The position numbers and the translations under genes are program-made. This document shows, in pieces, positions 1-64,000 of a DNA stretch of 64,000 nt (positions are counted from its first letter, which is position 1; each line of letters begins with the position of its first letter). A model generated the notes under the pieces. The model made no database searches and was not told where the DNA came from. It saw only the letters and a program-made list of their open reading frames with translations. The stretch comes from a bacterium (lineage in GTDB: Bacteria; Zhuqueibacterota; Zhuqueibacteria; Residuimicrobiales; Krinioviventaceae), in assembly GCA_029561455.1 (NCBI GenBank), contig JAKQIY010000013.1:248001-312000 (forward strand), given 5' to 3'.

Positions 1-1
1 A

Positions 2-706
2 ATTGTTTGGGAAGCGCGGTTGTTTGATGATCTGAAAATGACCGATGTGCTTGCCCTTACCGATTATGGAACAGCTGATGGCAAGTTTATCACCATTATT
101 AATCCAACTCACCCCCTGGCGGCAGGATTGAATAATGATGTCATGGTGATGGATTATGACTACAAGCTCACCTGGGGCAAACCTGCCCCGGCAGCAATCA
201 CAGTTGCCGGTATTACCGGCCAATCAGGTCTATATAGCTTGTTCGCTTATGAAAAGGGAGCTGATATGTTTGGTTTGACTGCCCCGGCGCGACGGGTGGG
301 ACTATTCCTATACGATGAAAGCGGCAGCCAGTTAAACCAAAATGGCTGGTTATTATTTGACGCCGCCCTGGAATGGGCTGGCGATAAAACTGTTGCTGTT
401 CCCCCGAATGAGATAGTACCGGCGCCCGCGCAGATCGAACTAGCGCAAAACTTTCCCAACCCATTCAATCCGGAAACTGTGCTAAAATTTACCTTACCGC
501 AACCAGGAGTTGTCCGTATGCAAATCTATGATCTTAACGGCCGTATGGTTCGCAATTGGGGCGCTGTACATTATGGCGCCGGTGAACACCAGCTGCGCTG
601 GAATGGCTGCAATGATAACGGCTTACCCGTCCCCAGCGGGGTATATTATTGCACGCTTGAAACCCGTGGACAGCGACTGGTGAACAAAATGCTGCTGGTA
701 AAATAG
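2..706 (+). CDS. C-terminal part of a T9SS-secreted protein (5' end outside window)
   Basis: The reading frame is open from base 2, so this is the end of a longer gene and no start can be given. The last ~85 residues are a type IX secretion sorting domain: it opens with a NFPNPFNPET motif, runs through a short beta-sandwich (IYDLNGRMVR, then GEHQLRWNG) and ends in the usual GVYYC...KMLLVK tail. Such domains direct passage through the outer membrane and are then removed, leaving the protein at the surface or free. The part before it (DYGTADGKFITIINPTHPLAAG onward would be ~130 residues) resembles a sugar-binding or ThuA/GATase-like beta-rich region, but I do not recognise a family. A repeat-type terminator follows 92 bp after the stop. 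Confidence 0.85.
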   Translation: MVWEARLFDDLKMTDVLALTDYGTADGKFITIINPTHPLAAGLNNDVMVMDYDYKLTWGKPAPAAITVAGITGQSGLYSLFAYEKGADMFGLTAPARRVGLFLYDESGSQLNQNGWLLFDAALEWAGDKTVAVPPNEIVPAPAQIELAQNFPNPFNPETVLKFTLPQPGVVRMQIYDLNGRMVRNWGAVHYGAGEHQLRWNGCNDNGLPVPSGVYYCTLETRGQRLVNKMLLVK

Positions 707-798
707 GATGTGATTTTTTACATTTTTTTACATTGAAACCTGTTTTCGAAAAAATAAAAGTTGTTTTTTTATAATTCAATTATTATATTTATACATAT

Positions 799-866
799 AA
801 GCGGATGGCCACCCCCGTCGAACGCCGACCCCCCTAGGTGTTTGACAGGTCATCCGCTTTTTTATT
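799..866 (+). repeat. 68-bp structured repeat ending as a terminator, copy A
   Basis: A 12-bp arm (799-810, AAGCGGATGGCC) pairs with 848-859 (GGTCATCCGCTT) through one G-U wobble and is followed by TTTT, as in a Rho-independent terminator. The 37-base loop (811-847) is not random: it is identical in copy B at 4176-4243. Within it CACC/GGTG and GTCG/CGAC can nest, or alternatively GTCGAAC (817-823) can pair with GTTTGAC (840-846). The only difference between copies is 852 A versus 4229 G, which changes a U-A pair to U-G and so keeps the stem. The element sits 92 bp after a T9SS gene. Confidence 0.85.
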
Positions 867-1031
867 TTAGGGTCAATAATAATTATTAAAATATAAGATA
901 AATTTTATTAATAGTACATCCGACAAAGCATTTTGAGTACAATTAAAAATTCTGATTTGCAGATTAATTTCCAGGTAAATAAATGTATTTTTGAATTTAA
1001 CACGTTAAGGCGTTTTTAAAACAAGATTTTA

Positions 1032-1060
1032 TTGACATCATTAATGTTTTGTAATATATT
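1032..1060 (+). promoter_or_regulatory. sigma70-type promoter
   Basis: TTGACA at 1032-1037 and TATATT at 1055-1060 are separated by exactly 17 bp. The predicted transcript would start near 1067 and reads into the small ORF at 1191 and possibly on to the gene at 1489. Confidence 0.5.
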
Positions 1061-1190
1061 ATTATTGAATTTTTATATCAATGATATGAGCAGCACCACC
1101 TGTAAATGTTGAGCAATTCTTGATAATAACCTTGAATTGCCATACTGAACGAGGCTACAATTTTACTTTAATTATAGAAAGGGGATACAA

Positions 1191-1307
1191 ATGTTCAATT
1201 TTTCAAGTATCCTTCTTTTTGTTATGTATTTAAATAGCAGGCTGACAGCATACGTGCAATTTATCTCCACATATTTTTTCTATATTCCACCTGGATTCAT
1301 TATTTAA
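1191..1307 (+). CDS. possible 38-residue hydrophobic peptide or gene-start remnant
   Basis: The ORF is preceded by ATAGAAAGGGGATACAA, almost the same ribosome-binding leader as that of the gene at 1489 (ATAGAAAGGGGAAACAA), and by the consensus promoter at 1032-1060. The product starts with MFNFSSILLFVMYL, like the hydrophobic core of a signal peptide, then stops after 38 codons. It may be the leftover 5' end of a duplicated secreted-protein gene whose body was lost, or a true small peptide. There is no homology I can name. Confidence 0.3.
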   Translation: MFNFSSILLFVMYLNSRLTAYVQFISTYFFYIPPGFII

Positions 1308-1320
1308 ATAAAAAAAATTT

Positions 1321-1348
1321 TTGTCAAGTGCTTTAATGAACGTATAAT
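1321..1348 (+). promoter_or_regulatory. possible promoter of the T9SS beta-helix gene
   Basis: TTGTCA at 1321-1326 and TATAAT at 1343-1348 are separated by 16 bp, about 140 bp upstream of the ATG at 1489. The -10 is perfect, the -35 has one mismatch, and the surroundings are very AT-rich, so chance matches are likely. Confidence 0.35.
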
Positions 1349-1488
1349 TTAAAATTATGCAATTTTGTTTTTTTGCTGTAATTTTTAATGTTATATTGTA
1401 GACGACAAATTTTTAAATTATCAAGCTTATAATTGTATTTAAATAATAGTCTAAACTAGGATGAATTAAAAATAGAAAGGGGAAACAA

Positions 1489-4092
1489 ATGAAAAATATC
1501 GCATGTTTCCTTGTAGTGGCTCTTTTAGCTACATTTACGACTGTAGTGGCGCAACATTACAAGAGCTCGGAAATAGCTGATGGCGGATATCCTGTCGGCT
1601 TGATCTCTGCAACCTCAACAATAATTGAGTGCGAAACCATGGCTATGAAAGGTATGATGGTGCATGATTATGCCGGCGCCAGTAATGGCCTGGTAGTCAA
1701 GTTCAATCCCATCACCGGCCCCGGCTGGGTAAAAACAGATTTTACCCGCCCCAGTGGCATTTACAATCTTACTGTGAGATATCTTGATGAATGGGATGGC
1801 ATTTGCACGGCTGAATTATATATTAACGAGGTATTAAAGCACACCTGGAAATGGGATGATATTACAACCGGTAATTTTTTTGTTGAATATAATTTGGGTA
1901 ATTACTACCTGGTTCAAAATGATGTAATTAAAATCCAGGTTACCCGGCAAGGCGATGAAAATGGCCGTCTGGATTATCTTAAAATAACCGATACTGAAAG
2001 TAATTACTGGAAAGGTGTGATTCCAGATGATATTACCTGGACACAGGCCAAAAGCCCCTATGTAATATCCGGCGATGTTACAATTCCCGATACCGTTACT
2101 TTAACAATTGAATCTGGCGTCGATGTTATATTTTTAAATTCCGACAGTTTAAAATCGGGTAACGATACAACCCGTGCAGAATTAATTGTTAACGGTGGGT
2201 TTGTTACCGGTAGCGCCGATTTTATTGGTCTGGCCGGCGATTCTATCGGCGCGTTTATTGATTTTAATAAAGATATTACCCTGGCTAACTATGCTGATAT
2301 TAATTGCAGCCAGTACAGTATTTTAATATTCGACGGCAACCTTGTTATAGATAATAATACCGAACTGGACATTGGTCATTTTTCGATTATTACATTTAAT
2401 GACAGTACTTTGATTACGCGCCTGAGCGAATTGACGTTTAAACCGCATTGCACTATATTTTTCAATGATGATTGTATTGTTGATAAAACGTCGGAATTAA
2501 ATATACGTGATGAGTCTGTAGTAAGAATTGCTCCCGATGTATTATTAAAAAGTTTCGGACGGTTTTGGGCGCATGAAACGACCTTTAGAAGAAGTCTGGA
2601 AGGTACCTGGCTGGGAATTTGGTTGGAAGGTTCCGGCGCTTCCAAAAGCTTTTTCTCCGAATGTCAGCTTATGGGCAGCGTGGACGGCTTTACGATTGTC
2701 AACTCGAGTCCAGCCATTAAATTATGTATAATTCATAATATGATTAAAAGAGGTATTAATATCAAGGGAGCGAGCGCAAAGCCTTTCATTGACAGAAACT
2801 ATATCTATTTATGCGGCACTTACCCGATCCAAATTGTTAATGGCGCCAACCCGACTGTTTATGATAATAAGTTTCATTCCAATCATCATGCGGCTATTCG
2901 CATTTGGAATGCCGACGGATTTTTTGGCCGCAATGAAATATGGTCCCGCGCCGAAGGTGTGTTTATTTACGGCAGCACTTCCAATGCTTATTTTTATGCC
3001 TGTAACGATGATGATGACGGCAATATTTTTGACCTTGCCCATATTGGCAAAGATGGTGTTGTCATTGAAGGCGGTGTACATATGTTTGGGCAGGTATCAG
3101 CGGCGCCCGTATACCATGGCCGCAATATATTCCGTAACCGTGACAGTTATTATTATATCCGCAACAACACTCCCAACCTGGTTATGGCCGAGGATAATTA
3201 CTGGCCCGGCGGCCTAGCCGGCGCTTTTTTAGGTTCTGTCGATTCATCTCCGGAATCTGTTACCGAGCCTGTTAATGCCGGACCTTCCTGGAGAAGACCA
3301 ACTTCGCCTTATAGCGCCGGCATTATGGAATATAATAAAGGTGAATATTTACCGGCGTTTAACCATTTAAAACTGGCATTAACGAATTATCAGGCGTCTA
3401 CCAATGCCGACCTGGCTGTATTTACTCTGGCCAAAGCTGCCATTGCAGTTGATAGTTTGTATACCCTGGAAGAATTATTGGATGATTTAACTCAGTCAGG
3501 AACGCCCCAGGTTCAGCATCAGGCCAGAAACTGGCTCAGCTATTTTTATACTGTCAATAATGACATAAAGAAGGCTGAGAAAATTGCATTAGCCGCTCCC
3601 ACCGGTACGACCGCAGAACGCGCCGAACTACTGGCCCTGGTAACGTACTATAACAGCAAAAATGATAAAAATAACGCCAACCGGATTGCCAATTTATTAC
3701 GCGCTCATCAAGCGGATGATTTTATTGAAGAAGCTATCTTTGCGGCTTTTGAAAATGAGATCGAACTGCCAAAACTCTCCAAGCAGATGGTTGAAACCAC
3801 CGGCGAGGATGTTGTTGAACCGACAAGTTCGTCTATCTACCCCAATCCTTTCAACAGTACGACAACTATCAGTTATAATGTTAAAGAAGCCGCCCATGTG
3901 AATATTACGATATTTGATATTTTAGGCAGAAGGGTAACGACCCTGGTAGATTACCGCAATGAAGCGGGTTTGCATAATGTTAACTGGGAAGGCACAAGCG
4001 AGTTTGGCAACCCGGTAGCATCCGGAATTTATTTTATCCGTATTACCATAAATAATAAAACCCAATTACACAAGGTCTCGTTATTGAAATAA
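1489..4092 (+). CDS. T9SS-secreted beta-helix protein with N-terminal carbohydrate-binding-like domain
   Basis: The ATG follows a GAAAGGGG ribosome-binding site. Residues 1-21 form a signal peptide (cleavage after VVAQ or nearby). Residues ~40-170 resemble a CBM6/35-type carbohydrate-binding beta-sandwich (IIECETMAMKG...GRLDYLKIT). Residues ~190-580 are a long run of short beta strands typical of a right-handed parallel beta-helix (pectate-lyase-like fold), for example NIKGASAKPFIDRNYIY and PTVYDNKFHSNHHAAIRI. Residues ~590-760 are helical and TPR-like, and the last ~85 residues are a T9SS sorting domain (SSSIYPNPFNSTTTI...GIYFIRI). No catalytic residues can be assigned, so binding or degradation of a polysaccharide is inference. 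The second terminator-repeat follows 84 bp after the stop. Confidence 0.85.
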   Translation: MKNIACFLVVALLATFTTVVAQHYKSSEIADGGYPVGLISATSTIIECETMAMKGMMVHDYAGASNGLVVKFNPITGPGWVKTDFTRPSGIYNLTVRYLDEWDGICTAELYINEVLKHTWKWDDITTGNFFVEYNLGNYYLVQNDVIKIQVTRQGDENGRLDYLKITDTESNYWKGVIPDDITWTQAKSPYVISGDVTIPDTVTLTIESGVDVIFLNSDSLKSGNDTTRAELIVNGGFVTGSADFIGLAGDSIGAFIDFNKDITLANYADINCSQYSILIFDGNLVIDNNTELDIGHFSIITFNDSTLITRLSELTFKPHCTIFFNDDCIVDKTSELNIRDESVVRIAPDVLLKSFGRFWAHETTFRRSLEGTWLGIWLEGSGASKSFFSECQLMGSVDGFTIVNSSPAIKLCIIHNMIKRGINIKGASAKPFIDRNYIYLCGTYPIQIVNGANPTVYDNKFHSNHHAAIRIWNADGFFGRNEIWSRAEGVFIYGSTSNAYFYACNDDDDGNIFDLAHIGKDGVVIEGGVHMFGQVSAAPVYHGRNIFRNRDSYYYIRNNTPNLVMAEDNYWPGGLAGAFLGSVDSSPESVTEPVNAGPSWRRPTSPYSAGIMEYNKGEYLPAFNHLKLALTNYQASTNADLAVFTLAKAAIAVDSLYTLEELLDDLTQSGTPQVQHQARNWLSYFYTVNNDIKKAEKIALAAPTGTTAERAELLALVTYYNSKNDKNNANRIANLLRAHQADDFIEEAIFAAFENEIELPKLSKQMVETTGEDVVEPTSSSIYPNPFNSTTTISYNVKEAAHVNITIFDILGRRVTTLVDYRNEAGLHNVNWEGTSEFGNPVASGIYFIRITINNKTQLHKVSLLK

Positions 4093-4175
4093 GGAATAGA
4101 GTATCGGTACAACAGGACAAGATGATATTAATGTATATTGTTATGTAATATATTGATAATCAAATTGAATGTAAC

Positions 4176-4243
4176 AAGCGGATGGCCACCCCCGTCGAAC
4201 GCCGACCCCCCTAGGTGTTTGACAGGTCGTCCGCTTTTTTATT
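4176..4243 (+). repeat. 68-bp structured repeat ending as a terminator, copy B
   Basis: This copy matches 799-866 at 67 of 68 positions. The arms are 4176-4187 and 4225-4236, with a T-run at 4235-4240. It lies between a + strand T9SS gene and the convergent pfkB-like gene and is oriented to terminate the T9SS transcript. The flanking sequence on either side is not shared with copy A, so the repeat unit is the hairpin itself and not part of a longer duplication. Confidence 0.85.
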
Positions 4244-4256
4244 AGCATGGCAAAGA

Positions 4257-5204
4257 TTATTCAGTAAATCCAAATCTTTCTTTCGCTATAATCATTATCT
4301 CTTCCTGGGTTGTAAAGGCAGCTGTTCCCCCGGCCCGGGTTGTCGATATTGCGCCGGTCAAATTCCCAAATTTAAGACATTGTTCAATATCACATCCTTT
4401 GACATATTTACTTATAAAGCCCGCATTAAAGCTATCGCCGGCGCCAATCGCATCGACAACATTTTTATTTAAAAATGGCGCCGCCTCATAGAGTTTGTCG
4501 CCACATTTGCAAATTGAACCCTTGTTGCCCATTTTGATAATTATAATATTTCCCAATAGCGCCAATTTATCCAGGGCAGCGTCTAGGGTTTTTTCCCTGC
4601 TCAAATGTAAAGCTTCAAGTTCATTAGGCATAAATACATCTACAACCGGAAGAATAGTGGCAGCATCAAAATCCCATTTTTCCGCCGGATCCCATTGAGT
4701 ATCCAGGGAGGTAGTCAGTCCCAGTTCTTTCGCAAATTTGAACAGCTTGGCCAAATCCGGGAATATTTTCGGCTGTAAAAAACAGGAGGAAAAATGTAAA
4801 TGTTTGGCCTGGGTTATTTTTTCTAATGGTATATCGGAAAAAGATAAATGATCCATGGCGCCGGGATGAGTAATATTAGCCCGGTCTTCGCCAAAATTTA
4901 ATACAATTGTAGCGCCTGTAGCCAGTGTCTTATCCTGAATAATTAAAGAAGTATCTACTTTTTTCGCCTGTAAACTTGATAATACAAGATCGGCAAAAGA
5001 ATCTTGTCCCACTTTACCAATAAATGCCGTTTTTATGCCCAGACTGCTTAAATTACTGGCAAAGATTGCCGATGAACTCCCCAAAGTTAAACTCATCTGT
5101 CCGGCAATTTTTTCTTTGCCAATCTCCGGAAATGATTCAATTTGATTAAGTATAAGATCTATATTTAATTCCCCGACTACCATGACATCATAAATTTTCT
5201 TCAT
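4257..5204 (-). CDS. PfkB-family sugar kinase
   Basis: The product (~315 residues) is a ribokinase/PfkB fold kinase. It shows an N-terminal GELNIDLIL strand and the C-terminal PfkB signature DAIGAGDSFNAGF near residues 255-267, which contains the catalytic Asp and the anion hole. The ATG at 5204 is chosen over an adjacent TTG because GAGGAA lies 8 bp upstream. It is the third gene of an operon with agaS- and gatZ/kbaZ-like genes, so its substrate is probably a tagatose/fructose-type sugar phosphate or a related sugar; the family alone does not tell which. The 98-bp gap to the gene before it shows no clear promoter. Confidence 0.85.
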   Translation of the reverse strand: MKKIYDVMVVGELNIDLILNQIESFPEIGKEKIAGQMSLTLGSSSAIFASNLSSLGIKTAFIGKVGQDSFADLVLSSLQAKKVDTSLIIQDKTLATGATIVLNFGEDRANITHPGAMDHLSFSDIPLEKITQAKHLHFSSCFLQPKIFPDLAKLFKFAKELGLTTSLDTQWDPAEKWDFDAATILPVVDVFMPNELEALHLSREKTLDAALDKLALLGNIIIIKMGNKGSICKCGDKLYEAAPFLNKNVVDAIGAGDSFNAGFISKYVKGCDIEQCLKFGNLTGAISTTRAGGTAAFTTQEEIMIIAKERFGFTE

Positions 5205-5305
5205 CAAGAATATTCCTCATTGGTCCGTTTAATTATACCGGAGAACTGATTTTATAACAGTGTTTATTTTTACATGAATTAAATAATCTGACAGAAAACT
5301 GATTT

Positions 5306-6580
5306 TCAGTCTAGTATTTTTTTATTCAAATCGAGCAGATTAAAACTCGAAAAATACTTATCCATTACGCGTTCAATTGCAATAAGCACTATCTCTTCCG
5401 CTTGAATGCCATTTCTTCTCAGGTTTTCATATAATTTTTGACGAGCCGCATAAACGCTATCCTGCGCCCAAACATAACGACAACCGGTTTTTATCAGCCA
5501 TTCTTTTCGCGCCGGGGAAAGTTTATCAAATTCCAGGCCCTTTTCATTATTCAACAGCCATTTTTTCCAACGCCCGGATGATATTACTGCATTTTCCAAA
5601 ATTGCTTTAAATTTTGAAGGGGTGGCAATTCGCCCCTGTGTTTTTAACTCATTTTCTTTTTTAATTAATACCATCAAGCCATCATATTCTGCTTCAGTAA
5701 ATTCAGGACCAACATTAGCCGCTCCCATTCCTGATAATGGATATTCTTCAGGATTGGATACATTATCCGAATAATGACCTTTAATCACACTTCCATACCG
5801 GGCGGCTTCCTCAGAGAGTTTTTTAGCCACCTGGGCATCAAATATTGTGGTATGCAGATCGGTACCAACTTTACCAACAATGAAACAAGGCCACACATCT
5901 CCCAGATTGGTTTCAGTCAACCCCTTTTTAAGCAGAGAGAGAAATTTTGTAAACGTCGAAATGTCGGCCAAACCGCCATGCACTTCTTCAGTACCGACTT
6001 CATACGCTATTTTTGGATAATTATGGCTGCGGCGAAATTGTTCTACATGTGCAATCAATTCCAGAGTGCGGTCGGCGACCAGTTCAATAGGGATAATTTG
6101 TCCTTCTTTTACTGTAATATCAACTGTCGGATCGATATGTAATAAATCATAACCTGCTTTGACCGATTCGACCAGGGAATTTTTCAACCAGTCCATGCAA
6201 CGGTTATAGTCCCATTTTTCAATTGTCTGTATATCTTTGAGCCACGGCCCGCCATGATCCAGGCCTATAATTATCGGACCAGAATAACCAATTGCATCAG
6301 CTTCAAGGTGTATTTTTTTAACAAATTCATATTGGTCCATTCCCGTGTATCCGCCATCCACATCAACCTGGTTCAGGGTAGCGGCAAATTCGATAGGAGC
6401 ATTAGCCCTGTAAGCCGCCCGCAAAGCCGCTTTAATTACAGATTCCGAATTGGGACATGCGGCAAAAAGGGTGGAGTATTGGCCGGTTAATTTATAATTA
6501 TGTTTTATTCTTTTAAGAATGAACTCTGTAAGTGATAAATTCTCTTTTTCAGCCAGTGTGGTAAAAATTGATTTTTGCAT
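5306..6580 (-). CDS. kbaZ: GatZ/KbaZ-like protein (tagatose-bisphosphate aldolase subunit family)
   Basis: The 424-residue protein fits the GatZ/KbaZ family over its full length: a TIM-barrel-like protein with the motifs FAACPNSESVIKAALRAA, ATLNQVDVDGGYTGM and IIIGLDHGGPWLKD. In enterobacteria such proteins stabilise the class II aldolase GatY/KbaY. No GatY/KbaY gene is present in the window, so the protein may act alone; to my recollection, stand-alone family members have been described as 4-epimerases of fructose/tagatose 6-phosphate and proposed as tagatose-6-phosphate kinases. Its start lies 3 bp after the agaS stop, so the two are co-translated or nearly so. Confidence 0.85.
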   Translation of the reverse strand: MQKSIFTTLAEKENLSLTEFILKRIKHNYKLTGQYSTLFAACPNSESVIKAALRAAYRANAPIEFAATLNQVDVDGGYTGMDQYEFVKKIHLEADAIGYSGPIIIGLDHGGPWLKDIQTIEKWDYNRCMDWLKNSLVESVKAGYDLLHIDPTVDITVKEGQIIPIELVADRTLELIAHVEQFRRSHNYPKIAYEVGTEEVHGGLADISTFTKFLSLLKKGLTETNLGDVWPCFIVGKVGTDLHTTIFDAQVAKKLSEEAARYGSVIKGHYSDNVSNPEEYPLSGMGAANVGPEFTEAEYDGLMVLIKKENELKTQGRIATPSKFKAILENAVISSGRWKKWLLNNEKGLEFDKLSPARKEWLIKTGCRYVWAQDSVYAARQKLYENLRRNGIQAEEIVLIAIERVMDKYFSSFNLLDLNKKILD

Positions 6581-6583
6581 TAT

Positions 6584-7771
6584 TTACTGCCTTGAATTAT
6601 TCATTAAAGGATATATTTTTACACCTTGAACGACCCTGGTTATAGCGCCTCGCGCAGATGGGTTGTCCGGTTTTAATCCCAGGTGTAGTGATTTATAAAA
6701 ACCAGTTAGCTGTCCAATTAGAGTATTTACAACCGGTAGTAAATCCGGATCGATTAATTCGTTATTATTTGCCGATAAGACAATTCTCAAATTTACATCA
6801 ATATCTTCATGATCTTTTTCCATTACGCCTATACTGAAAATACTTTTTTCCTTTTCATTTATTGCCAATAGTAAATCACGTTCATATTGATAAACGTATT
6901 GGTCGGAAGAAAAAAAGTAACTCATTAATGTTGAAGGATTGATAACCGCTTTTGGCCCATGCCGGAAACCGAGAAATGAATCAAACTTGGAAACTACATA
7001 ACCGTCCGTTAATTCCTGTAATTTAAGATGGCATTCTTCAGCACAACCCAATAGTGGGCCGGAACCCAGAAAAACTGCTCTGTTAAACGGCAGTTCACAA
7101 GTTTTCCTCAAATCCTCTGCATACTGAGTGATGATTTTTTGACCATAGTTTGTCAGCAATTCAATATCATTTTCCAGCGCTTCGAGATGTTTGATTTTTG
7201 ATATTAAAATTCCGGCAAGTAACATCGAAGTAAAACTACTGGTCATTGCCAGGCCTTTGTCATTTGCTTCCGGGGGAAGCACAATGACCATAGTATTTTT
7301 TTTATTGGCGCTTTTTGCAAGTTTACCATCGGCATTGCAGGTTATGATCAGGTGAAAAAGAGATTTGCATAGTTGATCGGCTAATTGTACGGCAGCAATA
7401 CTCTCCGGGCTGTCTCCCGATCGGGCAAAGGAGACCAGTAAAGTTGGTTTTTCTCTATTTAAAAAATAGTGCGGATGCGTTACTATATCAGTTGTTGCAA
7501 TTGCCCGGGTAACGTTATTGTTGTTTTTGTTAAAAATTCCTCTGAGACTATTACCGATAAAAGCAGAAGTGCCGGCGCCTGTAAATATAATATCTGTATT
7601 ATTCGAGTTAATTAATCTTTCCATAAAATTGATTATTTGAGGTCTGGAATTTAATATTTGTGAATAAGTTTTTAGCCAGAGTTCCGGTTGTTGCTCTATT
7701 TCCACCGCTGTAAACTGTGCGCCAAATTCTGTTAATCTGTCTTTAGTATAGCCGAGATGTGTTTTTTCCAT
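6584..7771 (-). CDS. agaS: AgaS-like SIS-domain sugar-phosphate deaminase/isomerase
   Basis: The 395-residue product carries two SIS domains. The first shows TGAGTSAFIGNS near residues 64-75 and SFARSGDSPES near 114-124; the second starts near LGSGPLLGCAEE. This architecture and length are those of AgaS, the galactosamine-6-phosphate deaminase/tagatose-6-phosphate ketose isomerase group. It is the first gene of the operon agaS-kbaZ-pfkB. A promoter at 7813-7841 and an AgaR-like operator lie directly upstream, and a DeoR-family regulator is divergently transcribed. The substrate (GalN-6-P or a related amino-sugar phosphate) is inferred from family and context. Confidence 0.88.
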   Translation of the reverse strand: MEKTHLGYTKDRLTEFGAQFTAVEIEQQPELWLKTYSQILNSRPQIINFMERLINSNNTDIIFTGAGTSAFIGNSLRGIFNKNNNNVTRAIATTDIVTHPHYFLNREKPTLLVSFARSGDSPESIAAVQLADQLCKSLFHLIITCNADGKLAKSANKKNTMVIVLPPEANDKGLAMTSSFTSMLLAGILISKIKHLEALENDIELLTNYGQKIITQYAEDLRKTCELPFNRAVFLGSGPLLGCAEECHLKLQELTDGYVVSKFDSFLGFRHGPKAVINPSTLMSYFFSSDQYVYQYERDLLLAINEKEKSIFSIGVMEKDHEDIDVNLRIVLSANNNELIDPDLLPVVNTLIGQLTGFYKSLHLGLKPDNPSARGAITRVVQGVKIYPLMNNSRQ

Positions 7772-7788
7772 ATCAAAAGCCTTATAAT

Positions 7789-7841
7789 AAACTTTCGTTT
7801 CCTTTCGAAAGTAAGATAATAAAATTTAATAGCCTTGTCAA
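7789..7841 (-). promoter_or_regulatory. promoter and AgaR-like operator of the agaS operon
   Basis: On the minus strand TTGACA (7836-7841) and TATCTT (7813-7818) are 17 bp apart. Just downstream of the -10, over the expected start site, lies a direct repeat CGAAAG-GAAA-CGAAAG (7792-7807). Read on the + strand, 7789-7806 (AAACTTTCGTTTCCTTTC) closely follows the TTTCRTTT-type consensus known to me for E. coli AgaR, also a DeoR-family protein. Repression by the neighbouring regulator is the natural reading, but it is inference. Confidence 0.65.
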
Positions 7842-7970
7842 GAAATTTTTAAATCTTGCAGGGATTTTACAAAGTTAATTTAATAAGATATAATTATAAT
7901 ATAATTAGTTAAATGTGTATAATTGAAAAGTGAATGTTGTAAAAATTATTTCAATCTTTTGAAAAAAAAC

Positions 7971-8017
7971 TTGACTTACAAAAATAAATGTATTATAATT
8001 AGAAAAGAAAGGAAAAG
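7971..8017 (+). promoter_or_regulatory. promoter of the DeoR-family regulator with possible operator
   Basis: TTGACT (7971-7976) and TATAAT (7994-7999) are separated by 17 bp. The purine-rich stretch 8001-8017 directly after the -10 reads, on the other strand, as TTTTCCTTTCTTTTC, which resembles the TTTC repeats of the agaS operator. Autoregulation by the DeoR-family protein is therefore plausible. The gene starts at 8062, giving a leader of about 55 nt. Confidence 0.6.
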
Positions 8018-8061
8018 CAAACACTGCGAAATAAAACAATAATTGATTGTGAGTAAAAATT

Positions 8062-8844
8062 ATGAGAAATTCAACCCCGGAGATATCTACCGCCGACCGC
8101 CGCGCACAAATTATTGTCACTCTGGATGAAAAAGGACAGGTTGATGTTCAGGAATTAAGCGACTATTTTATGGTAAGCCCTGTGACTATCAGGAATGATT
8201 TGTCATACCTGGAAGAAAAAAATTTGCTTTACCGTACCAGGGGCGGGGCTATTAAACAGACCAAAGTCGCTATGGATCTGGCTTTTTCTGAAAAGGCTCG
8301 TAAAAATTCCGACCAGAAAAAACGTATCGGTATGAAAGCCGCTGAACTGGTTCACGAAGGTGATACGATCATCCTTGATTCCGGAACCACAACTATGGAA
8401 ATTGCCAAATGTATCAAAGGTTTACGTAATTTAACAGTTATCACTCATGCTTTAAATATTGCCTCAGAACTCGCCGGCGTCGATGGGATCGAAATCATTA
8501 TGCCAGGCGGTATTTTACGTAACAAATCATTTTCATTAGTCGGTTCGCAAGCTGAGCAAAATTTACGCAATTTCTTTTGTGATAAATTATTCCTTGGCGT
8601 CGATGGATTGGATCCGGCTTATGGAATATCGACTCCCTGTGCTTCCGAAGCTCAACTTAACCGTGTTATGGCTGAAATATCGACAGAGGTTATTGTTGTT
8701 GCTGATTCTTCTAAATTTGGCAAACGCAGTTTAGCCTTAATATTGCCCGTTAACAAGATCGATAAAGTGATTACCGATCAGGATATTACAGAAGAAGAAA
8801 AACAAAAGTGGGTCACCCAAAATGTTGAAATAATCACCGCCTGA
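8062..8844 (+). CDS. DeoR-family transcriptional regulator
   Basis: The 260-residue protein has the N-terminal DeoR winged helix-turn-helix (residues ~12-65, with VDVQELSDYFMVSPVTIRND and LYRTRGGAI) and the C-terminal DeoR sensor domain (residues ~80-240), a sugar-isomerase-like fold with IILDSGTTTMEIAK and FLGVDGL that normally binds a phosphorylated sugar. It is transcribed away from the agaS operon across a 290-bp spacer with facing promoters and TTTC-repeat operators, the standard layout of a local repressor released by a sugar phosphate. The start has a poor ribosome-binding site, but no better in-frame start is visible. Confidence 0.9.
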   Translation: MRNSTPEISTADRRAQIIVTLDEKGQVDVQELSDYFMVSPVTIRNDLSYLEEKNLLYRTRGGAIKQTKVAMDLAFSEKARKNSDQKKRIGMKAAELVHEGDTIILDSGTTTMEIAKCIKGLRNLTVITHALNIASELAGVDGIEIIMPGGILRNKSFSLVGSQAEQNLRNFFCDKLFLGVDGLDPAYGISTPCASEAQLNRVMAEISTEVIVVADSSKFGKRSLALILPVNKIDKVITDQDITEEEKQKWVTQNVEIITA

Positions 8845-8893
8845 GTTAGTATTATAACTGGCAGTTCAGGTATCCTATTTGGAGGCTGATTTC

Positions 8894-9790
8894 GTGAAAT
8901 CAAAATTATGGTTACTTTATGCTTTTATCACCACATCTTTTTGGGGTTTATGGGGCGCTCTGACTGAATTACCTGAAAAAGCCGGTTTTCCGGCAACCCT
9001 GGGCTATTCAGTTTGGGCTTTAACGATGATCCCGCCGGCTTTGCTAGCCCTCAATATGATCCATTGGAAACTAGAACGTGATAGCCGATCTATATTATAT
9101 GGTTTAATTATTGGTTTGCTAGGCGCCGGGGGGCAACTGATCCTGTTTCAGGCATTGAGGATGGGCCCTGCTTACCTGGTATTTCCTTTTATTTCCTTGT
9201 CGCCAATTATTACAATATTATTGTCATACATTTTCCTCAGGGAAAGGGCCACTAAAAAAGGCTGGCTCGGAATAGTCATAGCTCTGCTGGCAATCCCTTT
9301 GCTTTCATACCAGGACCCCGGTAATTCCGTGACTAGTGGATATTTATGGATTGTTCTTGCTTTGCTTGTATTTCTGGCATGGGGTATACAGGCATATTTT
9401 ATGAAATTTGCCAATGCAACTATGAAGGCTGAAAGTATTTTCTTTTACATGATGATTTCGGGTTTATTAGTTATTCCATTTGCAATCTGGATGACCGATT
9501 TTAATCAGCCGATAAATTATGGTTTCAAAGGACCGTATCTCGCAGCGGTAATCCAGATTTTAAATTCTATAGGCGCGTTATGCCTGGTTTATGCATTCAG
9601 ATATGGTAAAGCTATTATTGTTAGCCCAATGACTAATGCAATTGCGCCGGTTATAACGGTAATCATTTCACTTGCAATCTACAGGGTAATTCCTCATTAC
9701 ATTATTATCAGCGGTATGGTGCTTGCCCTTTTAGCCACTTTTTTTATGGCAGTAGAAGATGAACCTGCGAGTGAAAAAGAGTCTGCATAA
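8894..9790 (+). CDS. EamA/DMT-family permease
   Basis: The protein (~298 residues) is almost entirely hydrophobic with about ten predicted membrane segments arranged as two EamA repeats, the first around residues 5-135 (ending FIFLRERATKKGW after the strand start) and the second around 150-290. The GTG at 8894 is chosen because TTGGAGG at 8879-8885 is a strong ribosome-binding site 8 bp before it; an upstream TTG lies inside that site. The family contains sugar, amino-acid and nucleotide-sugar carriers. Its place 49 bp after the DeoR regulator suggests uptake of a sugar for the agaS pathway, which is inference. Confidence 0.85.
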   Translation: MKSKLWLLYAFITTSFWGLWGALTELPEKAGFPATLGYSVWALTMIPPALLALNMIHWKLERDSRSILYGLIIGLLGAGGQLILFQALRMGPAYLVFPFISLSPIITILLSYIFLRERATKKGWLGIVIALLAIPLLSYQDPGNSVTSGYLWIVLALLVFLAWGIQAYFMKFANATMKAESIFFYMMISGLLVIPFAIWMTDFNQPINYGFKGPYLAAVIQILNSIGALCLVYAFRYGKAIIVSPMTNAIAPVITVIISLAIYRVIPHYIIISGMVLALLATFFMAVEDEPASEKESA

Positions 9791-9815
9791 TTTTCGGACA
9801 TGATTTTTCTAAAAC

Positions 9816-9845
9816 TTGACGGTCAGTAATGACTAGACAAATAAT
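9816..9845 (+). promoter_or_regulatory. possible promoter of the GWxTD/TonB-receptor operon
   Basis: TTGACG (9816-9821) is followed after 18 bp by AATAAT (9840-9845). A start near 9851 would fit the chosen start codon at 9904 and would exclude the longer reading-frame start at 9829. Confidence 0.35.
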
Positions 9846-9903
9846 CATCCTTTTAATGGACAGAGAGATGTCAATTTTAAATACTGTAAAATGTAAGGGG
9901 AAA

Positions 9904-11250
9904 ATGTGTTTTCGAATCCCGTTTTTATTTACTCTGTTAAATTTGTCGGTCATTTCTGCTTTCGGTGATGATTTTATCTTTCCTTTGAAAAGCGAAGGTA
10001 ATATAACGTTTTATGCAGATGTCTATCAATTCATGAATACACAGGGGGGGACTAGTATTGAAATTGGCTATTCCGTCAGTCTCGGCCAATTTTTTTCTCC
10101 ACAGGATTCTGTAAGTAATCCGGCACAATTTTCAATCAACATTGCCTTTTTAAATACCAATGGCGATACATTAGCCGGAGTAAAAGAACAAAAATCCATT
10201 TTATCCGATGAATCTGCAAAACCTGAAAACACAGGACTATTTATTGATTTGAAACGTTTTACACTGTCTGCCGATACGGTCCAGTTTGTTCTGGAAATAA
10301 AAGATCCGACCCATGATATGAATGGTCGTATAAACAGGAAAATTGTCATAAAGGATTTTTCCCAGGCATTTTCCACAAGTGATCTGTTCTTTGCTTCCTA
10401 TGTTCAAAAGATTACCGGTAAAAGTAATTTTGAAAAGTATGGATTAAGTGCAATTCCCAATCCCTTACGGGTTTTTACCTATAGTGAGCAGACACAAAAT
10501 ATTTATGTTTATTTTGAAATTAACAATATGGAATTTTCTGGTACTGAAACATCTTCTTATTCAGTTAATTATACACTCACCGACCTGATTGGACGGGAAG
10601 TTGCTTTATTCAATCGTCCCGCCATTAAAAAAAACAGCTCCAACTGCGCCAGGTTTGAGATGATCCCCCTCAAAGATCTCGACCATGGTTTGTACCTGTT
10701 AAATATGAATGTTACGGATTTATCTACTGGCAAAAACATCACTATCACCCGGTATTTTGAGGTATATAAACCCAGCCAAAATAATAACCTGGTGTTGTCG
10801 ATGACGGATAACGATATAAAAATGTATTACGAACAAATAAAATATATTGCCACTTCTGAAGAAAAGGAAATATTCAGGAGCCTGGATATGCGAGGCAAAC
10901 AGGAATTTTTATTCAACTTTTGGCGCAGCCGCGACCCGGTTCCTGAAACGGAAACTAACGAGTTTATGCAGGAACATTTTAATCGTATTCAATATGTAGA
11001 AAGCAAATTTACCGGGGGTATGAATTCGGATATGGGAAGAGTTTTCATTCAATATGGGCCCCCGCTTGATATACAGCGACAATTTTCATCTACCCAGGTA
11101 AATAAACCGGTTGAGATATGGTACTATGCAATAGAAGGAAAAACGGAATTTATTTTTGTAGACCGCTCCGGTGATGGTCGATATGCGCTGGTTCATTCCA
11201 CTCATCCGGATGAGTATCAAAACAATGATTGGAAGCAAGTAATAAAGTAG
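9904..11250 (+). CDS. GWxTD-family exported protein
   Basis: The ATG at 9904 is preceded by TAAGGGG and opens a good signal peptide (MCFRIPFLFTLLNLSVISAFG); starts at 9829 or 9868 would put charged residues ahead of it. The last ~150 residues match the GWxTD domain found in FCB and related bacteria: YIATSEEKEIFRSL, then FLFNFWRSRDPVPET, then GRVFIQYGPP. The name-giving GWxTD sequence reads GMNSD here. The middle part is beta-rich. The domain's function is unknown. The gene is first in an envelope operon with a TonB-dependent receptor, suggesting a role in surface assembly or secretion. Confidence 0.85.
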   Translation: MCFRIPFLFTLLNLSVISAFGDDFIFPLKSEGNITFYADVYQFMNTQGGTSIEIGYSVSLGQFFSPQDSVSNPAQFSINIAFLNTNGDTLAGVKEQKSILSDESAKPENTGLFIDLKRFTLSADTVQFVLEIKDPTHDMNGRINRKIVIKDFSQAFSTSDLFFASYVQKITGKSNFEKYGLSAIPNPLRVFTYSEQTQNIYVYFEINNMEFSGTETSSYSVNYTLTDLIGREVALFNRPAIKKNSSNCARFEMIPLKDLDHGLYLLNMNVTDLSTGKNITITRYFEVYKPSQNNNLVLSMTDNDIKMYYEQIKYIATSEEKEIFRSLDMRGKQEFLFNFWRSRDPVPETETNEFMQEHFNRIQYVESKFTGGMNSDMGRVFIQYGPPLDIQRQFSSTQVNKPVEIWYYAIEGKTEFIFVDRSGDGRYALVHSTHPDEYQNNDWKQVIK

Positions 11251-11276
11251 AAAATAATAAAAATTAAAGGAGGTGA

Positions 11277-11330
11277 ATGATTTATTTCTCTCATTTACTC
11301 ATAATTCAACACAAAAAGAGCATTAAATAA
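11277..11330 (+). CDS. possible 17-residue leader peptide upstream of the TonB receptor
   Basis: AAAGGAGGTGA at 11266-11276 is a complete anti-SD complement and abuts an ATG that opens a 17-codon ORF ending at 11330, 18 bp before the receptor start, which has its own AAAGGAG. The SD-to-ATG spacing is short, so translation may be weak. It may couple or regulate translation of the receptor, or be a ribosome standby site. Confidence 0.3.
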   Translation: MIYFSHLLIIQHKKSIK

Positions 11331-11348
11331 TAACAAAGGAGATTTAAA

Positions 11349-14333
11349 ATGGTGCAGAATAAAATACGACATCCTCTATTTATTCTGTTACTCTTCCTCG
11401 TCATGGGTTTGAGTGATATTACCCAGGCTGCGATAACCGGTAAAATTTCCGGGAGAGTATTTGAAAAAGGAACTAACGAGGAGCTACCCGGCGCAAATAT
11501 AATTCTGGAAGGCACTCAAATAGGAGCCGCATCGGATATCAATGGAAATTATTTCATCATTAATGTTGCTCCGGGAGTTTATAATGTCAAGGCATCGATG
11601 ATTGGTTATTCAACCATCATCCAGGAGAATGTTCGCGTAAGTGTTAATCAAACGACATCACTCGATTTTGCCATGCAGCAGCAAGTGATAAGCGGAGAGA
11701 CCGTAACTATTGAAGCGGAACGTCCGGTTGTGCAAATGGATGTTTCATCAAGTCAGATCATTGTTACTGAAGAAACAATCCAGGCCCGGCCGCTAGATAA
11801 CATTGAAGAAATACTGGCTTCAGAAGCGGGTATTTCTTTGACGGCGTCTGAAGACGGTTCCGGTCTGGTTGTGCGCGGCGGTGAATTAAACGAAACCGAT
11901 ATTATGATCGACGGTTTATCGACCAGGAATGAGCGTAACCAGCAGCCCTTGACTAATCTCAGTATTACGGCTATTAAAGAAGTTGAAATTTTAACTGGTG
12001 GTTTTAATGCGGAATATGGCGATATCCGCTCCGGTATGATTAACGTGGTTACGAGGGAAGGCAGTCTTGATCGCTATTCTTTAAATTTGGATGCCAGAAT
12101 CAGCCCTCCGGCCCGAAAACATTTTGGGTCCAGTCCTTTCGGTGTAGATGGACCTTTCTGGAAAGTGTATGCCGGAAAAGATGCGTTCACCGGAATATCG
12201 AACGATATGGTTTCAAGCGGTAAATATCCCTTTACCTTTGTCGGCTGGAATGAAGTAGCTCGCCAGTTTCTCGCCGATCCCGATCCAGCTAATGATATGA
12301 CGCCCCAGGAATTACTGGAAGTGTGGAAATGGCAGCATCGTCTTCGCAAATATGGCGACAAGCCGGATTATATAATCGACGGTTCTTTCAGCGGCCGCGT
12401 GCCATTTCTACCTGTTGCTTTTATGGTATCGGAACGCTATGAAAACCTGCAACTGGCTTATCCGTTTAGTCGCAATAATTCATTGGCCAGCACCACGCTT
12501 TTGAAATTAACCGGCAACATAACTCCAAACATGAAATTATCATTCAACAACGCCTTTATGCTGGTAGAAGGGGTCAGCGGTTCTATCTATGATGATACCA
12601 ACGGCATGATTACCGGCAGCCGTCAGGGTACCGAATATGCACGGAATGCGTTATTTTGGCGATATATGTGGCATGATGCAAACTATAATCCAATCCAGAC
12701 CATGCAATACCGCGGTGGATTTTCTTTGAATCATATCCTCAGCCCAAAAACTTTCTATGATTTACGCCTCGAGTTCACTACCTATACAACCAAACAGGAA
12801 CCTATTGCGCTACGTGATACCACCGGAATACAAAAAATCGGCAATACGTGGTATGATGAAGGGCCGTTTGGATATGTGGGCAGTTCAATTGGTTCAATTA
12901 CTGAAAAGTATGATATTCTGGGAGATTTCCTCATGTCGGGTGGAGGCCGGGGCCAGGATCACTCCCGGTATTGGGGAATTACTCTTGCGGGCGATTATGT
13001 ATCGCAAATTAACAACCATAATGAAGTAAAAGCAGGTTTTTCACTCGATTATACTTCATTCAAAGAAAGGCGCGAAATCAATCATTCCGAAACTACCCAG
13101 CCATTTGAGGATGCTCCTTGGAACTGGTGGTACTATAATGAAAAGCCGGTCAAAGTAGGCGCCTATATTCAGGATAAAATTGAATACAAGGGCATGATTG
13201 CCAATATCGGTCTGCGTATGGATTATCTGCAACCCGGCACCAATCCTTACAATCTTGACCCGCAATACATTTTCTCCGAATTGCCTTATACTTTGGCAAA
13301 CTGGCAAGCAAACAAGAACAGTTTTTCCAATTTAACGACCTCGGATGCCGGATATAAATTATATACCAGTCCGCGTATTGGTATTTCTCATCCGGTTACC
13401 ACAACCAGTAAAATATTTTTTAATTATGGCCATTTCTTCCAGTCCCCGGTTATTGATTATTTGTATACCATTAAACCACAGTCCCAGGGCGCTACAATTC
13501 CAAATATCAGGGCAGAATGGCCGCGCACTATATCCTATGAAATCGGTATAGAACAAAGCATTGCCAATGATTACCTGGTTCATTTTATGGGATATTATAA
13601 AGATGTTTCCAATCAACTCAGCCAGCAGACCATAGTATCCTTGAATGGAGAAAATGAAGTGCAAACCTGGGCCAATAACAGTTACGCCGATATTCGCGGT
13701 TTAGAATTCCGGCTCGAAAAACGGGTTGGTCGGTGGTGGTATGGCTGGGTTTCTGCGGAATATATGGTCAAGAGTACCGGCTACACCGGCTTGCGTTATA
13801 TTTACGAAGACCGGCAAAAAGCCAAGCAACAACAGGAAAATACTAATCAGGACAAAGGTAACCCGGTGCCATCGGTTAGCGCCAATTTAACATTCAAGAC
13901 TCCGGTAAATTATGGTCCACAGGTTATGGGTCATTATATATTGGGTGACTGGCGTTTCAATATTTTACAGGAATGGTCGGATGGCGGCAAAGAACTGCTG
14001 AATCCCGATGCTCTCTTGAGCGAACAGCATTATGCCGAGGTTATTGATTCGTATAATACCGATATCCTTTTGGAAAAAAGAGTTCAAGTCAGCCAAACCC
14101 GTATTGGCCTTTTTATCCAGGTCAAAAACCTGTTCAATTATAAAGGCTTCCCCAACCCATTATACTGGAACAAATATGTCGATTCGCTGCATTTCCCCTG
14201 GGAAAAAGGCGCACAAAAGGGCAACGACAAGCTGGGCGACTGGGATAAAGATTATATTGATCTTGGCTGGAACGACTGGGCTCACTTTGTCAACCCCAGA
14301 GATATTTACATTGGTTTAAGGTTTCAATTTTAA
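11349..14333 (+). CDS. TonB-dependent receptor with carboxypeptidase-regulatory-like domain
   Basis: The 994-residue protein has a signal peptide (cleavage near DITQA-A), a CarboxypepD_reg-like beta-sandwich at ~34-112 (GKISGRVFEKGTNEELPGAN...GVYNVKASMIGY), a plug domain at ~125-240 (VVRGGELNETDIMIDGLS and TGGFNAEYGDIRSGMINV) and a long beta-barrel ending in IYIGLRFQF with the terminal Phe of outer-membrane porins. It resembles the Oar/SusC group and would import an oligosaccharide, peptide or other large substrate using TonB. No SusD partner is encoded nearby; the next gene is a large secreted protein. AAAGGAG lies 7 bp before the ATG. Confidence 0.92.
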   Translation: MVQNKIRHPLFILLLFLVMGLSDITQAAITGKISGRVFEKGTNEELPGANIILEGTQIGAASDINGNYFIINVAPGVYNVKASMIGYSTIIQENVRVSVNQTTSLDFAMQQQVISGETVTIEAERPVVQMDVSSSQIIVTEETIQARPLDNIEEILASEAGISLTASEDGSGLVVRGGELNETDIMIDGLSTRNERNQQPLTNLSITAIKEVEILTGGFNAEYGDIRSGMINVVTREGSLDRYSLNLDARISPPARKHFGSSPFGVDGPFWKVYAGKDAFTGISNDMVSSGKYPFTFVGWNEVARQFLADPDPANDMTPQELLEVWKWQHRLRKYGDKPDYIIDGSFSGRVPFLPVAFMVSERYENLQLAYPFSRNNSLASTTLLKLTGNITPNMKLSFNNAFMLVEGVSGSIYDDTNGMITGSRQGTEYARNALFWRYMWHDANYNPIQTMQYRGGFSLNHILSPKTFYDLRLEFTTYTTKQEPIALRDTTGIQKIGNTWYDEGPFGYVGSSIGSITEKYDILGDFLMSGGGRGQDHSRYWGITLAGDYVSQINNHNEVKAGFSLDYTSFKERREINHSETTQPFEDAPWNWWYYNEKPVKVGAYIQDKIEYKGMIANIGLRMDYLQPGTNPYNLDPQYIFSELPYTLANWQANKNSFSNLTTSDAGYKLYTSPRIGISHPVTTTSKIFFNYGHFFQSPVIDYLYTIKPQSQGATIPNIRAEWPRTISYEIGIEQSIANDYLVHFMGYYKDVSNQLSQQTIVSLNGENEVQTWANNSYADIRGLEFRLEKRVGRWWYGWVSAEYMVKSTGYTGLRYIYEDRQKAKQQQENTNQDKGNPVPSVSANLTFKTPVNYGPQVMGHYILGDWRFNILQEWSDGGKELLNPDALLSEQHYAEVIDSYNTDILLEKRVQVSQTRIGLFIQVKNLFNYKGFPNPLYWNKYVDSLHFPWEKGAQKGNDKLGDWDKDYIDLGWNDWAHFVNPRDIYIGLRFQF

Positions 14334-14379
14334 TGATTAATAAATGTAAAATTAAAATTATTTATGGAGGTATTAGCTA

Positions 14380-16488
14380 ATGAAGCTTCTCAGACCTCAA
14401 TGTTATTTTGGTTTCATTCTCGTAGGTGTTATTGCTTTTCACCTGGCATTACTATCCGCTACAAGTAATGCCCAGACCAGGACTCATAACCTGGGCGATT
14501 ACAAATTACGAATTGAAGCCAACGATCAATTGAATACAAATGAAGTCGATCCGACCGGCGAGTGGCCGCAAGATCATTTTCGATACGGTACAATTGTTTT
14601 TTATAATTCAGGCCACACAGTTGGCAAATGGGTGGACAGTACTGGTGTTGACCATATTAAAGAGACCTTTCTCAGCCCGGTTAGTTATAATGAAACTGAG
14701 CCTTATGGAATTAAAGAATATCGCCGGCATGAACCACCGGAAGTATGGGTCTATGCTAACGGTGTTTTGCAGCGGTCGTCGCAGCAATTCACCGGAATTG
14801 TCGATCCCAATTTACCATCCGATCAGATGGTCGAGGTGCGATACAAATCTTATCCCGGTTTTGATGTGTTGAAAAGATCCTATTCTTTCACAAATCCGAA
14901 TCATGATGATTATGTTATTCATGTCAACCGTTACAAATGTACATTTGACTGGGATCAGGACTCCAAACCGGATACCGACCCATCCCAAACCATGGAAAAT
15001 ATCTACTTCATGGTCGGGTACAGTTGCCAAACGGCTGAAGGAACCTATATTACTTATTCGCAATGGTATGAAGAGGCCAAAGATGATTGGGCTACTTTTG
15101 AAACCTACCCGTCTAAATTGGTCACTGGCGCCAGGGATTTGCAGGTATCCTATTGCTGGGATGGCGATCATCCGGAACTGACTGCTTTTGAAGAAGGCGG
15201 ACAAGAGTTCGATGATACCGGTGACCCGCGGTTTGCCATTGGCGAAGAAGGTTCAACTCCCATGCCATCCGGTGAATTTGTTTCCAGCGCTTATGCCGGT
15301 TTTGCGGCCCTGCATGTCGATAAATCACCTGCCGATAAAACCGATGATTTAACTCAACCGGTTTCAATCATGGCCAATATGAGTATATATAATGTATGGG
15401 ATTCTGATTTCCCCGGTTTTGCTACTGCATGGGACTGGGCAGCATCCAGGACACAACAAACGGTCGAAGAACAATCCGGCTGGCCCGATGACGCCATGTC
15501 GCAGGAAGATGAATTCCCATTTCAGGCTTTTGGACCATACAACATGTCCCTTGGCGATTCGGTGGTAATTGTTTATGCGGTTGGTGCAAATGGTATTTCC
15601 CGAAACCTTGCTATTGAAAAAGGCTTGGCCTGGCGGGACTGGTACCGCGGCGCTGCCGGCGCTGATTTTGATAACGATGCCAAGAATGAATTGCTTGCCA
15701 CCGGTAAAGATTCTCTCTTTCAGACTATGGATCGGGCGTTGTGGACCTGGAAACGCGGTTTGAATATCCCCGATCCGTTGCCTGCTCCAGATCTGACGGT
15801 CAGATCAGGCCCGAATGTTATTTACCTGGAATGGGAAGATCTGTCCGCTATCGGAGATTATGATACAAATGTACCGGACCTTGATCATTACGAGATATAC
15901 AGGAAACAGGGAAATTTTTTGGTGGATGAATATACCGAGATCAATGCTAATGGTACACATTTATTATGGCAACCCATAGCAGTCGTCCCCAAAACACAAA
16001 ATACCTTTATCGATTCCAATGTTGTCCGTGGTGAAGCTTATCATTACGCCGTAATTGCTGTTGATAACGGGTCGCAAAATACCGATGGTTTATTTCCGGG
16101 CCAAAAACTGGCCAGCTCGAAATATGCAAATCGCTCCGAACTTGCGGCTTATGCTTTTGAACCCGGTAAAGACAATGCTAAAGCAGTACGCATTGTTCCG
16201 AACCCATATATCGTCAAAGCCGGTGAATTTAACTTTACCGGCGAAGATAACAAGTTGTTATTTGTCAATCTTCCCGCTTATTGCAAATTACGCATTTACA
16301 CCGTTACTGGCGACTTGATTAAAACAATCGATCATCAAAGCGGCAGCGCGGATGAAAACTGGGATCAGGTTACCGAGTACAATCAATTGGTTGCCAGCGG
16401 TGTGTATATTTTGCAAGTTGACGACGCCAGAGATGTAAATGGAAAACCGGTTAGCGGCAGTATCGAAAAATTTGTGATTATCCGATAA
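14380..16488 (+). CDS. large exported protein with T9SS/FlgD-like C-terminal domain
   Basis: GGAGG lies upstream of the ATG. The 702-residue product has a signal peptide (to about SNAQ) and a beta-rich body of unknown family. Residues ~475-585 look like a fibronectin type III module (PDLTVRSGPNVIYLEWED...YHYAVIAVDNGS). The last ~95 residues (RIVPNPYIVKAG...FVIIR) form a FlgD-Ig/T9SS-type sorting domain. It lies 46 bp after the TonB receptor, where SusD-like partners usually sit, but has none of the TPR helices of SusD. A surface substrate-binding partner of the receptor is possible but unproven. Confidence 0.75.
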   Translation: MKLLRPQCYFGFILVGVIAFHLALLSATSNAQTRTHNLGDYKLRIEANDQLNTNEVDPTGEWPQDHFRYGTIVFYNSGHTVGKWVDSTGVDHIKETFLSPVSYNETEPYGIKEYRRHEPPEVWVYANGVLQRSSQQFTGIVDPNLPSDQMVEVRYKSYPGFDVLKRSYSFTNPNHDDYVIHVNRYKCTFDWDQDSKPDTDPSQTMENIYFMVGYSCQTAEGTYITYSQWYEEAKDDWATFETYPSKLVTGARDLQVSYCWDGDHPELTAFEEGGQEFDDTGDPRFAIGEEGSTPMPSGEFVSSAYAGFAALHVDKSPADKTDDLTQPVSIMANMSIYNVWDSDFPGFATAWDWAASRTQQTVEEQSGWPDDAMSQEDEFPFQAFGPYNMSLGDSVVIVYAVGANGISRNLAIEKGLAWRDWYRGAAGADFDNDAKNELLATGKDSLFQTMDRALWTWKRGLNIPDPLPAPDLTVRSGPNVIYLEWEDLSAIGDYDTNVPDLDHYEIYRKQGNFLVDEYTEINANGTHLLWQPIAVVPKTQNTFIDSNVVRGEAYHYAVIAVDNGSQNTDGLFPGQKLASSKYANRSELAAYAFEPGKDNAKAVRIVPNPYIVKAGEFNFTGEDNKLLFVNLPAYCKLRIYTVTGDLIKTIDHQSGSADENWDQVTEYNQLVASGVYILQVDDARDVNGKPVSGSIEKFVIIR

Positions 16489-16537
16489 CATGATAAACAT
16501 TGATAATCGAGGACAGACAATCTGTCAGGAGGTTTAA

Positions 16538-17536
16538 ATGAAAAAAGCAGGGAAAATTATTATCCCATTATTAATAGTCTTACTTTTCCTGACGCTGCCG
16601 GTTCAGGCCGGCGGGATCAAGAAAATAGCCCAAACAGGGATGAAGTGGCTATCAATCCCTGTGGGCGCACGGGCCGCTGCGCTTGGCGGCGCCTATACGG
16701 CGGTTGTAAATGATGCCAGCGCCGTCTTTTGGAATCCGGCCGGTATTGCGTTTGTTGAAGGAAAACATATTTTCCTGAGTCAAAATCAGTGGATTGCTGA
16801 TATTACTTTAAATTCCGGGTCTCTGGTATATAATGCCGGTAACATTGGCGCATTTGGCGTCAGTGTTTCATCGGTAGACTGGGGTGTTTTACATGGCACA
16901 CGTCGTTCCATCAATAGCAGTGGTTTTGAAGAAACCGGCGAATTTTCACCAACAGACTGGGCTGTGGGTTTAAGTTATGCACGCCGGGTTTCCAATCAAT
17001 TTGCTTTTGGCGGCCATATAAAGTATCTGCATGAAAATTTAGGCTCCACTTTGGAAGGTACTATGGACGACCCGAAGAAATATACCGCAGAAATGAACCT
17101 TTTTGCTTTTGATTTTGGGACAATTTTTTATACCGGTTATAAAGACCTCAGGTTTGGTATGAGTTTAAAAAATTTCTCCCAGGAAAAGGAATACCGCGCC
17201 GAATCGTTTCCATTGCCTTTGACATTTACCTTTGGTTTGGCAATGGACATGACCAAGTTATGGACCGAACAACAAAACCACACCGTTACTCTTTCTGTGG
17301 ACGCCATTCATCCCCGTGATTATACCGAACGTATTCAGACAGGCTGCGAGTACAGTTATAAAAACCTGGTCTTTTTACGCGGCGGTTACAAGCTGAATTA
17401 TGATGAAGAGGACTTTACTCTTGGCGGCGGCTTTTTATTCGAAATTAATAACCTGAAAGCCGGCTTTGACTATAGTTACCTGCAATTCAAAAATTTCAGC
17501 GCTGTGAATATGTTCTCTTTTGACTTTAAATTCTAA
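16538..17536 (+). CDS. PorV/PorQ-family outer-membrane protein
   Basis: AGGAGG precedes the ATG by 6 bp. The 332-residue protein has a signal peptide (ending VQAG) followed by the family hallmark GMKWLSIPVGARAAALGGAY and ASAVFWNPAGIA, then repeated amphipathic beta strands of a FadL-like barrel, ending FSFDFKF. PorV in Porphyromonas and its relatives shuttle T9SS cargo to the cell-surface attachment complex. Its place beside several T9SS substrates supports such a role here. Confidence 0.88.
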   Translation: MKKAGKIIIPLLIVLLFLTLPVQAGGIKKIAQTGMKWLSIPVGARAAALGGAYTAVVNDASAVFWNPAGIAFVEGKHIFLSQNQWIADITLNSGSLVYNAGNIGAFGVSVSSVDWGVLHGTRRSINSSGFEETGEFSPTDWAVGLSYARRVSNQFAFGGHIKYLHENLGSTLEGTMDDPKKYTAEMNLFAFDFGTIFYTGYKDLRFGMSLKNFSQEKEYRAESFPLPLTFTFGLAMDMTKLWTEQQNHTVTLSVDAIHPRDYTERIQTGCEYSYKNLVFLRGGYKLNYDEEDFTLGGGFLFEINNLKAGFDYSYLQFKNFSAVNMFSFDFKF

Positions 17537-17568
17537 GCCTTGCGTGAATTTTAGTGGAGGAAGAAATA

Positions 17569-18714
17569 ATGAAATATAAATATATGTCGGTAATTACAGG
17601 AGCGTTTATTCTTCTCCTGCTCCTGTTTGCCGGGTGCGAAGGACCCAGCCAACCGACTTTTGGACCTGGAAATCCGGATCCGAATCCGTCTGGATCGACT
17701 CCTGCTGCACTTAATACCATAAGTCCCCAGGAAGGTTACCTGAAGGATATTGTAACAATAACCGGAAGCGGTTTTAATACGAATCCTGAATATACTTTGG
17801 TTGCATTTGGAAAGCAAACGGGTAAAGTAATAGCTGCTACCGCAAACGAGATCCAGGTGCAAGCGCCGAATATTTCCAGTGATACGGTTAAGGTCAAAGT
17901 GGCCATCAAGGGCTCAGAATTCTGGAGCAATGAACTGGAATTTGTTTTCAAAAATACAATAGATATCATTGATGAAGAAATTGTCTGGCCCAATGGTGTT
18001 GATGTAGATAATAATGATAACATCTACATTGGTTCTGCTGCCGATAGCACCATCTTTAAAATTACTCCCGACGGTGAAAAATCGGTATTTGCTGCAGTAC
18101 ATGTAAGCGGCGCTATCCGTTTCGGGCCAAATGGTTATCTCTATGTTTGCCAAAATCACCATGGCAAAATTGTCCGGGTATCGCCGGATGGCTCTGTAAT
18201 TGAAGATGTTGTCGAAACCGATTCCCCGGTGTGTTTTGACTGGGATGAGAATGACAATCTGTACATAGTCAATAACGGCGTCGGTATTTCACGGCTTACT
18301 CCGGGTGGCGAACCTGAACTGGTTGCGGAATTGACCGATCCTAAAGTGTGCCGGGTATTTGGTAATCAATTATTTGTTTCCGATATCTGGAGCGGAATTA
18401 TCTGGCGGTATGATATAACCCCGGATGGGTTGACGAACAAAGAGCAGATTTTTGAAGGCGATTCCCCGCTTGGTATAGAATTCGATAAAGATGGCACTAT
18501 GTACTATACCCTGGCCTGGGAAACCAGTTTATTTACATTGAATTCTGACGGCGTGGAAGAAACTTTGTACGATGGCCAGTTAATGACGCCTATGCATTAT
18601 ATTACCTTTGGTAAAAAATTCATGTACATCGTCTATCCCGGATGGGGAGATGTAGGTGAAGTAATGCGTGTCTATATTGGTGTAGAGGGCGCTCCCAATT
18701 ATGGACGAGAATAA
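17569..18714 (+). CDS. lipoprotein with IPT/TIG and NHL-type beta-propeller domains
   Basis: The ATG at 17569 has GGAGGA 7 bp upstream; the longer frame would place that site inside the gene. The product starts with a lipoprotein signal peptide with lipobox LFAGC near residue 22. After a Pro/Gly-rich linker comes an IPT/TIG domain (~45-125; LNTISPQEGYLKDIVTITGS) and then about five repeats of an NHL/SMP-30-like propeller (NGVDVDNNDNIYIG, IRFGPNGYLYVCQN, FDWDENDNLYIVNN). Such proteins bind ligands or partners at the cell surface. It is last in the operon; a strong terminator follows. Confidence 0.85.
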   Translation: MKYKYMSVITGAFILLLLLFAGCEGPSQPTFGPGNPDPNPSGSTPAALNTISPQEGYLKDIVTITGSGFNTNPEYTLVAFGKQTGKVIAATANEIQVQAPNISSDTVKVKVAIKGSEFWSNELEFVFKNTIDIIDEEIVWPNGVDVDNNDNIYIGSAADSTIFKITPDGEKSVFAAVHVSGAIRFGPNGYLYVCQNHHGKIVRVSPDGSVIEDVVETDSPVCFDWDENDNLYIVNNGVGISRLTPGGEPELVAELTDPKVCRVFGNQLFVSDIWSGIIWRYDITPDGLTNKEQIFEGDSPLGIEFDKDGTMYYTLAWETSLFTLNSDGVEETLYDGQLMTPMHYITFGKKFMYIVYPGWGDVGEVMRVYIGVEGAPNYGRE

Positions 18715-18730
18715 TTAGTATTGCTATGGG

Positions 18731-18771
18731 AAATAGCCATGTGGCAGTTTTTTGTCACATGGCTATTTTTT
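18731..18771 (+). terminator. Rho-independent terminator
   Basis: AAATAGCCATGTG (18731-18743) pairs perfectly with CACATGGCTATTT (18756-18768), followed by more T residues. It closes the envelope operon and rules out a TTG start at 18721 for the following gene. Confidence 0.9.
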
Positions 18772-18795
18772 ACTAAAAAACAGATAAGGTCCGGT

Positions 18796-19854
18796 ATGCT
18801 TAAAACAATAACTACGTTATTTATGATTTTCATTGTTATAGCTATTATTTTTTTCAATACACCATTGTTCTGCCAAAGTAAGGGCGGCGCCTGGCAGTTT
18901 GAAAATAATGGTTTTGATACGGCGGATTGGGATATTGTTGAAAACAATGGCGAGCTGCAAAATACCGCTGTTTTTGATTCGCAGGCGCCGCTACAGGAAG
19001 GCTCCTGGTATTTATGGCTGGATAGCGCTAACAAGTACGATTTTATAAAAGTAAATGATAGCAACGACCTTGATTTTGATAATGAGAATATTGGAATTTC
19101 CGCCTGGATTTACCCTCTGGCAGTTGGCGACGATGTGCATTGGATATTAAACAAAGGCGATCAGTTTACCAATCCCAAAACCACTAATTATTCGTTGCGC
19201 ATTTCCAAAAGCAGCAACCTGGAATTTCTGATCCGCAATTCACAAAACAAAGCGGTACCCATTGCCTCAGATTTCAAAATACCCAAAGAACAATGGACTT
19301 TTATTGCTGTATATTACGATTATTCTGCCAAAAAAATCTCCATGTGGAATACCCCTGCGGTTGATCCAGTGCAAGTGCTGGATTTTGACCAGGACTATTT
19401 TTCCAATAATGACCCCCTGTCGATTGGTTCCTGGTTTTCCAGTGAACCGTCCATACCGTCTGTAATGGATTTTGAGGGCCGGATCGATGATGTCCGAATT
19501 AGCGGCAGGTTGGAAGATATACTACCACAGAATACATTAATCAACCACACCGAACATAAACCCTCGCTGCCGATACAACTCGAAATTTACCCAAATCCGG
19601 CTTGCCTTTCTCGTGGCGACAGGCTGGTTACGCTGCACATCCAATCGTCCATGCACGGCAATTCAACTGTTGCAATTTATAATGTTTTGGGACAGTTGGT
19701 TTATCAAATCCCTTTGCATACCGGGAGTTACAAACAGCATGTACAGTGGGATTTGAAGGATTTATCCGGGAATCTGGTAAACACTGGAGTTTATTTTGCA
19801 CGTCTGACGAATGTAAACAAGGTTGCCACCCAAAAGCTGGTTATTATCAGGTAA
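18796..19854 (+). CDS. LamG-like T9SS-secreted protein
   Basis: The ATG at 18796 is chosen because the upstream TTG in the same frame lies ahead of the terminator hairpin and because this start gives a proper signal peptide (MLKTITTLFMIFIVIAIIFF...LFCQ). Residues ~25-230 form a concanavalin-A/LamG-like beta-sandwich (GISAWIYPLAVGD, WTFIAVYYDYSAKKISMW, GRIDDVRISGR). The last ~90 residues are a T9SS sorting domain (LEIYPNPACLS...GVYFARL...LVIIR). LamG modules commonly bind carbohydrates. The ligand is unknown. Confidence 0.85.
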   Translation: MLKTITTLFMIFIVIAIIFFNTPLFCQSKGGAWQFENNGFDTADWDIVENNGELQNTAVFDSQAPLQEGSWYLWLDSANKYDFIKVNDSNDLDFDNENIGISAWIYPLAVGDDVHWILNKGDQFTNPKTTNYSLRISKSSNLEFLIRNSQNKAVPIASDFKIPKEQWTFIAVYYDYSAKKISMWNTPAVDPVQVLDFDQDYFSNNDPLSIGSWFSSEPSIPSVMDFEGRIDDVRISGRLEDILPQNTLINHTEHKPSLPIQLEIYPNPACLSRGDRLVTLHIQSSMHGNSTVAIYNVLGQLVYQIPLHTGSYKQHVQWDLKDLSGNLVNTGVYFARLTNVNKVATQKLVIIR

Positions 19855-19927
19855 CATTATAAACCTGTACAAGTAATAGTTTTTAAAAATGATTAACTGA
19901 TTCATATTAAATCAAGTTCACAATGCT

Positions 19928-22900
19928 ATGTTGCAAACGCTGATATTATTGATTTTTTTTGTATCCGGGATAACCGGCCTGGTGTATGAAATAATCTGGT
20001 CCCGGGTTTTTGGATTGATTTTCGGCAATACCACACTTGCTTTTAGCGCCGTTCTTTCCGCGTTTATGATGGGCCTGGCCGCAGGGAGCCTGTTGATTGG
20101 CAAAAGAACCGAATCCATGAAGCAGCATTTAAAAATATACGCCCTTTTGGAATTTGGCATCGGCGTTTGCGCTCTTTTAATTCCTCTATTTAATGGCCCT
20201 CTTGAGCAATTGTTTTCTTTTTTTTGGCTATATACCAGCGAATTGCCGTTCCTGTTTTATTTACTAAAATTCATATTTGCTTTTTTAATCATGTTCCCGG
20301 CGACCTTTTTTATGGGCGGGACGTTGCCGGTATTAAGTCATGTTTTCATTCACAGCCCCAATAAAATCGGTCTCGATACCGGTAAACTATACGGCATCAA
20401 TACCCTGGGCGCAATGCTGGGCGCATTTCTGACCGGGTTTGTGCTGGTCCGCAAAATTGGCGTTTTCCCTTCCGTTTATTATGCGGTTGTGACCAATTTG
20501 TTGCTTGCTGCGGCAGCATTACTGTTGTCCCGTTTTTATACCGACAAAAATGCGTCTCCTGTAAAGGAACCGGTAAAGGAAATTAAGCTGCCTGATGGCA
20601 AGACCAGGTTGATTATTACAGCCATGGCAATCTCCGGGTTTACCGCTCTTTCGTATGAAGTGCTGTGGAACCATGTGTTGGTGTTTATTTTAACGAATTC
20701 CGTTTATGCACTATCCGTAATGTTGACGACTGTACTGGGCGGCATTGGTTTTGGTTCTTATTTTGGCGGCCGGCTGGCCGACCGTTATAAAAACCAAATG
20801 GCTTTGCTCGGTTGGATTGAAATCGCCCTGGGGATTAGCGCTTTTGTTGCCGCGCTTGTGCTGATGAACCTGTCCTGGCTCCATGATAAAATTTTTATGA
20901 TTAATCCCGGTACTTCCTGGTGGTATTGGAACGGGATTCGTTTTCTGGAAGCATTTTTGGTGATGTTCCTGCCCGCTGTTTTTATGGGGGCGAGTTTTCC
21001 CGTTGCCAGTAGGATTGTGACGCCGCGCTTGCAGAAAATCGGCGCCCGTTTGGGACTGCTCTATTTTTTCAACACACTGGGCGGTGTAATCGGCTCTTTT
21101 TTAACCGCTTTTATTTTTATTTCGCTTTTTGGCATTGCGGCGACAATGGCGGCAATGATTTTATTGAATTTGTTGCTGGGAGTGTTTTTCTTACTCAATA
21201 ACGACTCTATTAAAACCCTGCGTTTTGCTGCCGGTTATTTGCTGTTGAGCGTAATGCTTTTATTGGTCATCCTGAAAATTACCCCGGCCAGGTTGTTCGC
21301 GGTTGCTTACACCCATGTGGAAAAGGATAATGCCCTGGTCGGTTTCCGGGAGGGGATCGAGGGAACCGTTACGGTACATGAAATAAAGCGGCCCTTTGAA
21401 CAGAATTTACGCATCGATGTGGACGGATTAAATGTCGCCGGCACCAGCTTTATGTTAAAAACACTGCAAACCTTGCAGGGTTATTTGCCAATCTGCATTC
21501 ATGGAAACGCAAAAAGTGTGTTGCAAATTGGCTTCGGCACCGGGCAGACCTCAAAATCAGTGCTGCGGCAGCCGGTCGATGAATTTCATCTGGTCGAGAT
21601 TTCTAAAGATGTTTTGGATTTATCCGATCAATATTTTCATGATATAAATGAAGGGGTTGTTCACCATCCCGGTTTTAATCATTTCATTGCAGATGGGAAA
21701 AATTATGTAAAATACACCCGCCAACAATATGATGTAATTATGAATGATGCGAATTATGCTGTTGCTACGGCGAGTGCTTCCTTGTTTACCCTTGAACATT
21801 TCCTGAATTGCAGAAAAAAGTTGAAACCGGGTGGGATTTTTTCCACATGGATGACAATCGATCTTGATCCGGTAGATTTTCAAATTGTACTCAAAACTTT
21901 TCAGTCGGTATTTCCTTATTGTACGCTATGGATGGCGCCGAATTGCGTGAATAAACAAATTGTGCTAATCGGCGCGGAACAGCCCTGGAAAATTGATTAT
22001 GCAAAATTAAGCGAACAGTTTGCCGATTCCAGTATCAGGAAAGATTTTGCGGATATAAACATAAATTCCGCATTCGATGTTCTGGACTGTTTCCTGCTCG
22101 ATCATGATGGAATCAGGCAAATCAGCATGGACGCGCCGGTTAATACGGACAATCATCCGATACTCGAGTTTTCCACACGGGATATTCGTTCCCGGGACTT
22201 GTGTTCCTATCAGAATCTGGGCAAAATGATTCACCGAAGACCGGAACCGATAAATTACCTTATCAACATAGCAGATAATGAAAAGCAAAAAAATGAAATT
22301 GAGCAAACATTAAAGCGGCATTATTTGGCCGCCGGCCTGTTATTAAAAGGAATGCTGGAAAATTACCAGGGTAATTTGTATGCCTCGTCGCATACCTTGA
22401 TCGAGGGTTCCAGAATGATTCCCGAAAGTAACCTGGCCAAACAATTCTTTGAGAAAATCGACCTTGTTAATAAACAACTGCTGGTGGAAGCAGGACATGG
22501 ATCGGAAAATTCGAATGCCCGGCTTAACCTGGCCCGGTACTGGATTGGTTTGCTCAAATTTGATGAGGCGTTGCGAACCCTCCGCAGTCTCGAAAAACGC
22601 TATCCCCATAATATACAGATCACTTTTGAAATGGCGCGAGCTTTCCAGGGAATTGCCCGGACCGATTCTGCCCGAATATATATTTTTAAGACATTGCAGT
22701 TAAAACCTGATTTTGCCGCCGCGCTTTATTTTGCCGGTGAAATGGAATACCGGCAGGGTGAATACCCCCGTGCGCTGGAATATTTAAACAAGGCGCTGCA
22801 ACAGGATGGCCGCATGTATGAAGCCCATAATACCATCGGCAGGATTTACATGAATCAACGCAATTTCAGTCCGGCGGCCCGGTCATTCGCCAGATCGCTC

Positions 22901-23380
22901 GATATTATGGAGTTTCAGCCGGTTACCATGTTCAATCTGGCGGATTGTTATATGCAATTAAAGGACATGCCAAAGGCTATTACTTGCTATCAAAATGCGC
23001 AAATCATGGGTGTAAAGGATGCGGAATTGTATTTCAATCTTGGCAATGCCTTTTATATGACGCAAAAGTATACTATGGCGGAAGAGAGTTATTTAAATGC
23101 GCTAGCTCTGGACTCGACCAATGCGGAAATATATTACAATTTCGGCAATACTTTAATACTGACCCAAAAAACAGATTCCGCAATTGCAGCATATATGAAG
23201 GCTGTTTCATTAAATCCGAATGAACCTGATTATTATAATAATCTTGCCATGGCTTACAAGCAATCCGGCAGAATGAACGAGTCGCTGCGTGTTTTTAACC
23301 GGGCATTGCAACGTTTTCCCGATTCAAAACAGTTGGCGGAGAATTACCAAAATACAATAGAGTTAATGGAAGCGAAATAA
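19928..23380 (+). CDS. membrane protein fused to a spermidine-synthase-like domain and TPR repeats
   Basis: The 1150-residue protein has three parts. Residues 1-~470 contain about twelve to fourteen hydrophobic segments in two related halves (SGITGLVYEIIWSRVFGLI and SGFTALSYEVLWNHVLVFI), as in the fused MFS/spermidine synthase family. Residues ~480-760 are a Rossmann SAM-dependent domain (VLQIGFGTGQTSKSV, LVEISKDVLDLS, YDVIMNDANY). Residues ~800-1150 hold about eight TPR repeats. The glycine loop GFGTG and the NDANY segment differ from the GGGDG and VDSTDP of true spermidine synthases, so aminopropyl transfer is doubtful. The start has no clear ribosome-binding site. Confidence 0.85.
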   Translation: MLQTLILLIFFVSGITGLVYEIIWSRVFGLIFGNTTLAFSAVLSAFMMGLAAGSLLIGKRTESMKQHLKIYALLEFGIGVCALLIPLFNGPLEQLFSFFWLYTSELPFLFYLLKFIFAFLIMFPATFFMGGTLPVLSHVFIHSPNKIGLDTGKLYGINTLGAMLGAFLTGFVLVRKIGVFPSVYYAVVTNLLLAAAALLLSRFYTDKNASPVKEPVKEIKLPDGKTRLIITAMAISGFTALSYEVLWNHVLVFILTNSVYALSVMLTTVLGGIGFGSYFGGRLADRYKNQMALLGWIEIALGISAFVAALVLMNLSWLHDKIFMINPGTSWWYWNGIRFLEAFLVMFLPAVFMGASFPVASRIVTPRLQKIGARLGLLYFFNTLGGVIGSFLTAFIFISLFGIAATMAAMILLNLLLGVFFLLNNDSIKTLRFAAGYLLLSVMLLLVILKITPARLFAVAYTHVEKDNALVGFREGIEGTVTVHEIKRPFEQNLRIDVDGLNVAGTSFMLKTLQTLQGYLPICIHGNAKSVLQIGFGTGQTSKSVLRQPVDEFHLVEISKDVLDLSDQYFHDINEGVVHHPGFNHFIADGKNYVKYTRQQYDVIMNDANYAVATASASLFTLEHFLNCRKKLKPGGIFSTWMTIDLDPVDFQIVLKTFQSVFPYCTLWMAPNCVNKQIVLIGAEQPWKIDYAKLSEQFADSSIRKDFADININSAFDVLDCFLLDHDGIRQISMDAPVNTDNHPILEFSTRDIRSRDLCSYQNLGKMIHRRPEPINYLINIADNEKQKNEIEQTLKRHYLAAGLLLKGMLENYQGNLYASSHTLIEGSRMIPESNLAKQFFEKIDLVNKQLLVEAGHGSENSNARLNLARYWIGLLKFDEALRTLRSLEKRYPHNIQITFEMARAFQGIARTDSARIYIFKTLQLKPDFAAALYFAGEMEYRQGEYPRALEYLNKALQQDGRMYEAHNTIGRIYMNQRNFSPAARSFARSLDIMEFQPVTMFNLADCYMQLKDMPKAITCYQNAQIMGVKDAELYFNLGNAFYMTQKYTMAEESYLNALALDSTNAEIYYNFGNTLILTQKTDSAIAAYMKAVSLNPNEPDYYNNLAMAYKQSGRMNESLRVFNRALQRFPDSKQLAENYQNTIELMEAK

Positions 23381-23447
23381 AAACCGGTTACTGAAATATT
23401 CCCTGTAAATAATGCAGCAATTTATTACTAGTATGATTTGAGGATTT

Positions 23448-24071
23448 ATGAAAAAAATATTATACCTGATTATCTGTATAGAGCTGACAGCATTCTTTTT
23501 AGAGTGTGCTTCAACCGGGACAACTTTGGTCCCGCAAAAGCCGGAGCCCGGCAAATCTGTAGTCATGGGGGCGATTCTGGTAGAAAATGACGGCATCGAC
23601 GATTTGTATCAATCGAAAACCGCCAACATCGTGGTCGTCCTGGTTGGTAAATCAGCAATGACTGGTACAGAAGAAATTCAGGGCTATCGGCTAAAAACCG
23701 ATAAAAACGGGTATTTCATATTACAAAATGTTCTGCCGGGTTCCTATGTTCTACGGGGAATCGAAGTGGATATTGGTTATACAAACAGGTTTTTGATCTC
23801 TTCACGTTGGGAAGGCAACCGACAGGTTTATATTTATGAAGACAAGATGATCGATTATAATGTGCGCAACTGGCCGGAGGAAATGAACTCCAAAGTAATT
23901 AATCTTGGCATAAACTATTTCAAACTGGATAATGCCGGTCGGATTTATAACGACCGGTTCAAATCGCTGAACAATTCTTTGTTAAGTATTAAAGATGTGC
24001 ACTATACAATGCCGGCCCCGGATGTCTATTTTAAAGAGAATTATCCTGGGCTGGAATGGTTCAATGAATAA
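23448..24071 (+). CDS. lipoprotein-like protein with carboxypeptidase-regulatory-like fold
   Basis: The 207-residue protein starts with a hydrophobic signal and a cysteine at about position 20 in the context FFLEC, an atypical lipobox. A segment around residues 35-110 (YRLKTDKNGYFILQNVLPGSYVLRGIEV) looks like a CarboxypepD_reg-like beta-sandwich. I cannot name a function. GAGGA precedes the ATG. It lies 21 bp before the amidohydrolase, so the two are probably co-transcribed. Confidence 0.65.
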   Translation: MKKILYLIICIELTAFFLECASTGTTLVPQKPEPGKSVVMGAILVENDGIDDLYQSKTANIVVVLVGKSAMTGTEEIQGYRLKTDKNGYFILQNVLPGSYVLRGIEVDIGYTNRFLISSRWEGNRQVYIYEDKMIDYNVRNWPEEMNSKVINLGINYFKLDNAGRIYNDRFKSLNNSLLSIKDVHYTMPAPDVYFKENYPGLEWFNE

Positions 24072-24091
24072 AACTTGGAAGGTGAGAGAAC

Positions 24092-25189
24092 ATGAGTAAA
24101 ATGACACTTAAAAAATGGGTGGTATTATTAACTGTTGCCCTTTACATCATCACAGGCTTGCCAGTTGTAAATGCGCAAACGCCCCCGGAAAAACTGTTGC
24201 TCAAAGATTACCGGCCGGTATCGATATATAAAGTCCCTGTAACGATTATACAAAAAGCCAAATACCCGGTTATCGATATGCATTCCCACCCTTATGCGGA
24301 AACAAAAGAACAGATTGCGCAATGGGTGAAAACAATGGATCAAGTCGGTATCGAAAAGGTGATTATCCATTCGATGGCCACCGGCGCCAAATTCGATTCG
24401 ATTTACGCCGAATATGCTAAATATCCGGGCCGTTTTGAGGTGTGGTGCGGATTTGATTATACAGGTTATGATAAACCGGGATTCGGTCCCGCGGCTGTAA
24501 AAGAACTGGAACGGTGTTTTAAAGCGGGCGCTACCGGGGTTGGCGAACTGGGCGACAAGGGTAAAGGGATGTTTTATTGCGATGTGAAAGCATGGGGAAT
24601 GCATCTGGATGATCCGCGCATGGATCTGCTTTTGGAAAAATGCGCCGACCTGAAAATGCCCATTAATATCCATATTGCGGATCCGATCTGGATGTATGAA
24701 AAGATGGATTCTACGAATGACGGCTTGATGAACGCTTATGAATGGCGGTTAGATAACCAACCGGATATTATTGGCCATGCCGGAATGATCAATATTCTGG
24801 AAAATGCTGTCAAGCGCCATCCCCGCACTACTTTTATTGCCTGTCATTTTGCCAATTGCAGCTATAATCTTGATCGCCTGGGCGCTATGCTGGATAAATA
24901 TCCCAATCTGTACGCCGATATTTCCGCCCGCTATGCCGAAACAGCGCCGATTCCCCGCTTTGTCGCCCGGTTTTATGACAAGTACCAGGATCGGCTTGTT
25001 TACGGCACTGATATGGGATTCGATAAATCAATGTACCAAATAACTTTCCGGATTTTGGAATCCACAGATGAACATTTTTATGAAACCAACCAGTTTGGTT
25101 ATCATTGGGCGCTGAACGGTTTTGGATTACCGGAACCAATTCTGCATAAAGTATATCGCCAAAATGCGCTCAGGATATTAAACAAGTAA
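24092..25189 (+). CDS. exported amidohydrolase-family protein (amidohydrolase-2 type)
   Basis: A signal peptide (to about VVNAQ) precedes a ~330-residue TIM-barrel metal hydrolase. The metal-binding motif is seen as IDMHSHP near residues 61-67, followed by NIHIADP, IGHAGM, IACHFAN and YGTDMGFD, in the order expected for the PF04909 (amidohydrolase_2) family of decarboxylases and lactone/amide hydrolases. The reaction cannot be given from sequence alone. Its position in a run of exported glycan-related proteins suggests work on a sugar lactone or an aromatic/acid substituent. Confidence 0.8.
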   Translation: MSKMTLKKWVVLLTVALYIITGLPVVNAQTPPEKLLLKDYRPVSIYKVPVTIIQKAKYPVIDMHSHPYAETKEQIAQWVKTMDQVGIEKVIIHSMATGAKFDSIYAEYAKYPGRFEVWCGFDYTGYDKPGFGPAAVKELERCFKAGATGVGELGDKGKGMFYCDVKAWGMHLDDPRMDLLLEKCADLKMPINIHIADPIWMYEKMDSTNDGLMNAYEWRLDNQPDIIGHAGMINILENAVKRHPRTTFIACHFANCSYNLDRLGAMLDKYPNLYADISARYAETAPIPRFVARFYDKYQDRLVYGTDMGFDKSMYQITFRILESTDEHFYETNQFGYHWALNGFGLPEPILHKVYRQNALRILNK

Positions 25190-25272
25190 TTTTTGATAAA
25201 CGATGACCAGGATTGAAAATGCCACAAGTGTAATTTTTACAAATATTTAACAGAATTATACCGGAGAACATT

Positions 25273-27342
25273 ATGAAAACCAGAATCTTTGCTCTATATA
25301 AATTATTGGCCGTATCAGGAATCGGTTTCCTGTTGTTGTTGAGCTGCGCTGCAGGGCCGCGTCCGGCAGCGCGGGTAGCAGGCGGGAATATCCGTATCGA
25401 TTTCGACAAATCCTTAAACAGCCGCGTTGCTGCTGTTTTTAACAATAATGTTAGCTATTTATCGGATAATTATTTACCCTCCGAGTTTGTCACAATTACT
25501 GGAAATACAATGAATGCTTTTACCTTTACTGGTAAAAGTATGGAAAAGGTTGATGATAAAATCGGTATCGGGAAGAAATATGTAATTAATGCAAAAGGAG
25601 CATTATTGAGTAAACAAGTCTCGGTTACCGTTTATGATGACTTTCCGACCATAGCCTTTTTTACTGTTAAATATGTGAATACCAGCGACCAGGAACTGAC
25701 GATAGACAGTTGGACTAATAATCAGTACGCCATTCAGGTGACTGCCGATAGTAACTTAGCGCCGGCGTTTTGGTCCTACCAGAGCGGCTCCTATGAAGAA
25801 CGGCCCGATTGGGTGCTGCCTTTAAAAGCCGGCTTTAAACAGCAAAATTACATGGGAATGAATGCTTCGGATTACGGCGGCGGCACTCCGGTAAGCGATG
25901 TGTGGCGCAGGGATGCCGGTATTGCTGTTGGCCATGTTGAGATGGTTCCCAAACTGGTGTCTCTGCCGGTAACAATGCCGGATAAATCCCAGGCACTGTT
26001 GAGCGTTACTTACCAAGTGGATAAAAAATTACTGCCGGGCGAGAGCATGATAACATTGAATACTTTTGTCAGCGTGCACCAGGGCGATTATTTTGCATCG
26101 TTAACAGAGTACCGGCGATTCATGGTTAAACAGGGTATTGAATTTCAGGAAACTCCTGCTGCCGCGTATGAACCGATTTGGTGCGCCTGGGGATATGAGC
26201 GCAAGTTTACCATGCAGCAAATTTATGGCACTTTTCCCATGGTAAAAAAGTTGGGCTATGGCTGGGTCGTTCTGGATGACGGCTGGCAAACCTCTGAAGG
26301 CGACTGGTATCTTGACAAAAACAAGTACCCTGGCGGCGACCGGGATATGATAAAATTTGTCGATAAAATTCATGCGGACGGATTCAAGGCGAAACTGTGG
26401 TGGGCGCCCCTGGCTGTCGATCCGGGCACAGATCTGATTAAAAATCATGAGGATTATGTGTTGCTCAATAAAGACGGCTCGCGGCAGGACATAAGCTGGT
26501 GGGATTCATACTATCTTTGCCCGGCGTATCCACCTGTGCAGGAATATACCAAAGAATTGGTTAAAAAAATTATCGGCGAATGGGGTTATGACGGCTTAAA
26601 GATCGACGGGCAACATTTAAACGCCGTACCGCCCTGTTATAACCCGGCGCACAATCATGCTTACCCTGAAGAAGCGGTAGAAAAGGTTCCCGAGTTTTTC
26701 AAAATGATTTTTGAAACGGCGCGCAGTATTAAACCGGATGCCGTGATAGAAATTTGTCCCTGCGGAACGGCCTATTCCTTTTTCACCATGCCTTATATGA
26801 CTCAACCGGTGGGTTCCGATCCCACCAGTTCCTGGCAAATCCGTTTGAAAGGGAAGACATTGAAAGCTTTAATGGGCTCTACCGTGCCCTATTTTGGCGA
26901 TCATGTGGAACTCAGCGACGGTCACAATGATTTTGCCTCGGCTCTGGGTATTGGCGCAGTGATCGGCACGAAATTTACCTGGCCGGTGGGCGCAAAAAAG
27001 AATTCCAGAATTGACCTGACCCCCGAAAAAGAACAAGAATGGGACAAATGGATAAAAATTTACCGGAACAAGATGCTGCCGACCGGTACGTACCTGGGAT
27101 CATTGTATGATATTGGTTTTGATAAACCCGAAACGCATGTCATAGCTAAAGACCAGGTTATGAATTATGCCTTTTTCGCCGCTCAATGGCAGGGTGATGT
27201 GGAATTGCGCGGCCTGGAAAACAAGGAATATCAATTGTATGATTATGTGAATGATAAAGATTATGGAACAGTACAAGGCCCGGTTGCAAAGCTGAATGTA
27301 ACTTTTGAAAAGTTCTTATTCCTTGAAGCAAAGCCCAGGTAA
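25273..27342 (+). CDS. GH36-like glycosidase lipoprotein (alpha-galactosidase type)
   Basis: The N-terminus has a lipobox (LLLLSCAAG, Cys ~25). Residues ~35-290 form the beta-supersandwich common in GH36, and residues ~300-600 the TIM barrel with WCAWGYERK, WVVLDDGWQ and KLWWAPLAV. The nucleophile is expected at Asp445 in GLKIDG and the acid/base at Asp516 in VGSDPTSSWQ, matching the GH36/GH27 clan D arrangement. The usual C-x-x-GGGR segment reads CPCGTAYS, so the specificity may differ from alpha-galactosidase. The enzyme is anchored on the periplasmic or surface side of a membrane. Confidence 0.85.
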   Translation: MKTRIFALYKLLAVSGIGFLLLLSCAAGPRPAARVAGGNIRIDFDKSLNSRVAAVFNNNVSYLSDNYLPSEFVTITGNTMNAFTFTGKSMEKVDDKIGIGKKYVINAKGALLSKQVSVTVYDDFPTIAFFTVKYVNTSDQELTIDSWTNNQYAIQVTADSNLAPAFWSYQSGSYEERPDWVLPLKAGFKQQNYMGMNASDYGGGTPVSDVWRRDAGIAVGHVEMVPKLVSLPVTMPDKSQALLSVTYQVDKKLLPGESMITLNTFVSVHQGDYFASLTEYRRFMVKQGIEFQETPAAAYEPIWCAWGYERKFTMQQIYGTFPMVKKLGYGWVVLDDGWQTSEGDWYLDKNKYPGGDRDMIKFVDKIHADGFKAKLWWAPLAVDPGTDLIKNHEDYVLLNKDGSRQDISWWDSYYLCPAYPPVQEYTKELVKKIIGEWGYDGLKIDGQHLNAVPPCYNPAHNHAYPEEAVEKVPEFFKMIFETARSIKPDAVIEICPCGTAYSFFTMPYMTQPVGSDPTSSWQIRLKGKTLKALMGSTVPYFGDHVELSDGHNDFASALGIGAVIGTKFTWPVGAKKNSRIDLTPEKEQEWDKWIKIYRNKMLPTGTYLGSLYDIGFDKPETHVIAKDQVMNYAFFAAQWQGDVELRGLENKEYQLYDYVNDKDYGTVQGPVAKLNVTFEKFLFLEAKPR

Positions 27343-27427
27343 TAGCGGCGCCAGGTAAATCGGATAAAAATTCATTACTATTAAAGTGTGTGATCATTAA
27401 CAAGACCCAAATGATGAAAGACAAGCA

Positions 27428-28969
27428 ATGGACAGAAGAAACTTTATAAAAACAGGGGGCGCCGTCGCCCTGGCTGCCGGTCTGGGCTCTACAACTGCAA
27501 AAGGGTTTGTTCCGGACCATGTGTGGGATAAATATGATTTTGGTTCAGGCCCGGCGGTTAAGAATCGCCTGAACCAGGGCCCGTTTCCAACGTACCCGCC
27601 GGAACAAGTCGTGCCGGGCAGCGATGTGGTGATGATGACGACGCCGTCAAAGCAAGTGGTTCCAAACTTTGGTATGGGACTGATTACATATATGTGCGAT
27701 GAAGTCGGCCCACCGAAAAAAGAAGGGGAGAGCCTGGCGCAATCCCTGGAAAATTTAGCCAAAATGACCATCGGCAGTAAAATGTATATCCGGCTGGACT
27801 GGAAAGACTTGCAGAAAAATCCGGGGAAACTGGAATTATGCGAGCATTGGCGACTCGTTCTGGAAATGGCGCAAAAATATAACAAACGGATTGGTTTTCG
27901 CGTGCAGTTACAGAACCCGGAAATTCCCGGTCACGCCGTACCGGATTTTGTGGCTGATAAAGTCCCGTTTGTTAAATTAGGAACGACCGATCAAATCGGA
28001 CTACGCGGCAAAGTGCAATATATCCCGCGTTATGACCACCCGGCATTTATGTCGGCTTTACAAGAGTTTGACGCCATGCTGGCAGATATGTACAATGGCC
28101 ATCCCCTGATAGAATATATGGATACCTATATGTACGGTTTCTGGGGAGAAGGCCATACCTGGCCGTTTGACGGCAATCCGTTCCCGGATTATATAACGGC
28201 AGAACAAACTTTTACAGAAATTTTTGAAATGCAGTTGCAAAACTGGTCTAAAGTGCCTTTAACCACCAATACTCAACCAGATTACAGCCGGGTGGGCAAT
28301 TCCGAATTATTGGACCGGACTATACGTTCACACAACTGGTTGCGCACCGACACCATTTATATTGAAAACACACAGATTGAAGCCTTGAGCAACCGCCCGC
28401 CCTGGATCGGCGCTACCATTGAATGCGGAATTTCCGACGGGGCATCGGAAACGAGCGGAATGCGGGATGGGATCACCAGGAGTGACGGGATTATCTATCA
28501 TGCCAGGGATGTCGGCGCGAATTATTTTTCACTGTGGAACTGGCACAGAATATTGGCGGATCGTATTTTGAATTATTACCGGCAATTCCCCGGCGCTATC
28601 GACGAGTTGGATCGCTGCATCGGCTACCGGGTGCGCCCCTCCTGGATTTGGCATTTCGAGAAAGATGAACACCCCGGCCTGGTGTTAGGCCTGGTCAATG
28701 ACGGCATCGCCGGTGTGCCCGGTGTATTATATATTACCGTATTCAGCGACGACGGCAAGGTAAACGTGTGCGGCGGCCTGGATTCCGGCTATCCATTGCC
28801 GGGCAAGGTAAGGCAAGCGCAAGTTATTTTACCGAAAGGGACCGAGTGGAAAGGATTAAAAGTTAAGGCTGAGATCGAGGTCAAGGGTGTACGTTACCCG
28901 GTGCGCTGGGCCTGTCATCAGCAGACCAACCCGGACGGCTCGTTGACGCTGCAACCGAATTTGAGATAG
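27428..28969 (+). CDS. Tat-exported TIM-barrel-like protein, family not recognised
   Basis: The N-terminus is a twin-arginine signal (MDRRNFIKTGGAVALAAG), so the protein is exported folded, often with a cofactor. Residues ~80-400 contain alternating strands and helices with FGMGLITYMCDEVG, KMYIRLDWKDL, RIGFRVQLQNP and YMYGFWGEGHTWPF, and they resemble the barrel of glycosidase-like proteins (GH42/DUF4832 sort). Residues ~405-510 form a beta-rich C-terminal domain. Acidic candidates sit in the GFWGEGH segment. I cannot assign a substrate. It sits between the GH36-like gene and three other glycan-related exported proteins. Confidence 0.6.
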   Translation: MDRRNFIKTGGAVALAAGLGSTTAKGFVPDHVWDKYDFGSGPAVKNRLNQGPFPTYPPEQVVPGSDVVMMTTPSKQVVPNFGMGLITYMCDEVGPPKKEGESLAQSLENLAKMTIGSKMYIRLDWKDLQKNPGKLELCEHWRLVLEMAQKYNKRIGFRVQLQNPEIPGHAVPDFVADKVPFVKLGTTDQIGLRGKVQYIPRYDHPAFMSALQEFDAMLADMYNGHPLIEYMDTYMYGFWGEGHTWPFDGNPFPDYITAEQTFTEIFEMQLQNWSKVPLTTNTQPDYSRVGNSELLDRTIRSHNWLRTDTIYIENTQIEALSNRPPWIGATIECGISDGASETSGMRDGITRSDGIIYHARDVGANYFSLWNWHRILADRILNYYRQFPGAIDELDRCIGYRVRPSWIWHFEKDEHPGLVLGLVNDGIAGVPGVLYITVFSDDGKVNVCGGLDSGYPLPGKVRQAQVILPKGTEWKGLKVKAEIEVKGVRYPVRWACHQQTNPDGSLTLQPNLR

Positions 28970-29025
28970 GCATCAAAAAACTCGACCAAAAATTCAAATC
29001 ATAAAAATTTAAACAGGCGGTTACC

Positions 29026-31035
29026 ATGAAAAGAATTATTATTACTACATATTTTTTGTTCCTGCTGACCATTATTTTGCAGTGTGCGAAACCGACGCAA
29101 ACACAACCCCCCTCAACACAAAACTGGACCCATTTTGTCCGCACCGGCGGGCACGGGCTAAGTTTAGAGCGTGTCGATAAAATCATTGAAAGCGCTACCA
29201 GCACCCATTTGTACGGCATCGAGGTGGACAATGATATTCCCGGCCGTTATGAAAGCTTTTTAAATCCGGAAGAGAAATTACAGGCGATCAAGGCGGTTGC
29301 GGACAAGGCGCACGCGGTGGGAAATTATGCTTATGTTTATATCGCCGGGTTGGAATGTATAACTGCGAACGCCGATAAAAGCGAGCATTCCTTTTTTAAA
29401 GATCATCCCGACTGGGTGCAACGCGATATAACCGGTCGCCCGGCCATTTTTGGCGGCGGCGATGCTTTCTGGATCGATAAAGGCGATGAAGATGTGTGGA
29501 TCAGTCCCTTTGCGACGGAATGGCGAAAAAAATATATGGAAAGAGTCCGGCAGATTGCAGCTACCGGGATCGATGGCGTATATGTGGACATTCCCTATTG
29601 GATGACTCATTTTGACGGCTGGGAGAACACCTGGGCCAGTTTTGATGATTATACCGTGGCCGCCTTTAAAGAACAGACCGGCCTGGATGCTAAAAAGGAT
29701 TTAAAATTGGGAGATTTCAATGATGTAAATTTCAGAAAATGGGTCGATTTTCGTATCGGGGTATTGACGAATTTTATGCAGGAAATTGATCAAAATGTCA
29801 AAGCCGGTAATCCCAAATGCATGACCATTGCAGAAATTTATCCCGGCATCGAGGAAGATGCTGTGCGCGTTGGCGCAGATGTGTATGATATGTACCGGGT
29901 CGTCGATGTTATTGCTCATGAGTACAGCGCCGGCGGTTATACTGCGGCTGCCCGTGAACCCCTGGCCTGGTTTAATTATATGACCGGCATGTATTCTTTC
30001 CGGGCTTTTGCGGAAGGCAAGGCCTCGTGGATGCTGAGTTATTCCTGGGATGAAGAGAAGAATATCGTTCCCGGTGAAGCGATGAAGAATATGGCGTTAT
30101 CACATCTCATGGCCGGCGTCAATACCTGGGATGCGCAGGGGCATGTCATGTCCGGTTCCAATGATTTTGAGACCCGCAAAGTGATATACAAATGGATTGG
30201 TGAGCATGAAAATACTTTTTATTTGCCGAGAAATCCTGTAAATCCGGTTGGCGTTTATTTTTCTCCGCAAACCCGGAATTACTTTGCTGAAGATTTTATC
30301 GCTTCATATCGCGGCTTTATGAATTTACTGCTGCAATCCCACCTGGAATTTCAGATTGTCACCCCGCGGACATTGGCAAATTTCCAGGGCGCCGGGCTGA
30401 TCCTGCCGGATGTCAAATGCCTGGGCGCGCAGGAGGTCGATTTACTGGGTAAATTGTATGCCGCCGGAAAATTTTTGTATGTAACCGGTGAAACCGGCAA
30501 GTACGACCTGGAACGAAATCCTGTACCGGAAAATCCTGTTTTAAAACTCCTGGGCATTCAGGACGGTGGCCTTGTTCAGGCCGGAGATAAATTTCTGGTT
30601 TTGCCCGATTGTCCCGGAAAACAATATGTACAAGTAACTAACAAGGAGTTTGATGTAAGCGCGCGGACGGGTCAAACAGAAGGCGCTGAATTTTTAGCAT
30701 TATTGGATGCTTTTCAAAGTGAATTAGGCATGATGTCTGATTTAAAGCAAAGCGTTACAATTCAGGCTTCTCCCTATATCTCCACACAGACCGCCCTGGT
30801 AGATAACAAAATGCACATATTTATTGCCAATTTTAAGGGCCTGAAAGGCAATGAAAATGCGGTACAACTCCCGGAAACGAATGTAAAAATAACCTTCCCG
30901 GCCAAACAGGGCGCAAAAATATTTGTTTTACCGTTTTTAGGCCAGGTTGAGGAATTGTCGGGCGAATGGAACAATGGCCAATTGACTTGTATCATTCCGG
31001 AAATTCAAAAAGGCATGGTCGTCTGGTGTGAATAA
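29026..31035 (+). CDS. lipoprotein, hypothetical glycosyl hydrolase with GATase-like domain
   Basis: The lipobox is IILQCAKP (Cys ~23). Residues ~40-370 form a TIM barrel of the 'hypothetical glycosyl hydrolase' type, with YAYVYIAGLE, GIDGVYVDIPYW and IAEIYPGIEEDA; the VYVDI and IAEIY strands carry acidic residues in likely catalytic positions. Residues ~400-530 form a class-I GATase-like/beta-galactosidase-trimerisation-like domain (GLILPDVKCLGAQEVDLL, GKFLYVTGETG). A C-terminal beta domain follows. It resembles the protein at 33555 in domain order. A terminator hairpin follows within 50 bp. Confidence 0.65.
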   Translation: MKRIIITTYFLFLLTIILQCAKPTQTQPPSTQNWTHFVRTGGHGLSLERVDKIIESATSTHLYGIEVDNDIPGRYESFLNPEEKLQAIKAVADKAHAVGNYAYVYIAGLECITANADKSEHSFFKDHPDWVQRDITGRPAIFGGGDAFWIDKGDEDVWISPFATEWRKKYMERVRQIAATGIDGVYVDIPYWMTHFDGWENTWASFDDYTVAAFKEQTGLDAKKDLKLGDFNDVNFRKWVDFRIGVLTNFMQEIDQNVKAGNPKCMTIAEIYPGIEEDAVRVGADVYDMYRVVDVIAHEYSAGGYTAAAREPLAWFNYMTGMYSFRAFAEGKASWMLSYSWDEEKNIVPGEAMKNMALSHLMAGVNTWDAQGHVMSGSNDFETRKVIYKWIGEHENTFYLPRNPVNPVGVYFSPQTRNYFAEDFIASYRGFMNLLLQSHLEFQIVTPRTLANFQGAGLILPDVKCLGAQEVDLLGKLYAAGKFLYVTGETGKYDLERNPVPENPVLKLLGIQDGGLVQAGDKFLVLPDCPGKQYVQVTNKEFDVSARTGQTEGAEFLALLDAFQSELGMMSDLKQSVTIQASPYISTQTALVDNKMHIFIANFKGLKGNENAVQLPETNVKITFPAKQGAKIFVLPFLGQVEELSGEWNNGQLTCIIPEIQKGMVVWCE

Positions 31036-31045
31036 TTTTATATGC

Positions 31046-31077
31046 GGATGCCCGGTATTGACCGGGCTCCTGTTTTT
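31046..31077 (+). terminator. Rho-independent terminator
   Basis: GCCCGGT (31050-31056) pairs with ACCGGGC (31061-31067) around an ATTG loop; GGA/TCC extends the stem past a bulged T, and TTTTTT follows at 31073-31078. It separates the two neighbouring exported-protein genes, at least partly. Confidence 0.7.
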
Positions 31078-31147
31078 TATAAAGAATAACAATCCATCCA
31101 TTGGATTCAATTTAGAATTCCAGGTTGTATATGAGGTTTAAGCAATT

Positions 31148-33493
31148 ATGAAAATTTTACAGCAATTCACTTTTTTACTAATTTTATTACCGGGAATTAT
31201 ACACCCGGCCTGGTCTGCGGGTTTTGAAAATCCTCGCCTAGCCCTGGTCATCAGCGAAAGCAGTTTCCAGCAGCGTTGGGGGGTGACGCAAATGTCCGCG
31301 CACGGCTGGGCCGCTGTTGCCAATCTTGCCGGCATCCCTTACGATTGCCTGTTTTTAGAACAATTTGCCGGTGACGTTGATCTGTCCAGATACCAGTTGC
31401 TTGTCCTGGGCCAATGTACGTACGTTGCGGACAGCCTGTACAACGGTATTCTGTCTTCACTCAAAGGTTATCTTGATAAAGGTGGTCATCTGATCATTGA
31501 CGGGCCGCTGGCAATCAATAATGAAAAAGCGGCTGAACGAACTCACGCCGAGCTGGATGAATTACTGGGCATTGAATATACCGGTTTTCATGGCGATGCG
31601 GATTTTCGTATTAAAGTAGCGAACAACAGACATTATATAACCCGGATGTTTGAACAAAAACAGTTTATCACCCAGCCGCTGGTGAATGGCTTGAACATCC
31701 TGGCATTTAAGGCTCTTTCTGATACTTTGCTCATTTCTACCAATGAAAAACAAGCGTATCCTTTTCTGATTGTCCGGGATAACGGTGTAAATCGCATTAC
31801 CCTGGTCAACGATTTTAGCACCTGGGCGGGCGCAGCGTCATTCTTTAGAAATAACCAGCCGCAGGTGTTTTATGCGAACCAATTGTTTAATGTGCTCATT
31901 CGCGCGGTGCATTGGTCATTATATGGGGATATAGCGACGCCCTTTCCGGCGCCCTGTGTGTCCAATGCCAATATGACCGCGATTATTCGTCTGGATGCGG
32001 ACGCCAGCGGCAACCTGGATGCGCAGATTAAAACCATCAATTACCTGGTTGATATTGCGCAAGAGAGCGGCGTCGTGCCTCTTTATGCCTGGTTATCCAG
32101 CCAAGCGACCAAAGCCGGCTGGCCGGATTTGGCCCCGCTGGGTAAAAAGATCGAGGATATTGGTGGGCAAATAGGGACGCATAGTAAATATCATCGCATC
32201 GACCGGGAAATGACGGAAGAACGCTGGCAGGCGGAACTTGACGGCTCTATCGAGGAAATCGAATTTAATACGAGTGATTATGAGTATCCCATTGGTAAAG
32301 TTGAATTTTTTATCAATCCGGGCAATACGATTCACATGGATGATTACGGACAGATTGCCAAACGCTTTTCTTTTTACATGACACATGGTTTTGAACAGGA
32401 TATGCCGCTGGGGTTCGGCAACCTTACCTGGTACACCGGCGCTAATAAAAACCTGGTGGTGCTGGAGGATGTGCCTTCCCCGGATTATCAATGGTTTTAT
32501 GATTCTTCCTGGAGTTATACAACCTCCCAGATTGCCGCTTATGAGGAAGCAGTATTCGACCATATATATAACAATATCGGGCGGGGCGTTATTTTTAATG
32601 AAATGTGGCATGATTATTCCATCACCTCGCAGCCGCAAAAAGACAAAAAACGCATTATGAATACCAACAATCTGCCGTTCTATGATGCGATTAAAAACAA
32701 ATTTGCTACCCACTCAGTTTATTGTCCGGACCCGGTGGACCTGGGTAACAAGCTGCGGGCAATGGCGCAGTGGAATTATTCATGGTCGGTCAAAGAAAAC
32801 CAGGTAGAACTGGTATTAGACCTGTCGGATGTGCTGTTAGATACGGTTGCCCACTATACGGGCGGCATGGGAATCAGCATGGAAAACACACCCCTGTTTA
32901 TCCGGTCTGTAAAGATAAACGGCAAGTCGCATTATGCCTATAATGACCGGCTTATTATTTTACCAAATCTGCTGAAAGGGAAAAATACCATTACCGTGGA
33001 ACTGAGGGATTGCCCATCCCCAGAGAACCACCTCACTTTTATTTCCAAACGAATGCCCCTGATTGTCAAGAACGGGGCGGATTTAGAAACAACCATCCTG
33101 ACCAGGAGCCGGGCGAAATTCGAATATGCGATCCATGAACCCTGCGTACTGCTCAATGCGGATGAACAGGAGTGGAACCGCAAAGGGGATGGAGTGCTCA
33201 GGGCCAGCGTCTTTTCCGACCGCCGAGTCATCCTGCGAAAGTTGGCAAATCGCGATTTTATGATCACCGCCTGTAATGTGGGTGTAGTGGAATGCAAAGA
33301 GAGTAATGCAAATATGCAATTGATCCTGAATAATAAGGATGGTATAAAATCCACTTTTTGCTTTTATGATATTGAAAAACCCAGCGCCGTTCTTTTTGGG
33401 AATGAAAAGCTTGATATTGTAACAAAGGGAGATGAATTTCAGGTATCGCTGCCAAAATTTAACGGTAAAGCGGAACTGGTGATTAAATATTAA
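31148..33493 (+). CDS. exported GATase-like plus NodB/polysaccharide-deacetylase-like protein
   Basis: The 781-residue protein has a signal peptide (to about PAWSA). Residues ~30-260 form a GATase/ThuA-like Rossmann domain (YQLLVLGQCTYV, GGHLIIDGPLA). Residues ~275-520 resemble a NodB-type deacetylase: IIRLDADAS would be motif 1 (usually TFDD), and GTHSKYH near residue 340 supplies the H-x3-H metal pair. A beta-rich C-terminal region follows. The reaction would be removal of acetyl groups from an amino-sugar glycan, but motif 1 is LDAD instead of FDD, so activity is uncertain. Confidence 0.65.
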   Translation: MKILQQFTFLLILLPGIIHPAWSAGFENPRLALVISESSFQQRWGVTQMSAHGWAAVANLAGIPYDCLFLEQFAGDVDLSRYQLLVLGQCTYVADSLYNGILSSLKGYLDKGGHLIIDGPLAINNEKAAERTHAELDELLGIEYTGFHGDADFRIKVANNRHYITRMFEQKQFITQPLVNGLNILAFKALSDTLLISTNEKQAYPFLIVRDNGVNRITLVNDFSTWAGAASFFRNNQPQVFYANQLFNVLIRAVHWSLYGDIATPFPAPCVSNANMTAIIRLDADASGNLDAQIKTINYLVDIAQESGVVPLYAWLSSQATKAGWPDLAPLGKKIEDIGGQIGTHSKYHRIDREMTEERWQAELDGSIEEIEFNTSDYEYPIGKVEFFINPGNTIHMDDYGQIAKRFSFYMTHGFEQDMPLGFGNLTWYTGANKNLVVLEDVPSPDYQWFYDSSWSYTTSQIAAYEEAVFDHIYNNIGRGVIFNEMWHDYSITSQPQKDKKRIMNTNNLPFYDAIKNKFATHSVYCPDPVDLGNKLRAMAQWNYSWSVKENQVELVLDLSDVLLDTVAHYTGGMGISMENTPLFIRSVKINGKSHYAYNDRLIILPNLLKGKNTITVELRDCPSPENHLTFISKRMPLIVKNGADLETTILTRSRAKFEYAIHEPCVLLNADEQEWNRKGDGVLRASVFSDRRVILRKLANRDFMITACNVGVVECKESNANMQLILNNKDGIKSTFCFYDIEKPSAVLFGNEKLDIVTKGDEFQVSLPKFNGKAELVIKY

Positions 33494-33554
33494 AAGACAC
33501 GACAAGAGTCTAAAATGATATTACCTGTTTTATTAAATACCCAAGGAGTGTAAA

Positions 33555-35732
33555 ATGGCTCAATTTAAAAAAATGTTCGCTGGAGTATTATTGTTTTTTA
33601 CTGTGATGATGCTGTCATTATGCGTCAAATCGAATCAAACACAGGTTTGGAAACCGTTAGCGGATTGGGGGCACTGGCGATTAGGGCAAAAAGCCGATTT
33701 GGAGTTTTTGCAAAAGAATCACTTTACCGTTACCTTTGGCAGCGGCGCGCCCTCGGTCGAGGATGTAACACGCGAGGAATTTGATAAAAAAATTGCCGAG
33801 GCCAAAGAGTTTAATAAAAGTTATCATGACCAGGGTTACATTGTTCTCCGTTATTTATCTACATCTTTGAATGGGACCTCGGAATCGAACAAGGATATTC
33901 CGACCAAAGAACAAATCAAGATGTTGAAATTCTATAATGAAAATTGGAATGATTTCCAGGATTATATCGGCCCCAAACCCGAACAAGACCCGACTACGTG
34001 GATTACAGTCTATCCTGATGGAACATTTCCATTTTATCGTTATGCGCCTTACGGCAAGGAAACAGGATCGGGATTTGAGACTTGGGGCTGTCCTAATAAT
34101 CCTTATTACAACCGTATGATGGAAGGGCGCATCCGGGCGCAGGCGGAAACCGGCATCGACGGCTCTTATGTGGATTGGACCCAGATTGCCGGAGGGACCT
34201 GTTATTGTTCTTATTGTCAGGAGGCGTTTGTCAAGTACCTGAAAGACACTCTTCCAATAGCCGCGGCGCAAGCAAAATATAATGTTGCCGATTACCAATC
34301 CGTTAAACCCCCGCAAAAACGCGGCGAGCCGTTTTGGATGGAGTGGCTGAAATTCCGCGGTTATTCGGTGGCGGAATTTCACAAACGGTTGCGCACTGCG
34401 GCGCGACAGGCGAATCCGAATTTTATGATCGCCGGCAATGTGTTCGGCGGTTTCGGATATGGACCTATAGCCTGTGACGCCGCCGGCAATATGGAGTACC
34501 TGGGAAAAGAGGGCTATGATGATTTTATCTATTCCGAAATGCAAGAATTCTTGGACAGCGCTCCGCGCAAAAATGAAGAAGGCGTGAAAATTACCAACAG
34601 TCCCGCGCTGAAATTCCTGAGCGCCGCCTCGCATGGCAAACCGGTTATTATTTACGCCACCGAAATCACGCCGCCCATTTTCCCTGATCCGACTGAGAAA
34701 TGCCTCAGCGCTATGGCGCAGATCAATATTGCCGAAGCGGTTGCAAATCATACCATTTTCCGGGAAAAGCGGGAAACGCCTCCCGGCGCCACGGCAGTAT
34801 ACCAGTTTCTGGCGGAAAATGAAACAAACCTGGTCGGCGCGCAGCTTACTGGAAATATTGCCGTTGTTGCCTCGCTCAATCAATACCTGGCCGGTGAATT
34901 AAGTTTTGCATTCAGCGCCTCCCGTGTATTGGCAGATAGAGGGATTGCGCATGTCATGATTATTGAAGATGATTTGCTAACTGCAAAAATAAACGATTTT
35001 GACTTGATCGTTTTACCCTATTTGCCGCTACTAAGTCTGCAAAAACAAGCCGCCCTGCAGAAATATGTTGAAAACGGCGGGCGGGTATTGATTCTGGGTG
35101 AATGCGGACAAAAGGACGAGAATAATGTCGCTCAGCAGGAAAATCTTTTAGCTAAAATGCTGGGCGTGGAAAAATATCCTGATACCGTAATTGAAAAAGC
35201 AATACAAAAAGGTCAGGTAAGCTTTATGCCTTTGCCCATACCGGAATCCAGGTTTTTAATTGCCATGAAATCCAAAGGCGAGTATACAACCTTTGGGCCG
35301 ACAATGGCCGACCTTTTTGCCGACATCCCGGAAGGTTATACCCGCAACCGGATAGATCCACAACTTCGCGCCGCTCTCGAAGCGCTGGCCGATAAAATTA
35401 TATCTGTATTTGACGGCAAGTTAACATGCCTTCCGGAAAAATCCCCTTATGTTGAAATGACCACTATGGTCAATAAAGATATGAGCAAAATGCTGGTACA
35501 TTTTGTCAATTATGATGTAACATTGGATGGCACGATTACACCGGCTACCGATGTAGCGGTAAATCTCCTGGCGCCCAAAGGAAAACACATTAAACAAATT
35601 CAATACAGCGGCGAACTAGCTGCTTTGAACCAGGTACAATACAACGTAATATCGGAGCAGCCGCAACAATTGGTAATGTTTGAACTCGATAACCTAAATG
35701 TATATGGCCTTGCGGTGGTATCTTTAGAATAA
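33555..35732 (+). CDS. lipoprotein, glycosyl-hydrolase-like barrel with GATase-like domain
   Basis: AAGGAG precedes the ATG. A lipobox-like MLSLCVKS places the lipid-modified Cys near residue 24. Residues ~35-400 form a TIM-barrel-like domain with IVLRYLSTS, TGIDGSYVDWTQI and FMIAGNVFGGF. A CYCSYC cluster near residue 215 is unusual and could bind metal. Residues ~425-560 form a GATase-like/beta-galactosidase-trimerisation-like domain (DLIVLPYLPLLSLQKQ, GGRVLILGECGQ). The domain order is that of the 29026 gene. A strong bidirectional terminator follows the stop. Confidence 0.65.
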   Translation: MAQFKKMFAGVLLFFTVMMLSLCVKSNQTQVWKPLADWGHWRLGQKADLEFLQKNHFTVTFGSGAPSVEDVTREEFDKKIAEAKEFNKSYHDQGYIVLRYLSTSLNGTSESNKDIPTKEQIKMLKFYNENWNDFQDYIGPKPEQDPTTWITVYPDGTFPFYRYAPYGKETGSGFETWGCPNNPYYNRMMEGRIRAQAETGIDGSYVDWTQIAGGTCYCSYCQEAFVKYLKDTLPIAAAQAKYNVADYQSVKPPQKRGEPFWMEWLKFRGYSVAEFHKRLRTAARQANPNFMIAGNVFGGFGYGPIACDAAGNMEYLGKEGYDDFIYSEMQEFLDSAPRKNEEGVKITNSPALKFLSAASHGKPVIIYATEITPPIFPDPTEKCLSAMAQINIAEAVANHTIFREKRETPPGATAVYQFLAENETNLVGAQLTGNIAVVASLNQYLAGELSFAFSASRVLADRGIAHVMIIEDDLLTAKINDFDLIVLPYLPLLSLQKQAALQKYVENGGRVLILGECGQKDENNVAQQENLLAKMLGVEKYPDTVIEKAIQKGQVSFMPLPIPESRFLIAMKSKGEYTTFGPTMADLFADIPEGYTRNRIDPQLRAALEALADKIISVFDGKLTCLPEKSPYVEMTTMVNKDMSKMLVHFVNYDVTLDGTITPATDVAVNLLAPKGKHIKQIQYSGELAALNQVQYNVISEQPQQLVMFELDNLNVYGLAVVSLE

Positions 35733-35764
35733 TGATGTAAATCGTCTTGACATTTAACAATACC

Positions 35765-35803
35765 TGGGATTGTTTAAAATGACCCGTTTTTTAAACAATC
35801 CCA
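35765..35803. terminator. bidirectional Rho-independent terminator
   Basis: TGGGATTGTTTAAAA (35765-35779) pairs with TTTTAAACAATCCCA (35789-35803) around a short loop with T residues. A and T runs on both sides of the stem let it serve the convergent + strand lipoprotein gene and the minus-strand LacI operon. Confidence 0.88.
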
Positions 35804-35833
35804 ATTACATATCGCCATGGTTTAGCATAATGC

Positions 35834-36838
35834 TTACGCCGATTCCCGCTTGATCAGTTTCACATCGAGTAATTTATGCAAGGGCGGTTTTTGTTTACCG
35901 TTGATCAGGTTCAGCAGAGATTGAGAAGCCGTTTTCCCCAGTTCATATATCGGCTGCCGGATGGTCGTTAGCGCGGGCTTGATATATTCAGCGATTTCTA
36001 TATCGTCAAAACCCATTACTGCAATGTCGTTGGGCACTCGCAGCCCTTCTTGCCGAAGACGTTCGATGACGCCTATAGCCATTGAATCGTCGGCGCAAAA
36101 AATTGCCGTCGGCCTTTTAGAGCAGTTCAGAATTTTTTGTGCTTCCTGAAAGGCTTTTTCTTTATTAAAATCGCCATACACAATCCAGTTTTCATTATAT
36201 TCCAGGCCCAGTTCTTTAATCGTATCCAGGTAGCCCTTTAGGCGATCTTTAGCGTTGGTTTCATCTATACTGCCGGCCACAAAGGCAATGTCCCGGTGAC
36301 CTGAATCGTACAAGTATTTAATGGCCATTGTCGCGCCTTCGACATTGCGGGAATCGACAAAATTAAGTTTTTTAGAAAATTTTTTATAATTCACCAGTAC
36401 AAATGGGAAATCCGATTCCGCCAGGGCATTTATATTCGGGTCGTCCAGTTTGGCTTTGACCAGGATCATACCGTCAAAAAGTTTGCTTTTGGCAAGATTG
36501 ATATATTCCATACTCCGATCCGGCCGGGGTTCTATGGGGCATAACATAATACGATAGTTATTCTGCAAAGCTATATCAGTTATGCCGCTTAGAATTTGCG
36601 CAATATAGTTATCCAGAAACATGTGTTGTATTTTGGGGATGATAACGCCAATGATCATCGTCCTTTTGCTGGAGAGACTTCTGGCGATTAAATTGGGTTG
36701 ATAGCCCATCTCGTCGATGATTGCATTTATTCGCTCTGCTGTCTTTGGTGAAACCGGTCCCTTACCGCTCAGTACCCTGGACACGGTCATTTTTGAGACA
36801 TTTGCTCTATTGGCAATATCGGAAATGGTTGTTTTCAT
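35834..36838 (-). CDS. LacI-family transcriptional regulator
   Basis: The 334-residue protein has the LacI DNA-binding domain at residues 1-60 (TISDIANRANVSKMTVSRVL and GYQPNLIARSL in the hinge) and a periplasmic-binding-protein-like sensor domain after it (IIGVIIPKIQHMFLD, IAVMGFDDIEIAEYIKPALT). It is the last gene of the operon GH2-MFS-ROK-lacI and most likely controls it by binding the two TGTTAACG-type operators at 42014-42040. The inducer is probably the sugar released by the GH2 enzyme. Confidence 0.93.
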   Translation of the reverse strand: MKTTISDIANRANVSKMTVSRVLSGKGPVSPKTAERINAIIDEMGYQPNLIARSLSSKRTMIIGVIIPKIQHMFLDNYIAQILSGITDIALQNNYRIMLCPIEPRPDRSMEYINLAKSKLFDGMILVKAKLDDPNINALAESDFPFVLVNYKKFSKKLNFVDSRNVEGATMAIKYLYDSGHRDIAFVAGSIDETNAKDRLKGYLDTIKELGLEYNENWIVYGDFNKEKAFQEAQKILNCSKRPTAIFCADDSMAIGVIERLRQEGLRVPNDIAVMGFDDIEIAEYIKPALTTIRQPIYELGKTASQSLLNLINGKQKPPLHKLLDVKLIKRESA

Positions 36839-36877
36839 TAATACACTTACCTGTCAATGAAATGGTGGTTCAAGTAT

Positions 36878-37783
36878 TTAATTGCTATTTGTAACAGTAA
36901 TAACTTTGCTGTCGGCAACGCTTTTTTGTTGATCATTTTCGGCATTTAAAAAAAGCGCGGCGGCGCCCAATAATGCTATGTGCGGTTGTTCAGTTCTGTC
37001 TATGAACAAATTGTGCAGGGTATGTTTATAGGGAAAAGTATTAATTTGTTCCCACATGGTTTTTTTAAAGTAGCGGTAGGATTGTGATATCGAACCGCCC
37101 AGTATAATGGCTTCCGGATCGAGGGCAAATAAAATTGTGTTTATGGCATTACCTAAATGCACACCATATTGTTCATAAATTTTTAATGATTCCTTGTCCC
37201 CCTGCTCAGCATTTGCAGACAATAGATGTCCCTCGATGCCAAATTCATCTCTAAAAAACGGGCCGCTGCAATAATATTCAAAGATATGTTCCTTGTATAA
37301 AATGGACCCAAATTCGCCGGCGCCGCAGTTGTTACCCGAATAGAGACTGTTATTAATAATAATTCCTGCCCCCATACCTGTACCCAGGGTTAGCCCAACC
37401 ATGTTTTTAAATGGTTTTCCCTTGCCATAATATTTTTCACCAACCGCAAAGCAATTGGCGTCATTATTAACATAGACCGGTTTATTAAAATTTTCTTCCA
37501 CAATATCTTTGAGGTAAACTTTTTCCCACGAGGGTATATTGGGAACATTGTAAACAATGCCTTCTTCAACATCGACCAGGCTGGGAACACCAATGCCAAT
37601 ACCAGCTATATCATTATCAAAAACCTGCTCAATTGCATGGATTAATTCACCGATAATTATATCCTCGCCGGCCTGGGATGAGATATTTATTGAATAATTT
37701 TTGGTAATATTACCCGCTTCAATTCTGCCAATCCTCAGTTTGGTGCCGCCCAAATCAATACCGATTATCGCCTTATTTAACAT
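36878..37783 (-). CDS. ROK-family sugar kinase (zinc motif absent)
   Basis: The start at 37783 is chosen because the ROK fold begins directly there (MLNKAIIGIDLGGTKLRIG, the ATP-phosphate loop); the 29 residues upstream are hydrophobic and unlike the family. The catalytic Asp lies in VNNDANCFAVGE and the second loop in GLTLGTGMGAGII. Most ROK kinases carry a C-G-C zinc cluster after GHxx; here the matching stretch reads AGEFGSILYKEHIFEYYCSG with only one cysteine, so zinc is probably not bound. With a GH2 glucosaminidase-like enzyme in the operon, glucosamine, N-acetylglucosamine or glucose is the likely substrate. Confidence 0.87.
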   Translation of the reverse strand: MLNKAIIGIDLGGTKLRIGRIEAGNITKNYSINISSQAGEDIIIGELIHAIEQVFDNDIAGIGIGVPSLVDVEEGIVYNVPNIPSWEKVYLKDIVEENFNKPVYVNNDANCFAVGEKYYGKGKPFKNMVGLTLGTGMGAGIIINNSLYSGNNCGAGEFGSILYKEHIFEYYCSGPFFRDEFGIEGHLLSANAEQGDKESLKIYEQYGVHLGNAINTILFALDPEAIILGGSISQSYRYFKKTMWEQINTFPYKHTLHNLFIDRTEQPHIALLGAAALFLNAENDQQKSVADSKVITVTNSN

Positions 37784-37982
37784 AATATATACTCTGCCTT
37801 TATCTCCTGGATATATTAAAAAAATGGTAAAACAGGTCTTTAATATAAGGATTAAAATTATCCTATGCAAATTGTAACACTGTATTACATGCTATCCTGG
37901 TTGCGTTCTGTACTTTATTTGCTAGCTCCGGTAAGCGTAAGCTGCAACTCTTCTTTTTTCTCTTTTTTTGTGTAATTACCAG

Positions 37983-39236
37983 TTACATTTCTTTTTTCCT
38001 GGCTTTAAAAGTATCATTGGTTATTATGGGTTTAGCCCAAAAGCCGATGCTAAAAATATATCCCAGTGTGATATAGAGAAACATCATGCCAAATCTCAAG
38101 CCAGCCAGGTCGCCAATAATGCCAATGATCAATGGGATCAGCGCGCCGCCGATAATCGCAGTGCACAAAATGCCGGAAAAGGAACCATGATATTTATCCA
38201 CCGAGTTCAGCGCCAGTGAAAAGATCACCGACCACATAACCGAAGCGAAAAAACCGACCAGTGGAAATGCGTATAGAGCTATACCGGCCGGCCCAAATAA
38301 AGCCAGAGTGAGGCAAATGATAGCGGCGCCGGTAAAAACAATTAAAACATTGCGACTGTCAATCAGTTTTAATAACAGTAAACCTAACAGGCAACCGGCC
38401 GTCAGCAAGCCCCAAAAATACGATACGGTATCGGCGCCAGTGAGCTGCGGATCGAATCCGTGATATATTGATAGAAATTTCGATATCCAGTTCGCAACGC
38501 CTTGTTCAGTACCGACATAGGCAAAAATACCCAAAAAGTAAAGAATAACAAATTTATTGCGGACAAGCTGTTTATACGACGCCCACACCCCGGCCCGTTC
38601 TTCTTCTTTTAATAACACTTTGGGGAGTTTGGCAGCTAAAACGACCGCCACCATAATCAAGCTTGTTAACGCAAATACCCAGTATAGCGATACCCAGGGG
38701 AGATGGGGCGGCACTATTCCGGCTAACAATTTCAGGAGGAAATTAGCATCGCCGGCCGGTTCCTGGAGGTTTTTTACCAGGTAAGTAAATACTTGCGGAC
38801 TGAGAAACGACGCCAGACCGAATATCAACTGCGCCATTACCGAATTAAAGGCAAAGTGCTCTTCACCGCCGGCAGTTCTTAATAATGGATTGATCGCCAC
38901 CTGCAGCATTGCCATGCCGATACCGATCAAAAACAGCGACAGCATTGCGACTTGAAAATAGGGGAACGTAGCAAACAAAAATGAACCCAGAAAAGCCAGG
39001 AAAAATGCCAGGGCCATGACTTTTTTTTCACCATATTTTTCGACCAGCGCCCCGGCGGGTATGGACATGACTCCATACGCGATGAAAAACGAAAAGGGCA
39101 GCAGACCGGCCAGAGTCAAGCTTAACGCAAAACTTTTGATCAGATCCGGGATCAGCGGTCCCAGAATGTTGGTTAAAAATGAAATCACAAAAAATACTAA
39201 AAATATCAATCCGACTAGAAAATAATTTCTCTTCAT
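37983..39236 (-). CDS. sugar MFS transporter (FucP/GGP-type)
   Basis: The 417-residue protein has about twelve membrane segments and the marks of the FucP/fucose-glucose-galactose:H+ symporter group: LGPLIPDLIKSF in the first helices and IGIGMAMLQVAINPLLRTAGGEE in the fourth and fifth. GGAG precedes the ATG. It lies 32 bp after the GH2 gene in the same operon and would take the monosaccharide produced by that enzyme into the cytoplasm. Sugar identity cannot be read from the sequence. Confidence 0.9.
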   Translation of the reverse strand: MKRNYFLVGLIFLVFFVISFLTNILGPLIPDLIKSFALSLTLAGLLPFSFFIAYGVMSIPAGALVEKYGEKKVMALAFFLAFLGSFLFATFPYFQVAMLSLFLIGIGMAMLQVAINPLLRTAGGEEHFAFNSVMAQLIFGLASFLSPQVFTYLVKNLQEPAGDANFLLKLLAGIVPPHLPWVSLYWVFALTSLIMVAVVLAAKLPKVLLKEEERAGVWASYKQLVRNKFVILYFLGIFAYVGTEQGVANWISKFLSIYHGFDPQLTGADTVSYFWGLLTAGCLLGLLLLKLIDSRNVLIVFTGAAIICLTLALFGPAGIALYAFPLVGFFASVMWSVIFSLALNSVDKYHGSFSGILCTAIIGGALIPLIIGIIGDLAGLRFGMMFLYITLGYIFSIGFWAKPIITNDTFKARKKEM

Positions 39237-39267
39237 CAGTTATTTGCTCCTTCAGGTCTGAATAATT

Positions 39268-41886
39268 TTATAAACTGTTCACATTCCAGCCGCTTAACCG
39301 GAATGCCGGTTTGTCGCCTTTTAAATCGTCCTTGGAAAACCGTCCGGTTATTTCCTTGACTTCTCCGGGCAGAACCGAGATATAATTATCATCCCAAAAA
39401 ATTGGCAGAATTGAATTACCGCTTGCCTGACCATATTCATTCAGGTCGATAAAAAAACCTATAACATCTGACGGGTTTTTCAAAACAACCTTTACTTCGT
39501 ACTCTTTACCGAGGTCTATAAACTGGTGGGTAACCTCCAGGGTTGTTTGCGGTAATTCATGCAGGGCGGTAAAATCGGCATATTCTTTATTGGGCGTTAC
39601 AAACCACAGAGTGCCTTCTTCATCCAGGATATCCGCTTTGGTCGATAACCAGTAGAAATTATTGCATATTTCTTGATTCTGAGAGTTGCATAATTTTAAA
39701 TCTACAAAATAAACCGATGACAAACCATCAATTTTTGGCAGTTCAAAGATCTTCCGGGACTCGTTTTCATCAATGTTTACCTGAATACTGTGCTCAAATA
39801 CTCGTTTCGAATCCAGGGTAAATACCTGAATTTCAGCCCGGTAATTTTCAAACGCACTAAATGTATCGTTCGTCAGGTAAATATCCTGATCGCCATAATT
39901 ATAAATGATGTTGACCGGTTTACATGCTGTTTTGGTTCCGTAAAAAGCGCCGTTCGGCATCAGGTAATAGTCATATAACTGCCAGTACAGTTCCGGCCAG
40001 GCGGAGTTGAGCATCCATTGGATGACACCTGTCGAGTTATATTTGTTCACTGCAAAAGCCTCGAACATGGCGCGGATGGCCTCGTAATTGGCCATTTGCG
40101 CTTTTTGTAAATATTCTTCCAGGCTTGCCGGGGCGCCGTAACGACGATTGAGCGCATTATTATAGCGATCCAGTTTGTTGAATTCATTCCGCCCGCAATG
40201 GTAATTCCACATTTCATCGATCGGCCACAAATGTTCCGGGGGGATCATCTTTTTAATGCTTTCCAGCGGCGCGGGCTGCGGCCCCGGTCCGGTTTCCGTA
40301 TTGAACCCAAAAGCGCCGCCGTTCTTCTTGTCCACATACCAATAGTTGGGCGTCACATAATCATAAGGGCCGTTCATTTTAACGGCGCTTGGCCCGCTTA
40401 TATCGCTTGTTTTATAGCTGCAACTCATTAGCAATGGACGGGTGGGATCGATAGCGGCAAATAATTCATTATACCTGTTTTCCAGAGCCGGTCGCGGCAG
40501 TCTGTCGCTACCCATAACCCATACAAATAGAGCGGGATGGTTACGCAGCCACAGCGCCTGGTCTTGGGTGTACCTGGTTACCAGCTCCATTTGCTGCGTC
40601 GTGATAACGCCGCCGAATTCATCGACCGGGCCGCCCAGGTAATTATCCCATTCCCACTGACAACTCCACCCGGCCATCAGCAGAATGCCATATTGATCGG
40701 CCAGATCATATAATTTTTCACTGCTTCCCCAAAAGCCTTCCAGCCGAATAGTGTTCAAATTCATGAATTTGGTATATTTGATCTGATCTTCGATTTTCTT
40801 GTCGTCATCAGCCAGGAACAGATCATCGACCCAGCCGCCGCCGCGAATGAGAACCTTTTTACCGTTGATTTTATAACCGCGGTGTCCTTCGTCATTAATA
40901 TAATCCGCCACCTCGCGAATACCGAACTGCACCGCCCGCGTATCGGAAACCCGGTTACCGGTTTCAGCGCTCAACGTCAATTGATATAAATTGGGTTCGC
41001 CCAGGTTATTGGGCCACCACAATCGGGGATTGTCAATTTTTAACATTGTGTACTGTTGCGGTGAAAAGGAGAGACGCTTTATTTCATGCGGTGCCAGTGA
41101 GAACTTTTGGTTGAATACGAGCTTGTCGATCCGGCCGTGTAAAACGCCCTCAATCTGCCGGTCGCTATGATTGACCAGATCGGCAGAGATTGTCAGTTCG
41201 GCTTGCGCCAGAGTTTCCAGGTTCACCTTACTTTGCACAAAAGGATAGTCTACCGAAACCGCGCCGGTGGTGCGTAGTTTGACCTGCCGCCAAATTCCCA
41301 TATTGGCGTCCGGCGGTCTGGGATTCCAGTCCACAAAGCCGATAGTAAAATCACCGGGTTGAGGCGGAAATACTTCCACGGCCAGAATATTGTTTGCGGT
41401 ATTCACATACCGGGTAATATCCAGGTCGAAAATACGAAATGCCCCGACCAGAGTATCGGCCGATGCGATTTGCTGTCCGTTCAGCCAGATATTGGCGCTA
41501 TAATTAATCCCTTCAAAGATCAGCCTGATGTTTTCTTGAGCCGCAACCTTGAATTCCCTGCGATACCACCACGAGTTTTTAAATTGTGCGGTGGGAATGG
41601 TTTCAAGATTATTTCCCATAAAGGGATCATGGTAGACATTGTTCTTTACCAGGGCGGCCATAACTGTGGCTGGGACGTCGGTGGGGTACCAGCCGGTGAT
41701 ATCATATCCGGCGCCTGAAATTAATGCGCCGCTTTCTTTAACCTCGGCAGAGGAACGAATAAACCAATCGTTTTTAAGCGCAGTCTCATTTTGCATAATA
41801 GTTTCCGTTTTTTTGCATAAAATCAATATTGAAATTGTAATTGGAAACAAGATCACAATAAGTGATTTTAAATATTTTATTAACAT
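39268..41886 (-). CDS. GH2 exo-beta-glucosaminidase-like lipoprotein
   Basis: The ATG at 41886 has GAGG 9 bp upstream and gives a lipoprotein-like signal (ISILILC). The ~872-residue enzyme has a GH2 sugar-binding domain (GWYPTDVPATVMAALV, SWWYRREF), immunoglobulin-like domains and a TIM barrel. The first pages of the barrel read GKKVLIRGGGWVDDLF. The acid/base position is Asp (~461, WVMGSD) instead of the usual Glu, and the nucleophile is Glu (~531, FNTETGPG). An Asp in this place, ~70 residues before the Glu, is what I recall for exo-beta-D-glucosaminidase CsxA and endo-beta-mannosidases of GH2. Chitosan or another amino-sugar oligosaccharide is therefore the likely substrate. It is the first gene of its operon. 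Confidence 0.85.
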   Translation of the reverse strand: MLIKYLKSLIVILFPITISILILCKKTETIMQNETALKNDWFIRSSAEVKESGALISGAGYDITGWYPTDVPATVMAALVKNNVYHDPFMGNNLETIPTAQFKNSWWYRREFKVAAQENIRLIFEGINYSANIWLNGQQIASADTLVGAFRIFDLDITRYVNTANNILAVEVFPPQPGDFTIGFVDWNPRPPDANMGIWRQVKLRTTGAVSVDYPFVQSKVNLETLAQAELTISADLVNHSDRQIEGVLHGRIDKLVFNQKFSLAPHEIKRLSFSPQQYTMLKIDNPRLWWPNNLGEPNLYQLTLSAETGNRVSDTRAVQFGIREVADYINDEGHRGYKINGKKVLIRGGGWVDDLFLADDDKKIEDQIKYTKFMNLNTIRLEGFWGSSEKLYDLADQYGILLMAGWSCQWEWDNYLGGPVDEFGGVITTQQMELVTRYTQDQALWLRNHPALFVWVMGSDRLPRPALENRYNELFAAIDPTRPLLMSCSYKTSDISGPSAVKMNGPYDYVTPNYWYVDKKNGGAFGFNTETGPGPQPAPLESIKKMIPPEHLWPIDEMWNYHCGRNEFNKLDRYNNALNRRYGAPASLEEYLQKAQMANYEAIRAMFEAFAVNKYNSTGVIQWMLNSAWPELYWQLYDYYLMPNGAFYGTKTACKPVNIIYNYGDQDIYLTNDTFSAFENYRAEIQVFTLDSKRVFEHSIQVNIDENESRKIFELPKIDGLSSVYFVDLKLCNSQNQEICNNFYWLSTKADILDEEGTLWFVTPNKEYADFTALHELPQTTLEVTHQFIDLGKEYEVKVVLKNPSDVIGFFIDLNEYGQASGNSILPIFWDDNYISVLPGEVKEITGRFSKDDLKGDKPAFRLSGWNVNSL

Positions 41887-42013
41887 TTTAGTTAACCTCA
41901 ATTTCTTTATCATTTTATATATTTTATAATTTTGTAAAACATATTCAATCTTGTAAATATTACAAATTTGAATAGAAATAAAATGCAGAGGAATGAATTA
42001 TTTAGATTAAAAA

Positions 42014-42080
42014 AGTTATCGGTAACTGTTATCGTTAACATTTCTAAATAAATTATAATAGATATTTGTAATAAATGCAA
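42014..42080 (-). promoter_or_regulatory. promoter with two tandem LacI-type operators for the GH2 operon
   Basis: On the minus strand TTGCAT (42075-42080) and TATAAT (42052-42057) are 17 bp apart. Beginning about 12 bp after the -10 are two adjacent near-palindromes: TGTTAACGATAACA (42027-42040) and AGTTACCGATAACT (42014-42027), 13 bp apart. They fit the TGTTAACGNTAACA form common for LacI-family repressors. Both cover the first transcribed bases, a place where bound repressor blocks transcription. The operon's last gene encodes a LacI-family protein. Confidence 0.7.
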
Positions 42081-42236
42081 GTTATATTTTAGCATCAAGC
42101 TATTTTTAGGTAAATCAGAGTTTTGCAATTTTTTATCAGATAGTCGATGAAAAGGAATGAAAGAAAAATTGTTGTTTTATAATCCAGCAATATAAAAATT
42201 AAATATAAGCTCTTACCTGAAACCCGGCAAGTATTG

Positions 42237-42264
42237 GCAGGGGCAATACCTGAATTGCCCCTGC
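42237..42264 (-). terminator. hairpin after the P5C-dehydrogenase gene
   Basis: GCAGGGGCAAT (42237-42247) pairs perfectly with ATTGCCCCTGC (42254-42264) around ACCTGA. It begins 12 bp past the stop codon of the minus-strand gene but is not followed by a T-run on that strand, so it may protect the mRNA end or work as a weak terminator. Confidence 0.5.
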
Positions 42265-42275
42265 TAGCATAATTC

Positions 42276-43826
42276 CTACAACAACTTTTCGCTGATCGAC
42301 TTGGCTTGCATGAACAAACCCAGGTAATCGCGGCCGCCGGCTTTAGAATCCGTGCCGCTCATATTAAAGCCGCCAAATGGGTGCGCGCCGACCATTGCGC
42401 CGGTACATTTACGGTTAATGTACAGGTTGCCGACATGGAAATCCTGCTTGGCCGTTTCGATCTTGTAACGATTTCTGGTATAGACCGCGCCGGTCAGACC
42501 ATATTCCGTACTGTTGGCTATCTGCAGCGCTTCTGTAAAATTTTTCACCTTGAGCACCGCCAGCACCGGACCAAAGATCTCTTCCTGATCCAGTCGGGAA
42601 CCAGGATTCACCCCGGCAAAGACCGTCGGCGCAATGAAATAACCCTTATCGGATACTTTATTTCCGCCGGCCACTAGTTTATGGTTCTTTTTGCCATAGT
42701 CAATATAGGAAAGGATTTTTTCTTCCGATGCTTTATTGATGACCGGCCCCATATACATGGCCAGGTTTTCCACATCGCCAACGCTGAGCTTTTTAGTGCG
42801 TTCAACCACCATTTCCAAAACCTGGTCATGTATATCCTCAACCAGAATAGCGCGGGAGCAGGCCGAGCATTTTTGTCCCTGAAAACCGAACGCCGAAGCG
42901 ACGATGTTGGCAGCGGCGTCTTCAAGATTTGCTTCGCTATCCACTATGATTGTATCTTTGCCGCCCATTTCGGCAATAACGCGCTTGACCCAGATTTGTC
43001 CGGGTGACAGGCGGCTGGCCAGTTCGTTGATCCGTAAACCGACCTCTTTAGAGCCGGTAAAGCTGATGAATCGGGTTTTGGGATGTTCCACAATATAATC
43101 GCCGATCTCTGCGCCGCTGCCGGGAATATAATTGAGCACCCCGTCGGGCAGTCCGGCTTCACGCATAATCTCCACCAGCCGATAGCCGATAGCGGGAGAG
43201 TCGCTGGCCGGTTTAAGCAGCACGGTATTGCCGGCTACAATTGCAGCGGTAGTCATGCCGGTAAGGATAGCCATCGGAAAATTCCATGGCGGAATGGCCG
43301 CGCCCACACCCAGGGGAATATAGACCTGTTCCGGGTATTCATTCGGGAATGGCGTGGCACCTTTGAGTTCGCTCCAGCGGATCATTTCGCGGGCATAGAA
43401 ATCCAGAAAATCCACCGCTTCGGAGGTATCGGCTTCGGCTTCCGCCCAGCTTTTACCGGTTTCATAGATCATCCAGGCGTTGATCTCGTATTTCCGCTTG
43501 CGAAGAATTTGTGCGGCTTTGAGGAGAACGATCGCCCGTTCCTTGGGCGCTACTTTTTTCCATTTTTCAAACGCCCTTAATGCGGCATCCATTGCCAGAT
43601 CAACTTCCTTTTTCCCGGCTTTGTAAAATGTGCCGACCACCTCTTCCTGGCGTGAAGGATTATAACTTTTGTATACAGCGCCGGTTGTAACATCTTTACC
43701 GTCAATATAGAGGGGATATGTTTTGTCAAACTGACTTTTTACTTTTTGCAGCGCTTCTTTCTGTGCCTGTGCAAATTCCGGTTTGGAAAAATCGGTATAA
43801 CTTTCATTGCGAAATTCGGCCAGCAT
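42276..43826 (-). CDS. rocA: L-glutamate gamma-semialdehyde (delta-1-pyrroline-5-carboxylate) dehydrogenase
   Basis: The ~516-residue NAD-dependent enzyme oxidises glutamate semialdehyde, the second step of proline breakdown. Full-length agreement with the RocA/PruA type is visible from YPLYIDGKDV through PPWNFPMAI, ISFTGSKEVG, the catalytic Glu ~286 (IAEMGGKD) and Cys ~320 (FQGQKCSACSR) to NRKCTGAMVGAHPFGG. The second of two neighbouring ATG codons (43826) is chosen because AGGAGG lies 7 bp before it. No proline dehydrogenase gene lies in the window. It shares an operon with a TPR protein and the SelW-like selenoprotein. Confidence 0.93.
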   Translation of the reverse strand: MLAEFRNESYTDFSKPEFAQAQKEALQKVKSQFDKTYPLYIDGKDVTTGAVYKSYNPSRQEEVVGTFYKAGKKEVDLAMDAALRAFEKWKKVAPKERAIVLLKAAQILRKRKYEINAWMIYETGKSWAEAEADTSEAVDFLDFYAREMIRWSELKGATPFPNEYPEQVYIPLGVGAAIPPWNFPMAILTGMTTAAIVAGNTVLLKPASDSPAIGYRLVEIMREAGLPDGVLNYIPGSGAEIGDYIVEHPKTRFISFTGSKEVGLRINELASRLSPGQIWVKRVIAEMGGKDTIIVDSEANLEDAAANIVASAFGFQGQKCSACSRAILVEDIHDQVLEMVVERTKKLSVGDVENLAMYMGPVINKASEEKILSYIDYGKKNHKLVAGGNKVSDKGYFIAPTVFAGVNPGSRLDQEEIFGPVLAVLKVKNFTEALQIANSTEYGLTGAVYTRNRYKIETAKQDFHVGNLYINRKCTGAMVGAHPFGGFNMSGTDSKAGGRDYLGLFMQAKSISEKLL

Positions 43827-43866
43827 AAGCATACCTCCTGTTTTGGTTCAGTTCATTTGGAGAATC

Positions 43867-44916
43867 TCAATTCTGCAAATTTTTTATTTCCCGGTTACAG
43901 GTCATTATACATAATGCTAACAAACCTGCCAGTATATTTTCATCCATTTTTTGGATATGTTCCTGATTATGTGTGATGGGTTTGGCGATTGAAAATAATA
44001 ACAGCAATGCGGTGGCGATTCTCAACGGCAGCGCTACAACGAGTTGCTGAAATTGTGAGGCGTTAATAAATTCTGCTTCCAGACCAAATACGGCGCTGTC
44101 CCTGCTGATTTGTTCCAAAAGCAAAGCCATGATCAGTCCGGCCAACTCGGGAAAATGACCTTCCTGCAATAATTTTAGCGCTTCCAGACCAAACCGGGCA
44201 TCGGTCTCCAGATCAGTCATCTCTTGCAGCATATTGTCTAATTCCTGCCTGCCGTTTTCAAGTAACCGGCCCAACTCGCCGGCGCCAAGTAAATCCAGCA
44301 CCTGGGCAAGATTTTGCCTTTGATTGGCAGGTGTGCGCAAAAATTCATACACCGGTATATTGAGCGACATCCAGCGATTATCATATCCTTCAGTGCGAGT
44401 CTCAACTTGATCACCGGCATCGAGATAAAGTTGCTCAAAATCGGTAAATTCCAGTCCCGGTAAAAGATAGTACACCAGCACATCGAGTGACGTATTCTCT
44501 TCCCATTCATACTCTTTACTTGCCGCTTGCTTGAGCAGCAGCCTGGCTTTGATGATCACTCCGCATTTGTATGCAGCCAGAGCGGCCAGAAACAGTGCTT
44601 CCGCCGGGCGTATTTTTTGTTTAAATAGTCCTTCGTAATCCTGCAGCGCTTGCTTGTATTTACCGAGCGCCAGCAGGGCTTCGCAGCGGGTTTCAGCATA
44701 TTCCGGCTGTTTGGCGGCAGACAGGGGAGTGTAAATCCTTAACGCCTGCTCGGTATTGCCCAACGCCAGGTAACACCGGGCTATAAACACCCGGAGCAAA
44801 TGATTATCGGGATTTTGGGCTGATAATTGTTCAATTGCCGAACAGGCTTGTTTGATCTTCCCCTGTTGTACTAATTCTTCTGCTGCATGCAGGTTTTGTG
44901 AAATTGGTTGTGTCAT
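43867..44916 (-). CDS. TPR-repeat protein
   Basis: The 349-residue protein begins with three to four tetratricopeptide repeats (AAEELVQQGKIKQACSAIEQ, HLLRVFIARCYLALGNTEQAL, ETRCEALLALGKYKQALQDY) and continues into an alpha-helical part of unknown kind. No signal peptide is seen, so it is probably cytoplasmic and acts as a scaffold. It starts 12 bp after the SelW-like gene and ends 40 bp before the P5C dehydrogenase, so the three are one operon. Confidence 0.7.
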   Translation of the reverse strand: MTQPISQNLHAAEELVQQGKIKQACSAIEQLSAQNPDNHLLRVFIARCYLALGNTEQALRIYTPLSAAKQPEYAETRCEALLALGKYKQALQDYEGLFKQKIRPAEALFLAALAAYKCGVIIKARLLLKQAASKEYEWEENTSLDVLVYYLLPGLEFTDFEQLYLDAGDQVETRTEGYDNRWMSLNIPVYEFLRTPANQRQNLAQVLDLLGAGELGRLLENGRQELDNMLQEMTDLETDARFGLEALKLLQEGHFPELAGLIMALLLEQISRDSAVFGLEAEFINASQFQQLVVALPLRIATALLLLFSIAKPITHNQEHIQKMDENILAGLLALCIMTCNREIKNLQN

Positions 44917-44928
44917 ATAATCCGGTCT

Positions 44929-45144
44929 TTATCCCAATTTTGCAAAAATTTCATTCGCTTCAGGAAAACGTCCGGTCGCTTTTTTGGAAAAGACCAATAC
45001 ATCATCCTTGCGTACTTCAAACACCCCGCCGCTCGATTTAATCAGAGTTGCATCGATTTGGTATTTGTTTTTTATCTCATCAGCCAGCCTGGCTGCTTTG
45101 GGATAATAGTTTCACATATCACAGTATTCTATAGTAATCTTCAT
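44929..45144 (-). CDS. SelW/Rdx-family selenoprotein with in-frame UGA
   Basis: Read from ATG 45144 (GGAAAGGA lies 6 bp upstream), the frame is interrupted only by TGA at 45112-45114 (codon 11) and then runs to TAA at 44929-44931, giving 71 residues. The sequence before the TGA is MKITIEYCDM, so the codon falls exactly on the second redox position of the Rdx motif C-x-x-U. After it come NYYPKAARLADEIKNKY, LIKSSGGVFEVRKDD and FSKKATGRFPEANEI, all typical of SelW/Rdx thioredoxin-fold redox proteins. A SECIS-like hairpin lies right after the TGA. Ordinary gene callers miss this gene or shorten it. Selenocysteine insertion also needs selA, selB, selC and selD, which are not in this window. Confidence 0.9.
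45072..45106 (-). promoter_or_regulatory. bacterial SECIS-like hairpin
   Basis: In the mRNA CAGCCA (45090-45095) pairs with UGGCUG (45081-45086) around the loop GGC (45087-45089), and an outer helix UUAUC (45102-45106)/GAUAA (45072-45076) can form below it. The apical loop begins 22 nt after the UGA and carries G at its first positions, as the bacterial SECIS model (loop 16-37 nt after the UGA, G in the first two loop bases) requires. Confidence 0.75.
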
Positions 45145-45195
45145 AAATAATCCTTTCCATTAATGTACAGATTTACTTGCTGTTTTCGTCCAGTC

Positions 45196-45224
45196 AATAT
45201 AAAAAATAGTTTTCGGATTGTCAA
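45196..45224 (-). promoter_or_regulatory. promoter of the SelW-TPR-P5CDH operon
   Basis: On the minus strand TTGACA (45219-45224) and TATATT (45196-45201) are separated by 17 bp. A start near 45189 leaves a leader of about 45 nt before the SelW-like ATG. A nominal minus-strand ORF of 60 codons (45141-45323) contains this promoter and is most likely not a gene. Confidence 0.7.
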
Positions 45225-45338
45225 CACTTGTTCACTGTTAACCTGAAAATGACCTTCTGCGATTCTAACTTGACCTTCTTTCAGCTTGATAAATTGCCTG
45301 AATATGTGTAATTTATTCTTCACGAACAGGAGCCCATG

Positions 45339-45524
45339 ATGTTACATAAAGAATGCCCGTCCTGCGCGGTATCGATCGATAAAAAAGCTACTGTTTGCCC
45401 GATTTGTGGATATGAATTACCACAGCACAAATCCCGGGTAAAATGGGTAGCGTTGTTAATGATCATACTATTTGCCTGGCCGATCATTCAGGCGTTGCTT
45501 ACCCTGGTGAGACGAATATGGTGA
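45339..45524 (+). CDS. small zinc-ribbon membrane protein
   Basis: The 61-residue protein has a zinc ribbon of CPSC and CPIC knuckles (residues ~6-24) followed by one membrane helix (WVALLMIILFAWPIIQALL) and a short basic tail. AGGAG precedes two ATG codons; the second (45339) has the better 6-7 bp spacing, the first is at 45336. Small proteins of this build are common and of unknown function. It is divergent from the SelW operon and heads a + strand group with the HAD and queA genes. Confidence 0.7.
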   Translation: MLHKECPSCAVSIDKKATVCPICGYELPQHKSRVKWVALLMIILFAWPIIQALLTLVRRIW

Positions 45525-45636
45525 AAGATTTGTTCACGATTTTTGCTGAATAATAAATCGGCACTGGTGTATAAGGTTTAACAACGAACCGCTCTATACC
45601 ATTGTATAAATAATAATAATGTTTGGATGACCACAC

Positions 45637-46317
45637 GTGAAAGTATTGCTTTTTGATATTGACGGCACCCTGATGTTAAGCGGCGGGGCCGGTCTACGCG
45701 CTATGAATGAAGCTTTTTACCGGGTTTTTGGCGTACGTGATGCTTTGCTGCATATTAATCTGGCCGGTCGAACCGATACTTCAATTTTACTCGATGCCCT
45801 GAATGAGACCGGAGTAGCCTGGGATCAGCAGCAATTCGACTATTATAAAACCGTTTACTATGATTTACTGATAAAAGAAATTGAGACACCCGGTAACGGC
45901 AAAGCTTTAATGCCCGGAGTCGGCGACCTGTTACCGCTTTTAGCTAAGCGTAACGATGTTTACCTGGGTTTACTGACCGGTAACTGGGAAACCAGCGGCC
46001 GGATTAAAATTAGCCATTTTAAGTTGAACGACTATTTTCGTTTCGGCGCCTTTGCCGATGATTCAGGGGTGCGCGAAGAACTGCTGCCTTTTGCTGTCCG
46101 CAGATTTTCCACTTTATATAATTTACAGCCCAAACCGGAGCAGGTTTATGTAATTGGCGATACCCCTTCGGACATTAAATGCGCCAAACCCCATGGCGCT
46201 ATTGCCGTAGCGGTTGCGGCTTCAAGCTATTCGCTGGAGCAATTGCAGCAGCATGAGCCCGATTATTTGTTTGCGGATTTGTCGGATACCGAACGCATTC
46301 TGCAGGTATTAGGGTGA
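45637..46317 (+). CDS. HAD-superfamily hydrolase (phosphoglycolate-phosphatase-like)
   Basis: The GTG-started 226-residue protein has HAD motif I DIDGTL (nucleophile Asp7, acid/base Asp9), motif II around LTGN, and motif IV as VIGDTPSDIKCAKPHGA. The helical cap inserted after motif I is of the C1 type seen in phosphoglycolate phosphatase and beta-phosphoglucomutase relatives. Its substrate is an unknown small phosphomonoester. It ends 19 bp before queA. Confidence 0.85.
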   Translation: MKVLLFDIDGTLMLSGGAGLRAMNEAFYRVFGVRDALLHINLAGRTDTSILLDALNETGVAWDQQQFDYYKTVYYDLLIKEIETPGNGKALMPGVGDLLPLLAKRNDVYLGLLTGNWETSGRIKISHFKLNDYFRFGAFADDSGVREELLPFAVRRFSTLYNLQPKPEQVYVIGDTPSDIKCAKPHGAIAVAVAASSYSLEQLQQHEPDYLFADLSDTERILQVLG

Positions 46318-46336
46318 GAACGGCGCGGTGTAATGT

Positions 46337-47320
46337 ATGAATCTGGATGATTTTAATTATCACCTTCCCCAGGAACGGATTGCCCAGACTGCGGTCACGC
46401 CAAGAAGTTATTCGCGCTTGATGGTTGTGCAGGGCGATTCTGTGCTGCATAAACGTTTTTACAACATTGTTGATCATTTGCAAAAAGGCGATGTGCTGGT
46501 CATGAACCGCACCCGTGTGATGAAAAATAAACTGGTCGGCCACAAAGTGTCCGGCGCACAGGCGGAAATGATCATCATGCAGCCGATCAATGAAAATACC
46601 GTTACTGCCCGCATTCAGTGTTCCAAAGTGCGCATCGGCAACGAGTTTGTCTTTGGCGTTATTCATGCGCGGGTTATTGATCAGCAGAACGATATTTTTT
46701 TTGTTCAACTCGATCAACCGCTGGCGGCAGTTATAGATCATAACCTCTATCCCAATCCTCCCTATATTAAAAGAACGGTAGGTGATGAGTATCAAACAGT
46801 TTATGCTTCCGCTCCCGGTTCACTGGCGGCGCCGACGTCGGGTTTACATTATACGACGAATCTTTTACAGGCTTTGCAACGTAAAGGAGTTAAAACCGCG
46901 TTTGTTACCCTGCATATCGGGTTCGGCACGTTTTTACCGGTGCGTGATCCCGGCATTGTGCACCATAAAATGGAACCGGAATACTATATAATTGACGAGG
47001 AGAACGCCGCTCTCATTAATAACGCTCCCCGGCTATTTGTTACCGGCACCACTGCTCTTAAAGCAATTGAATCGGCGGCGCAGGCAAACGGCAGGGTGGA
47101 GGCAAAACAGGAATTTTCTGAATTATTTATCTACCCGGGTTATGAATTTAAAAACCCGGTAAGCGGCTTGATAACCAATTTTCACCTGCCAAAATCCACG
47201 TTGTTGCTGCTGGTTAGCGCTTTTTATGGTTGGGAACGCATCCATGCAGCTTATGAACAGGCAGTGCAAAAAAAATATCGTTTTTTCAGTCTCGGCGATG
47301 CCATGTTATTATTAAAGTAA
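46337..47320 (+). CDS. queA: S-adenosylmethionine:tRNA ribosyltransferase-isomerase QueA
   Basis: QueA transfers and isomerises the ribosyl part of SAM to preQ1 in tRNA to make epoxyqueuosine. The 327 residues begin with DDFNYHLPQERIAQ and include AAPTSGLHYT, FVTLHIGFGTFLPVR and FHLPKSTLLLLVSAFYG, the conserved blocks of the family, over nearly the usual length (340-350). The ATG lies 19 bp after the HAD gene. Confidence 0.95.
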   Translation: MNLDDFNYHLPQERIAQTAVTPRSYSRLMVVQGDSVLHKRFYNIVDHLQKGDVLVMNRTRVMKNKLVGHKVSGAQAEMIIMQPINENTVTARIQCSKVRIGNEFVFGVIHARVIDQQNDIFFVQLDQPLAAVIDHNLYPNPPYIKRTVGDEYQTVYASAPGSLAAPTSGLHYTTNLLQALQRKGVKTAFVTLHIGFGTFLPVRDPGIVHHKMEPEYYIIDEENAALINNAPRLFVTGTTALKAIESAAQANGRVEAKQEFSELFIYPGYEFKNPVSGLITNFHLPKSTLLLLVSAFYGWERIHAAYEQAVQKKYRFFSLGDAMLLLK

Positions 47321-47356
47321 TAATTAAATAAAATCAATATAATTGTGGAGAGTTCT

Positions 47357-48145
47357 ATGAAATGTCACAAGGTAGATTACGAAATAATTGGCGATGATTT
47401 GCAGGTTGTCGAAGTTGAACTCGATCCTTCCGAAACCGTCATTGCCGAAGCCGGCGCTATGAACTGGATGGAAGACGGTATTAATTTTGAAGCAAAAATG
47501 GGCGATGGTTCCCAACCGGACCAGGGAATGATGGGAAAGTTAATGAATATGGCGAAAAGAACCATCACCGGCGAATCCCTATTTATGACCCATTTCACCA
47601 ATACCTCCAATATTAAACGCCGGGTTGCTTTTGCTGCTCCCTATCCCGGTAAAATTATCCCCGTAGATATGTCCCTGATCGGCGGTGAGTTGATCTGCCA
47701 AAAAGATGCCTTTTTATGCGCCGCTTTCGGAACTCAGGTAACAATAGCATTTACGAAACGGTTGGGTACCGGTTTCTTTGGCGGCGAGGGATTTATCTTG
47801 CAGCGTTTGTTAGGCGATGGTATGGTGTTTGTTCACGCCGGCGGCACGATTGTTAAAAAAACCTTGAAAAATGAAACAATCAGGATCGATACCGGTTGTA
47901 TCGCTGCTTTTACACCGGGACTGGATTATGATATTCAACGCGCTGGAAATTTAAAATCCATGTTCTTCGGCGGTGAAGGTTTATTCCTGGCCACCCTGCG
48001 AGGCACCGGCACAGTCTGGCTGCAAAGTCTGCCCTTCTCCCGTCTGGCCGACCGGGTTATTCAGCACGCTCCGGCTGCCGGCGGCACCAGCAAGGGTGAA
48101 GGTTCAATATTGGGTGGAATTGGCCGGTTAATTGACGGCAATTAG
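47357..48145 (+). CDS. AIM24/TIGR00266-family protein
   Basis: The 262-residue protein matches the AIM24 (TIGR00266) family over its full length, with [19 protein letters not shown] near the start, [11 protein letters not shown], and [19 protein letters not shown] near the end. The fold is a beta-stranded, tryptophan-RNA-binding-attenuator-like barrel; the function is unknown. GGAGAG before ATG 47357 decides the start; an upstream GTG in frame is part of that site. Confidence 0.88.
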
Positions 48146-48202
48146 TTATTGCACTTTTGGGTAACCCGCTCTGCCCGTATATTAATAATACAGGAGTTTA
48201 GC

Positions 48203-48367
48203 ATGAAGTATGAAAAATATATATGTACCAATTGTGGGTATGTTTACGATGAAGCCGCCGGCGACCCGGATAGCGCTATTCCACCCGGCACCCGTTTTGA
48301 GGATATACCTGATGACTGGGTCTGTCCGGTTTGCCTGGCTGCAAAAGACCAGTTCAAAAAGATATAA
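48203..48367 (+). CDS. rubredoxin
   Basis: The 54-residue protein carries one iron bound by four cysteines in CTNCGYVYD and [11 protein letters not shown] and has the DDWVCPVC turn of rubredoxins. The start at 48203 (AGGAG 6 bp upstream) gives the usual length; the reading frame is open for 18 more codons upstream but these are not conserved in such proteins. It transfers single electrons in the cytoplasm, often to oxygen- or peroxide-reducing proteins in anaerobes. A strong terminator follows. Confidence 0.95.
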
Positions 48368-48371
48368 ATTA

Positions 48372-48407
48372 AAAAAGGTTATTTCCGCACCTGGAAATAA
48401 CCTTTTT
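48372..48407. terminator. bidirectional Rho-independent terminator
   Basis: A perfect 15-bp stem (48372-48386 with 48393-48407) has A residues on the 5' side and T residues on the 3' side, so it can end transcription of rubredoxin and of the convergent cdsA operon. Confidence 0.92.
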
Positions 48408-48449
48408 CTTTATCAGCAAAACTGTAATTGATACCGGGATTTTTTAATA

Positions 48450-49280
48450 TTAACCCAGGGCAATATATTTCAAATACAAGTAGACAATCGGGGTGGAGAC
48501 CAGCAGGCTGTCGAAACGATCCATTACCCCGCCATGACCGGGGATCAGGTTGGATGAATCTTTGACGCCGACATCCCGCTTGAGCATGGACTCGAACAGA
48601 TCTCCATACTGCCCAAAACTACCGACAATCGCGCCGACTACAAGAGAATCAATCAGGCGCAGTTCCCGTACAAACCAGAAATGGCAGATCACCGCCGCAA
48701 TCAATGCAAATACAAATCCCGCCACTGCTCCTTCTATGGACTTGTTAGGGCTGATACGTTTTATCAGTTTATGTTTACCAAAATATGAACCAAGCACATA
48801 AGCCGCCGTATCGCCCAGCCAGGTGGTCAGAAAAACCAGCAAAAACCAGCCCCCGGCGTAATTATAATCCATTCCCAGAGAATAGGACAGATCCCGTAAT
48901 AACAGAAAACTGCCGGTGAGAAAACTAAAGTAAAAAACCCCAAACACTGTAACGGACACATTCAGCATGGGCGAGCCGGTGTGAGAGTACAACGCCTGGA
49001 AAAACGAGATAATTATCAACAGTAATATTGAAGCTATGATTAATTCCGGTTGCCGGAAGAATATTGCCAGGACAATTGCCAGGCTCGCAGCCCCGCCAAT
49101 GATATATTGAGCCTTGACCTGTTTTTTCTCCGCCAGTTTATAGAATTCATACAAAGACAGCATGACAATAATAATGACCAGGGCCAGTAAATACCAACTG
49201 CCTTTATATACAGCGATCAACAGTAACGGACCGAAAATTAACGCAATTAGAAAGCGAACCAGGAATGATTTAAGATTCAA
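48450..49280 (-). CDS. cdsA: phosphatidate cytidylyltransferase CdsA
   Basis: CdsA makes CDP-diacylglycerol from phosphatidic acid and CTP for phospholipid synthesis. The 276-residue membrane protein has about eight membrane helices and the family signature SMLKRDVGVKDSSNLIPGHG followed by GVMDRFD near the C-terminus. It starts with TTG, supported by GCGGAGG 6 bp upstream. It is the last gene of the operon sirtuin-TPR-pyrK-pyrD-rlpA-cdsA. Confidence 0.95.
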   Translation of the reverse strand: MNLKSFLVRFLIALIFGPLLLIAVYKGSWYLLALVIIIVMLSLYEFYKLAEKKQVKAQYIIGGAASLAIVLAIFFRQPELIIASILLLIIISFFQALYSHTGSPMLNVSVTVFGVFYFSFLTGSFLLLRDLSYSLGMDYNYAGGWFLLVFLTTWLGDTAAYVLGSYFGKHKLIKRISPNKSIEGAVAGFVFALIAAVICHFWFVRELRLIDSLVVGAIVGSFGQYGDLFESMLKRDVGVKDSSNLIPGHGGVMDRFDSLLVSTPIVYLYLKYIALG

Positions 49281-49303
49281 TGACAGCCTCCGCTTTTTAC
49301 AGG

Positions 49304-49783
49304 TTATTGTTTACCAGCAGCTTTAATTACTTGAATTTCTACTCTAGTCAATCCTTGTTGGATAAAATCCAGTTGGCGCGCCGCTTCATAAGTAACGTCA
49401 ATGATCCTGCCCGCCACAAACGGGCCGCGGTCGTTAATGCGCACGTCAACAGTTTTTTGATTTTCCAGGTTGGTTACCCGTACAATCGTACCAAACGGCA
49501 GGGTTTTGTGAGCAGCCGCCAACGCCCACTTGTTGAACAATTCACCGTTTGCGGTCTTTTTACCCTGTAGTTCATCGGACATGAAAGACGCCAGGCCCTG
49601 TTCACGGCCGGCATCGGTTACCACTGTTTGTTGGATCGGCCGCTCCTCGTTATAATACGATTGGCGATATGAGGAGCTCCTGTACCTGGGGTCCGGACTG
49701 CAATTTAATATAATAATTATTAACTGAATAACAACCGGGTAAATATAAGCAAGAAAAGTGTGAAAACAAGGGGTTTTCGGCAT
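49304..49783 (-). CDS. rlpA: RlpA-like double-psi beta-barrel protein
   Basis: The C-terminal ~100 residues form the RlpA barrel: GLASFMSDELQGKKTANGE, LPFGTIVRVTNL, VRINDRGPFV and GRIIDVTYEAA. RlpA proteins are peptidoglycan-acting lipoproteins, lytic transglycosylases in some bacteria. The start at 49783 gives an N-terminal hydrophobic segment ending IIILNCS, an atypical lipobox with Asn before the Cys; a longer frame overlaps pyrD. The start lies 2 bp after the pyrD stop. Confidence 0.85.
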   Translation of the reverse strand: MPKTPCFHTFLAYIYPVVIQLIIIILNCSPDPRYRSSSYRQSYYNEERPIQQTVVTDAGREQGLASFMSDELQGKKTANGELFNKWALAAAHKTLPFGTIVRVTNLENQKTVDVRINDRGPFVAGRIIDVTYEAARQLDFIQQGLTRVEIQVIKAAGKQ

Positions 49784-49785
49784 AA

Positions 49786-50700
49786 TTACTTTATTTTTAA
49801 AGAACCGGTGAGTTCGGTAATTTTTTGAATGTGGTTTTGCCGACACCAGGTTTGCAAACCTTCAACTATTTTTATGGAAATGCATGGGTCCCAAAAATTT
49901 GCCGTTCCTACCTGGATAGCCGCAGCGCCGGCAATGAGGAATTCGATGGCGTCATTCGTATCGCATATACCGCCAATGCCGATGATAGGTATGTGAATTT
50001 TTTTGTACAATTCATATACTTTGGCCAGAGCCAGCGGTTTTATGGCCGGTCCCGAATACCCCGCCGTAACCATGGCTATTTTCGGGCGACGGCTGGGAAT
50101 ATCAATAGCCATACCGACAAACGTATTGACTGCCGATACGGCATCGGCGCCGCCCTGTTCTACCGCCAGTCCAATTTCACCGATCGCGGTTACATTCGGC
50201 GTCAGTTTGGCAATGATCGGTCTGTTTGTAACCGCCCGTACGCTCTTGGTAACGCTTTCCGCAACATGAGCGTTGGCGCTAAAGGATAATCCGCCTTCTT
50301 TTACATTGGGGCATGAGTAATTCAACTCGTAAGCATCAATACCCTCAACGGCATCAAGAATACGAATGATCTCGGGATAGTCTTCCGCACTTTTGCCGGC
50401 AACATTGACAATGATCTTTGTTGTCAAGGTTCGTAAAAACGGCATTTTATCCGTAATAAATTTTTGGACTCCAACATTAGGCAAGCCGATGGAATTCAGC
50501 ATACCGCCTGAGGTCTCGGCAATTCGCGGCGGAGGATTACCGGGGCGCGGTTCCAGGGTTACAGTTTTGGTGATGATACCGCCTAACTGGTTGAGATCAA
50601 TAAAATCTGCAAACTCTTCCGCATAACCAAACGTGCCGCTGGCAACGGTGACTGGATTTGCCAAAACCAACCGGCCAATTTTTAACGTTAGATCACTCAT
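49786..50700 (-). CDS. pyrD: dihydroorotate dehydrogenase, NAD-linked catalytic subunit
   Basis: PyrD oxidises dihydroorotate to orotate in pyrimidine synthesis. The ~304-residue class 1B enzyme has NPVTVASGTFGYAEE at the FMN end, GGMLNSIGLPN, the catalytic Cys in ELNYSCPNVKEGG and PIIGIGGI at the phosphate site. ATG 50700 overlaps the last codons of pyrK, so the two subunits of the PyrD-PyrK complex are translationally coupled. Confidence 0.95.
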   Translation of the reverse strand: MSDLTLKIGRLVLANPVTVASGTFGYAEEFADFIDLNQLGGIITKTVTLEPRPGNPPPRIAETSGGMLNSIGLPNVGVQKFITDKMPFLRTLTTKIIVNVAGKSAEDYPEIIRILDAVEGIDAYELNYSCPNVKEGGLSFSANAHVAESVTKSVRAVTNRPIIAKLTPNVTAIGEIGLAVEQGGADAVSAVNTFVGMAIDIPSRRPKIAMVTAGYSGPAIKPLALAKVYELYKKIHIPIIGIGGICDTNDAIEFLIAGAAAIQVGTANFWDPCISIKIVEGLQTWCRQNHIQKITELTGSLKIK

Positions 50701-51508
50701 CAAATCGAATCTCTTCTAAATTAAATACCGGTCCGTCCTTGCAAGCCAGGGCATACAGACGGCCATCGCTAGCGGGGTTTTCCAATGGTACGGGGCAGCC
50801 CATACAGGCGCCAAAACCACAGCCCATCATCGTCTCTACCGAAACTTCTGCCGGCACGCCTGTATCCCGGCAGAGTTCTTTCATTTTGGCAAGCATGGGG
50901 GTTGGGCCGCATACATAGATGCGGGCTCCTGGTTTATCGGGCAGTGTTTGCAGGTAAGCAAGCAGGGGAGCAGTGATAAAGCCCTTGTGCCCTGAACTGC
51001 CGTCTTCAGTAGCAAGATGCAAGTTAACACCGGTTTGCCGGAAAAAGTCCAGGCAGCAGAAATCAATTTTTGATCTTGCGCCATAAAATACTGAAATTTT
51101 TACAGAATGCTGAACAAGGTGTTGTATGAACAGGGGAAAGGGGGCGATACCGATTCCGCCGGCGACAATAATTGCTTCTTTTAAATCGCTGGTATGGGTG
51201 AAGCAGTTGCCCAGCGGGCCTAAAATATCCAGCGCTTCACCGGCTTTAACGGTTGTCAGCGCTGTGGTCCCGCGTCCAATCTGTTTGTACAGTAAGGTAA
51301 ATACACCTTTATCCGGATCTGTAGTATGAATTCCGAATGGCCGGCGCCATAATACGCCATTATTTTGCGGTACAAAGACATTAACAAATTGCCCGCCACA
51401 ACTGTCGTGGGCAATTTGTTTATCTTCAAGAGTTATATGCCAGGTATCATGCGTTACCTGAACATTAGCCAATACTGGAACTACAACCGCCTTCTTTAGG
51501 GTTTTCAC
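50693..51508 (-). CDS. pyrK: dihydroorotate dehydrogenase electron-transfer subunit
   Basis: PyrK moves electrons from PyrD to NAD+ through FAD and a 2Fe-2S cluster. The 271 residues show an FAD-binding barrel (RPFGIHTTDPDKGVFTLLYK), an NAD-binding fold (AIIVAGGIGIAPFPLF) and C-terminal cluster cysteines in CGFGACMGC and ALACKDGPVF. The GTG start overlaps the stop of the preceding TPR gene by GTGA. Confidence 0.94.
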   Translation of the reverse strand: MKTLKKAVVVPVLANVQVTHDTWHITLEDKQIAHDSCGGQFVNVFVPQNNGVLWRRPFGIHTTDPDKGVFTLLYKQIGRGTTALTTVKAGEALDILGPLGNCFTHTSDLKEAIIVAGGIGIAPFPLFIQHLVQHSVKISVFYGARSKIDFCCLDFFRQTGVNLHLATEDGSSGHKGFITAPLLAYLQTLPDKPGARIYVCGPTPMLAKMKELCRDTGVPAEVSVETMMGCGFGACMGCPVPLENPASDGRLYALACKDGPVFNLEEIRFDE

Positions 51509-53994
51509 TGACCGGGTCCTTTGGTAGAATCCTTTTTTTGTGGAACATCATTCGTGTCGTGATCCGGCGCTGGAATAATATTTTCCGGAGGCGCCCCCTC
51601 TGCCGGGGCATTTGCCGATTCCGTTTCAGCCCGACCAGGCTCCGGGCCGGACCTGCCGCGTTTATTGGTTACAGAGTCTTGCCGTGCCGCAGCCCTGCGG
51701 CTATTATCAGTTTTAGCGGTATCTGCTTCTGCATCTGGATCCGGCGCTTTTTGCCGACCGGCTGCTGGTTGTCGCGGGTTTTCTGGCGCCGGGATGATAC
51801 CGGTTGAATCTGATTGTGAAATTTGGGTGGAATCAGTTGCCAACGATTTTTGTACAGAATCCGACGTAGTGACGGTCAGGGAATCCTGTTTGGCTTTTTC
51901 AAGATTCGCCAGCGAATCGGCTAGCGCTTTTTCCCTTGCTGCAATATCCTTTTTTGCTTTCTCGTAAAGGGCAAGGTGATTCTTGACTGTTTTACCATAT
52001 TCCGAATCCGGATATTTTTCGACTACTTTTTCATAATATTGCAGCGCCATTTCCGGGTTGAACAATTTTTTTTCAGCCAGCCAACCCTGGGCATAAATGG
52101 ATTTCGGGGTATAGTCCGAATTCGGGTAATGTTCGGCTATTGAATTATAGATTTCCAGGGCTTTGGCAACATTTTGATTGACCAGGTATTCATTTTCCGC
52201 CATTTTAAAGTAAATAGCCGCCGAATCGACTTTATCTTCAACCAGGGGGATACCCAGCATTTTTCTGGCGCCGTCTGCCTGCGGCGTATCGGGATTAAAC
52301 GCAATCAGGTGATGCAGAACCGAATCAGCCGTTATCGAGTCTTTTAACACCTCTTTGTACAAATATCCCAGCGAATACAAAGCTCTGGTGGTCAGGGCAG
52401 TATCGATCTGATCGGTAACGATCCGGTTATATTCAACAATCGCTGAATCCGGTTTGTTGAAATTATAAAACAGTACTTCAGCAAGCGCTAATCGTTTTTC
52501 CGTCAATGTAAATGCTTTTTGCCGTGCTTCTTTTTCTTTAGCCAGGGCAATAGCTGCGCTATCCAATTCAACCGGTTGAGTGGCGACCGGTGTAGCCGCG
52601 GCTGTAGAATCCGATGCGGCGTTTTCCTGAAGGCGTTCATTCATTTTGGCCACACGTTGTAAATCGGCTTCACTCAGGTCGGTTAATGATTTTGGCGGCG
52701 GCCGGTCGCGGCCTGAATAATTTACCCACATGCCGTCCATACTCAGGTCAATCGGACCATCGTCTTTCAATTCCTGGGCATTACCGCCGTTTCCATCTTT
52801 ATCAGTATTATTCAAGGTATCTTTTTCAACCCAGCGTCCTTCGAGTTTGGCAATTTCCTCGCGCAAATCAAGCAGCAGTCTGATATTATCGGTTCTTAGT
52901 TTCGCTTCCGGCGCTATAGCAGAATTGGAAAACTCTGCTCTGACCAGGTCGTAATTATCTTTAGCCTTTTTATAATCATTATTGATAAATTGCTCAATTT
53001 CACCGAGGGCATAATAACTTTTAGCAGAGGCATCGGTGCGTTTATGTTCTTCAATAATGTTATCATACCATTTTTGGGCTTCAGCAAGGTCGCCTTTTTT
53101 ACGTAAATTTTCCGCCAAAGCCAGTTTTATACCCGGAATACGGGTTGCTTCATACTCTATAGATAAGAGAGTGGAAAATGTTTTAATTGCTTCATCATAT
53201 TGTTCGTTTAAACTTTGCGCTTCGCCAAGTTTATACAAGGCCTGCGATTTAAAATCTTCATTCGGGCTTTCTTTGGCTGCTTTATTAAAGATTGCCGGCG
53301 CTTCGCTATATCTTTCCAGGTTCATATAACATTCACCCAGCCGATAGAGGGACATGGCGCTGATGAGTTTGTCATCAGCTTCTTTAGCAGTACTGGCATA
53401 ATTCTCAGCCGCAAGTTCATAATTCTGTTGTTCGAAATATAAACCACCCAGTTCAAACCTGGCTTCTTCAACAATTCTTTGTTCAATTTTTGTATCCTGG
53501 GAAAGCAAACGAAAGCGTTCTTCCGCTTCATCAAATTCTTCCAGGCCGAGAAAAGTTTTAGCCATTAACAGCCGTGCTTCAGGAACATCCTTGCTGTCCG
53601 GGTATAACCTGATGATCTCTTCAAATTTTCGCTGCGCTTTTTTAAATTCCCTGCGATAGTAAAAACATTTGCCCAGCAATAACAAGGCATCATCCACGTA
53701 CTTGCTTTTGGGATAAAATTCCAAAACCCGCGAAGCGCGTTCAATGGCTTTTTGATAACTCTGCATCTCGGTGCTGGAAGCTAGTGTCCCGGAAGTTGCT
53801 TCGCCGCTTTTTTTCCGCGCCGCTTTTTCTTCGGCCGATAATTCTACCAGCATATTCTTTTCACGTTTTTTACGTTCTTTTTCACCTTCACTATAAAATT
53901 TTTTGGCGTTATAAAACGTGTTATAATATGCACAACCGGATAGTAATGCAAATAACAGGATGATAATAATTAGACTGATAACTTTGAGCTTCAT
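51505..53994 (-). CDS. TPR-repeat outer-membrane lipoprotein
   Basis: The start at 53994 is chosen because it opens directly on the lipoprotein signal (lipobox LLSGC), 13 bp after the sirtuin stop; the longer frame overlaps that gene. After the Cys comes AYYNTFYNAKKFYSEG, a beginning I associate with FCB-group lipoproteins, then about ten TPR/BamD-like repeats (e.g. YVDDALLLLGKCFYYRREFK, EARFELGGLYFEQQNYE). The last ~120 residues are low-complexity, rich in Ala, Asp, Ser and Pro. The build suggests a scaffold at the outer membrane like BamD or YbgF; the exact partner is unknown. Confidence 0.82.
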   Translation of the reverse strand: MKLKVISLIIIILLFALLSGCAYYNTFYNAKKFYSEGEKERKKREKNMLVELSAEEKAARKKSGEATSGTLASSTEMQSYQKAIERASRVLEFYPKSKYVDDALLLLGKCFYYRREFKKAQRKFEEIIRLYPDSKDVPEARLLMAKTFLGLEEFDEAEERFRLLSQDTKIEQRIVEEARFELGGLYFEQQNYELAAENYASTAKEADDKLISAMSLYRLGECYMNLERYSEAPAIFNKAAKESPNEDFKSQALYKLGEAQSLNEQYDEAIKTFSTLLSIEYEATRIPGIKLALAENLRKKGDLAEAQKWYDNIIEEHKRTDASAKSYYALGEIEQFINNDYKKAKDNYDLVRAEFSNSAIAPEAKLRTDNIRLLLDLREEIAKLEGRWVEKDTLNNTDKDGNGGNAQELKDDGPIDLSMDGMWVNYSGRDRPPPKSLTDLSEADLQRVAKMNERLQENAASDSTAAATPVATQPVELDSAAIALAKEKEARQKAFTLTEKRLALAEVLFYNFNKPDSAIVEYNRIVTDQIDTALTTRALYSLGYLYKEVLKDSITADSVLHHLIAFNPDTPQADGARKMLGIPLVEDKVDSAAIYFKMAENEYLVNQNVAKALEIYNSIAEHYPNSDYTPKSIYAQGWLAEKKLFNPEMALQYYEKVVEKYPDSEYGKTVKNHLALYEKAKKDIAAREKALADSLANLEKAKQDSLTVTTSDSVQKSLATDSTQISQSDSTGIIPAPENPRQPAAGRQKAPDPDAEADTAKTDNSRRAAARQDSVTNKRGRSGPEPGRAETESANAPAEGAPPENIIPAPDHDTNDVPQKKDSTKGPGQ

Positions 53995-54007
53995 ACGCGT
54001 TCTTGTT

Positions 54008-54757
54008 TTAGACTTTAACAAACGGCTTTACCAAATTCCATAAAACCGGCAATACTTCCCCGGATTTTCCGGGTATGAATTCATCAACAGCGGTAGATAG
54101 CGGCGTACGTTCAGGATTAATCTCAATAATATAAGCGCCATGCTGCTGCGCTTCGCGTGGCAACATGGCTGCCGGATACACCTGCGCCGAGGTACCAATT
54201 GAGAGATACACATCCGCTTCACACGCCAGAGTAAACGATCTTTCCAAAACTTCTTCTGGCAAGGTTTCACCAAACCATACCACGCCCGGTCGAATTAAAC
54301 CACCGCAATCACAGCGGGGCGGGGTAGAGCCATTCTGAAAATGAACATCCGCTATGTATTTATTACAGGTATGACAGCGGTTTACAAGAATATTGCCATG
54401 CAATTCCAGAACATTTTTACTACCGGCGCGAAAATGGAGGCCATCCACATTTTGGGTGCTTAAAGAAAAAACCGGGTAACATTTTTCCATATCCGCAAGT
54501 ATAAAATGACCCGTATTTGGTTTAACATGTTGAATAATTTCACGCCGGTATTCATACCATTGCCATACCAGGCGAGGATTTTTCATAAAACCGTCAACGC
54601 TGGCCAGTTCTTCCGGTTTTAATTGCTGCCATAACCCATCTTGCCCACGGAATGTCGGAATACCGCTTTCTGCAGAAATACCCGCGCCGGTCAAAACGCC
54701 GATACGTTTTGCAGTTGCCAGTTTTTTGATCGTTGTATCGGAAAACAGATTGTTCAT
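54008..54757 (-). CDS. cobB: NAD-dependent protein deacylase (sirtuin, SIRT5-like)
   Basis: The 249-residue sirtuin has the NAD-binding GAGISAESGIPTFRG (~24-38), TQNVDGLH (~101-108) with the catalytic His120 in LELHG, a zinc site of Cys128/131/149/151 (CHTC, CDC) and the GTSAQVYPAA loop. Tyr68 and Arg71 in WYEYRRE form the Y-x-x-R pair that marks class III sirtuins, which remove succinyl and malonyl groups from lysines. It is first in an operon with a TPR lipoprotein and pyrimidine genes. Confidence 0.93.
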   Translation of the reverse strand: MNNLFSDTTIKKLATAKRIGVLTGAGISAESGIPTFRGQDGLWQQLKPEELASVDGFMKNPRLVWQWYEYRREIIQHVKPNTGHFILADMEKCYPVFSLSTQNVDGLHFRAGSKNVLELHGNILVNRCHTCNKYIADVHFQNGSTPPRCDCGGLIRPGVVWFGETLPEEVLERSFTLACEADVYLSIGTSAQVYPAAMLPREAQQHGAYIIEINPERTPLSTAVDEFIPGKSGEVLPVLWNLVKPFVKV

Positions 54758-54929
54758 TACATTCCGGTAGTAACATTCAGGGCCGCGGTTTTACATTTTA
54801 ATCGCTGCATTCAATGATAAGTTCCGGCTTTTTTAAAATAACAAGCCCGCAAACAAGAATCAATAACAAATATTATGAATGATCATTTTTTTTGATACTA
54901 AAGTTTCCATCACGATAAATTGCGACTTT

Positions 54930-57191
54930 TTATTGCAGCCTTTCTAAAGCCTTTATACGTTCTGTCGCTCTTTTGGAATATTCTATAGAGCCTTTATGGG
55001 AAGGATTGATTTCCAGGGCTTTTTGCCAGTATTGAATTGCCAGACGATAATTTTCCCTGGAATACAATTCGAGACCCTTGTTGAAATATTCATCCACTTT
55101 TTCGGCCAGCTTTTTTTGGCATTGCTCCAGGTAATTTAAAGCCTGTGTATTCTGCTGATCCTTTTCCAAAATCTGGTTAAAGCGCTCCATTGCCTCGGTA
55201 TAGTTTTCCTTAGCATATTCATTTTTGGCGTTTTCCAGCATTTGTTCCACATTCAGCGTTTTCAATAATTTATTTTTGAGTTGAACCGCATCATTAAAAC
55301 GCGGATTTATTTTAAGTGAAGAGTCGACAGCCGCCAGTGAGGCTTTCCAGTTACCCTGGTTATACAAATTTTGCGCATTCTCAAAATACCTGGTCGATTT
55401 ACCGCTGCTTTTTTCCGCGATCAAAGACATATATCGCGCCGCTTTAGCATTGCCGGGCTGTATGCGCAGAACATTGGTGAAAATATTTTGAGCGGCATTT
55501 TCCTGCCCGCTGTTGTAGAGCGATTCGCCTTTACTGACCTGTTCATTAACATAATCTGCCAGTAAAACATCCATTTCGGCAAGTTTATTTTGCGCTTCAC
55601 TATGTACAGGGTCAATCTCCAAAACTTGGCGGTATTTTTCCCTGGCCTGGAACCAGGATTTTTTTGCTTCAAAATCCTGTCCTTCCTCCAATAACTTGAT
55701 AACAAGTTTTAAATTATTAATTTTATCTTCCGCTATACGATCCAGGTATTCTTTGGCTTCCGTATAAGCAGGAACAATTTCCAGGGCGTTCTGAAACTCT
55801 TTTTCTGCGTCGGCCAGTTTTCTCTGGCTGTAATAACCGAGCCCGGTAAAGAAGTGATTTTCGGCCTGAGTAAACAACAGGTCGTTTATCTTTGCCAGGT
55901 ATTGTTTTGAGGCGGTATGGTCGGGACGCACCAGTAATATTGATTCAAAAATATTTTTGGCGCCGACCAGATCATTATTTTCAAAACTGGTTACCCCCAA
56001 GTTGTAACGATTTTCCGTATGTATATTGACCCTGGGGCTGATTCTGTTCAAGGCGATCTGCGCGGTTTTGTTATCCGGATCTAACTTTAACACCTGCATA
56101 TATTGGGTTGCAGCGCTGATATAGTATTCCCGGGATTCCAGGATTCTTCCGGCTTGTAATAATAGTTTGATCTTTTTTTTGTTCTGTTTAATGACCGGTT
56201 CAAGATTGGTCACCATTTCTGCTGCTTTTTTATGGCCGGTATCGTATTCCAAAGCCCGTTTACTGTAATACAGAGCTTTAAGTTGATCGCCTTCTGTGTA
56301 TTTTTTTTGCGCCTGTGAGTACTCTTGTTCCGCAAGGGTGGAACCGGATGAGCCAAGCCGTATTGCTGTAGAAAATAGTATTCGCTTTACATCATAATCA
56401 TACACAAAGTGCAGGTCGATATTATTTAAACTAATTTCTGCACCTAATGCGGTTTTGTTAAACAGGTAATCTCTGATTCCGGCAAAAAATTGTAAATTTT
56501 GTTGTAGTGGAATGATCAAGCCAAGGTGCGAAGAATCATTGCCTCTTTTAATGTGCTGAGCGAACATGAGTTTAAAGCCGTCACGGGTAAAGGTGTATGA
56601 AGCGCCAATCCTGGTCACATGGTCATAATAAGTATCTGTAAGAGGAATATTTTGAATACTGACCCCCATAGTCAACCGGTCCAGAATGAGAGGCGAACCC
56701 AGAAATCCCGGTAAACTCGAGTGATTATTTTGATAATAGGCGCTGGTTTCAGGTTTGACCAGGAACCCGACGCCGCCGGTTACCCAATTTTCCGAATCCA
56801 GGATCACATCATTTATTGCAAAGCCCGCATAAAAATAGTCGTTTATTTTTTTTCCCCAACCGGCGCTGTATATTTCTATTCCGGTTTCTCCCATATCTGT
56901 TTGCGCCATACTCATAGCCAGAGACCCCACTCGTGGGATAAAATGAGAATAAGCTGAATAATTCAAATGAAACGGCTGATGGATTGAGAACAGGGTTTGG
57001 TATTTATTAATAAATCCCAGCGAAGCCGGGTTCCAGTAGAGAGCCGATGGATCATAAACATCGATTACACCGGTTCTACCCAGACCGATAGATTTAGCTC
57101 CCGGTGAAAAAGAGATCAAGTCCTGTTGGGCGTGAAGACAGGTATAGATAATTAGCCATATAAACAAAAGGCTGTAAATCCTTTTTTTCAT
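54930..57191 (-). CDS. PorV-like outer-membrane barrel fused to TPR repeats
   Basis: The 753-residue protein has a signal peptide (to about CLHAQ). Residues ~25-300 match the PorV/PorQ beginning and barrel: GAKSIGLGRTGVIDVYDPSALYWNPASLGF, then repeated amphipathic strands to about ATAIRLGSSGS. Residues ~310-745 form about ten TPR repeats (e.g. ALYYSKRALEYDTGHKKAAEM, KGLELYSRENYRLAIQYW). The two parts together would place a large helical scaffold on one side of an outer-membrane barrel. It lies 22 bp after the adenylate cyclase gene and probably shares its transcript. Confidence 0.85.
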   Translation of the reverse strand: MKKRIYSLLFIWLIIYTCLHAQQDLISFSPGAKSIGLGRTGVIDVYDPSALYWNPASLGFINKYQTLFSIHQPFHLNYSAYSHFIPRVGSLAMSMAQTDMGETGIEIYSAGWGKKINDYFYAGFAINDVILDSENWVTGGVGFLVKPETSAYYQNNHSSLPGFLGSPLILDRLTMGVSIQNIPLTDTYYDHVTRIGASYTFTRDGFKLMFAQHIKRGNDSSHLGLIIPLQQNLQFFAGIRDYLFNKTALGAEISLNNIDLHFVYDYDVKRILFSTAIRLGSSGSTLAEQEYSQAQKKYTEGDQLKALYYSKRALEYDTGHKKAAEMVTNLEPVIKQNKKKIKLLLQAGRILESREYYISAATQYMQVLKLDPDNKTAQIALNRISPRVNIHTENRYNLGVTSFENNDLVGAKNIFESILLVRPDHTASKQYLAKINDLLFTQAENHFFTGLGYYSQRKLADAEKEFQNALEIVPAYTEAKEYLDRIAEDKINNLKLVIKLLEEGQDFEAKKSWFQAREKYRQVLEIDPVHSEAQNKLAEMDVLLADYVNEQVSKGESLYNSGQENAAQNIFTNVLRIQPGNAKAARYMSLIAEKSSGKSTRYFENAQNLYNQGNWKASLAAVDSSLKINPRFNDAVQLKNKLLKTLNVEQMLENAKNEYAKENYTEAMERFNQILEKDQQNTQALNYLEQCQKKLAEKVDEYFNKGLELYSRENYRLAIQYWQKALEINPSHKGSIEYSKRATERIKALERLQ

Positions 57192-57212
57192 TTTTTTGTA
57201 CAGCCTTTCGTT

Positions 57213-58688
57213 TTACATAATAAATACTTGTTCATAATCAATATCAACTATTGGAATCGGGTCTCTTTTACCTTTAACGATCACCGGTTCCAGTTTTATT
57301 TTTGGATAATCATTATTAATTCTTGAAGCGATCAGTTCGGAAGCCAGGATTTGGCCGGGTTTGGCTATCGAACACAAACGGGCGGCAACATTTACCACAT
57401 CGCCAATAACCGTATAATCCAGCCGGGATTTTGCGCCCATTTTCCCAAGTATCGCTTCACCTATATTCACACCGCAGCCTACCGTCAGCGTTACTTTGCC
57501 CTCTGCCGCTCTTTTTTTGTTGAGTAGTTTAATGCTTTTTTGAATTTCAACAGCCGCCTGTACCGCATCATCGGCAAGGGATTTGCCGATAAATATGGAC
57601 ATCACCTGGTCACCATTAAATTTATCAACAAAGCCATTATGCTGGTCAATAATATCCGCCTGCAGATCATGATAGATGTTGATCAGTTTAACGATCTCTT
57701 CAGCGCCCAACCGTTCCGTCAACAAGGTAAAATTACGGACGTCGGTAAAAACAATCGCAACTTCGCGTTTTTCTCCTTCCGGGGGTAATTCGGCGATTGA
57801 ACCATTGCGAATCATTTGTACCGTAAGTTTGGATATGAATTTTTGCATTTGCAACTTTTCACGCAAATGGATGATCATGGTATTGAATTCCCGGGAAAAT
57901 TGTCCCAGCTCATCATTTGACAGGATGGGAATATCTACATCCAGTTCACCCTGGCTTAATTTTCGAACCGCCAGGGAAAGTTGATCTATTTGCCTGGTCA
58001 TTCTTTGCGCAACAAATGATATTGCGAATACCGATATTACAATTACAAAAATAGACAGTACTATCAGCATCTGGGTCGCCTGTTTTATCGGCTGTAAGAT
58101 TATTTCCTTGGAAAAACCCAGTACTGTAACTCCGAGATAGATGTGATTTTTGGCGGAGGTTTTAGCTGTAATCGGCAGAATGTATTCGATTATGCCATTT
58201 ATTTCACGGGTCTGTTTTCTGAGCAGGTTTTTATAACGTTTTCCCTGGGGATTGGCAGTATTTAACCCCGGCTGACTTTTATCGGTGTCCATAAAGGCCA
58301 GAAAGTTACCATTTCGGTCGATTACTCCGGCATATTTAAGACCCTCAACTTTTTCATTGGAAATATTGAAAATTGCTTCCCGGATATGACCAACATGTTC
58401 GGAATTAACGTCCTGATCCGCTTCGTGATCATAATATAGTAACAGGTCATCTTTGATAACCTGAGCGACATGCTGCAGGGAAAGATCGCAGGTTTGTTCC
58501 AGCCTTTTATTCAGTATTTGTTTGCCCTGTGAAAGAATAATAAAACTGAGGATTGTATATAGTCCTATAAATAATAAACCAATGATAATGATCAGCTTAA
58601 AACGGATACGTAAAGAGGCGAATCTCCATTTTAACTGAAAATATCCCCTCGATATTTTGGACCATATATTTATATTTTTTTTGGGCAA
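57213..58688 (-). CDS. membrane-bound adenylate cyclase with HAMP domain (class III)
   Basis: The 491-residue protein has a short cytoplasmic N-terminus, TM1 (~31-52), a periplasmic sensor region (~53-205), TM2 (~206-227), a HAMP linker (~228-280) and a class III cyclase domain (~305-485). The catalytic set is complete: metal Asp316 (VFTDVRN) and Asp360 (FNGDQ), adenine-selecting Lys356 and Asp424 (RLDYTVIGD), and transition-state Asn433 and Arg437 (NVAARL). It should make cAMP from ATP on a periplasmic signal. The start is a TTG because a stop lies shortly upstream. Confidence 0.92.
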   Translation of the reverse strand: MPKKNINIWSKISRGYFQLKWRFASLRIRFKLIIIIGLLFIGLYTILSFIILSQGKQILNKRLEQTCDLSLQHVAQVIKDDLLLYYDHEADQDVNSEHVGHIREAIFNISNEKVEGLKYAGVIDRNGNFLAFMDTDKSQPGLNTANPQGKRYKNLLRKQTREINGIIEYILPITAKTSAKNHIYLGVTVLGFSKEIILQPIKQATQMLIVLSIFVIVISVFAISFVAQRMTRQIDQLSLAVRKLSQGELDVDIPILSNDELGQFSREFNTMIIHLREKLQMQKFISKLTVQMIRNGSIAELPPEGEKREVAIVFTDVRNFTLLTERLGAEEIVKLINIYHDLQADIIDQHNGFVDKFNGDQVMSIFIGKSLADDAVQAAVEIQKSIKLLNKKRAAEGKVTLTVGCGVNIGEAILGKMGAKSRLDYTVIGDVVNVAARLCSIAKPGQILASELIASRINNDYPKIKLEPVIVKGKRDPIPIVDIDYEQVFIM

Positions 58689-58743
58689 TGCGGATTATTT
58701 CCATGGTTAATTTATTATAACGGAAAAAATTGTAGAATTGTCC

Positions 58744-59004
58744 CTATTCTACAACCTGTATTTCTTCCAATATAACATTGTCCTGGGTGGGTTCCAGGAA
58801 ATTTGAACCTTTGCGTAATAATAAAACCACAATTATTATTATAATTACCAGCATCATAATTGTACGTAATGCAGAAACCCGTTTGGGCGGTTCGCTTTTA
58901 AGCAATCGTTCAAAATGTATTCTCGGTCTTTCTTCGGTTTCCGGCTTGTAATACCTGAACTGGTAATTAAATCTTCGATGTTCCGGTACTTTCATTTTTT
59001 TCAT
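58744..59004 (-). CDS. small single-membrane-helix protein of unknown function
   Basis: The 86-residue protein has an N-terminal basic, aromatic-rich part (MKKMKVPEHRRFNYQFRYYKPE), one membrane helix (TIMMLVIIIIIVVLLL) and an acidic tail. The start is uncertain: ATG 59004 follows CCGGAGA by 12 bp, a TTG start at 59052 would add 16 residues and ATG 58995 would remove three. I do not recognise the family. It is upstream of and co-directional with the cyclase gene. Confidence 0.5.
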   Translation of the reverse strand: MKKMKVPEHRRFNYQFRYYKPETEERPRIHFERLLKSEPPKRVSALRTIMMLVIIIIIVVLLLRKGSNFLEPTQDNVILEEIQVVE

Positions 59005-59265
59005 CCATTTATTAATTCTCCGGATATCCAGCTTTTTATTAAATATATACAATTATTAATTAAAAATGCCGGATAGATATTGAAAAATTTACATTAACAT
59101 AGCTAAAATGTGGTAAAGAATCAAGAAATTTTATTTGTTTATCATCATTGTTATTGATCTCTCCGGTAATTGATCGCTTTGTGAAATTCTCCGATTGATT
59201 TTAACCGCTATTTTCTCTACCTTTTACTTTAATTTGGATTGTATCAATTACACAGCTCAGAGAAA

Positions 59266-60069
59266 GTGAATATTTTATTGGATACTATTGAAAAAAAGTT
59301 CGCCCGACTCGTTGAGATAATGGCAATGTTACGCAGCCCTGAAGGTTGTCCCTGGGACAGAGAGCAAACTCACAAATCATTACGGCAGCATCTGCTCGAA
59401 GAAGCCTATGAGGTTATCGAGACTATCGATGAAGAACATTATGACAAGCTGCCTGAAGAACTGGGCGATTTATTATTACAAATTATTTTCCATGCGCAAA
59501 TGGCTGCAGAAAACAACCGGTTTAATATCGGCACAGTTCTGGATCATATCAACGAAAAACTGGTGCGACGTCACCCGCATGTTTTTGGCACTGAAGTGGT
59601 TGAAACTGCGGCTGAACAGGTAGTCCTGTGGGAACGAACCAAAATCAATAAAGAGGGGAAAAAGTCGGCAATCGACGGGATTCCCAAATTATTGCCGGCG
59701 CTGATTAGAGCGTATCGCATGCAGAATAAAGCTGCTACAGTCGGTTTTGACTGGGGCAGTATCGAACCGGTATGGGATAAAGTAAGTGAAGAGACCCAGG
59801 AATTAAAAGAGGCCTGTAAAGATGGGAAACAGGAGGAAATAGAGGGGGAATTGGGTGATCTGTTATTTTCAATCGTTAATCTTGCCCGCTTTTTAAAGAT
59901 AAACCCCGAAGACGCTCTGCGCAAGACAATAAGTAAATTCGAACGGCGGTTTCGGCTGGTGGAAGAAGATTTCAAAAACAGGGGGGAATCAATCCACGAT
60001 GCTACCCTGGCTGAAATGGATAAGGTTTGGGATCGGGTAAAAGCTGCAGAACATAAAACCCGTGAATAA
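59266..60069 (+). CDS. mazG: nucleoside triphosphate pyrophosphohydrolase MazG
   Basis: MazG hydrolyses non-canonical and regulatory NTPs to NMP and pyrophosphate. The ~267 residues contain two MazG folds: the first with SPEGCPWDREQTHKSLRQHL, LLEEAYEV and ELGDLLLQIIFH, the second with WDKVSEETQEL and ELGDLLFSIVNLARFL, both with the E-x-x-E...E-x-x-D metal ligands. GTG 59266 is taken as the start because it gives the usual length; a TTG at 59239 is possible. It converges with the HIT gene 6 bp away. Confidence 0.93.
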   Translation: MNILLDTIEKKFARLVEIMAMLRSPEGCPWDREQTHKSLRQHLLEEAYEVIETIDEEHYDKLPEELGDLLLQIIFHAQMAAENNRFNIGTVLDHINEKLVRRHPHVFGTEVVETAAEQVVLWERTKINKEGKKSAIDGIPKLLPALIRAYRMQNKAATVGFDWGSIEPVWDKVSEETQELKEACKDGKQEEIEGELGDLLFSIVNLARFLKINPEDALRKTISKFERRFRLVEEDFKNRGESIHDATLAEMDKVWDRVKAAEHKTRE

Positions 60070-60075
60070 TACAGG

Positions 60076-60561
60076 TTAACTGATTGTTTGAAATAATGGT
60101 TGTAACTGTTCCCAGGACTCGTATAATCCCTGTGAGATGACCTTGGTATGCCCGGTAACCGGCATAAAATTGGTATCACCATTCCAGCGTGGCACTATAT
60201 GAAAATGCAGGTGATCGTCTATTCCTGCGCCGGCCACTTTACCAAGATTCATACCAATATTAAAGCCGTCAGGGGATAACGCTTTTTGCAAGATTGTTGT
60301 ACTCATCCCCAGTAATTTCATCATCTCGTTTTGTTCGTCCGGCGTCAGCAGGGATAATTGCGAAATATGACGGTAAGGAACGATCATGATATGTCCGTTA
60401 TTATAAGGATAAAAATTCATAATGATAAAACTGACGGCGCCCCTGTATAATATTAGGTTTTGCCGGTCATTACTTTCTTTGGGTTTATCACAAAAAATAC
60501 ATCCCTGGGGTTTTGGTTGTAATATATATTCAATCCGCCAGGGCGCCCATATTTTGTCCAC
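60076..60561 (-). CDS. HIT-family nucleotide hydrolase/phosphorylase
   Basis: The 161-residue protein has the histidine-triad motif at His117, His119 and His121 (DDHLHFHIVPRW), preceded by GMNLGKVAGAG, and a zinc-type CIFC (Cys21, Cys24) near the start. The long C-terminal part and WAPWR start place it among the Ap4A-phosphorylase-like HIT proteins. It acts on diadenosine or other nucleotide phosphates. The GTG start is supported by GGAG about 8 bp upstream. Confidence 0.92.
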   Translation of the reverse strand: MDKIWAPWRIEYILQPKPQGCIFCDKPKESNDRQNLILYRGAVSFIIMNFYPYNNGHIMIVPYRHISQLSLLTPDEQNEMMKLLGMSTTILQKALSPDGFNIGMNLGKVAGAGIDDHLHFHIVPRWNGDTNFMPVTGHTKVISQGLYESWEQLQPLFQTIS

Positions 60562-60620
60562 GCCTTCACTCCTGTTGTTACGGGTTAAATGTTTATATTA
60601 ATACAAGCCTGTATAATAAA

Positions 60621-60646
60621 AAAGGCACGGTAAAGACCGTGCCTTT
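60621..60646 (-). terminator. Rho-independent terminator
   Basis: AAAGGCACGGT (60621-60631) pairs with ACCGTGCCTTT (60636-60646) around AAAG. On the minus strand the stem is followed by T residues, so it ends the EF-G-like transcript ahead of the HIT gene. Confidence 0.9.
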
Positions 60647-60662
60647 ATCTGCACATTTTGAA

Positions 60663-62741
60663 TTATTTATTTTCCGCTTGAGATTCTTCAACAACTTTGG
60701 CTTCCAGTTCTTTCGGCAGAGGATCATAATGCGATATTTTGCGTGTATGTGTTGCCCGTCCCTGGGTCAGGGAGCGTAGCGTTGTTGCATAGTTATGCAG
60801 TTCGGCCAGCGGTACCTGAGCTTTAACCACCTGGAATCGACCGTGCATTTCCATACCGGTGATTTTACCGCGACGGCTGGAAAGATCGCCCATTACATCT
60901 CCCATGTATTCTTCAGGACAGCGAATTTCCACGTTGCAGATCGGTTCAAGCAGGATGGGTTTGGCGCTTTTCATACACATTTTAAACACTTCTCGTCCGG
61001 CGATCTGGAAAGCAATATCCTTTGAATCTACGGGGTGTTCTTTGCCGTCATAAACTATCGCTTTAACATCGACAATTTTATAACCGGCAACTGCGCCTTC
61101 AACCAACACCTGCTGGACGCCTTTTTCGATGGAGGGAATGAAGGAGGACGAAATAGCGCCACCGACAACAGCGCTGGCGAATTCAAAACCACTGCCGCGG
61201 GGGGTGGGCTCGATTCGCATCCACACTTCTGCGAACTGACCGGCGCCGCCGGATTGCTTTTTGTGGCGATATTTTTCATCAGCCTTGGCTGTTATTGTTT
61301 CACGATACGGTATTTTTGGTTTCTTTTGTTCTACATCGACCGTATAGCGTTCTTTTAATCTTTTCAGAATGATGGTTAAATGCATTTCACCCTGGCCGGC
61401 GACCACAGTTTGTTTCAATTCCGGATCGATTCGAACAGTAAAGCTGGGGTCGATCTCATGTAATGTGTGTAAACCACTGGAAATTTTATCTTCGTCGCCT
61501 TTACTTTTGGGCGTAACCGCTATTTCAACAACCGGTTCCGGAAATTGAATTTCCGCAAATTTTACAGGATTGCGTTTGTCGCAGAGAGTGTTGCTGGTAT
61601 GAGTGTTTCTCAGTTTTACCAAGGCGCCGATGTCGCCGGTTTTTAAAACCCCAATTTCTTTGCGGTTTTTTCCGTTCAAGGTATAGATCTGACCGATTTT
61701 TTCAGTAGTGCTATTGGCGGTATTTAACACTTCATCGCCGGATTTTATACTACCGGAATAAACTTTTATGAGTGATAGTTCGCCGACATGCATTTCAGAT
61801 ATAGTCTTGAATACAAGCGCGGAAAACGGAGCATTTTCATCCACTTTAATGGTAATTTCTTTATTATCTTTATCAAAAGCCGGTACAGAAGTAATATCCG
61901 CAGGTGAAGGTCCAAATTCGGCAATAAAATCGAGCATTAATTGGGGGCCAAGATTTTTACTTGCAACTCCGCAAAATACCGGGAAAAAGCTTCTTTTTAA
62001 TAAACCTTTTTTTAAACCAATATTAATTTCATCTTCAGCAAGTTCACCGGCTTCAAAATATTTTTCCAGCAGAGCGTCATCACTTTCGGCAATCTTTTCA
62101 ATCAATTCATTGCGTAAAGTTTTGGCTTTATTGGCCAGGTCGGCAGGAATATCTTCCTGTGTATACTTGCCGCTCAGATCCGTATTAAAAGTAATTTTTT
62201 TCATTTTTAACAGATCAATAATACTGTTAAATTTTTCGCCTTCGGTAACAGGGAATTGGAACATGATTACGTTATTACCATACGCTTCTTTAGCCGTTTT
62301 TACTACTTTATCAAAATTAGCATGTTCTTTATCCATAAAATTTACATACAGCATTGCCGGAATATTATTTCTTTCCAGAATATCCCACGCGAAATCAGTC
62401 CCTACTTCCACGCCGGATACACTGTTTAATAATATTATGGCCAGGTCGCTCACCCGCACGCCGCTGATAACTTCTCCAAAAAAATCCAGGTAGCCGGGAA
62501 TATCAATAAGGTTTATTTTTGACTTTTTCCACTCAAAACTTAATAATGAAGCGCTGATAGATATTTTGCGTTCAATTTCATCGGATCGGAAATCAGATGT
62601 AGTTGTGCCTTCATCTATCGTCCCTAAACGGGTGATTTCCCCGGCAGAAAATAAAAATGCTTCAGCCAGGGTTGTTTTACCTGCTGATAAATGTGATACA
62701 AGTGCAATGTTACGTATCTCTTTAGGACTAAATTCTTTCAC
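60663..62741 (-). CDS. EF-G-like translational GTPase (non-canonical paralogue)
   Basis: The 692 residues follow EF-G domain order I-V. The P-loop is SHLSAGKTT (residues ~16-24). In G3 the catalytic His of DTPGHxDF is Tyr84 (DIPGYLDF), and G4 reads NFMD in place of NKMD, with Asp137. These changes mark the FusA2/EF-G-like group, which may have slow GTP hydrolysis and unclear ribosomal roles, so a primary translocation factor is expected elsewhere in the genome. The GTG start has AGGAGG 6 bp upstream. C-terminal residues are rich in Glu. Confidence 0.9.
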   Translation of the reverse strand: MKEFSPKEIRNIALVSHLSAGKTTLAEAFLFSAGEITRLGTIDEGTTTSDFRSDEIERKISISASLLSFEWKKSKINLIDIPGYLDFFGEVISGVRVSDLAIILLNSVSGVEVGTDFAWDILERNNIPAMLYVNFMDKEHANFDKVVKTAKEAYGNNVIMFQFPVTEGEKFNSIIDLLKMKKITFNTDLSGKYTQEDIPADLANKAKTLRNELIEKIAESDDALLEKYFEAGELAEDEINIGLKKGLLKRSFFPVFCGVASKNLGPQLMLDFIAEFGPSPADITSVPAFDKDNKEITIKVDENAPFSALVFKTISEMHVGELSLIKVYSGSIKSGDEVLNTANSTTEKIGQIYTLNGKNRKEIGVLKTGDIGALVKLRNTHTSNTLCDKRNPVKFAEIQFPEPVVEIAVTPKSKGDEDKISSGLHTLHEIDPSFTVRIDPELKQTVVAGQGEMHLTIILKRLKERYTVDVEQKKPKIPYRETITAKADEKYRHKKQSGGAGQFAEVWMRIEPTPRGSGFEFASAVVGGAISSSFIPSIEKGVQQVLVEGAVAGYKIVDVKAIVYDGKEHPVDSKDIAFQIAGREVFKMCMKSAKPILLEPICNVEIRCPEEYMGDVMGDLSSRRGKITGMEMHGRFQVVKAQVPLAELHNYATTLRSLTQGRATHTRKISHYDPLPKELEAKVVEESQAENK

Positions 62742-62798
62742 TGTTGTCCTCCTGTTTCAAGCTATTTGTTAAAAAAATATGGAATTGCTTATTTAATA

Positions 62799-64000
62799 CT
62801 ATTTTTCCTTATTCCTTTTATCATCATACCCGGATCGATAGCTTATAGAATTTTTTCGCAAGACTCTTTTTAAAACCCTGCCGGTTGGGCTTTTAGGGAT
62901 GCTTGAGCAAAATTCTATATATTTGGGGGTTTTGTAGACTGGTAATGTATGCCGGCAAAATTTTATCAATTCGTCCTGGGTTAAATGTTTACCTTCTTTT
63001 AATATTACGTATGCCTTCACTTCTGCACCCTGAACCTCATCCGGTACATCGATCACTGCCGCTTCCTGCACATCCGAATGTTCCATGATCACTTTTTCAA
63101 CTTCATGTGGAAAAATATGAAATCCGCCTTTAACGATAATATTTTCTTTCCGTTCCTGCACGAATAAATAATGATAATCGTCAATGTACCCAACATCACC
63201 GGTAAATAACCACCCATTTTTCAGACGTTTTTTGGTCTCTTCCGGCTTGTTATAATACTCGTTCATCAAATTTTGGCTTTTCGTCCAAATTTCCCCGCTC
63301 TGGAAAGGCCGGAGTTGGTTTCCCAGATCGTCGCGAATCTGGATTTCCACTCCCATTAACGGCAAACCGACAGAATTCGCTTTTCTGTCACTATCCAGAC
63401 GAACCGATGTAACCAACGGTCCCGCTTCGGTCAAGCCATACGCCTGTAATACGATCGCATTATATTTTTCTTCAAACTCGTCAATTATTTCCTGCGGTAG
63501 TTTGCCGCCATAATTCATGCAATATTTTAAAGAGGGTAATGACACATTCTGAGAATTTTCAGTTAAATTTGTAAATATGCCCGGTACAGCGGCCATAAAG
63601 GTAATTTTATAATTATTTATAGCTTGAACAATTTCTTCCGGAGAGTATCTCGGCATCAACGCAACGGTACAGCCCCGTGAAAAAGAACTGTTCATAACCA
63701 GGGTTTGCCCCAGAGGATGAAATAATGGCAGTACTGCCAGCATTTTATCATCCTGAGTAAACCGGAACATTTCACTGCAGGTTGTCGCGTTGGAATATAG
63801 GGAGCTATGGGTTAACTCGGCGCCCAGGGGAACGTCGGCTATGCCGGTTGTATAATTGATAACCGCTATATCTGTATCACTGATTTCAATATCATTTTCG
63901 AGCGGTTTTGATTCTGATATCACCCGTGTCAGCGCCAGAGTTCCTGTGGGGATATTATCGCCAAGGAATAAGATATTTTTACATTCCGGGCACATATCTT
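62799..64000 (-). CDS. AMP-dependent acyl-CoA-ligase-like protein with degenerate motifs (5' end outside window)
   Basis: The frame is open to the window edge; ~150 residues of the family's N-terminus are missing. The visible part follows the ANL (adenylate-forming) fold: LPLFHPLGQTLV, NYGGKLPQEI, YGLTEAGP, GWLFTGDVGYIDDYHYLF, KGGFHIFPHEVE and PKSPTGRVLKRVLR. The P-loop, normally YTSGTTGxPKG, reads YTTGIADVPLGA, so the invariant Lys is Leu. The C-terminal catalytic Lys of the GKV position is Arg. Adenylation is therefore doubtful unless other residues substitute. The family would activate fatty acids to acyl-CoA. Confidence 0.8.
   Translation of the reverse strand, partial: DMCPECKNILFLGDNIPTGTLALTRVISESKPLENDIEISDTDIAVINYTTGIADVPLGAELTHSSLYSNATTCSEMFRFTQDDKMLAVLPLFHPLGQTLVMNSSFSRGCTVALMPRYSPEEIVQAINNYKITFMAAVPGIFTNLTENSQNVSLPSLKYCMNYGGKLPQEIIDEFEEKYNAIVLQAYGLTEAGPLVTSVRLDSDRKANSVGLPLMGVEIQIRDDLGNQLRPFQSGEIWTKSQNLMNEYYNKPEETKKRLKNGWLFTGDVGYIDDYHYLFVQERKENIIVKGGFHIFPHEVEKVIMEHSDVQEAAVIDVPDEVQGAEVKAYVILKEGKHLTQDELIKFCRHTLPVYKTPKYIEFCSSIPKSPTGRVLKRVLRKNSISYRSGYDDKRNKEK

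Follow-up and report, generated by a model that had tools for sequence, protein, structure and literature searches.

A conserved in-frame UGA codon and a SECIS hairpin point to a SelW-like selenoprotein gene in Calditrichota

The SelW-like gene and its neighbours

The window, i.e., the whole stretch of 64 kb that we analysed, belongs to a genome (G000) of 5.85 Mb that is 98.8% complete, and occupies C29:248001-312000 in it. By kinship labels, the genome would belong to Calditrichota, probably to the class Calditrichia. We found on its minus strand a frame of 71 codons running from ATG to TAA (45144→44929), with a single in-frame TGA at codon 11 (Table 1). The initial annotation had given exactly these coordinates, without the strand, and had placed the TGA at the second position of a C-x-x-U motif, which we confirmed (C-D-M-U). 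When the TGA is translated as selenocysteine (Sec, U) the product reads MKITIEYCDMUNYYPKAARLADEIKNKYQIDATLIKSSGGVFEVRKDDVLVFSKKATGRFPEANEIFAKLG. The ribosome-binding site that had been proposed is in place, and most SelW homologues have a G-rich, Shine-Dalgarno-like motif upstream. The proposed promoter does resemble the consensus, but shuffles of the SelW upstream region contained on average 1.8 promoter-like sites, so such a site is expected by chance.

The plus-strand reading of the interval, an ORF of 80 aa opposite the SelW frame (44908-45150, +), is present as previously indicated; we dismissed it. Sixteen read-through frames lie outside long ORFs in the window. Inspected by eye, only the SelW frame was selenoprotein-like, and no other read-through selenoprotein candidate in the 64 kb was convincing.

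Table 1. Features of the SelW-like locus and extra tRNA-Sec-like genes of the same genome.
Feature	Position	Strand	Evidence or remark
SelW-like (Rdx family) selenoprotein gene	44929..45144	-	translation with TGA=U, Pfam Rdx, NF041051
Start codon ATG	45144-45142	-	sequence
Cys8 codon	45123-45121	-	sequence
Predicted Sec codon UGA of C-x-x-U (C8-D-M-U11)	45112..45114	-	TGA in 44/44 phylum matches
Stop codon TAA	44931-44929	-	sequence
Shine-Dalgarno AAGGA, 6 nt ahead of ATG	45151..45155	-	sequence
Sigma-70-like promoter TTGACA-17-TATATT	45196..45224	-	consensus match only, 11/12 positions
bSECIS hairpin	45072..45106	-	fold, position in relatives, loop codon bias, covariation
bSECIS upper stem, 6 bp	45095-45090 with 45086-45081	-	fold
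bSECIS loop GGC, 22 nt after UGA	45089-45087	-	fold
TPR protein gene	43867..44916	-	Pfam TPR_19 1.2e-10; start 12 nt past SelW stop
L-glutamate gamma-semialdehyde (P5C) dehydrogenase gene	42276..43832	-	TIGR01237 736 bits vs cut-off 660
Extra tRNA-Sec-like gene 1	G000:C67:20481-20578 (L002:1501-1598)	-	Rfam
Extra tRNA-Sec-like gene 2	G000:C67:23758-23855 (L004:1501-1598)	-	Rfam

Homologues of the TPR gene adjoin SelW in eight relatives, with the P5C dehydrogenase gene next in seven of the eight, and the SelW–TPR–P5C dehydrogenase cluster is kept across several families of the order. The SelW-like gene is probably co-transcribed with the TPR gene as one operon. The conserved neighbours support such an operon and give a lead to function, no more.

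Protein family and predicted fold

The Rdx family signature, said to be present on both sides of the TGA, was recovered by the Pfam profile Rdx (PF10262), which covers residues 2-69 (E 5.2e-21, 75.1 bits for a cut-off of 22.6). The protein also passed the cut-offs of NCBIfam NF041051, the SelT/SelW/SelH family (seleno)protein profile (99.9 bits vs 88), and of TIGR02174 (60.6 bits vs 34.2). The predicted fold (pLDDT 96) places the C-x-x-U motif between strand 1 (residues 3-8) and helix 1 (residues 14-28). It matches the SelW-related crystal structures 2fa8 and 2obk with a TM-score of 0.91 (E 5.5e-08 for 2fa8), thioredoxins being more distant (TM about 0.5). The most likely product is a redox protein with a thioredoxin fold and Sec; SelW-like proteins are generally viewed as redox proteins (PMC1088965).

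Conservation of the UGA codon

We searched the phylum with a query carrying Cys at the Sec site, so that Cys forms would have been picked up. We obtained 44 SelW-like matches in 43 of the 82 genomes. All 44 had TGA, and none had Cys at the site. That all relatives found in the phylum share this UGA, at an identical place in one and the same protein, is far beyond chance. When loci from the phylum and beyond were read base by base, TGA stood at this position in 71 of 73; the other two, L052 (titled Myxococcales) and L092 (titled Caldivirga), had TGC (Cys). The latter Cys protein (L092:3001-3246) comes from an archaeal bin titled Caldivirga sp. UBA161.

The existence of such Cys homologues elsewhere leaves room for a sequencing or assembly error that turned TGC or TGT into TGA. 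Yet the same TGA recurs in independent assemblies across the phylum and in other phyla, and we give this explanation a negligible probability. The UGA might also be a real stop, in which case the gene would be a decaying Cys or Sec protein. In line with decay, genomes have at most one full-length SelW-like member, and the gene is missing from about half of the phylum. However, every homologue in the phylum has the UGA, and the frame is intact and under purifying selection. Changes between close relatives 3' of the UGA are mostly synonymous, with dN well below dS (0.016/0.974 for L041/L044; 0.040/0.415 for L031/L032). A relative with a frameshift or a real stop, named in the initial annotation as a refutation, was not seen in the phylum, save for a short extra fragment in G058, the second match in that genome, which carries the TGA plus a TAA. 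The codon bias in the SECIS element and the full Sec machinery, described below, also count against decay, which we consider extremely unlikely.

The SECIS hairpin

The SECIS-like hairpin of the initial annotation is real. It folds at -11.9 kcal/mol (z -2.28), and 6 of 200 shuffled sequences folded equally well. Published rules for bacterial SECIS elements (bSECIS) ask for a spacing of 16-37 nt, a stem of 4-16 bp, a loop of 3-9 nt with G in its first two positions, and a minimum free energy of -7.5 or lower (PMC13188914). The hairpin satisfies every one of these constraints (22 nt, 6 bp, GGC, -11.9 kcal/mol), and most SelW homologues likewise have the apical loop at +22.

Selection on the RNA shows most strongly in the codon bias at codon +8, which extends across the loop start. 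Where this codon encodes serine it is AGT in all 43 non-redundant genes, compared with 29 of 357 at the other serine positions of these genes. Where it encodes arginine, the residue of the window's own protein, it is AGG in 13 of 18. The second base is G in 66 of 67 cases, and the loci of the class alone have 23 AGT, 5 AGG, and 1 GGT. The loci were collected by protein search and not by DNA patterns, hence the bias was not caused by their retrieval.

Among 32 aligned sequences, 81% of the stem cells can pair, compared with 67% in shuffles and 21-42% when the stem is slid along the alignment; the homologues are kin, and p-values therefore overstate their independence. Double-sided changes occurred in five of the eight stem pairs, and the outer two pairs are often broken among homologues. 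Compared with synonymous-codon controls, the homologues gain little in folding energy (mean z -0.6). Since folding energy is weak on its own, the case for the SECIS is carried by position and codon bias.

Sec machinery and extra tRNA-Sec-like genes

The initial annotation had proposed a genome-wide check for selA, selB, selC, and selD, and all four were found. The tRNA-Sec (63 bits, anticodon UCA, ARAGORN) is encoded on the window's own contig and is an ordinary selC with G73-CCA. The scores of SelA (571 bits vs a cut-off of 268), SelB (345 vs 242), and SelD (379 vs 125) were all above their thresholds, and there is a single selB above the cut-off in the genome. The selD gene (L018:1402-2457, -) is itself a UGA selenoprotein gene with a C-A-G-U motif (KCAGUASK). 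Of 60 genomes of the phylogenetic lineage, 53 had a selA above the cut-off. With selA and selB present in nearly all relatives, their co-occurrence with SelW is uninformative.

The genome also has a match to AhpC-TSA, a peroxiredoxin family, with one in-frame TGA (G000:C43:17051-17449, +). It is likely to be a further selenoprotein, and the SelW-like gene is thus not the only selenoprotein candidate of the genome. We also looked for formate dehydrogenase, another known selenoprotein; no match to the molybdopterin oxidoreductase profile (PF00384) was found in the genome, and hence no formate dehydrogenase of the usual kind.

Two extra tRNA-Sec-like genes lie on another contig, C67 (Table 1). 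Both exceed the Rfam cut-off (53.7 and 48.0 bits) and were missed by ARAGORN. They are 98 nt long and 95% identical to each other. Each has a UCA anticodon and a 6-bp D stem, the variable arm is long, and the acceptor/T arrangement is predicted to be 7/5. The first has a T directly after it (U73) and lacks an encoded CCA. Both sit within 195-base direct repeats, one on each side of the gene for a 961-aa repeat protein. Among described tRNAs, they come closest to the selC* tRNA-Cys with a UCA anticodon of Desulfobacterales, in which U73 is among the identity elements (PMC7609411) and which differs in having an 8/4 arrangement. Possible identities of the extra genes are selC*-like tRNA-Cys(UCA), allo-tRNAs, and decaying copies.

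The presence of such UCA tRNAs in the same genome, one of them with the U73 of selC*, would allow a second tRNA to decode the UGA as cysteine or serine instead of Sec. However, a search of 80 other genomes of the phylum gave no close copy of the C67 tRNAs, although SelW homologues there keep the UGA. The genome has SelA, SelB, SelD, and the ordinary selC, with only one selB above the cut-off, and by eye no second cysS or selB was evident among the ORFs in 16 kb around the C67 tRNAs. We regard decoding as cysteine or serine as very unlikely.

Interpretation of the locus

The analysis shows the structure of the gene, its family, the conserved UGA, the features of the SECIS, and a genome equipped with every Sec factor. 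The reading as a selenoprotein made in the initial annotation is supported by the full Sec machinery together with a UGA conserved in every phylum match. The gene product is almost certainly a small selenoprotein with a thioredoxin fold, a member of the bacterial SelW-like (Rdx) family, with Sec specified via SelB and the hairpin. SelB with Sec-tRNA(UCA) would bind the hairpin 22 nt past the UGA, leading to Sec insertion at residue 11. The resulting redox pair, Cys8-x-x-Sec11, would sit in the loop that joins strand 1 to helix 1, and the product's most likely activity is thiol/selenol redox catalysis on a partner.

The TPR protein is the first candidate for such a redox partner. One may go further and propose a Sec-only SelW subfamily of Calditrichota with the TPR protein as its redox partner and a tie to proline/P5C metabolism. 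We consider this broader proposal rather improbable; if true, it would supply a physiological role for a bacterial SelW-like protein.

Comparison with known SelW-like proteins

The initial annotation had suggested that Sec in this lineage would extend the known range of selenoproteins. This was overstated, as SelW-like selenoproteins are widespread in bacteria (PMC1088965, PMC1794560), where the family was recognised about 2005. They were the most abundant selenoprotein family of the Sargasso Sea set in 2005 (PMC1088965), and a 2006 count listed ten Sec members of the SelW-like family (PMC1794560). Sec forms have been described in that marine set, Desulfotalea, Geobacter, and epsilonproteobacteria (PMC1088965, PMC1794560, PMC4607533). 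The SelW genes of epsilonproteobacteria were completely missed in annotation (PMC4607533), and a survey of 5200 genomes found SelD in almost all lineages (PMC5029168). We found no description of Sec in Calditrichota in the literature searched, a weak sign of novelty. What is new is modest, namely the spread of the gene through Calditrichota, always with Sec, and the conserved SelW–TPR–P5C-dehydrogenase neighbourhood. Because the family and the annotation problem were already known, the discovery is incremental. Still, the sequences suggest that Calditrichota, a little-studied phylum with few cultured members, uses Sec decoding; a gene finder that takes each UGA as a stop would overlook the SelW-like gene. 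The conserved neighbourhood gives a starting point for testing what bacterial SelW-like proteins do.

Among known structures, the SelW-related bacterial proteins 2fa8, 2obk, 2p0g, and 3dex share the predicted fold (TM-score 0.90-0.92) and match the sequence over nearly its full length at about 30% identity; we take them to have Cys where the protein studied here has Sec. Mouse SelW (2npb), the eukaryotic selenoprotein W, has the Rdx family in common with it but is only a weak match (sequence E 0.9, TM 0.63). In eukaryotes the SECIS is located in the 3' UTR. The closest known counterpart is the bacterial SelW-like selenoprotein (PF10262, NF041051, TIGR02174), which has the same size, fold, and C-x-x-U motif, and a bSECIS right after the UGA. 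Our protein differs from it in its host phylum, Calditrichota, in being always a Sec form there, and in its link to the TPR and P5C dehydrogenase genes.
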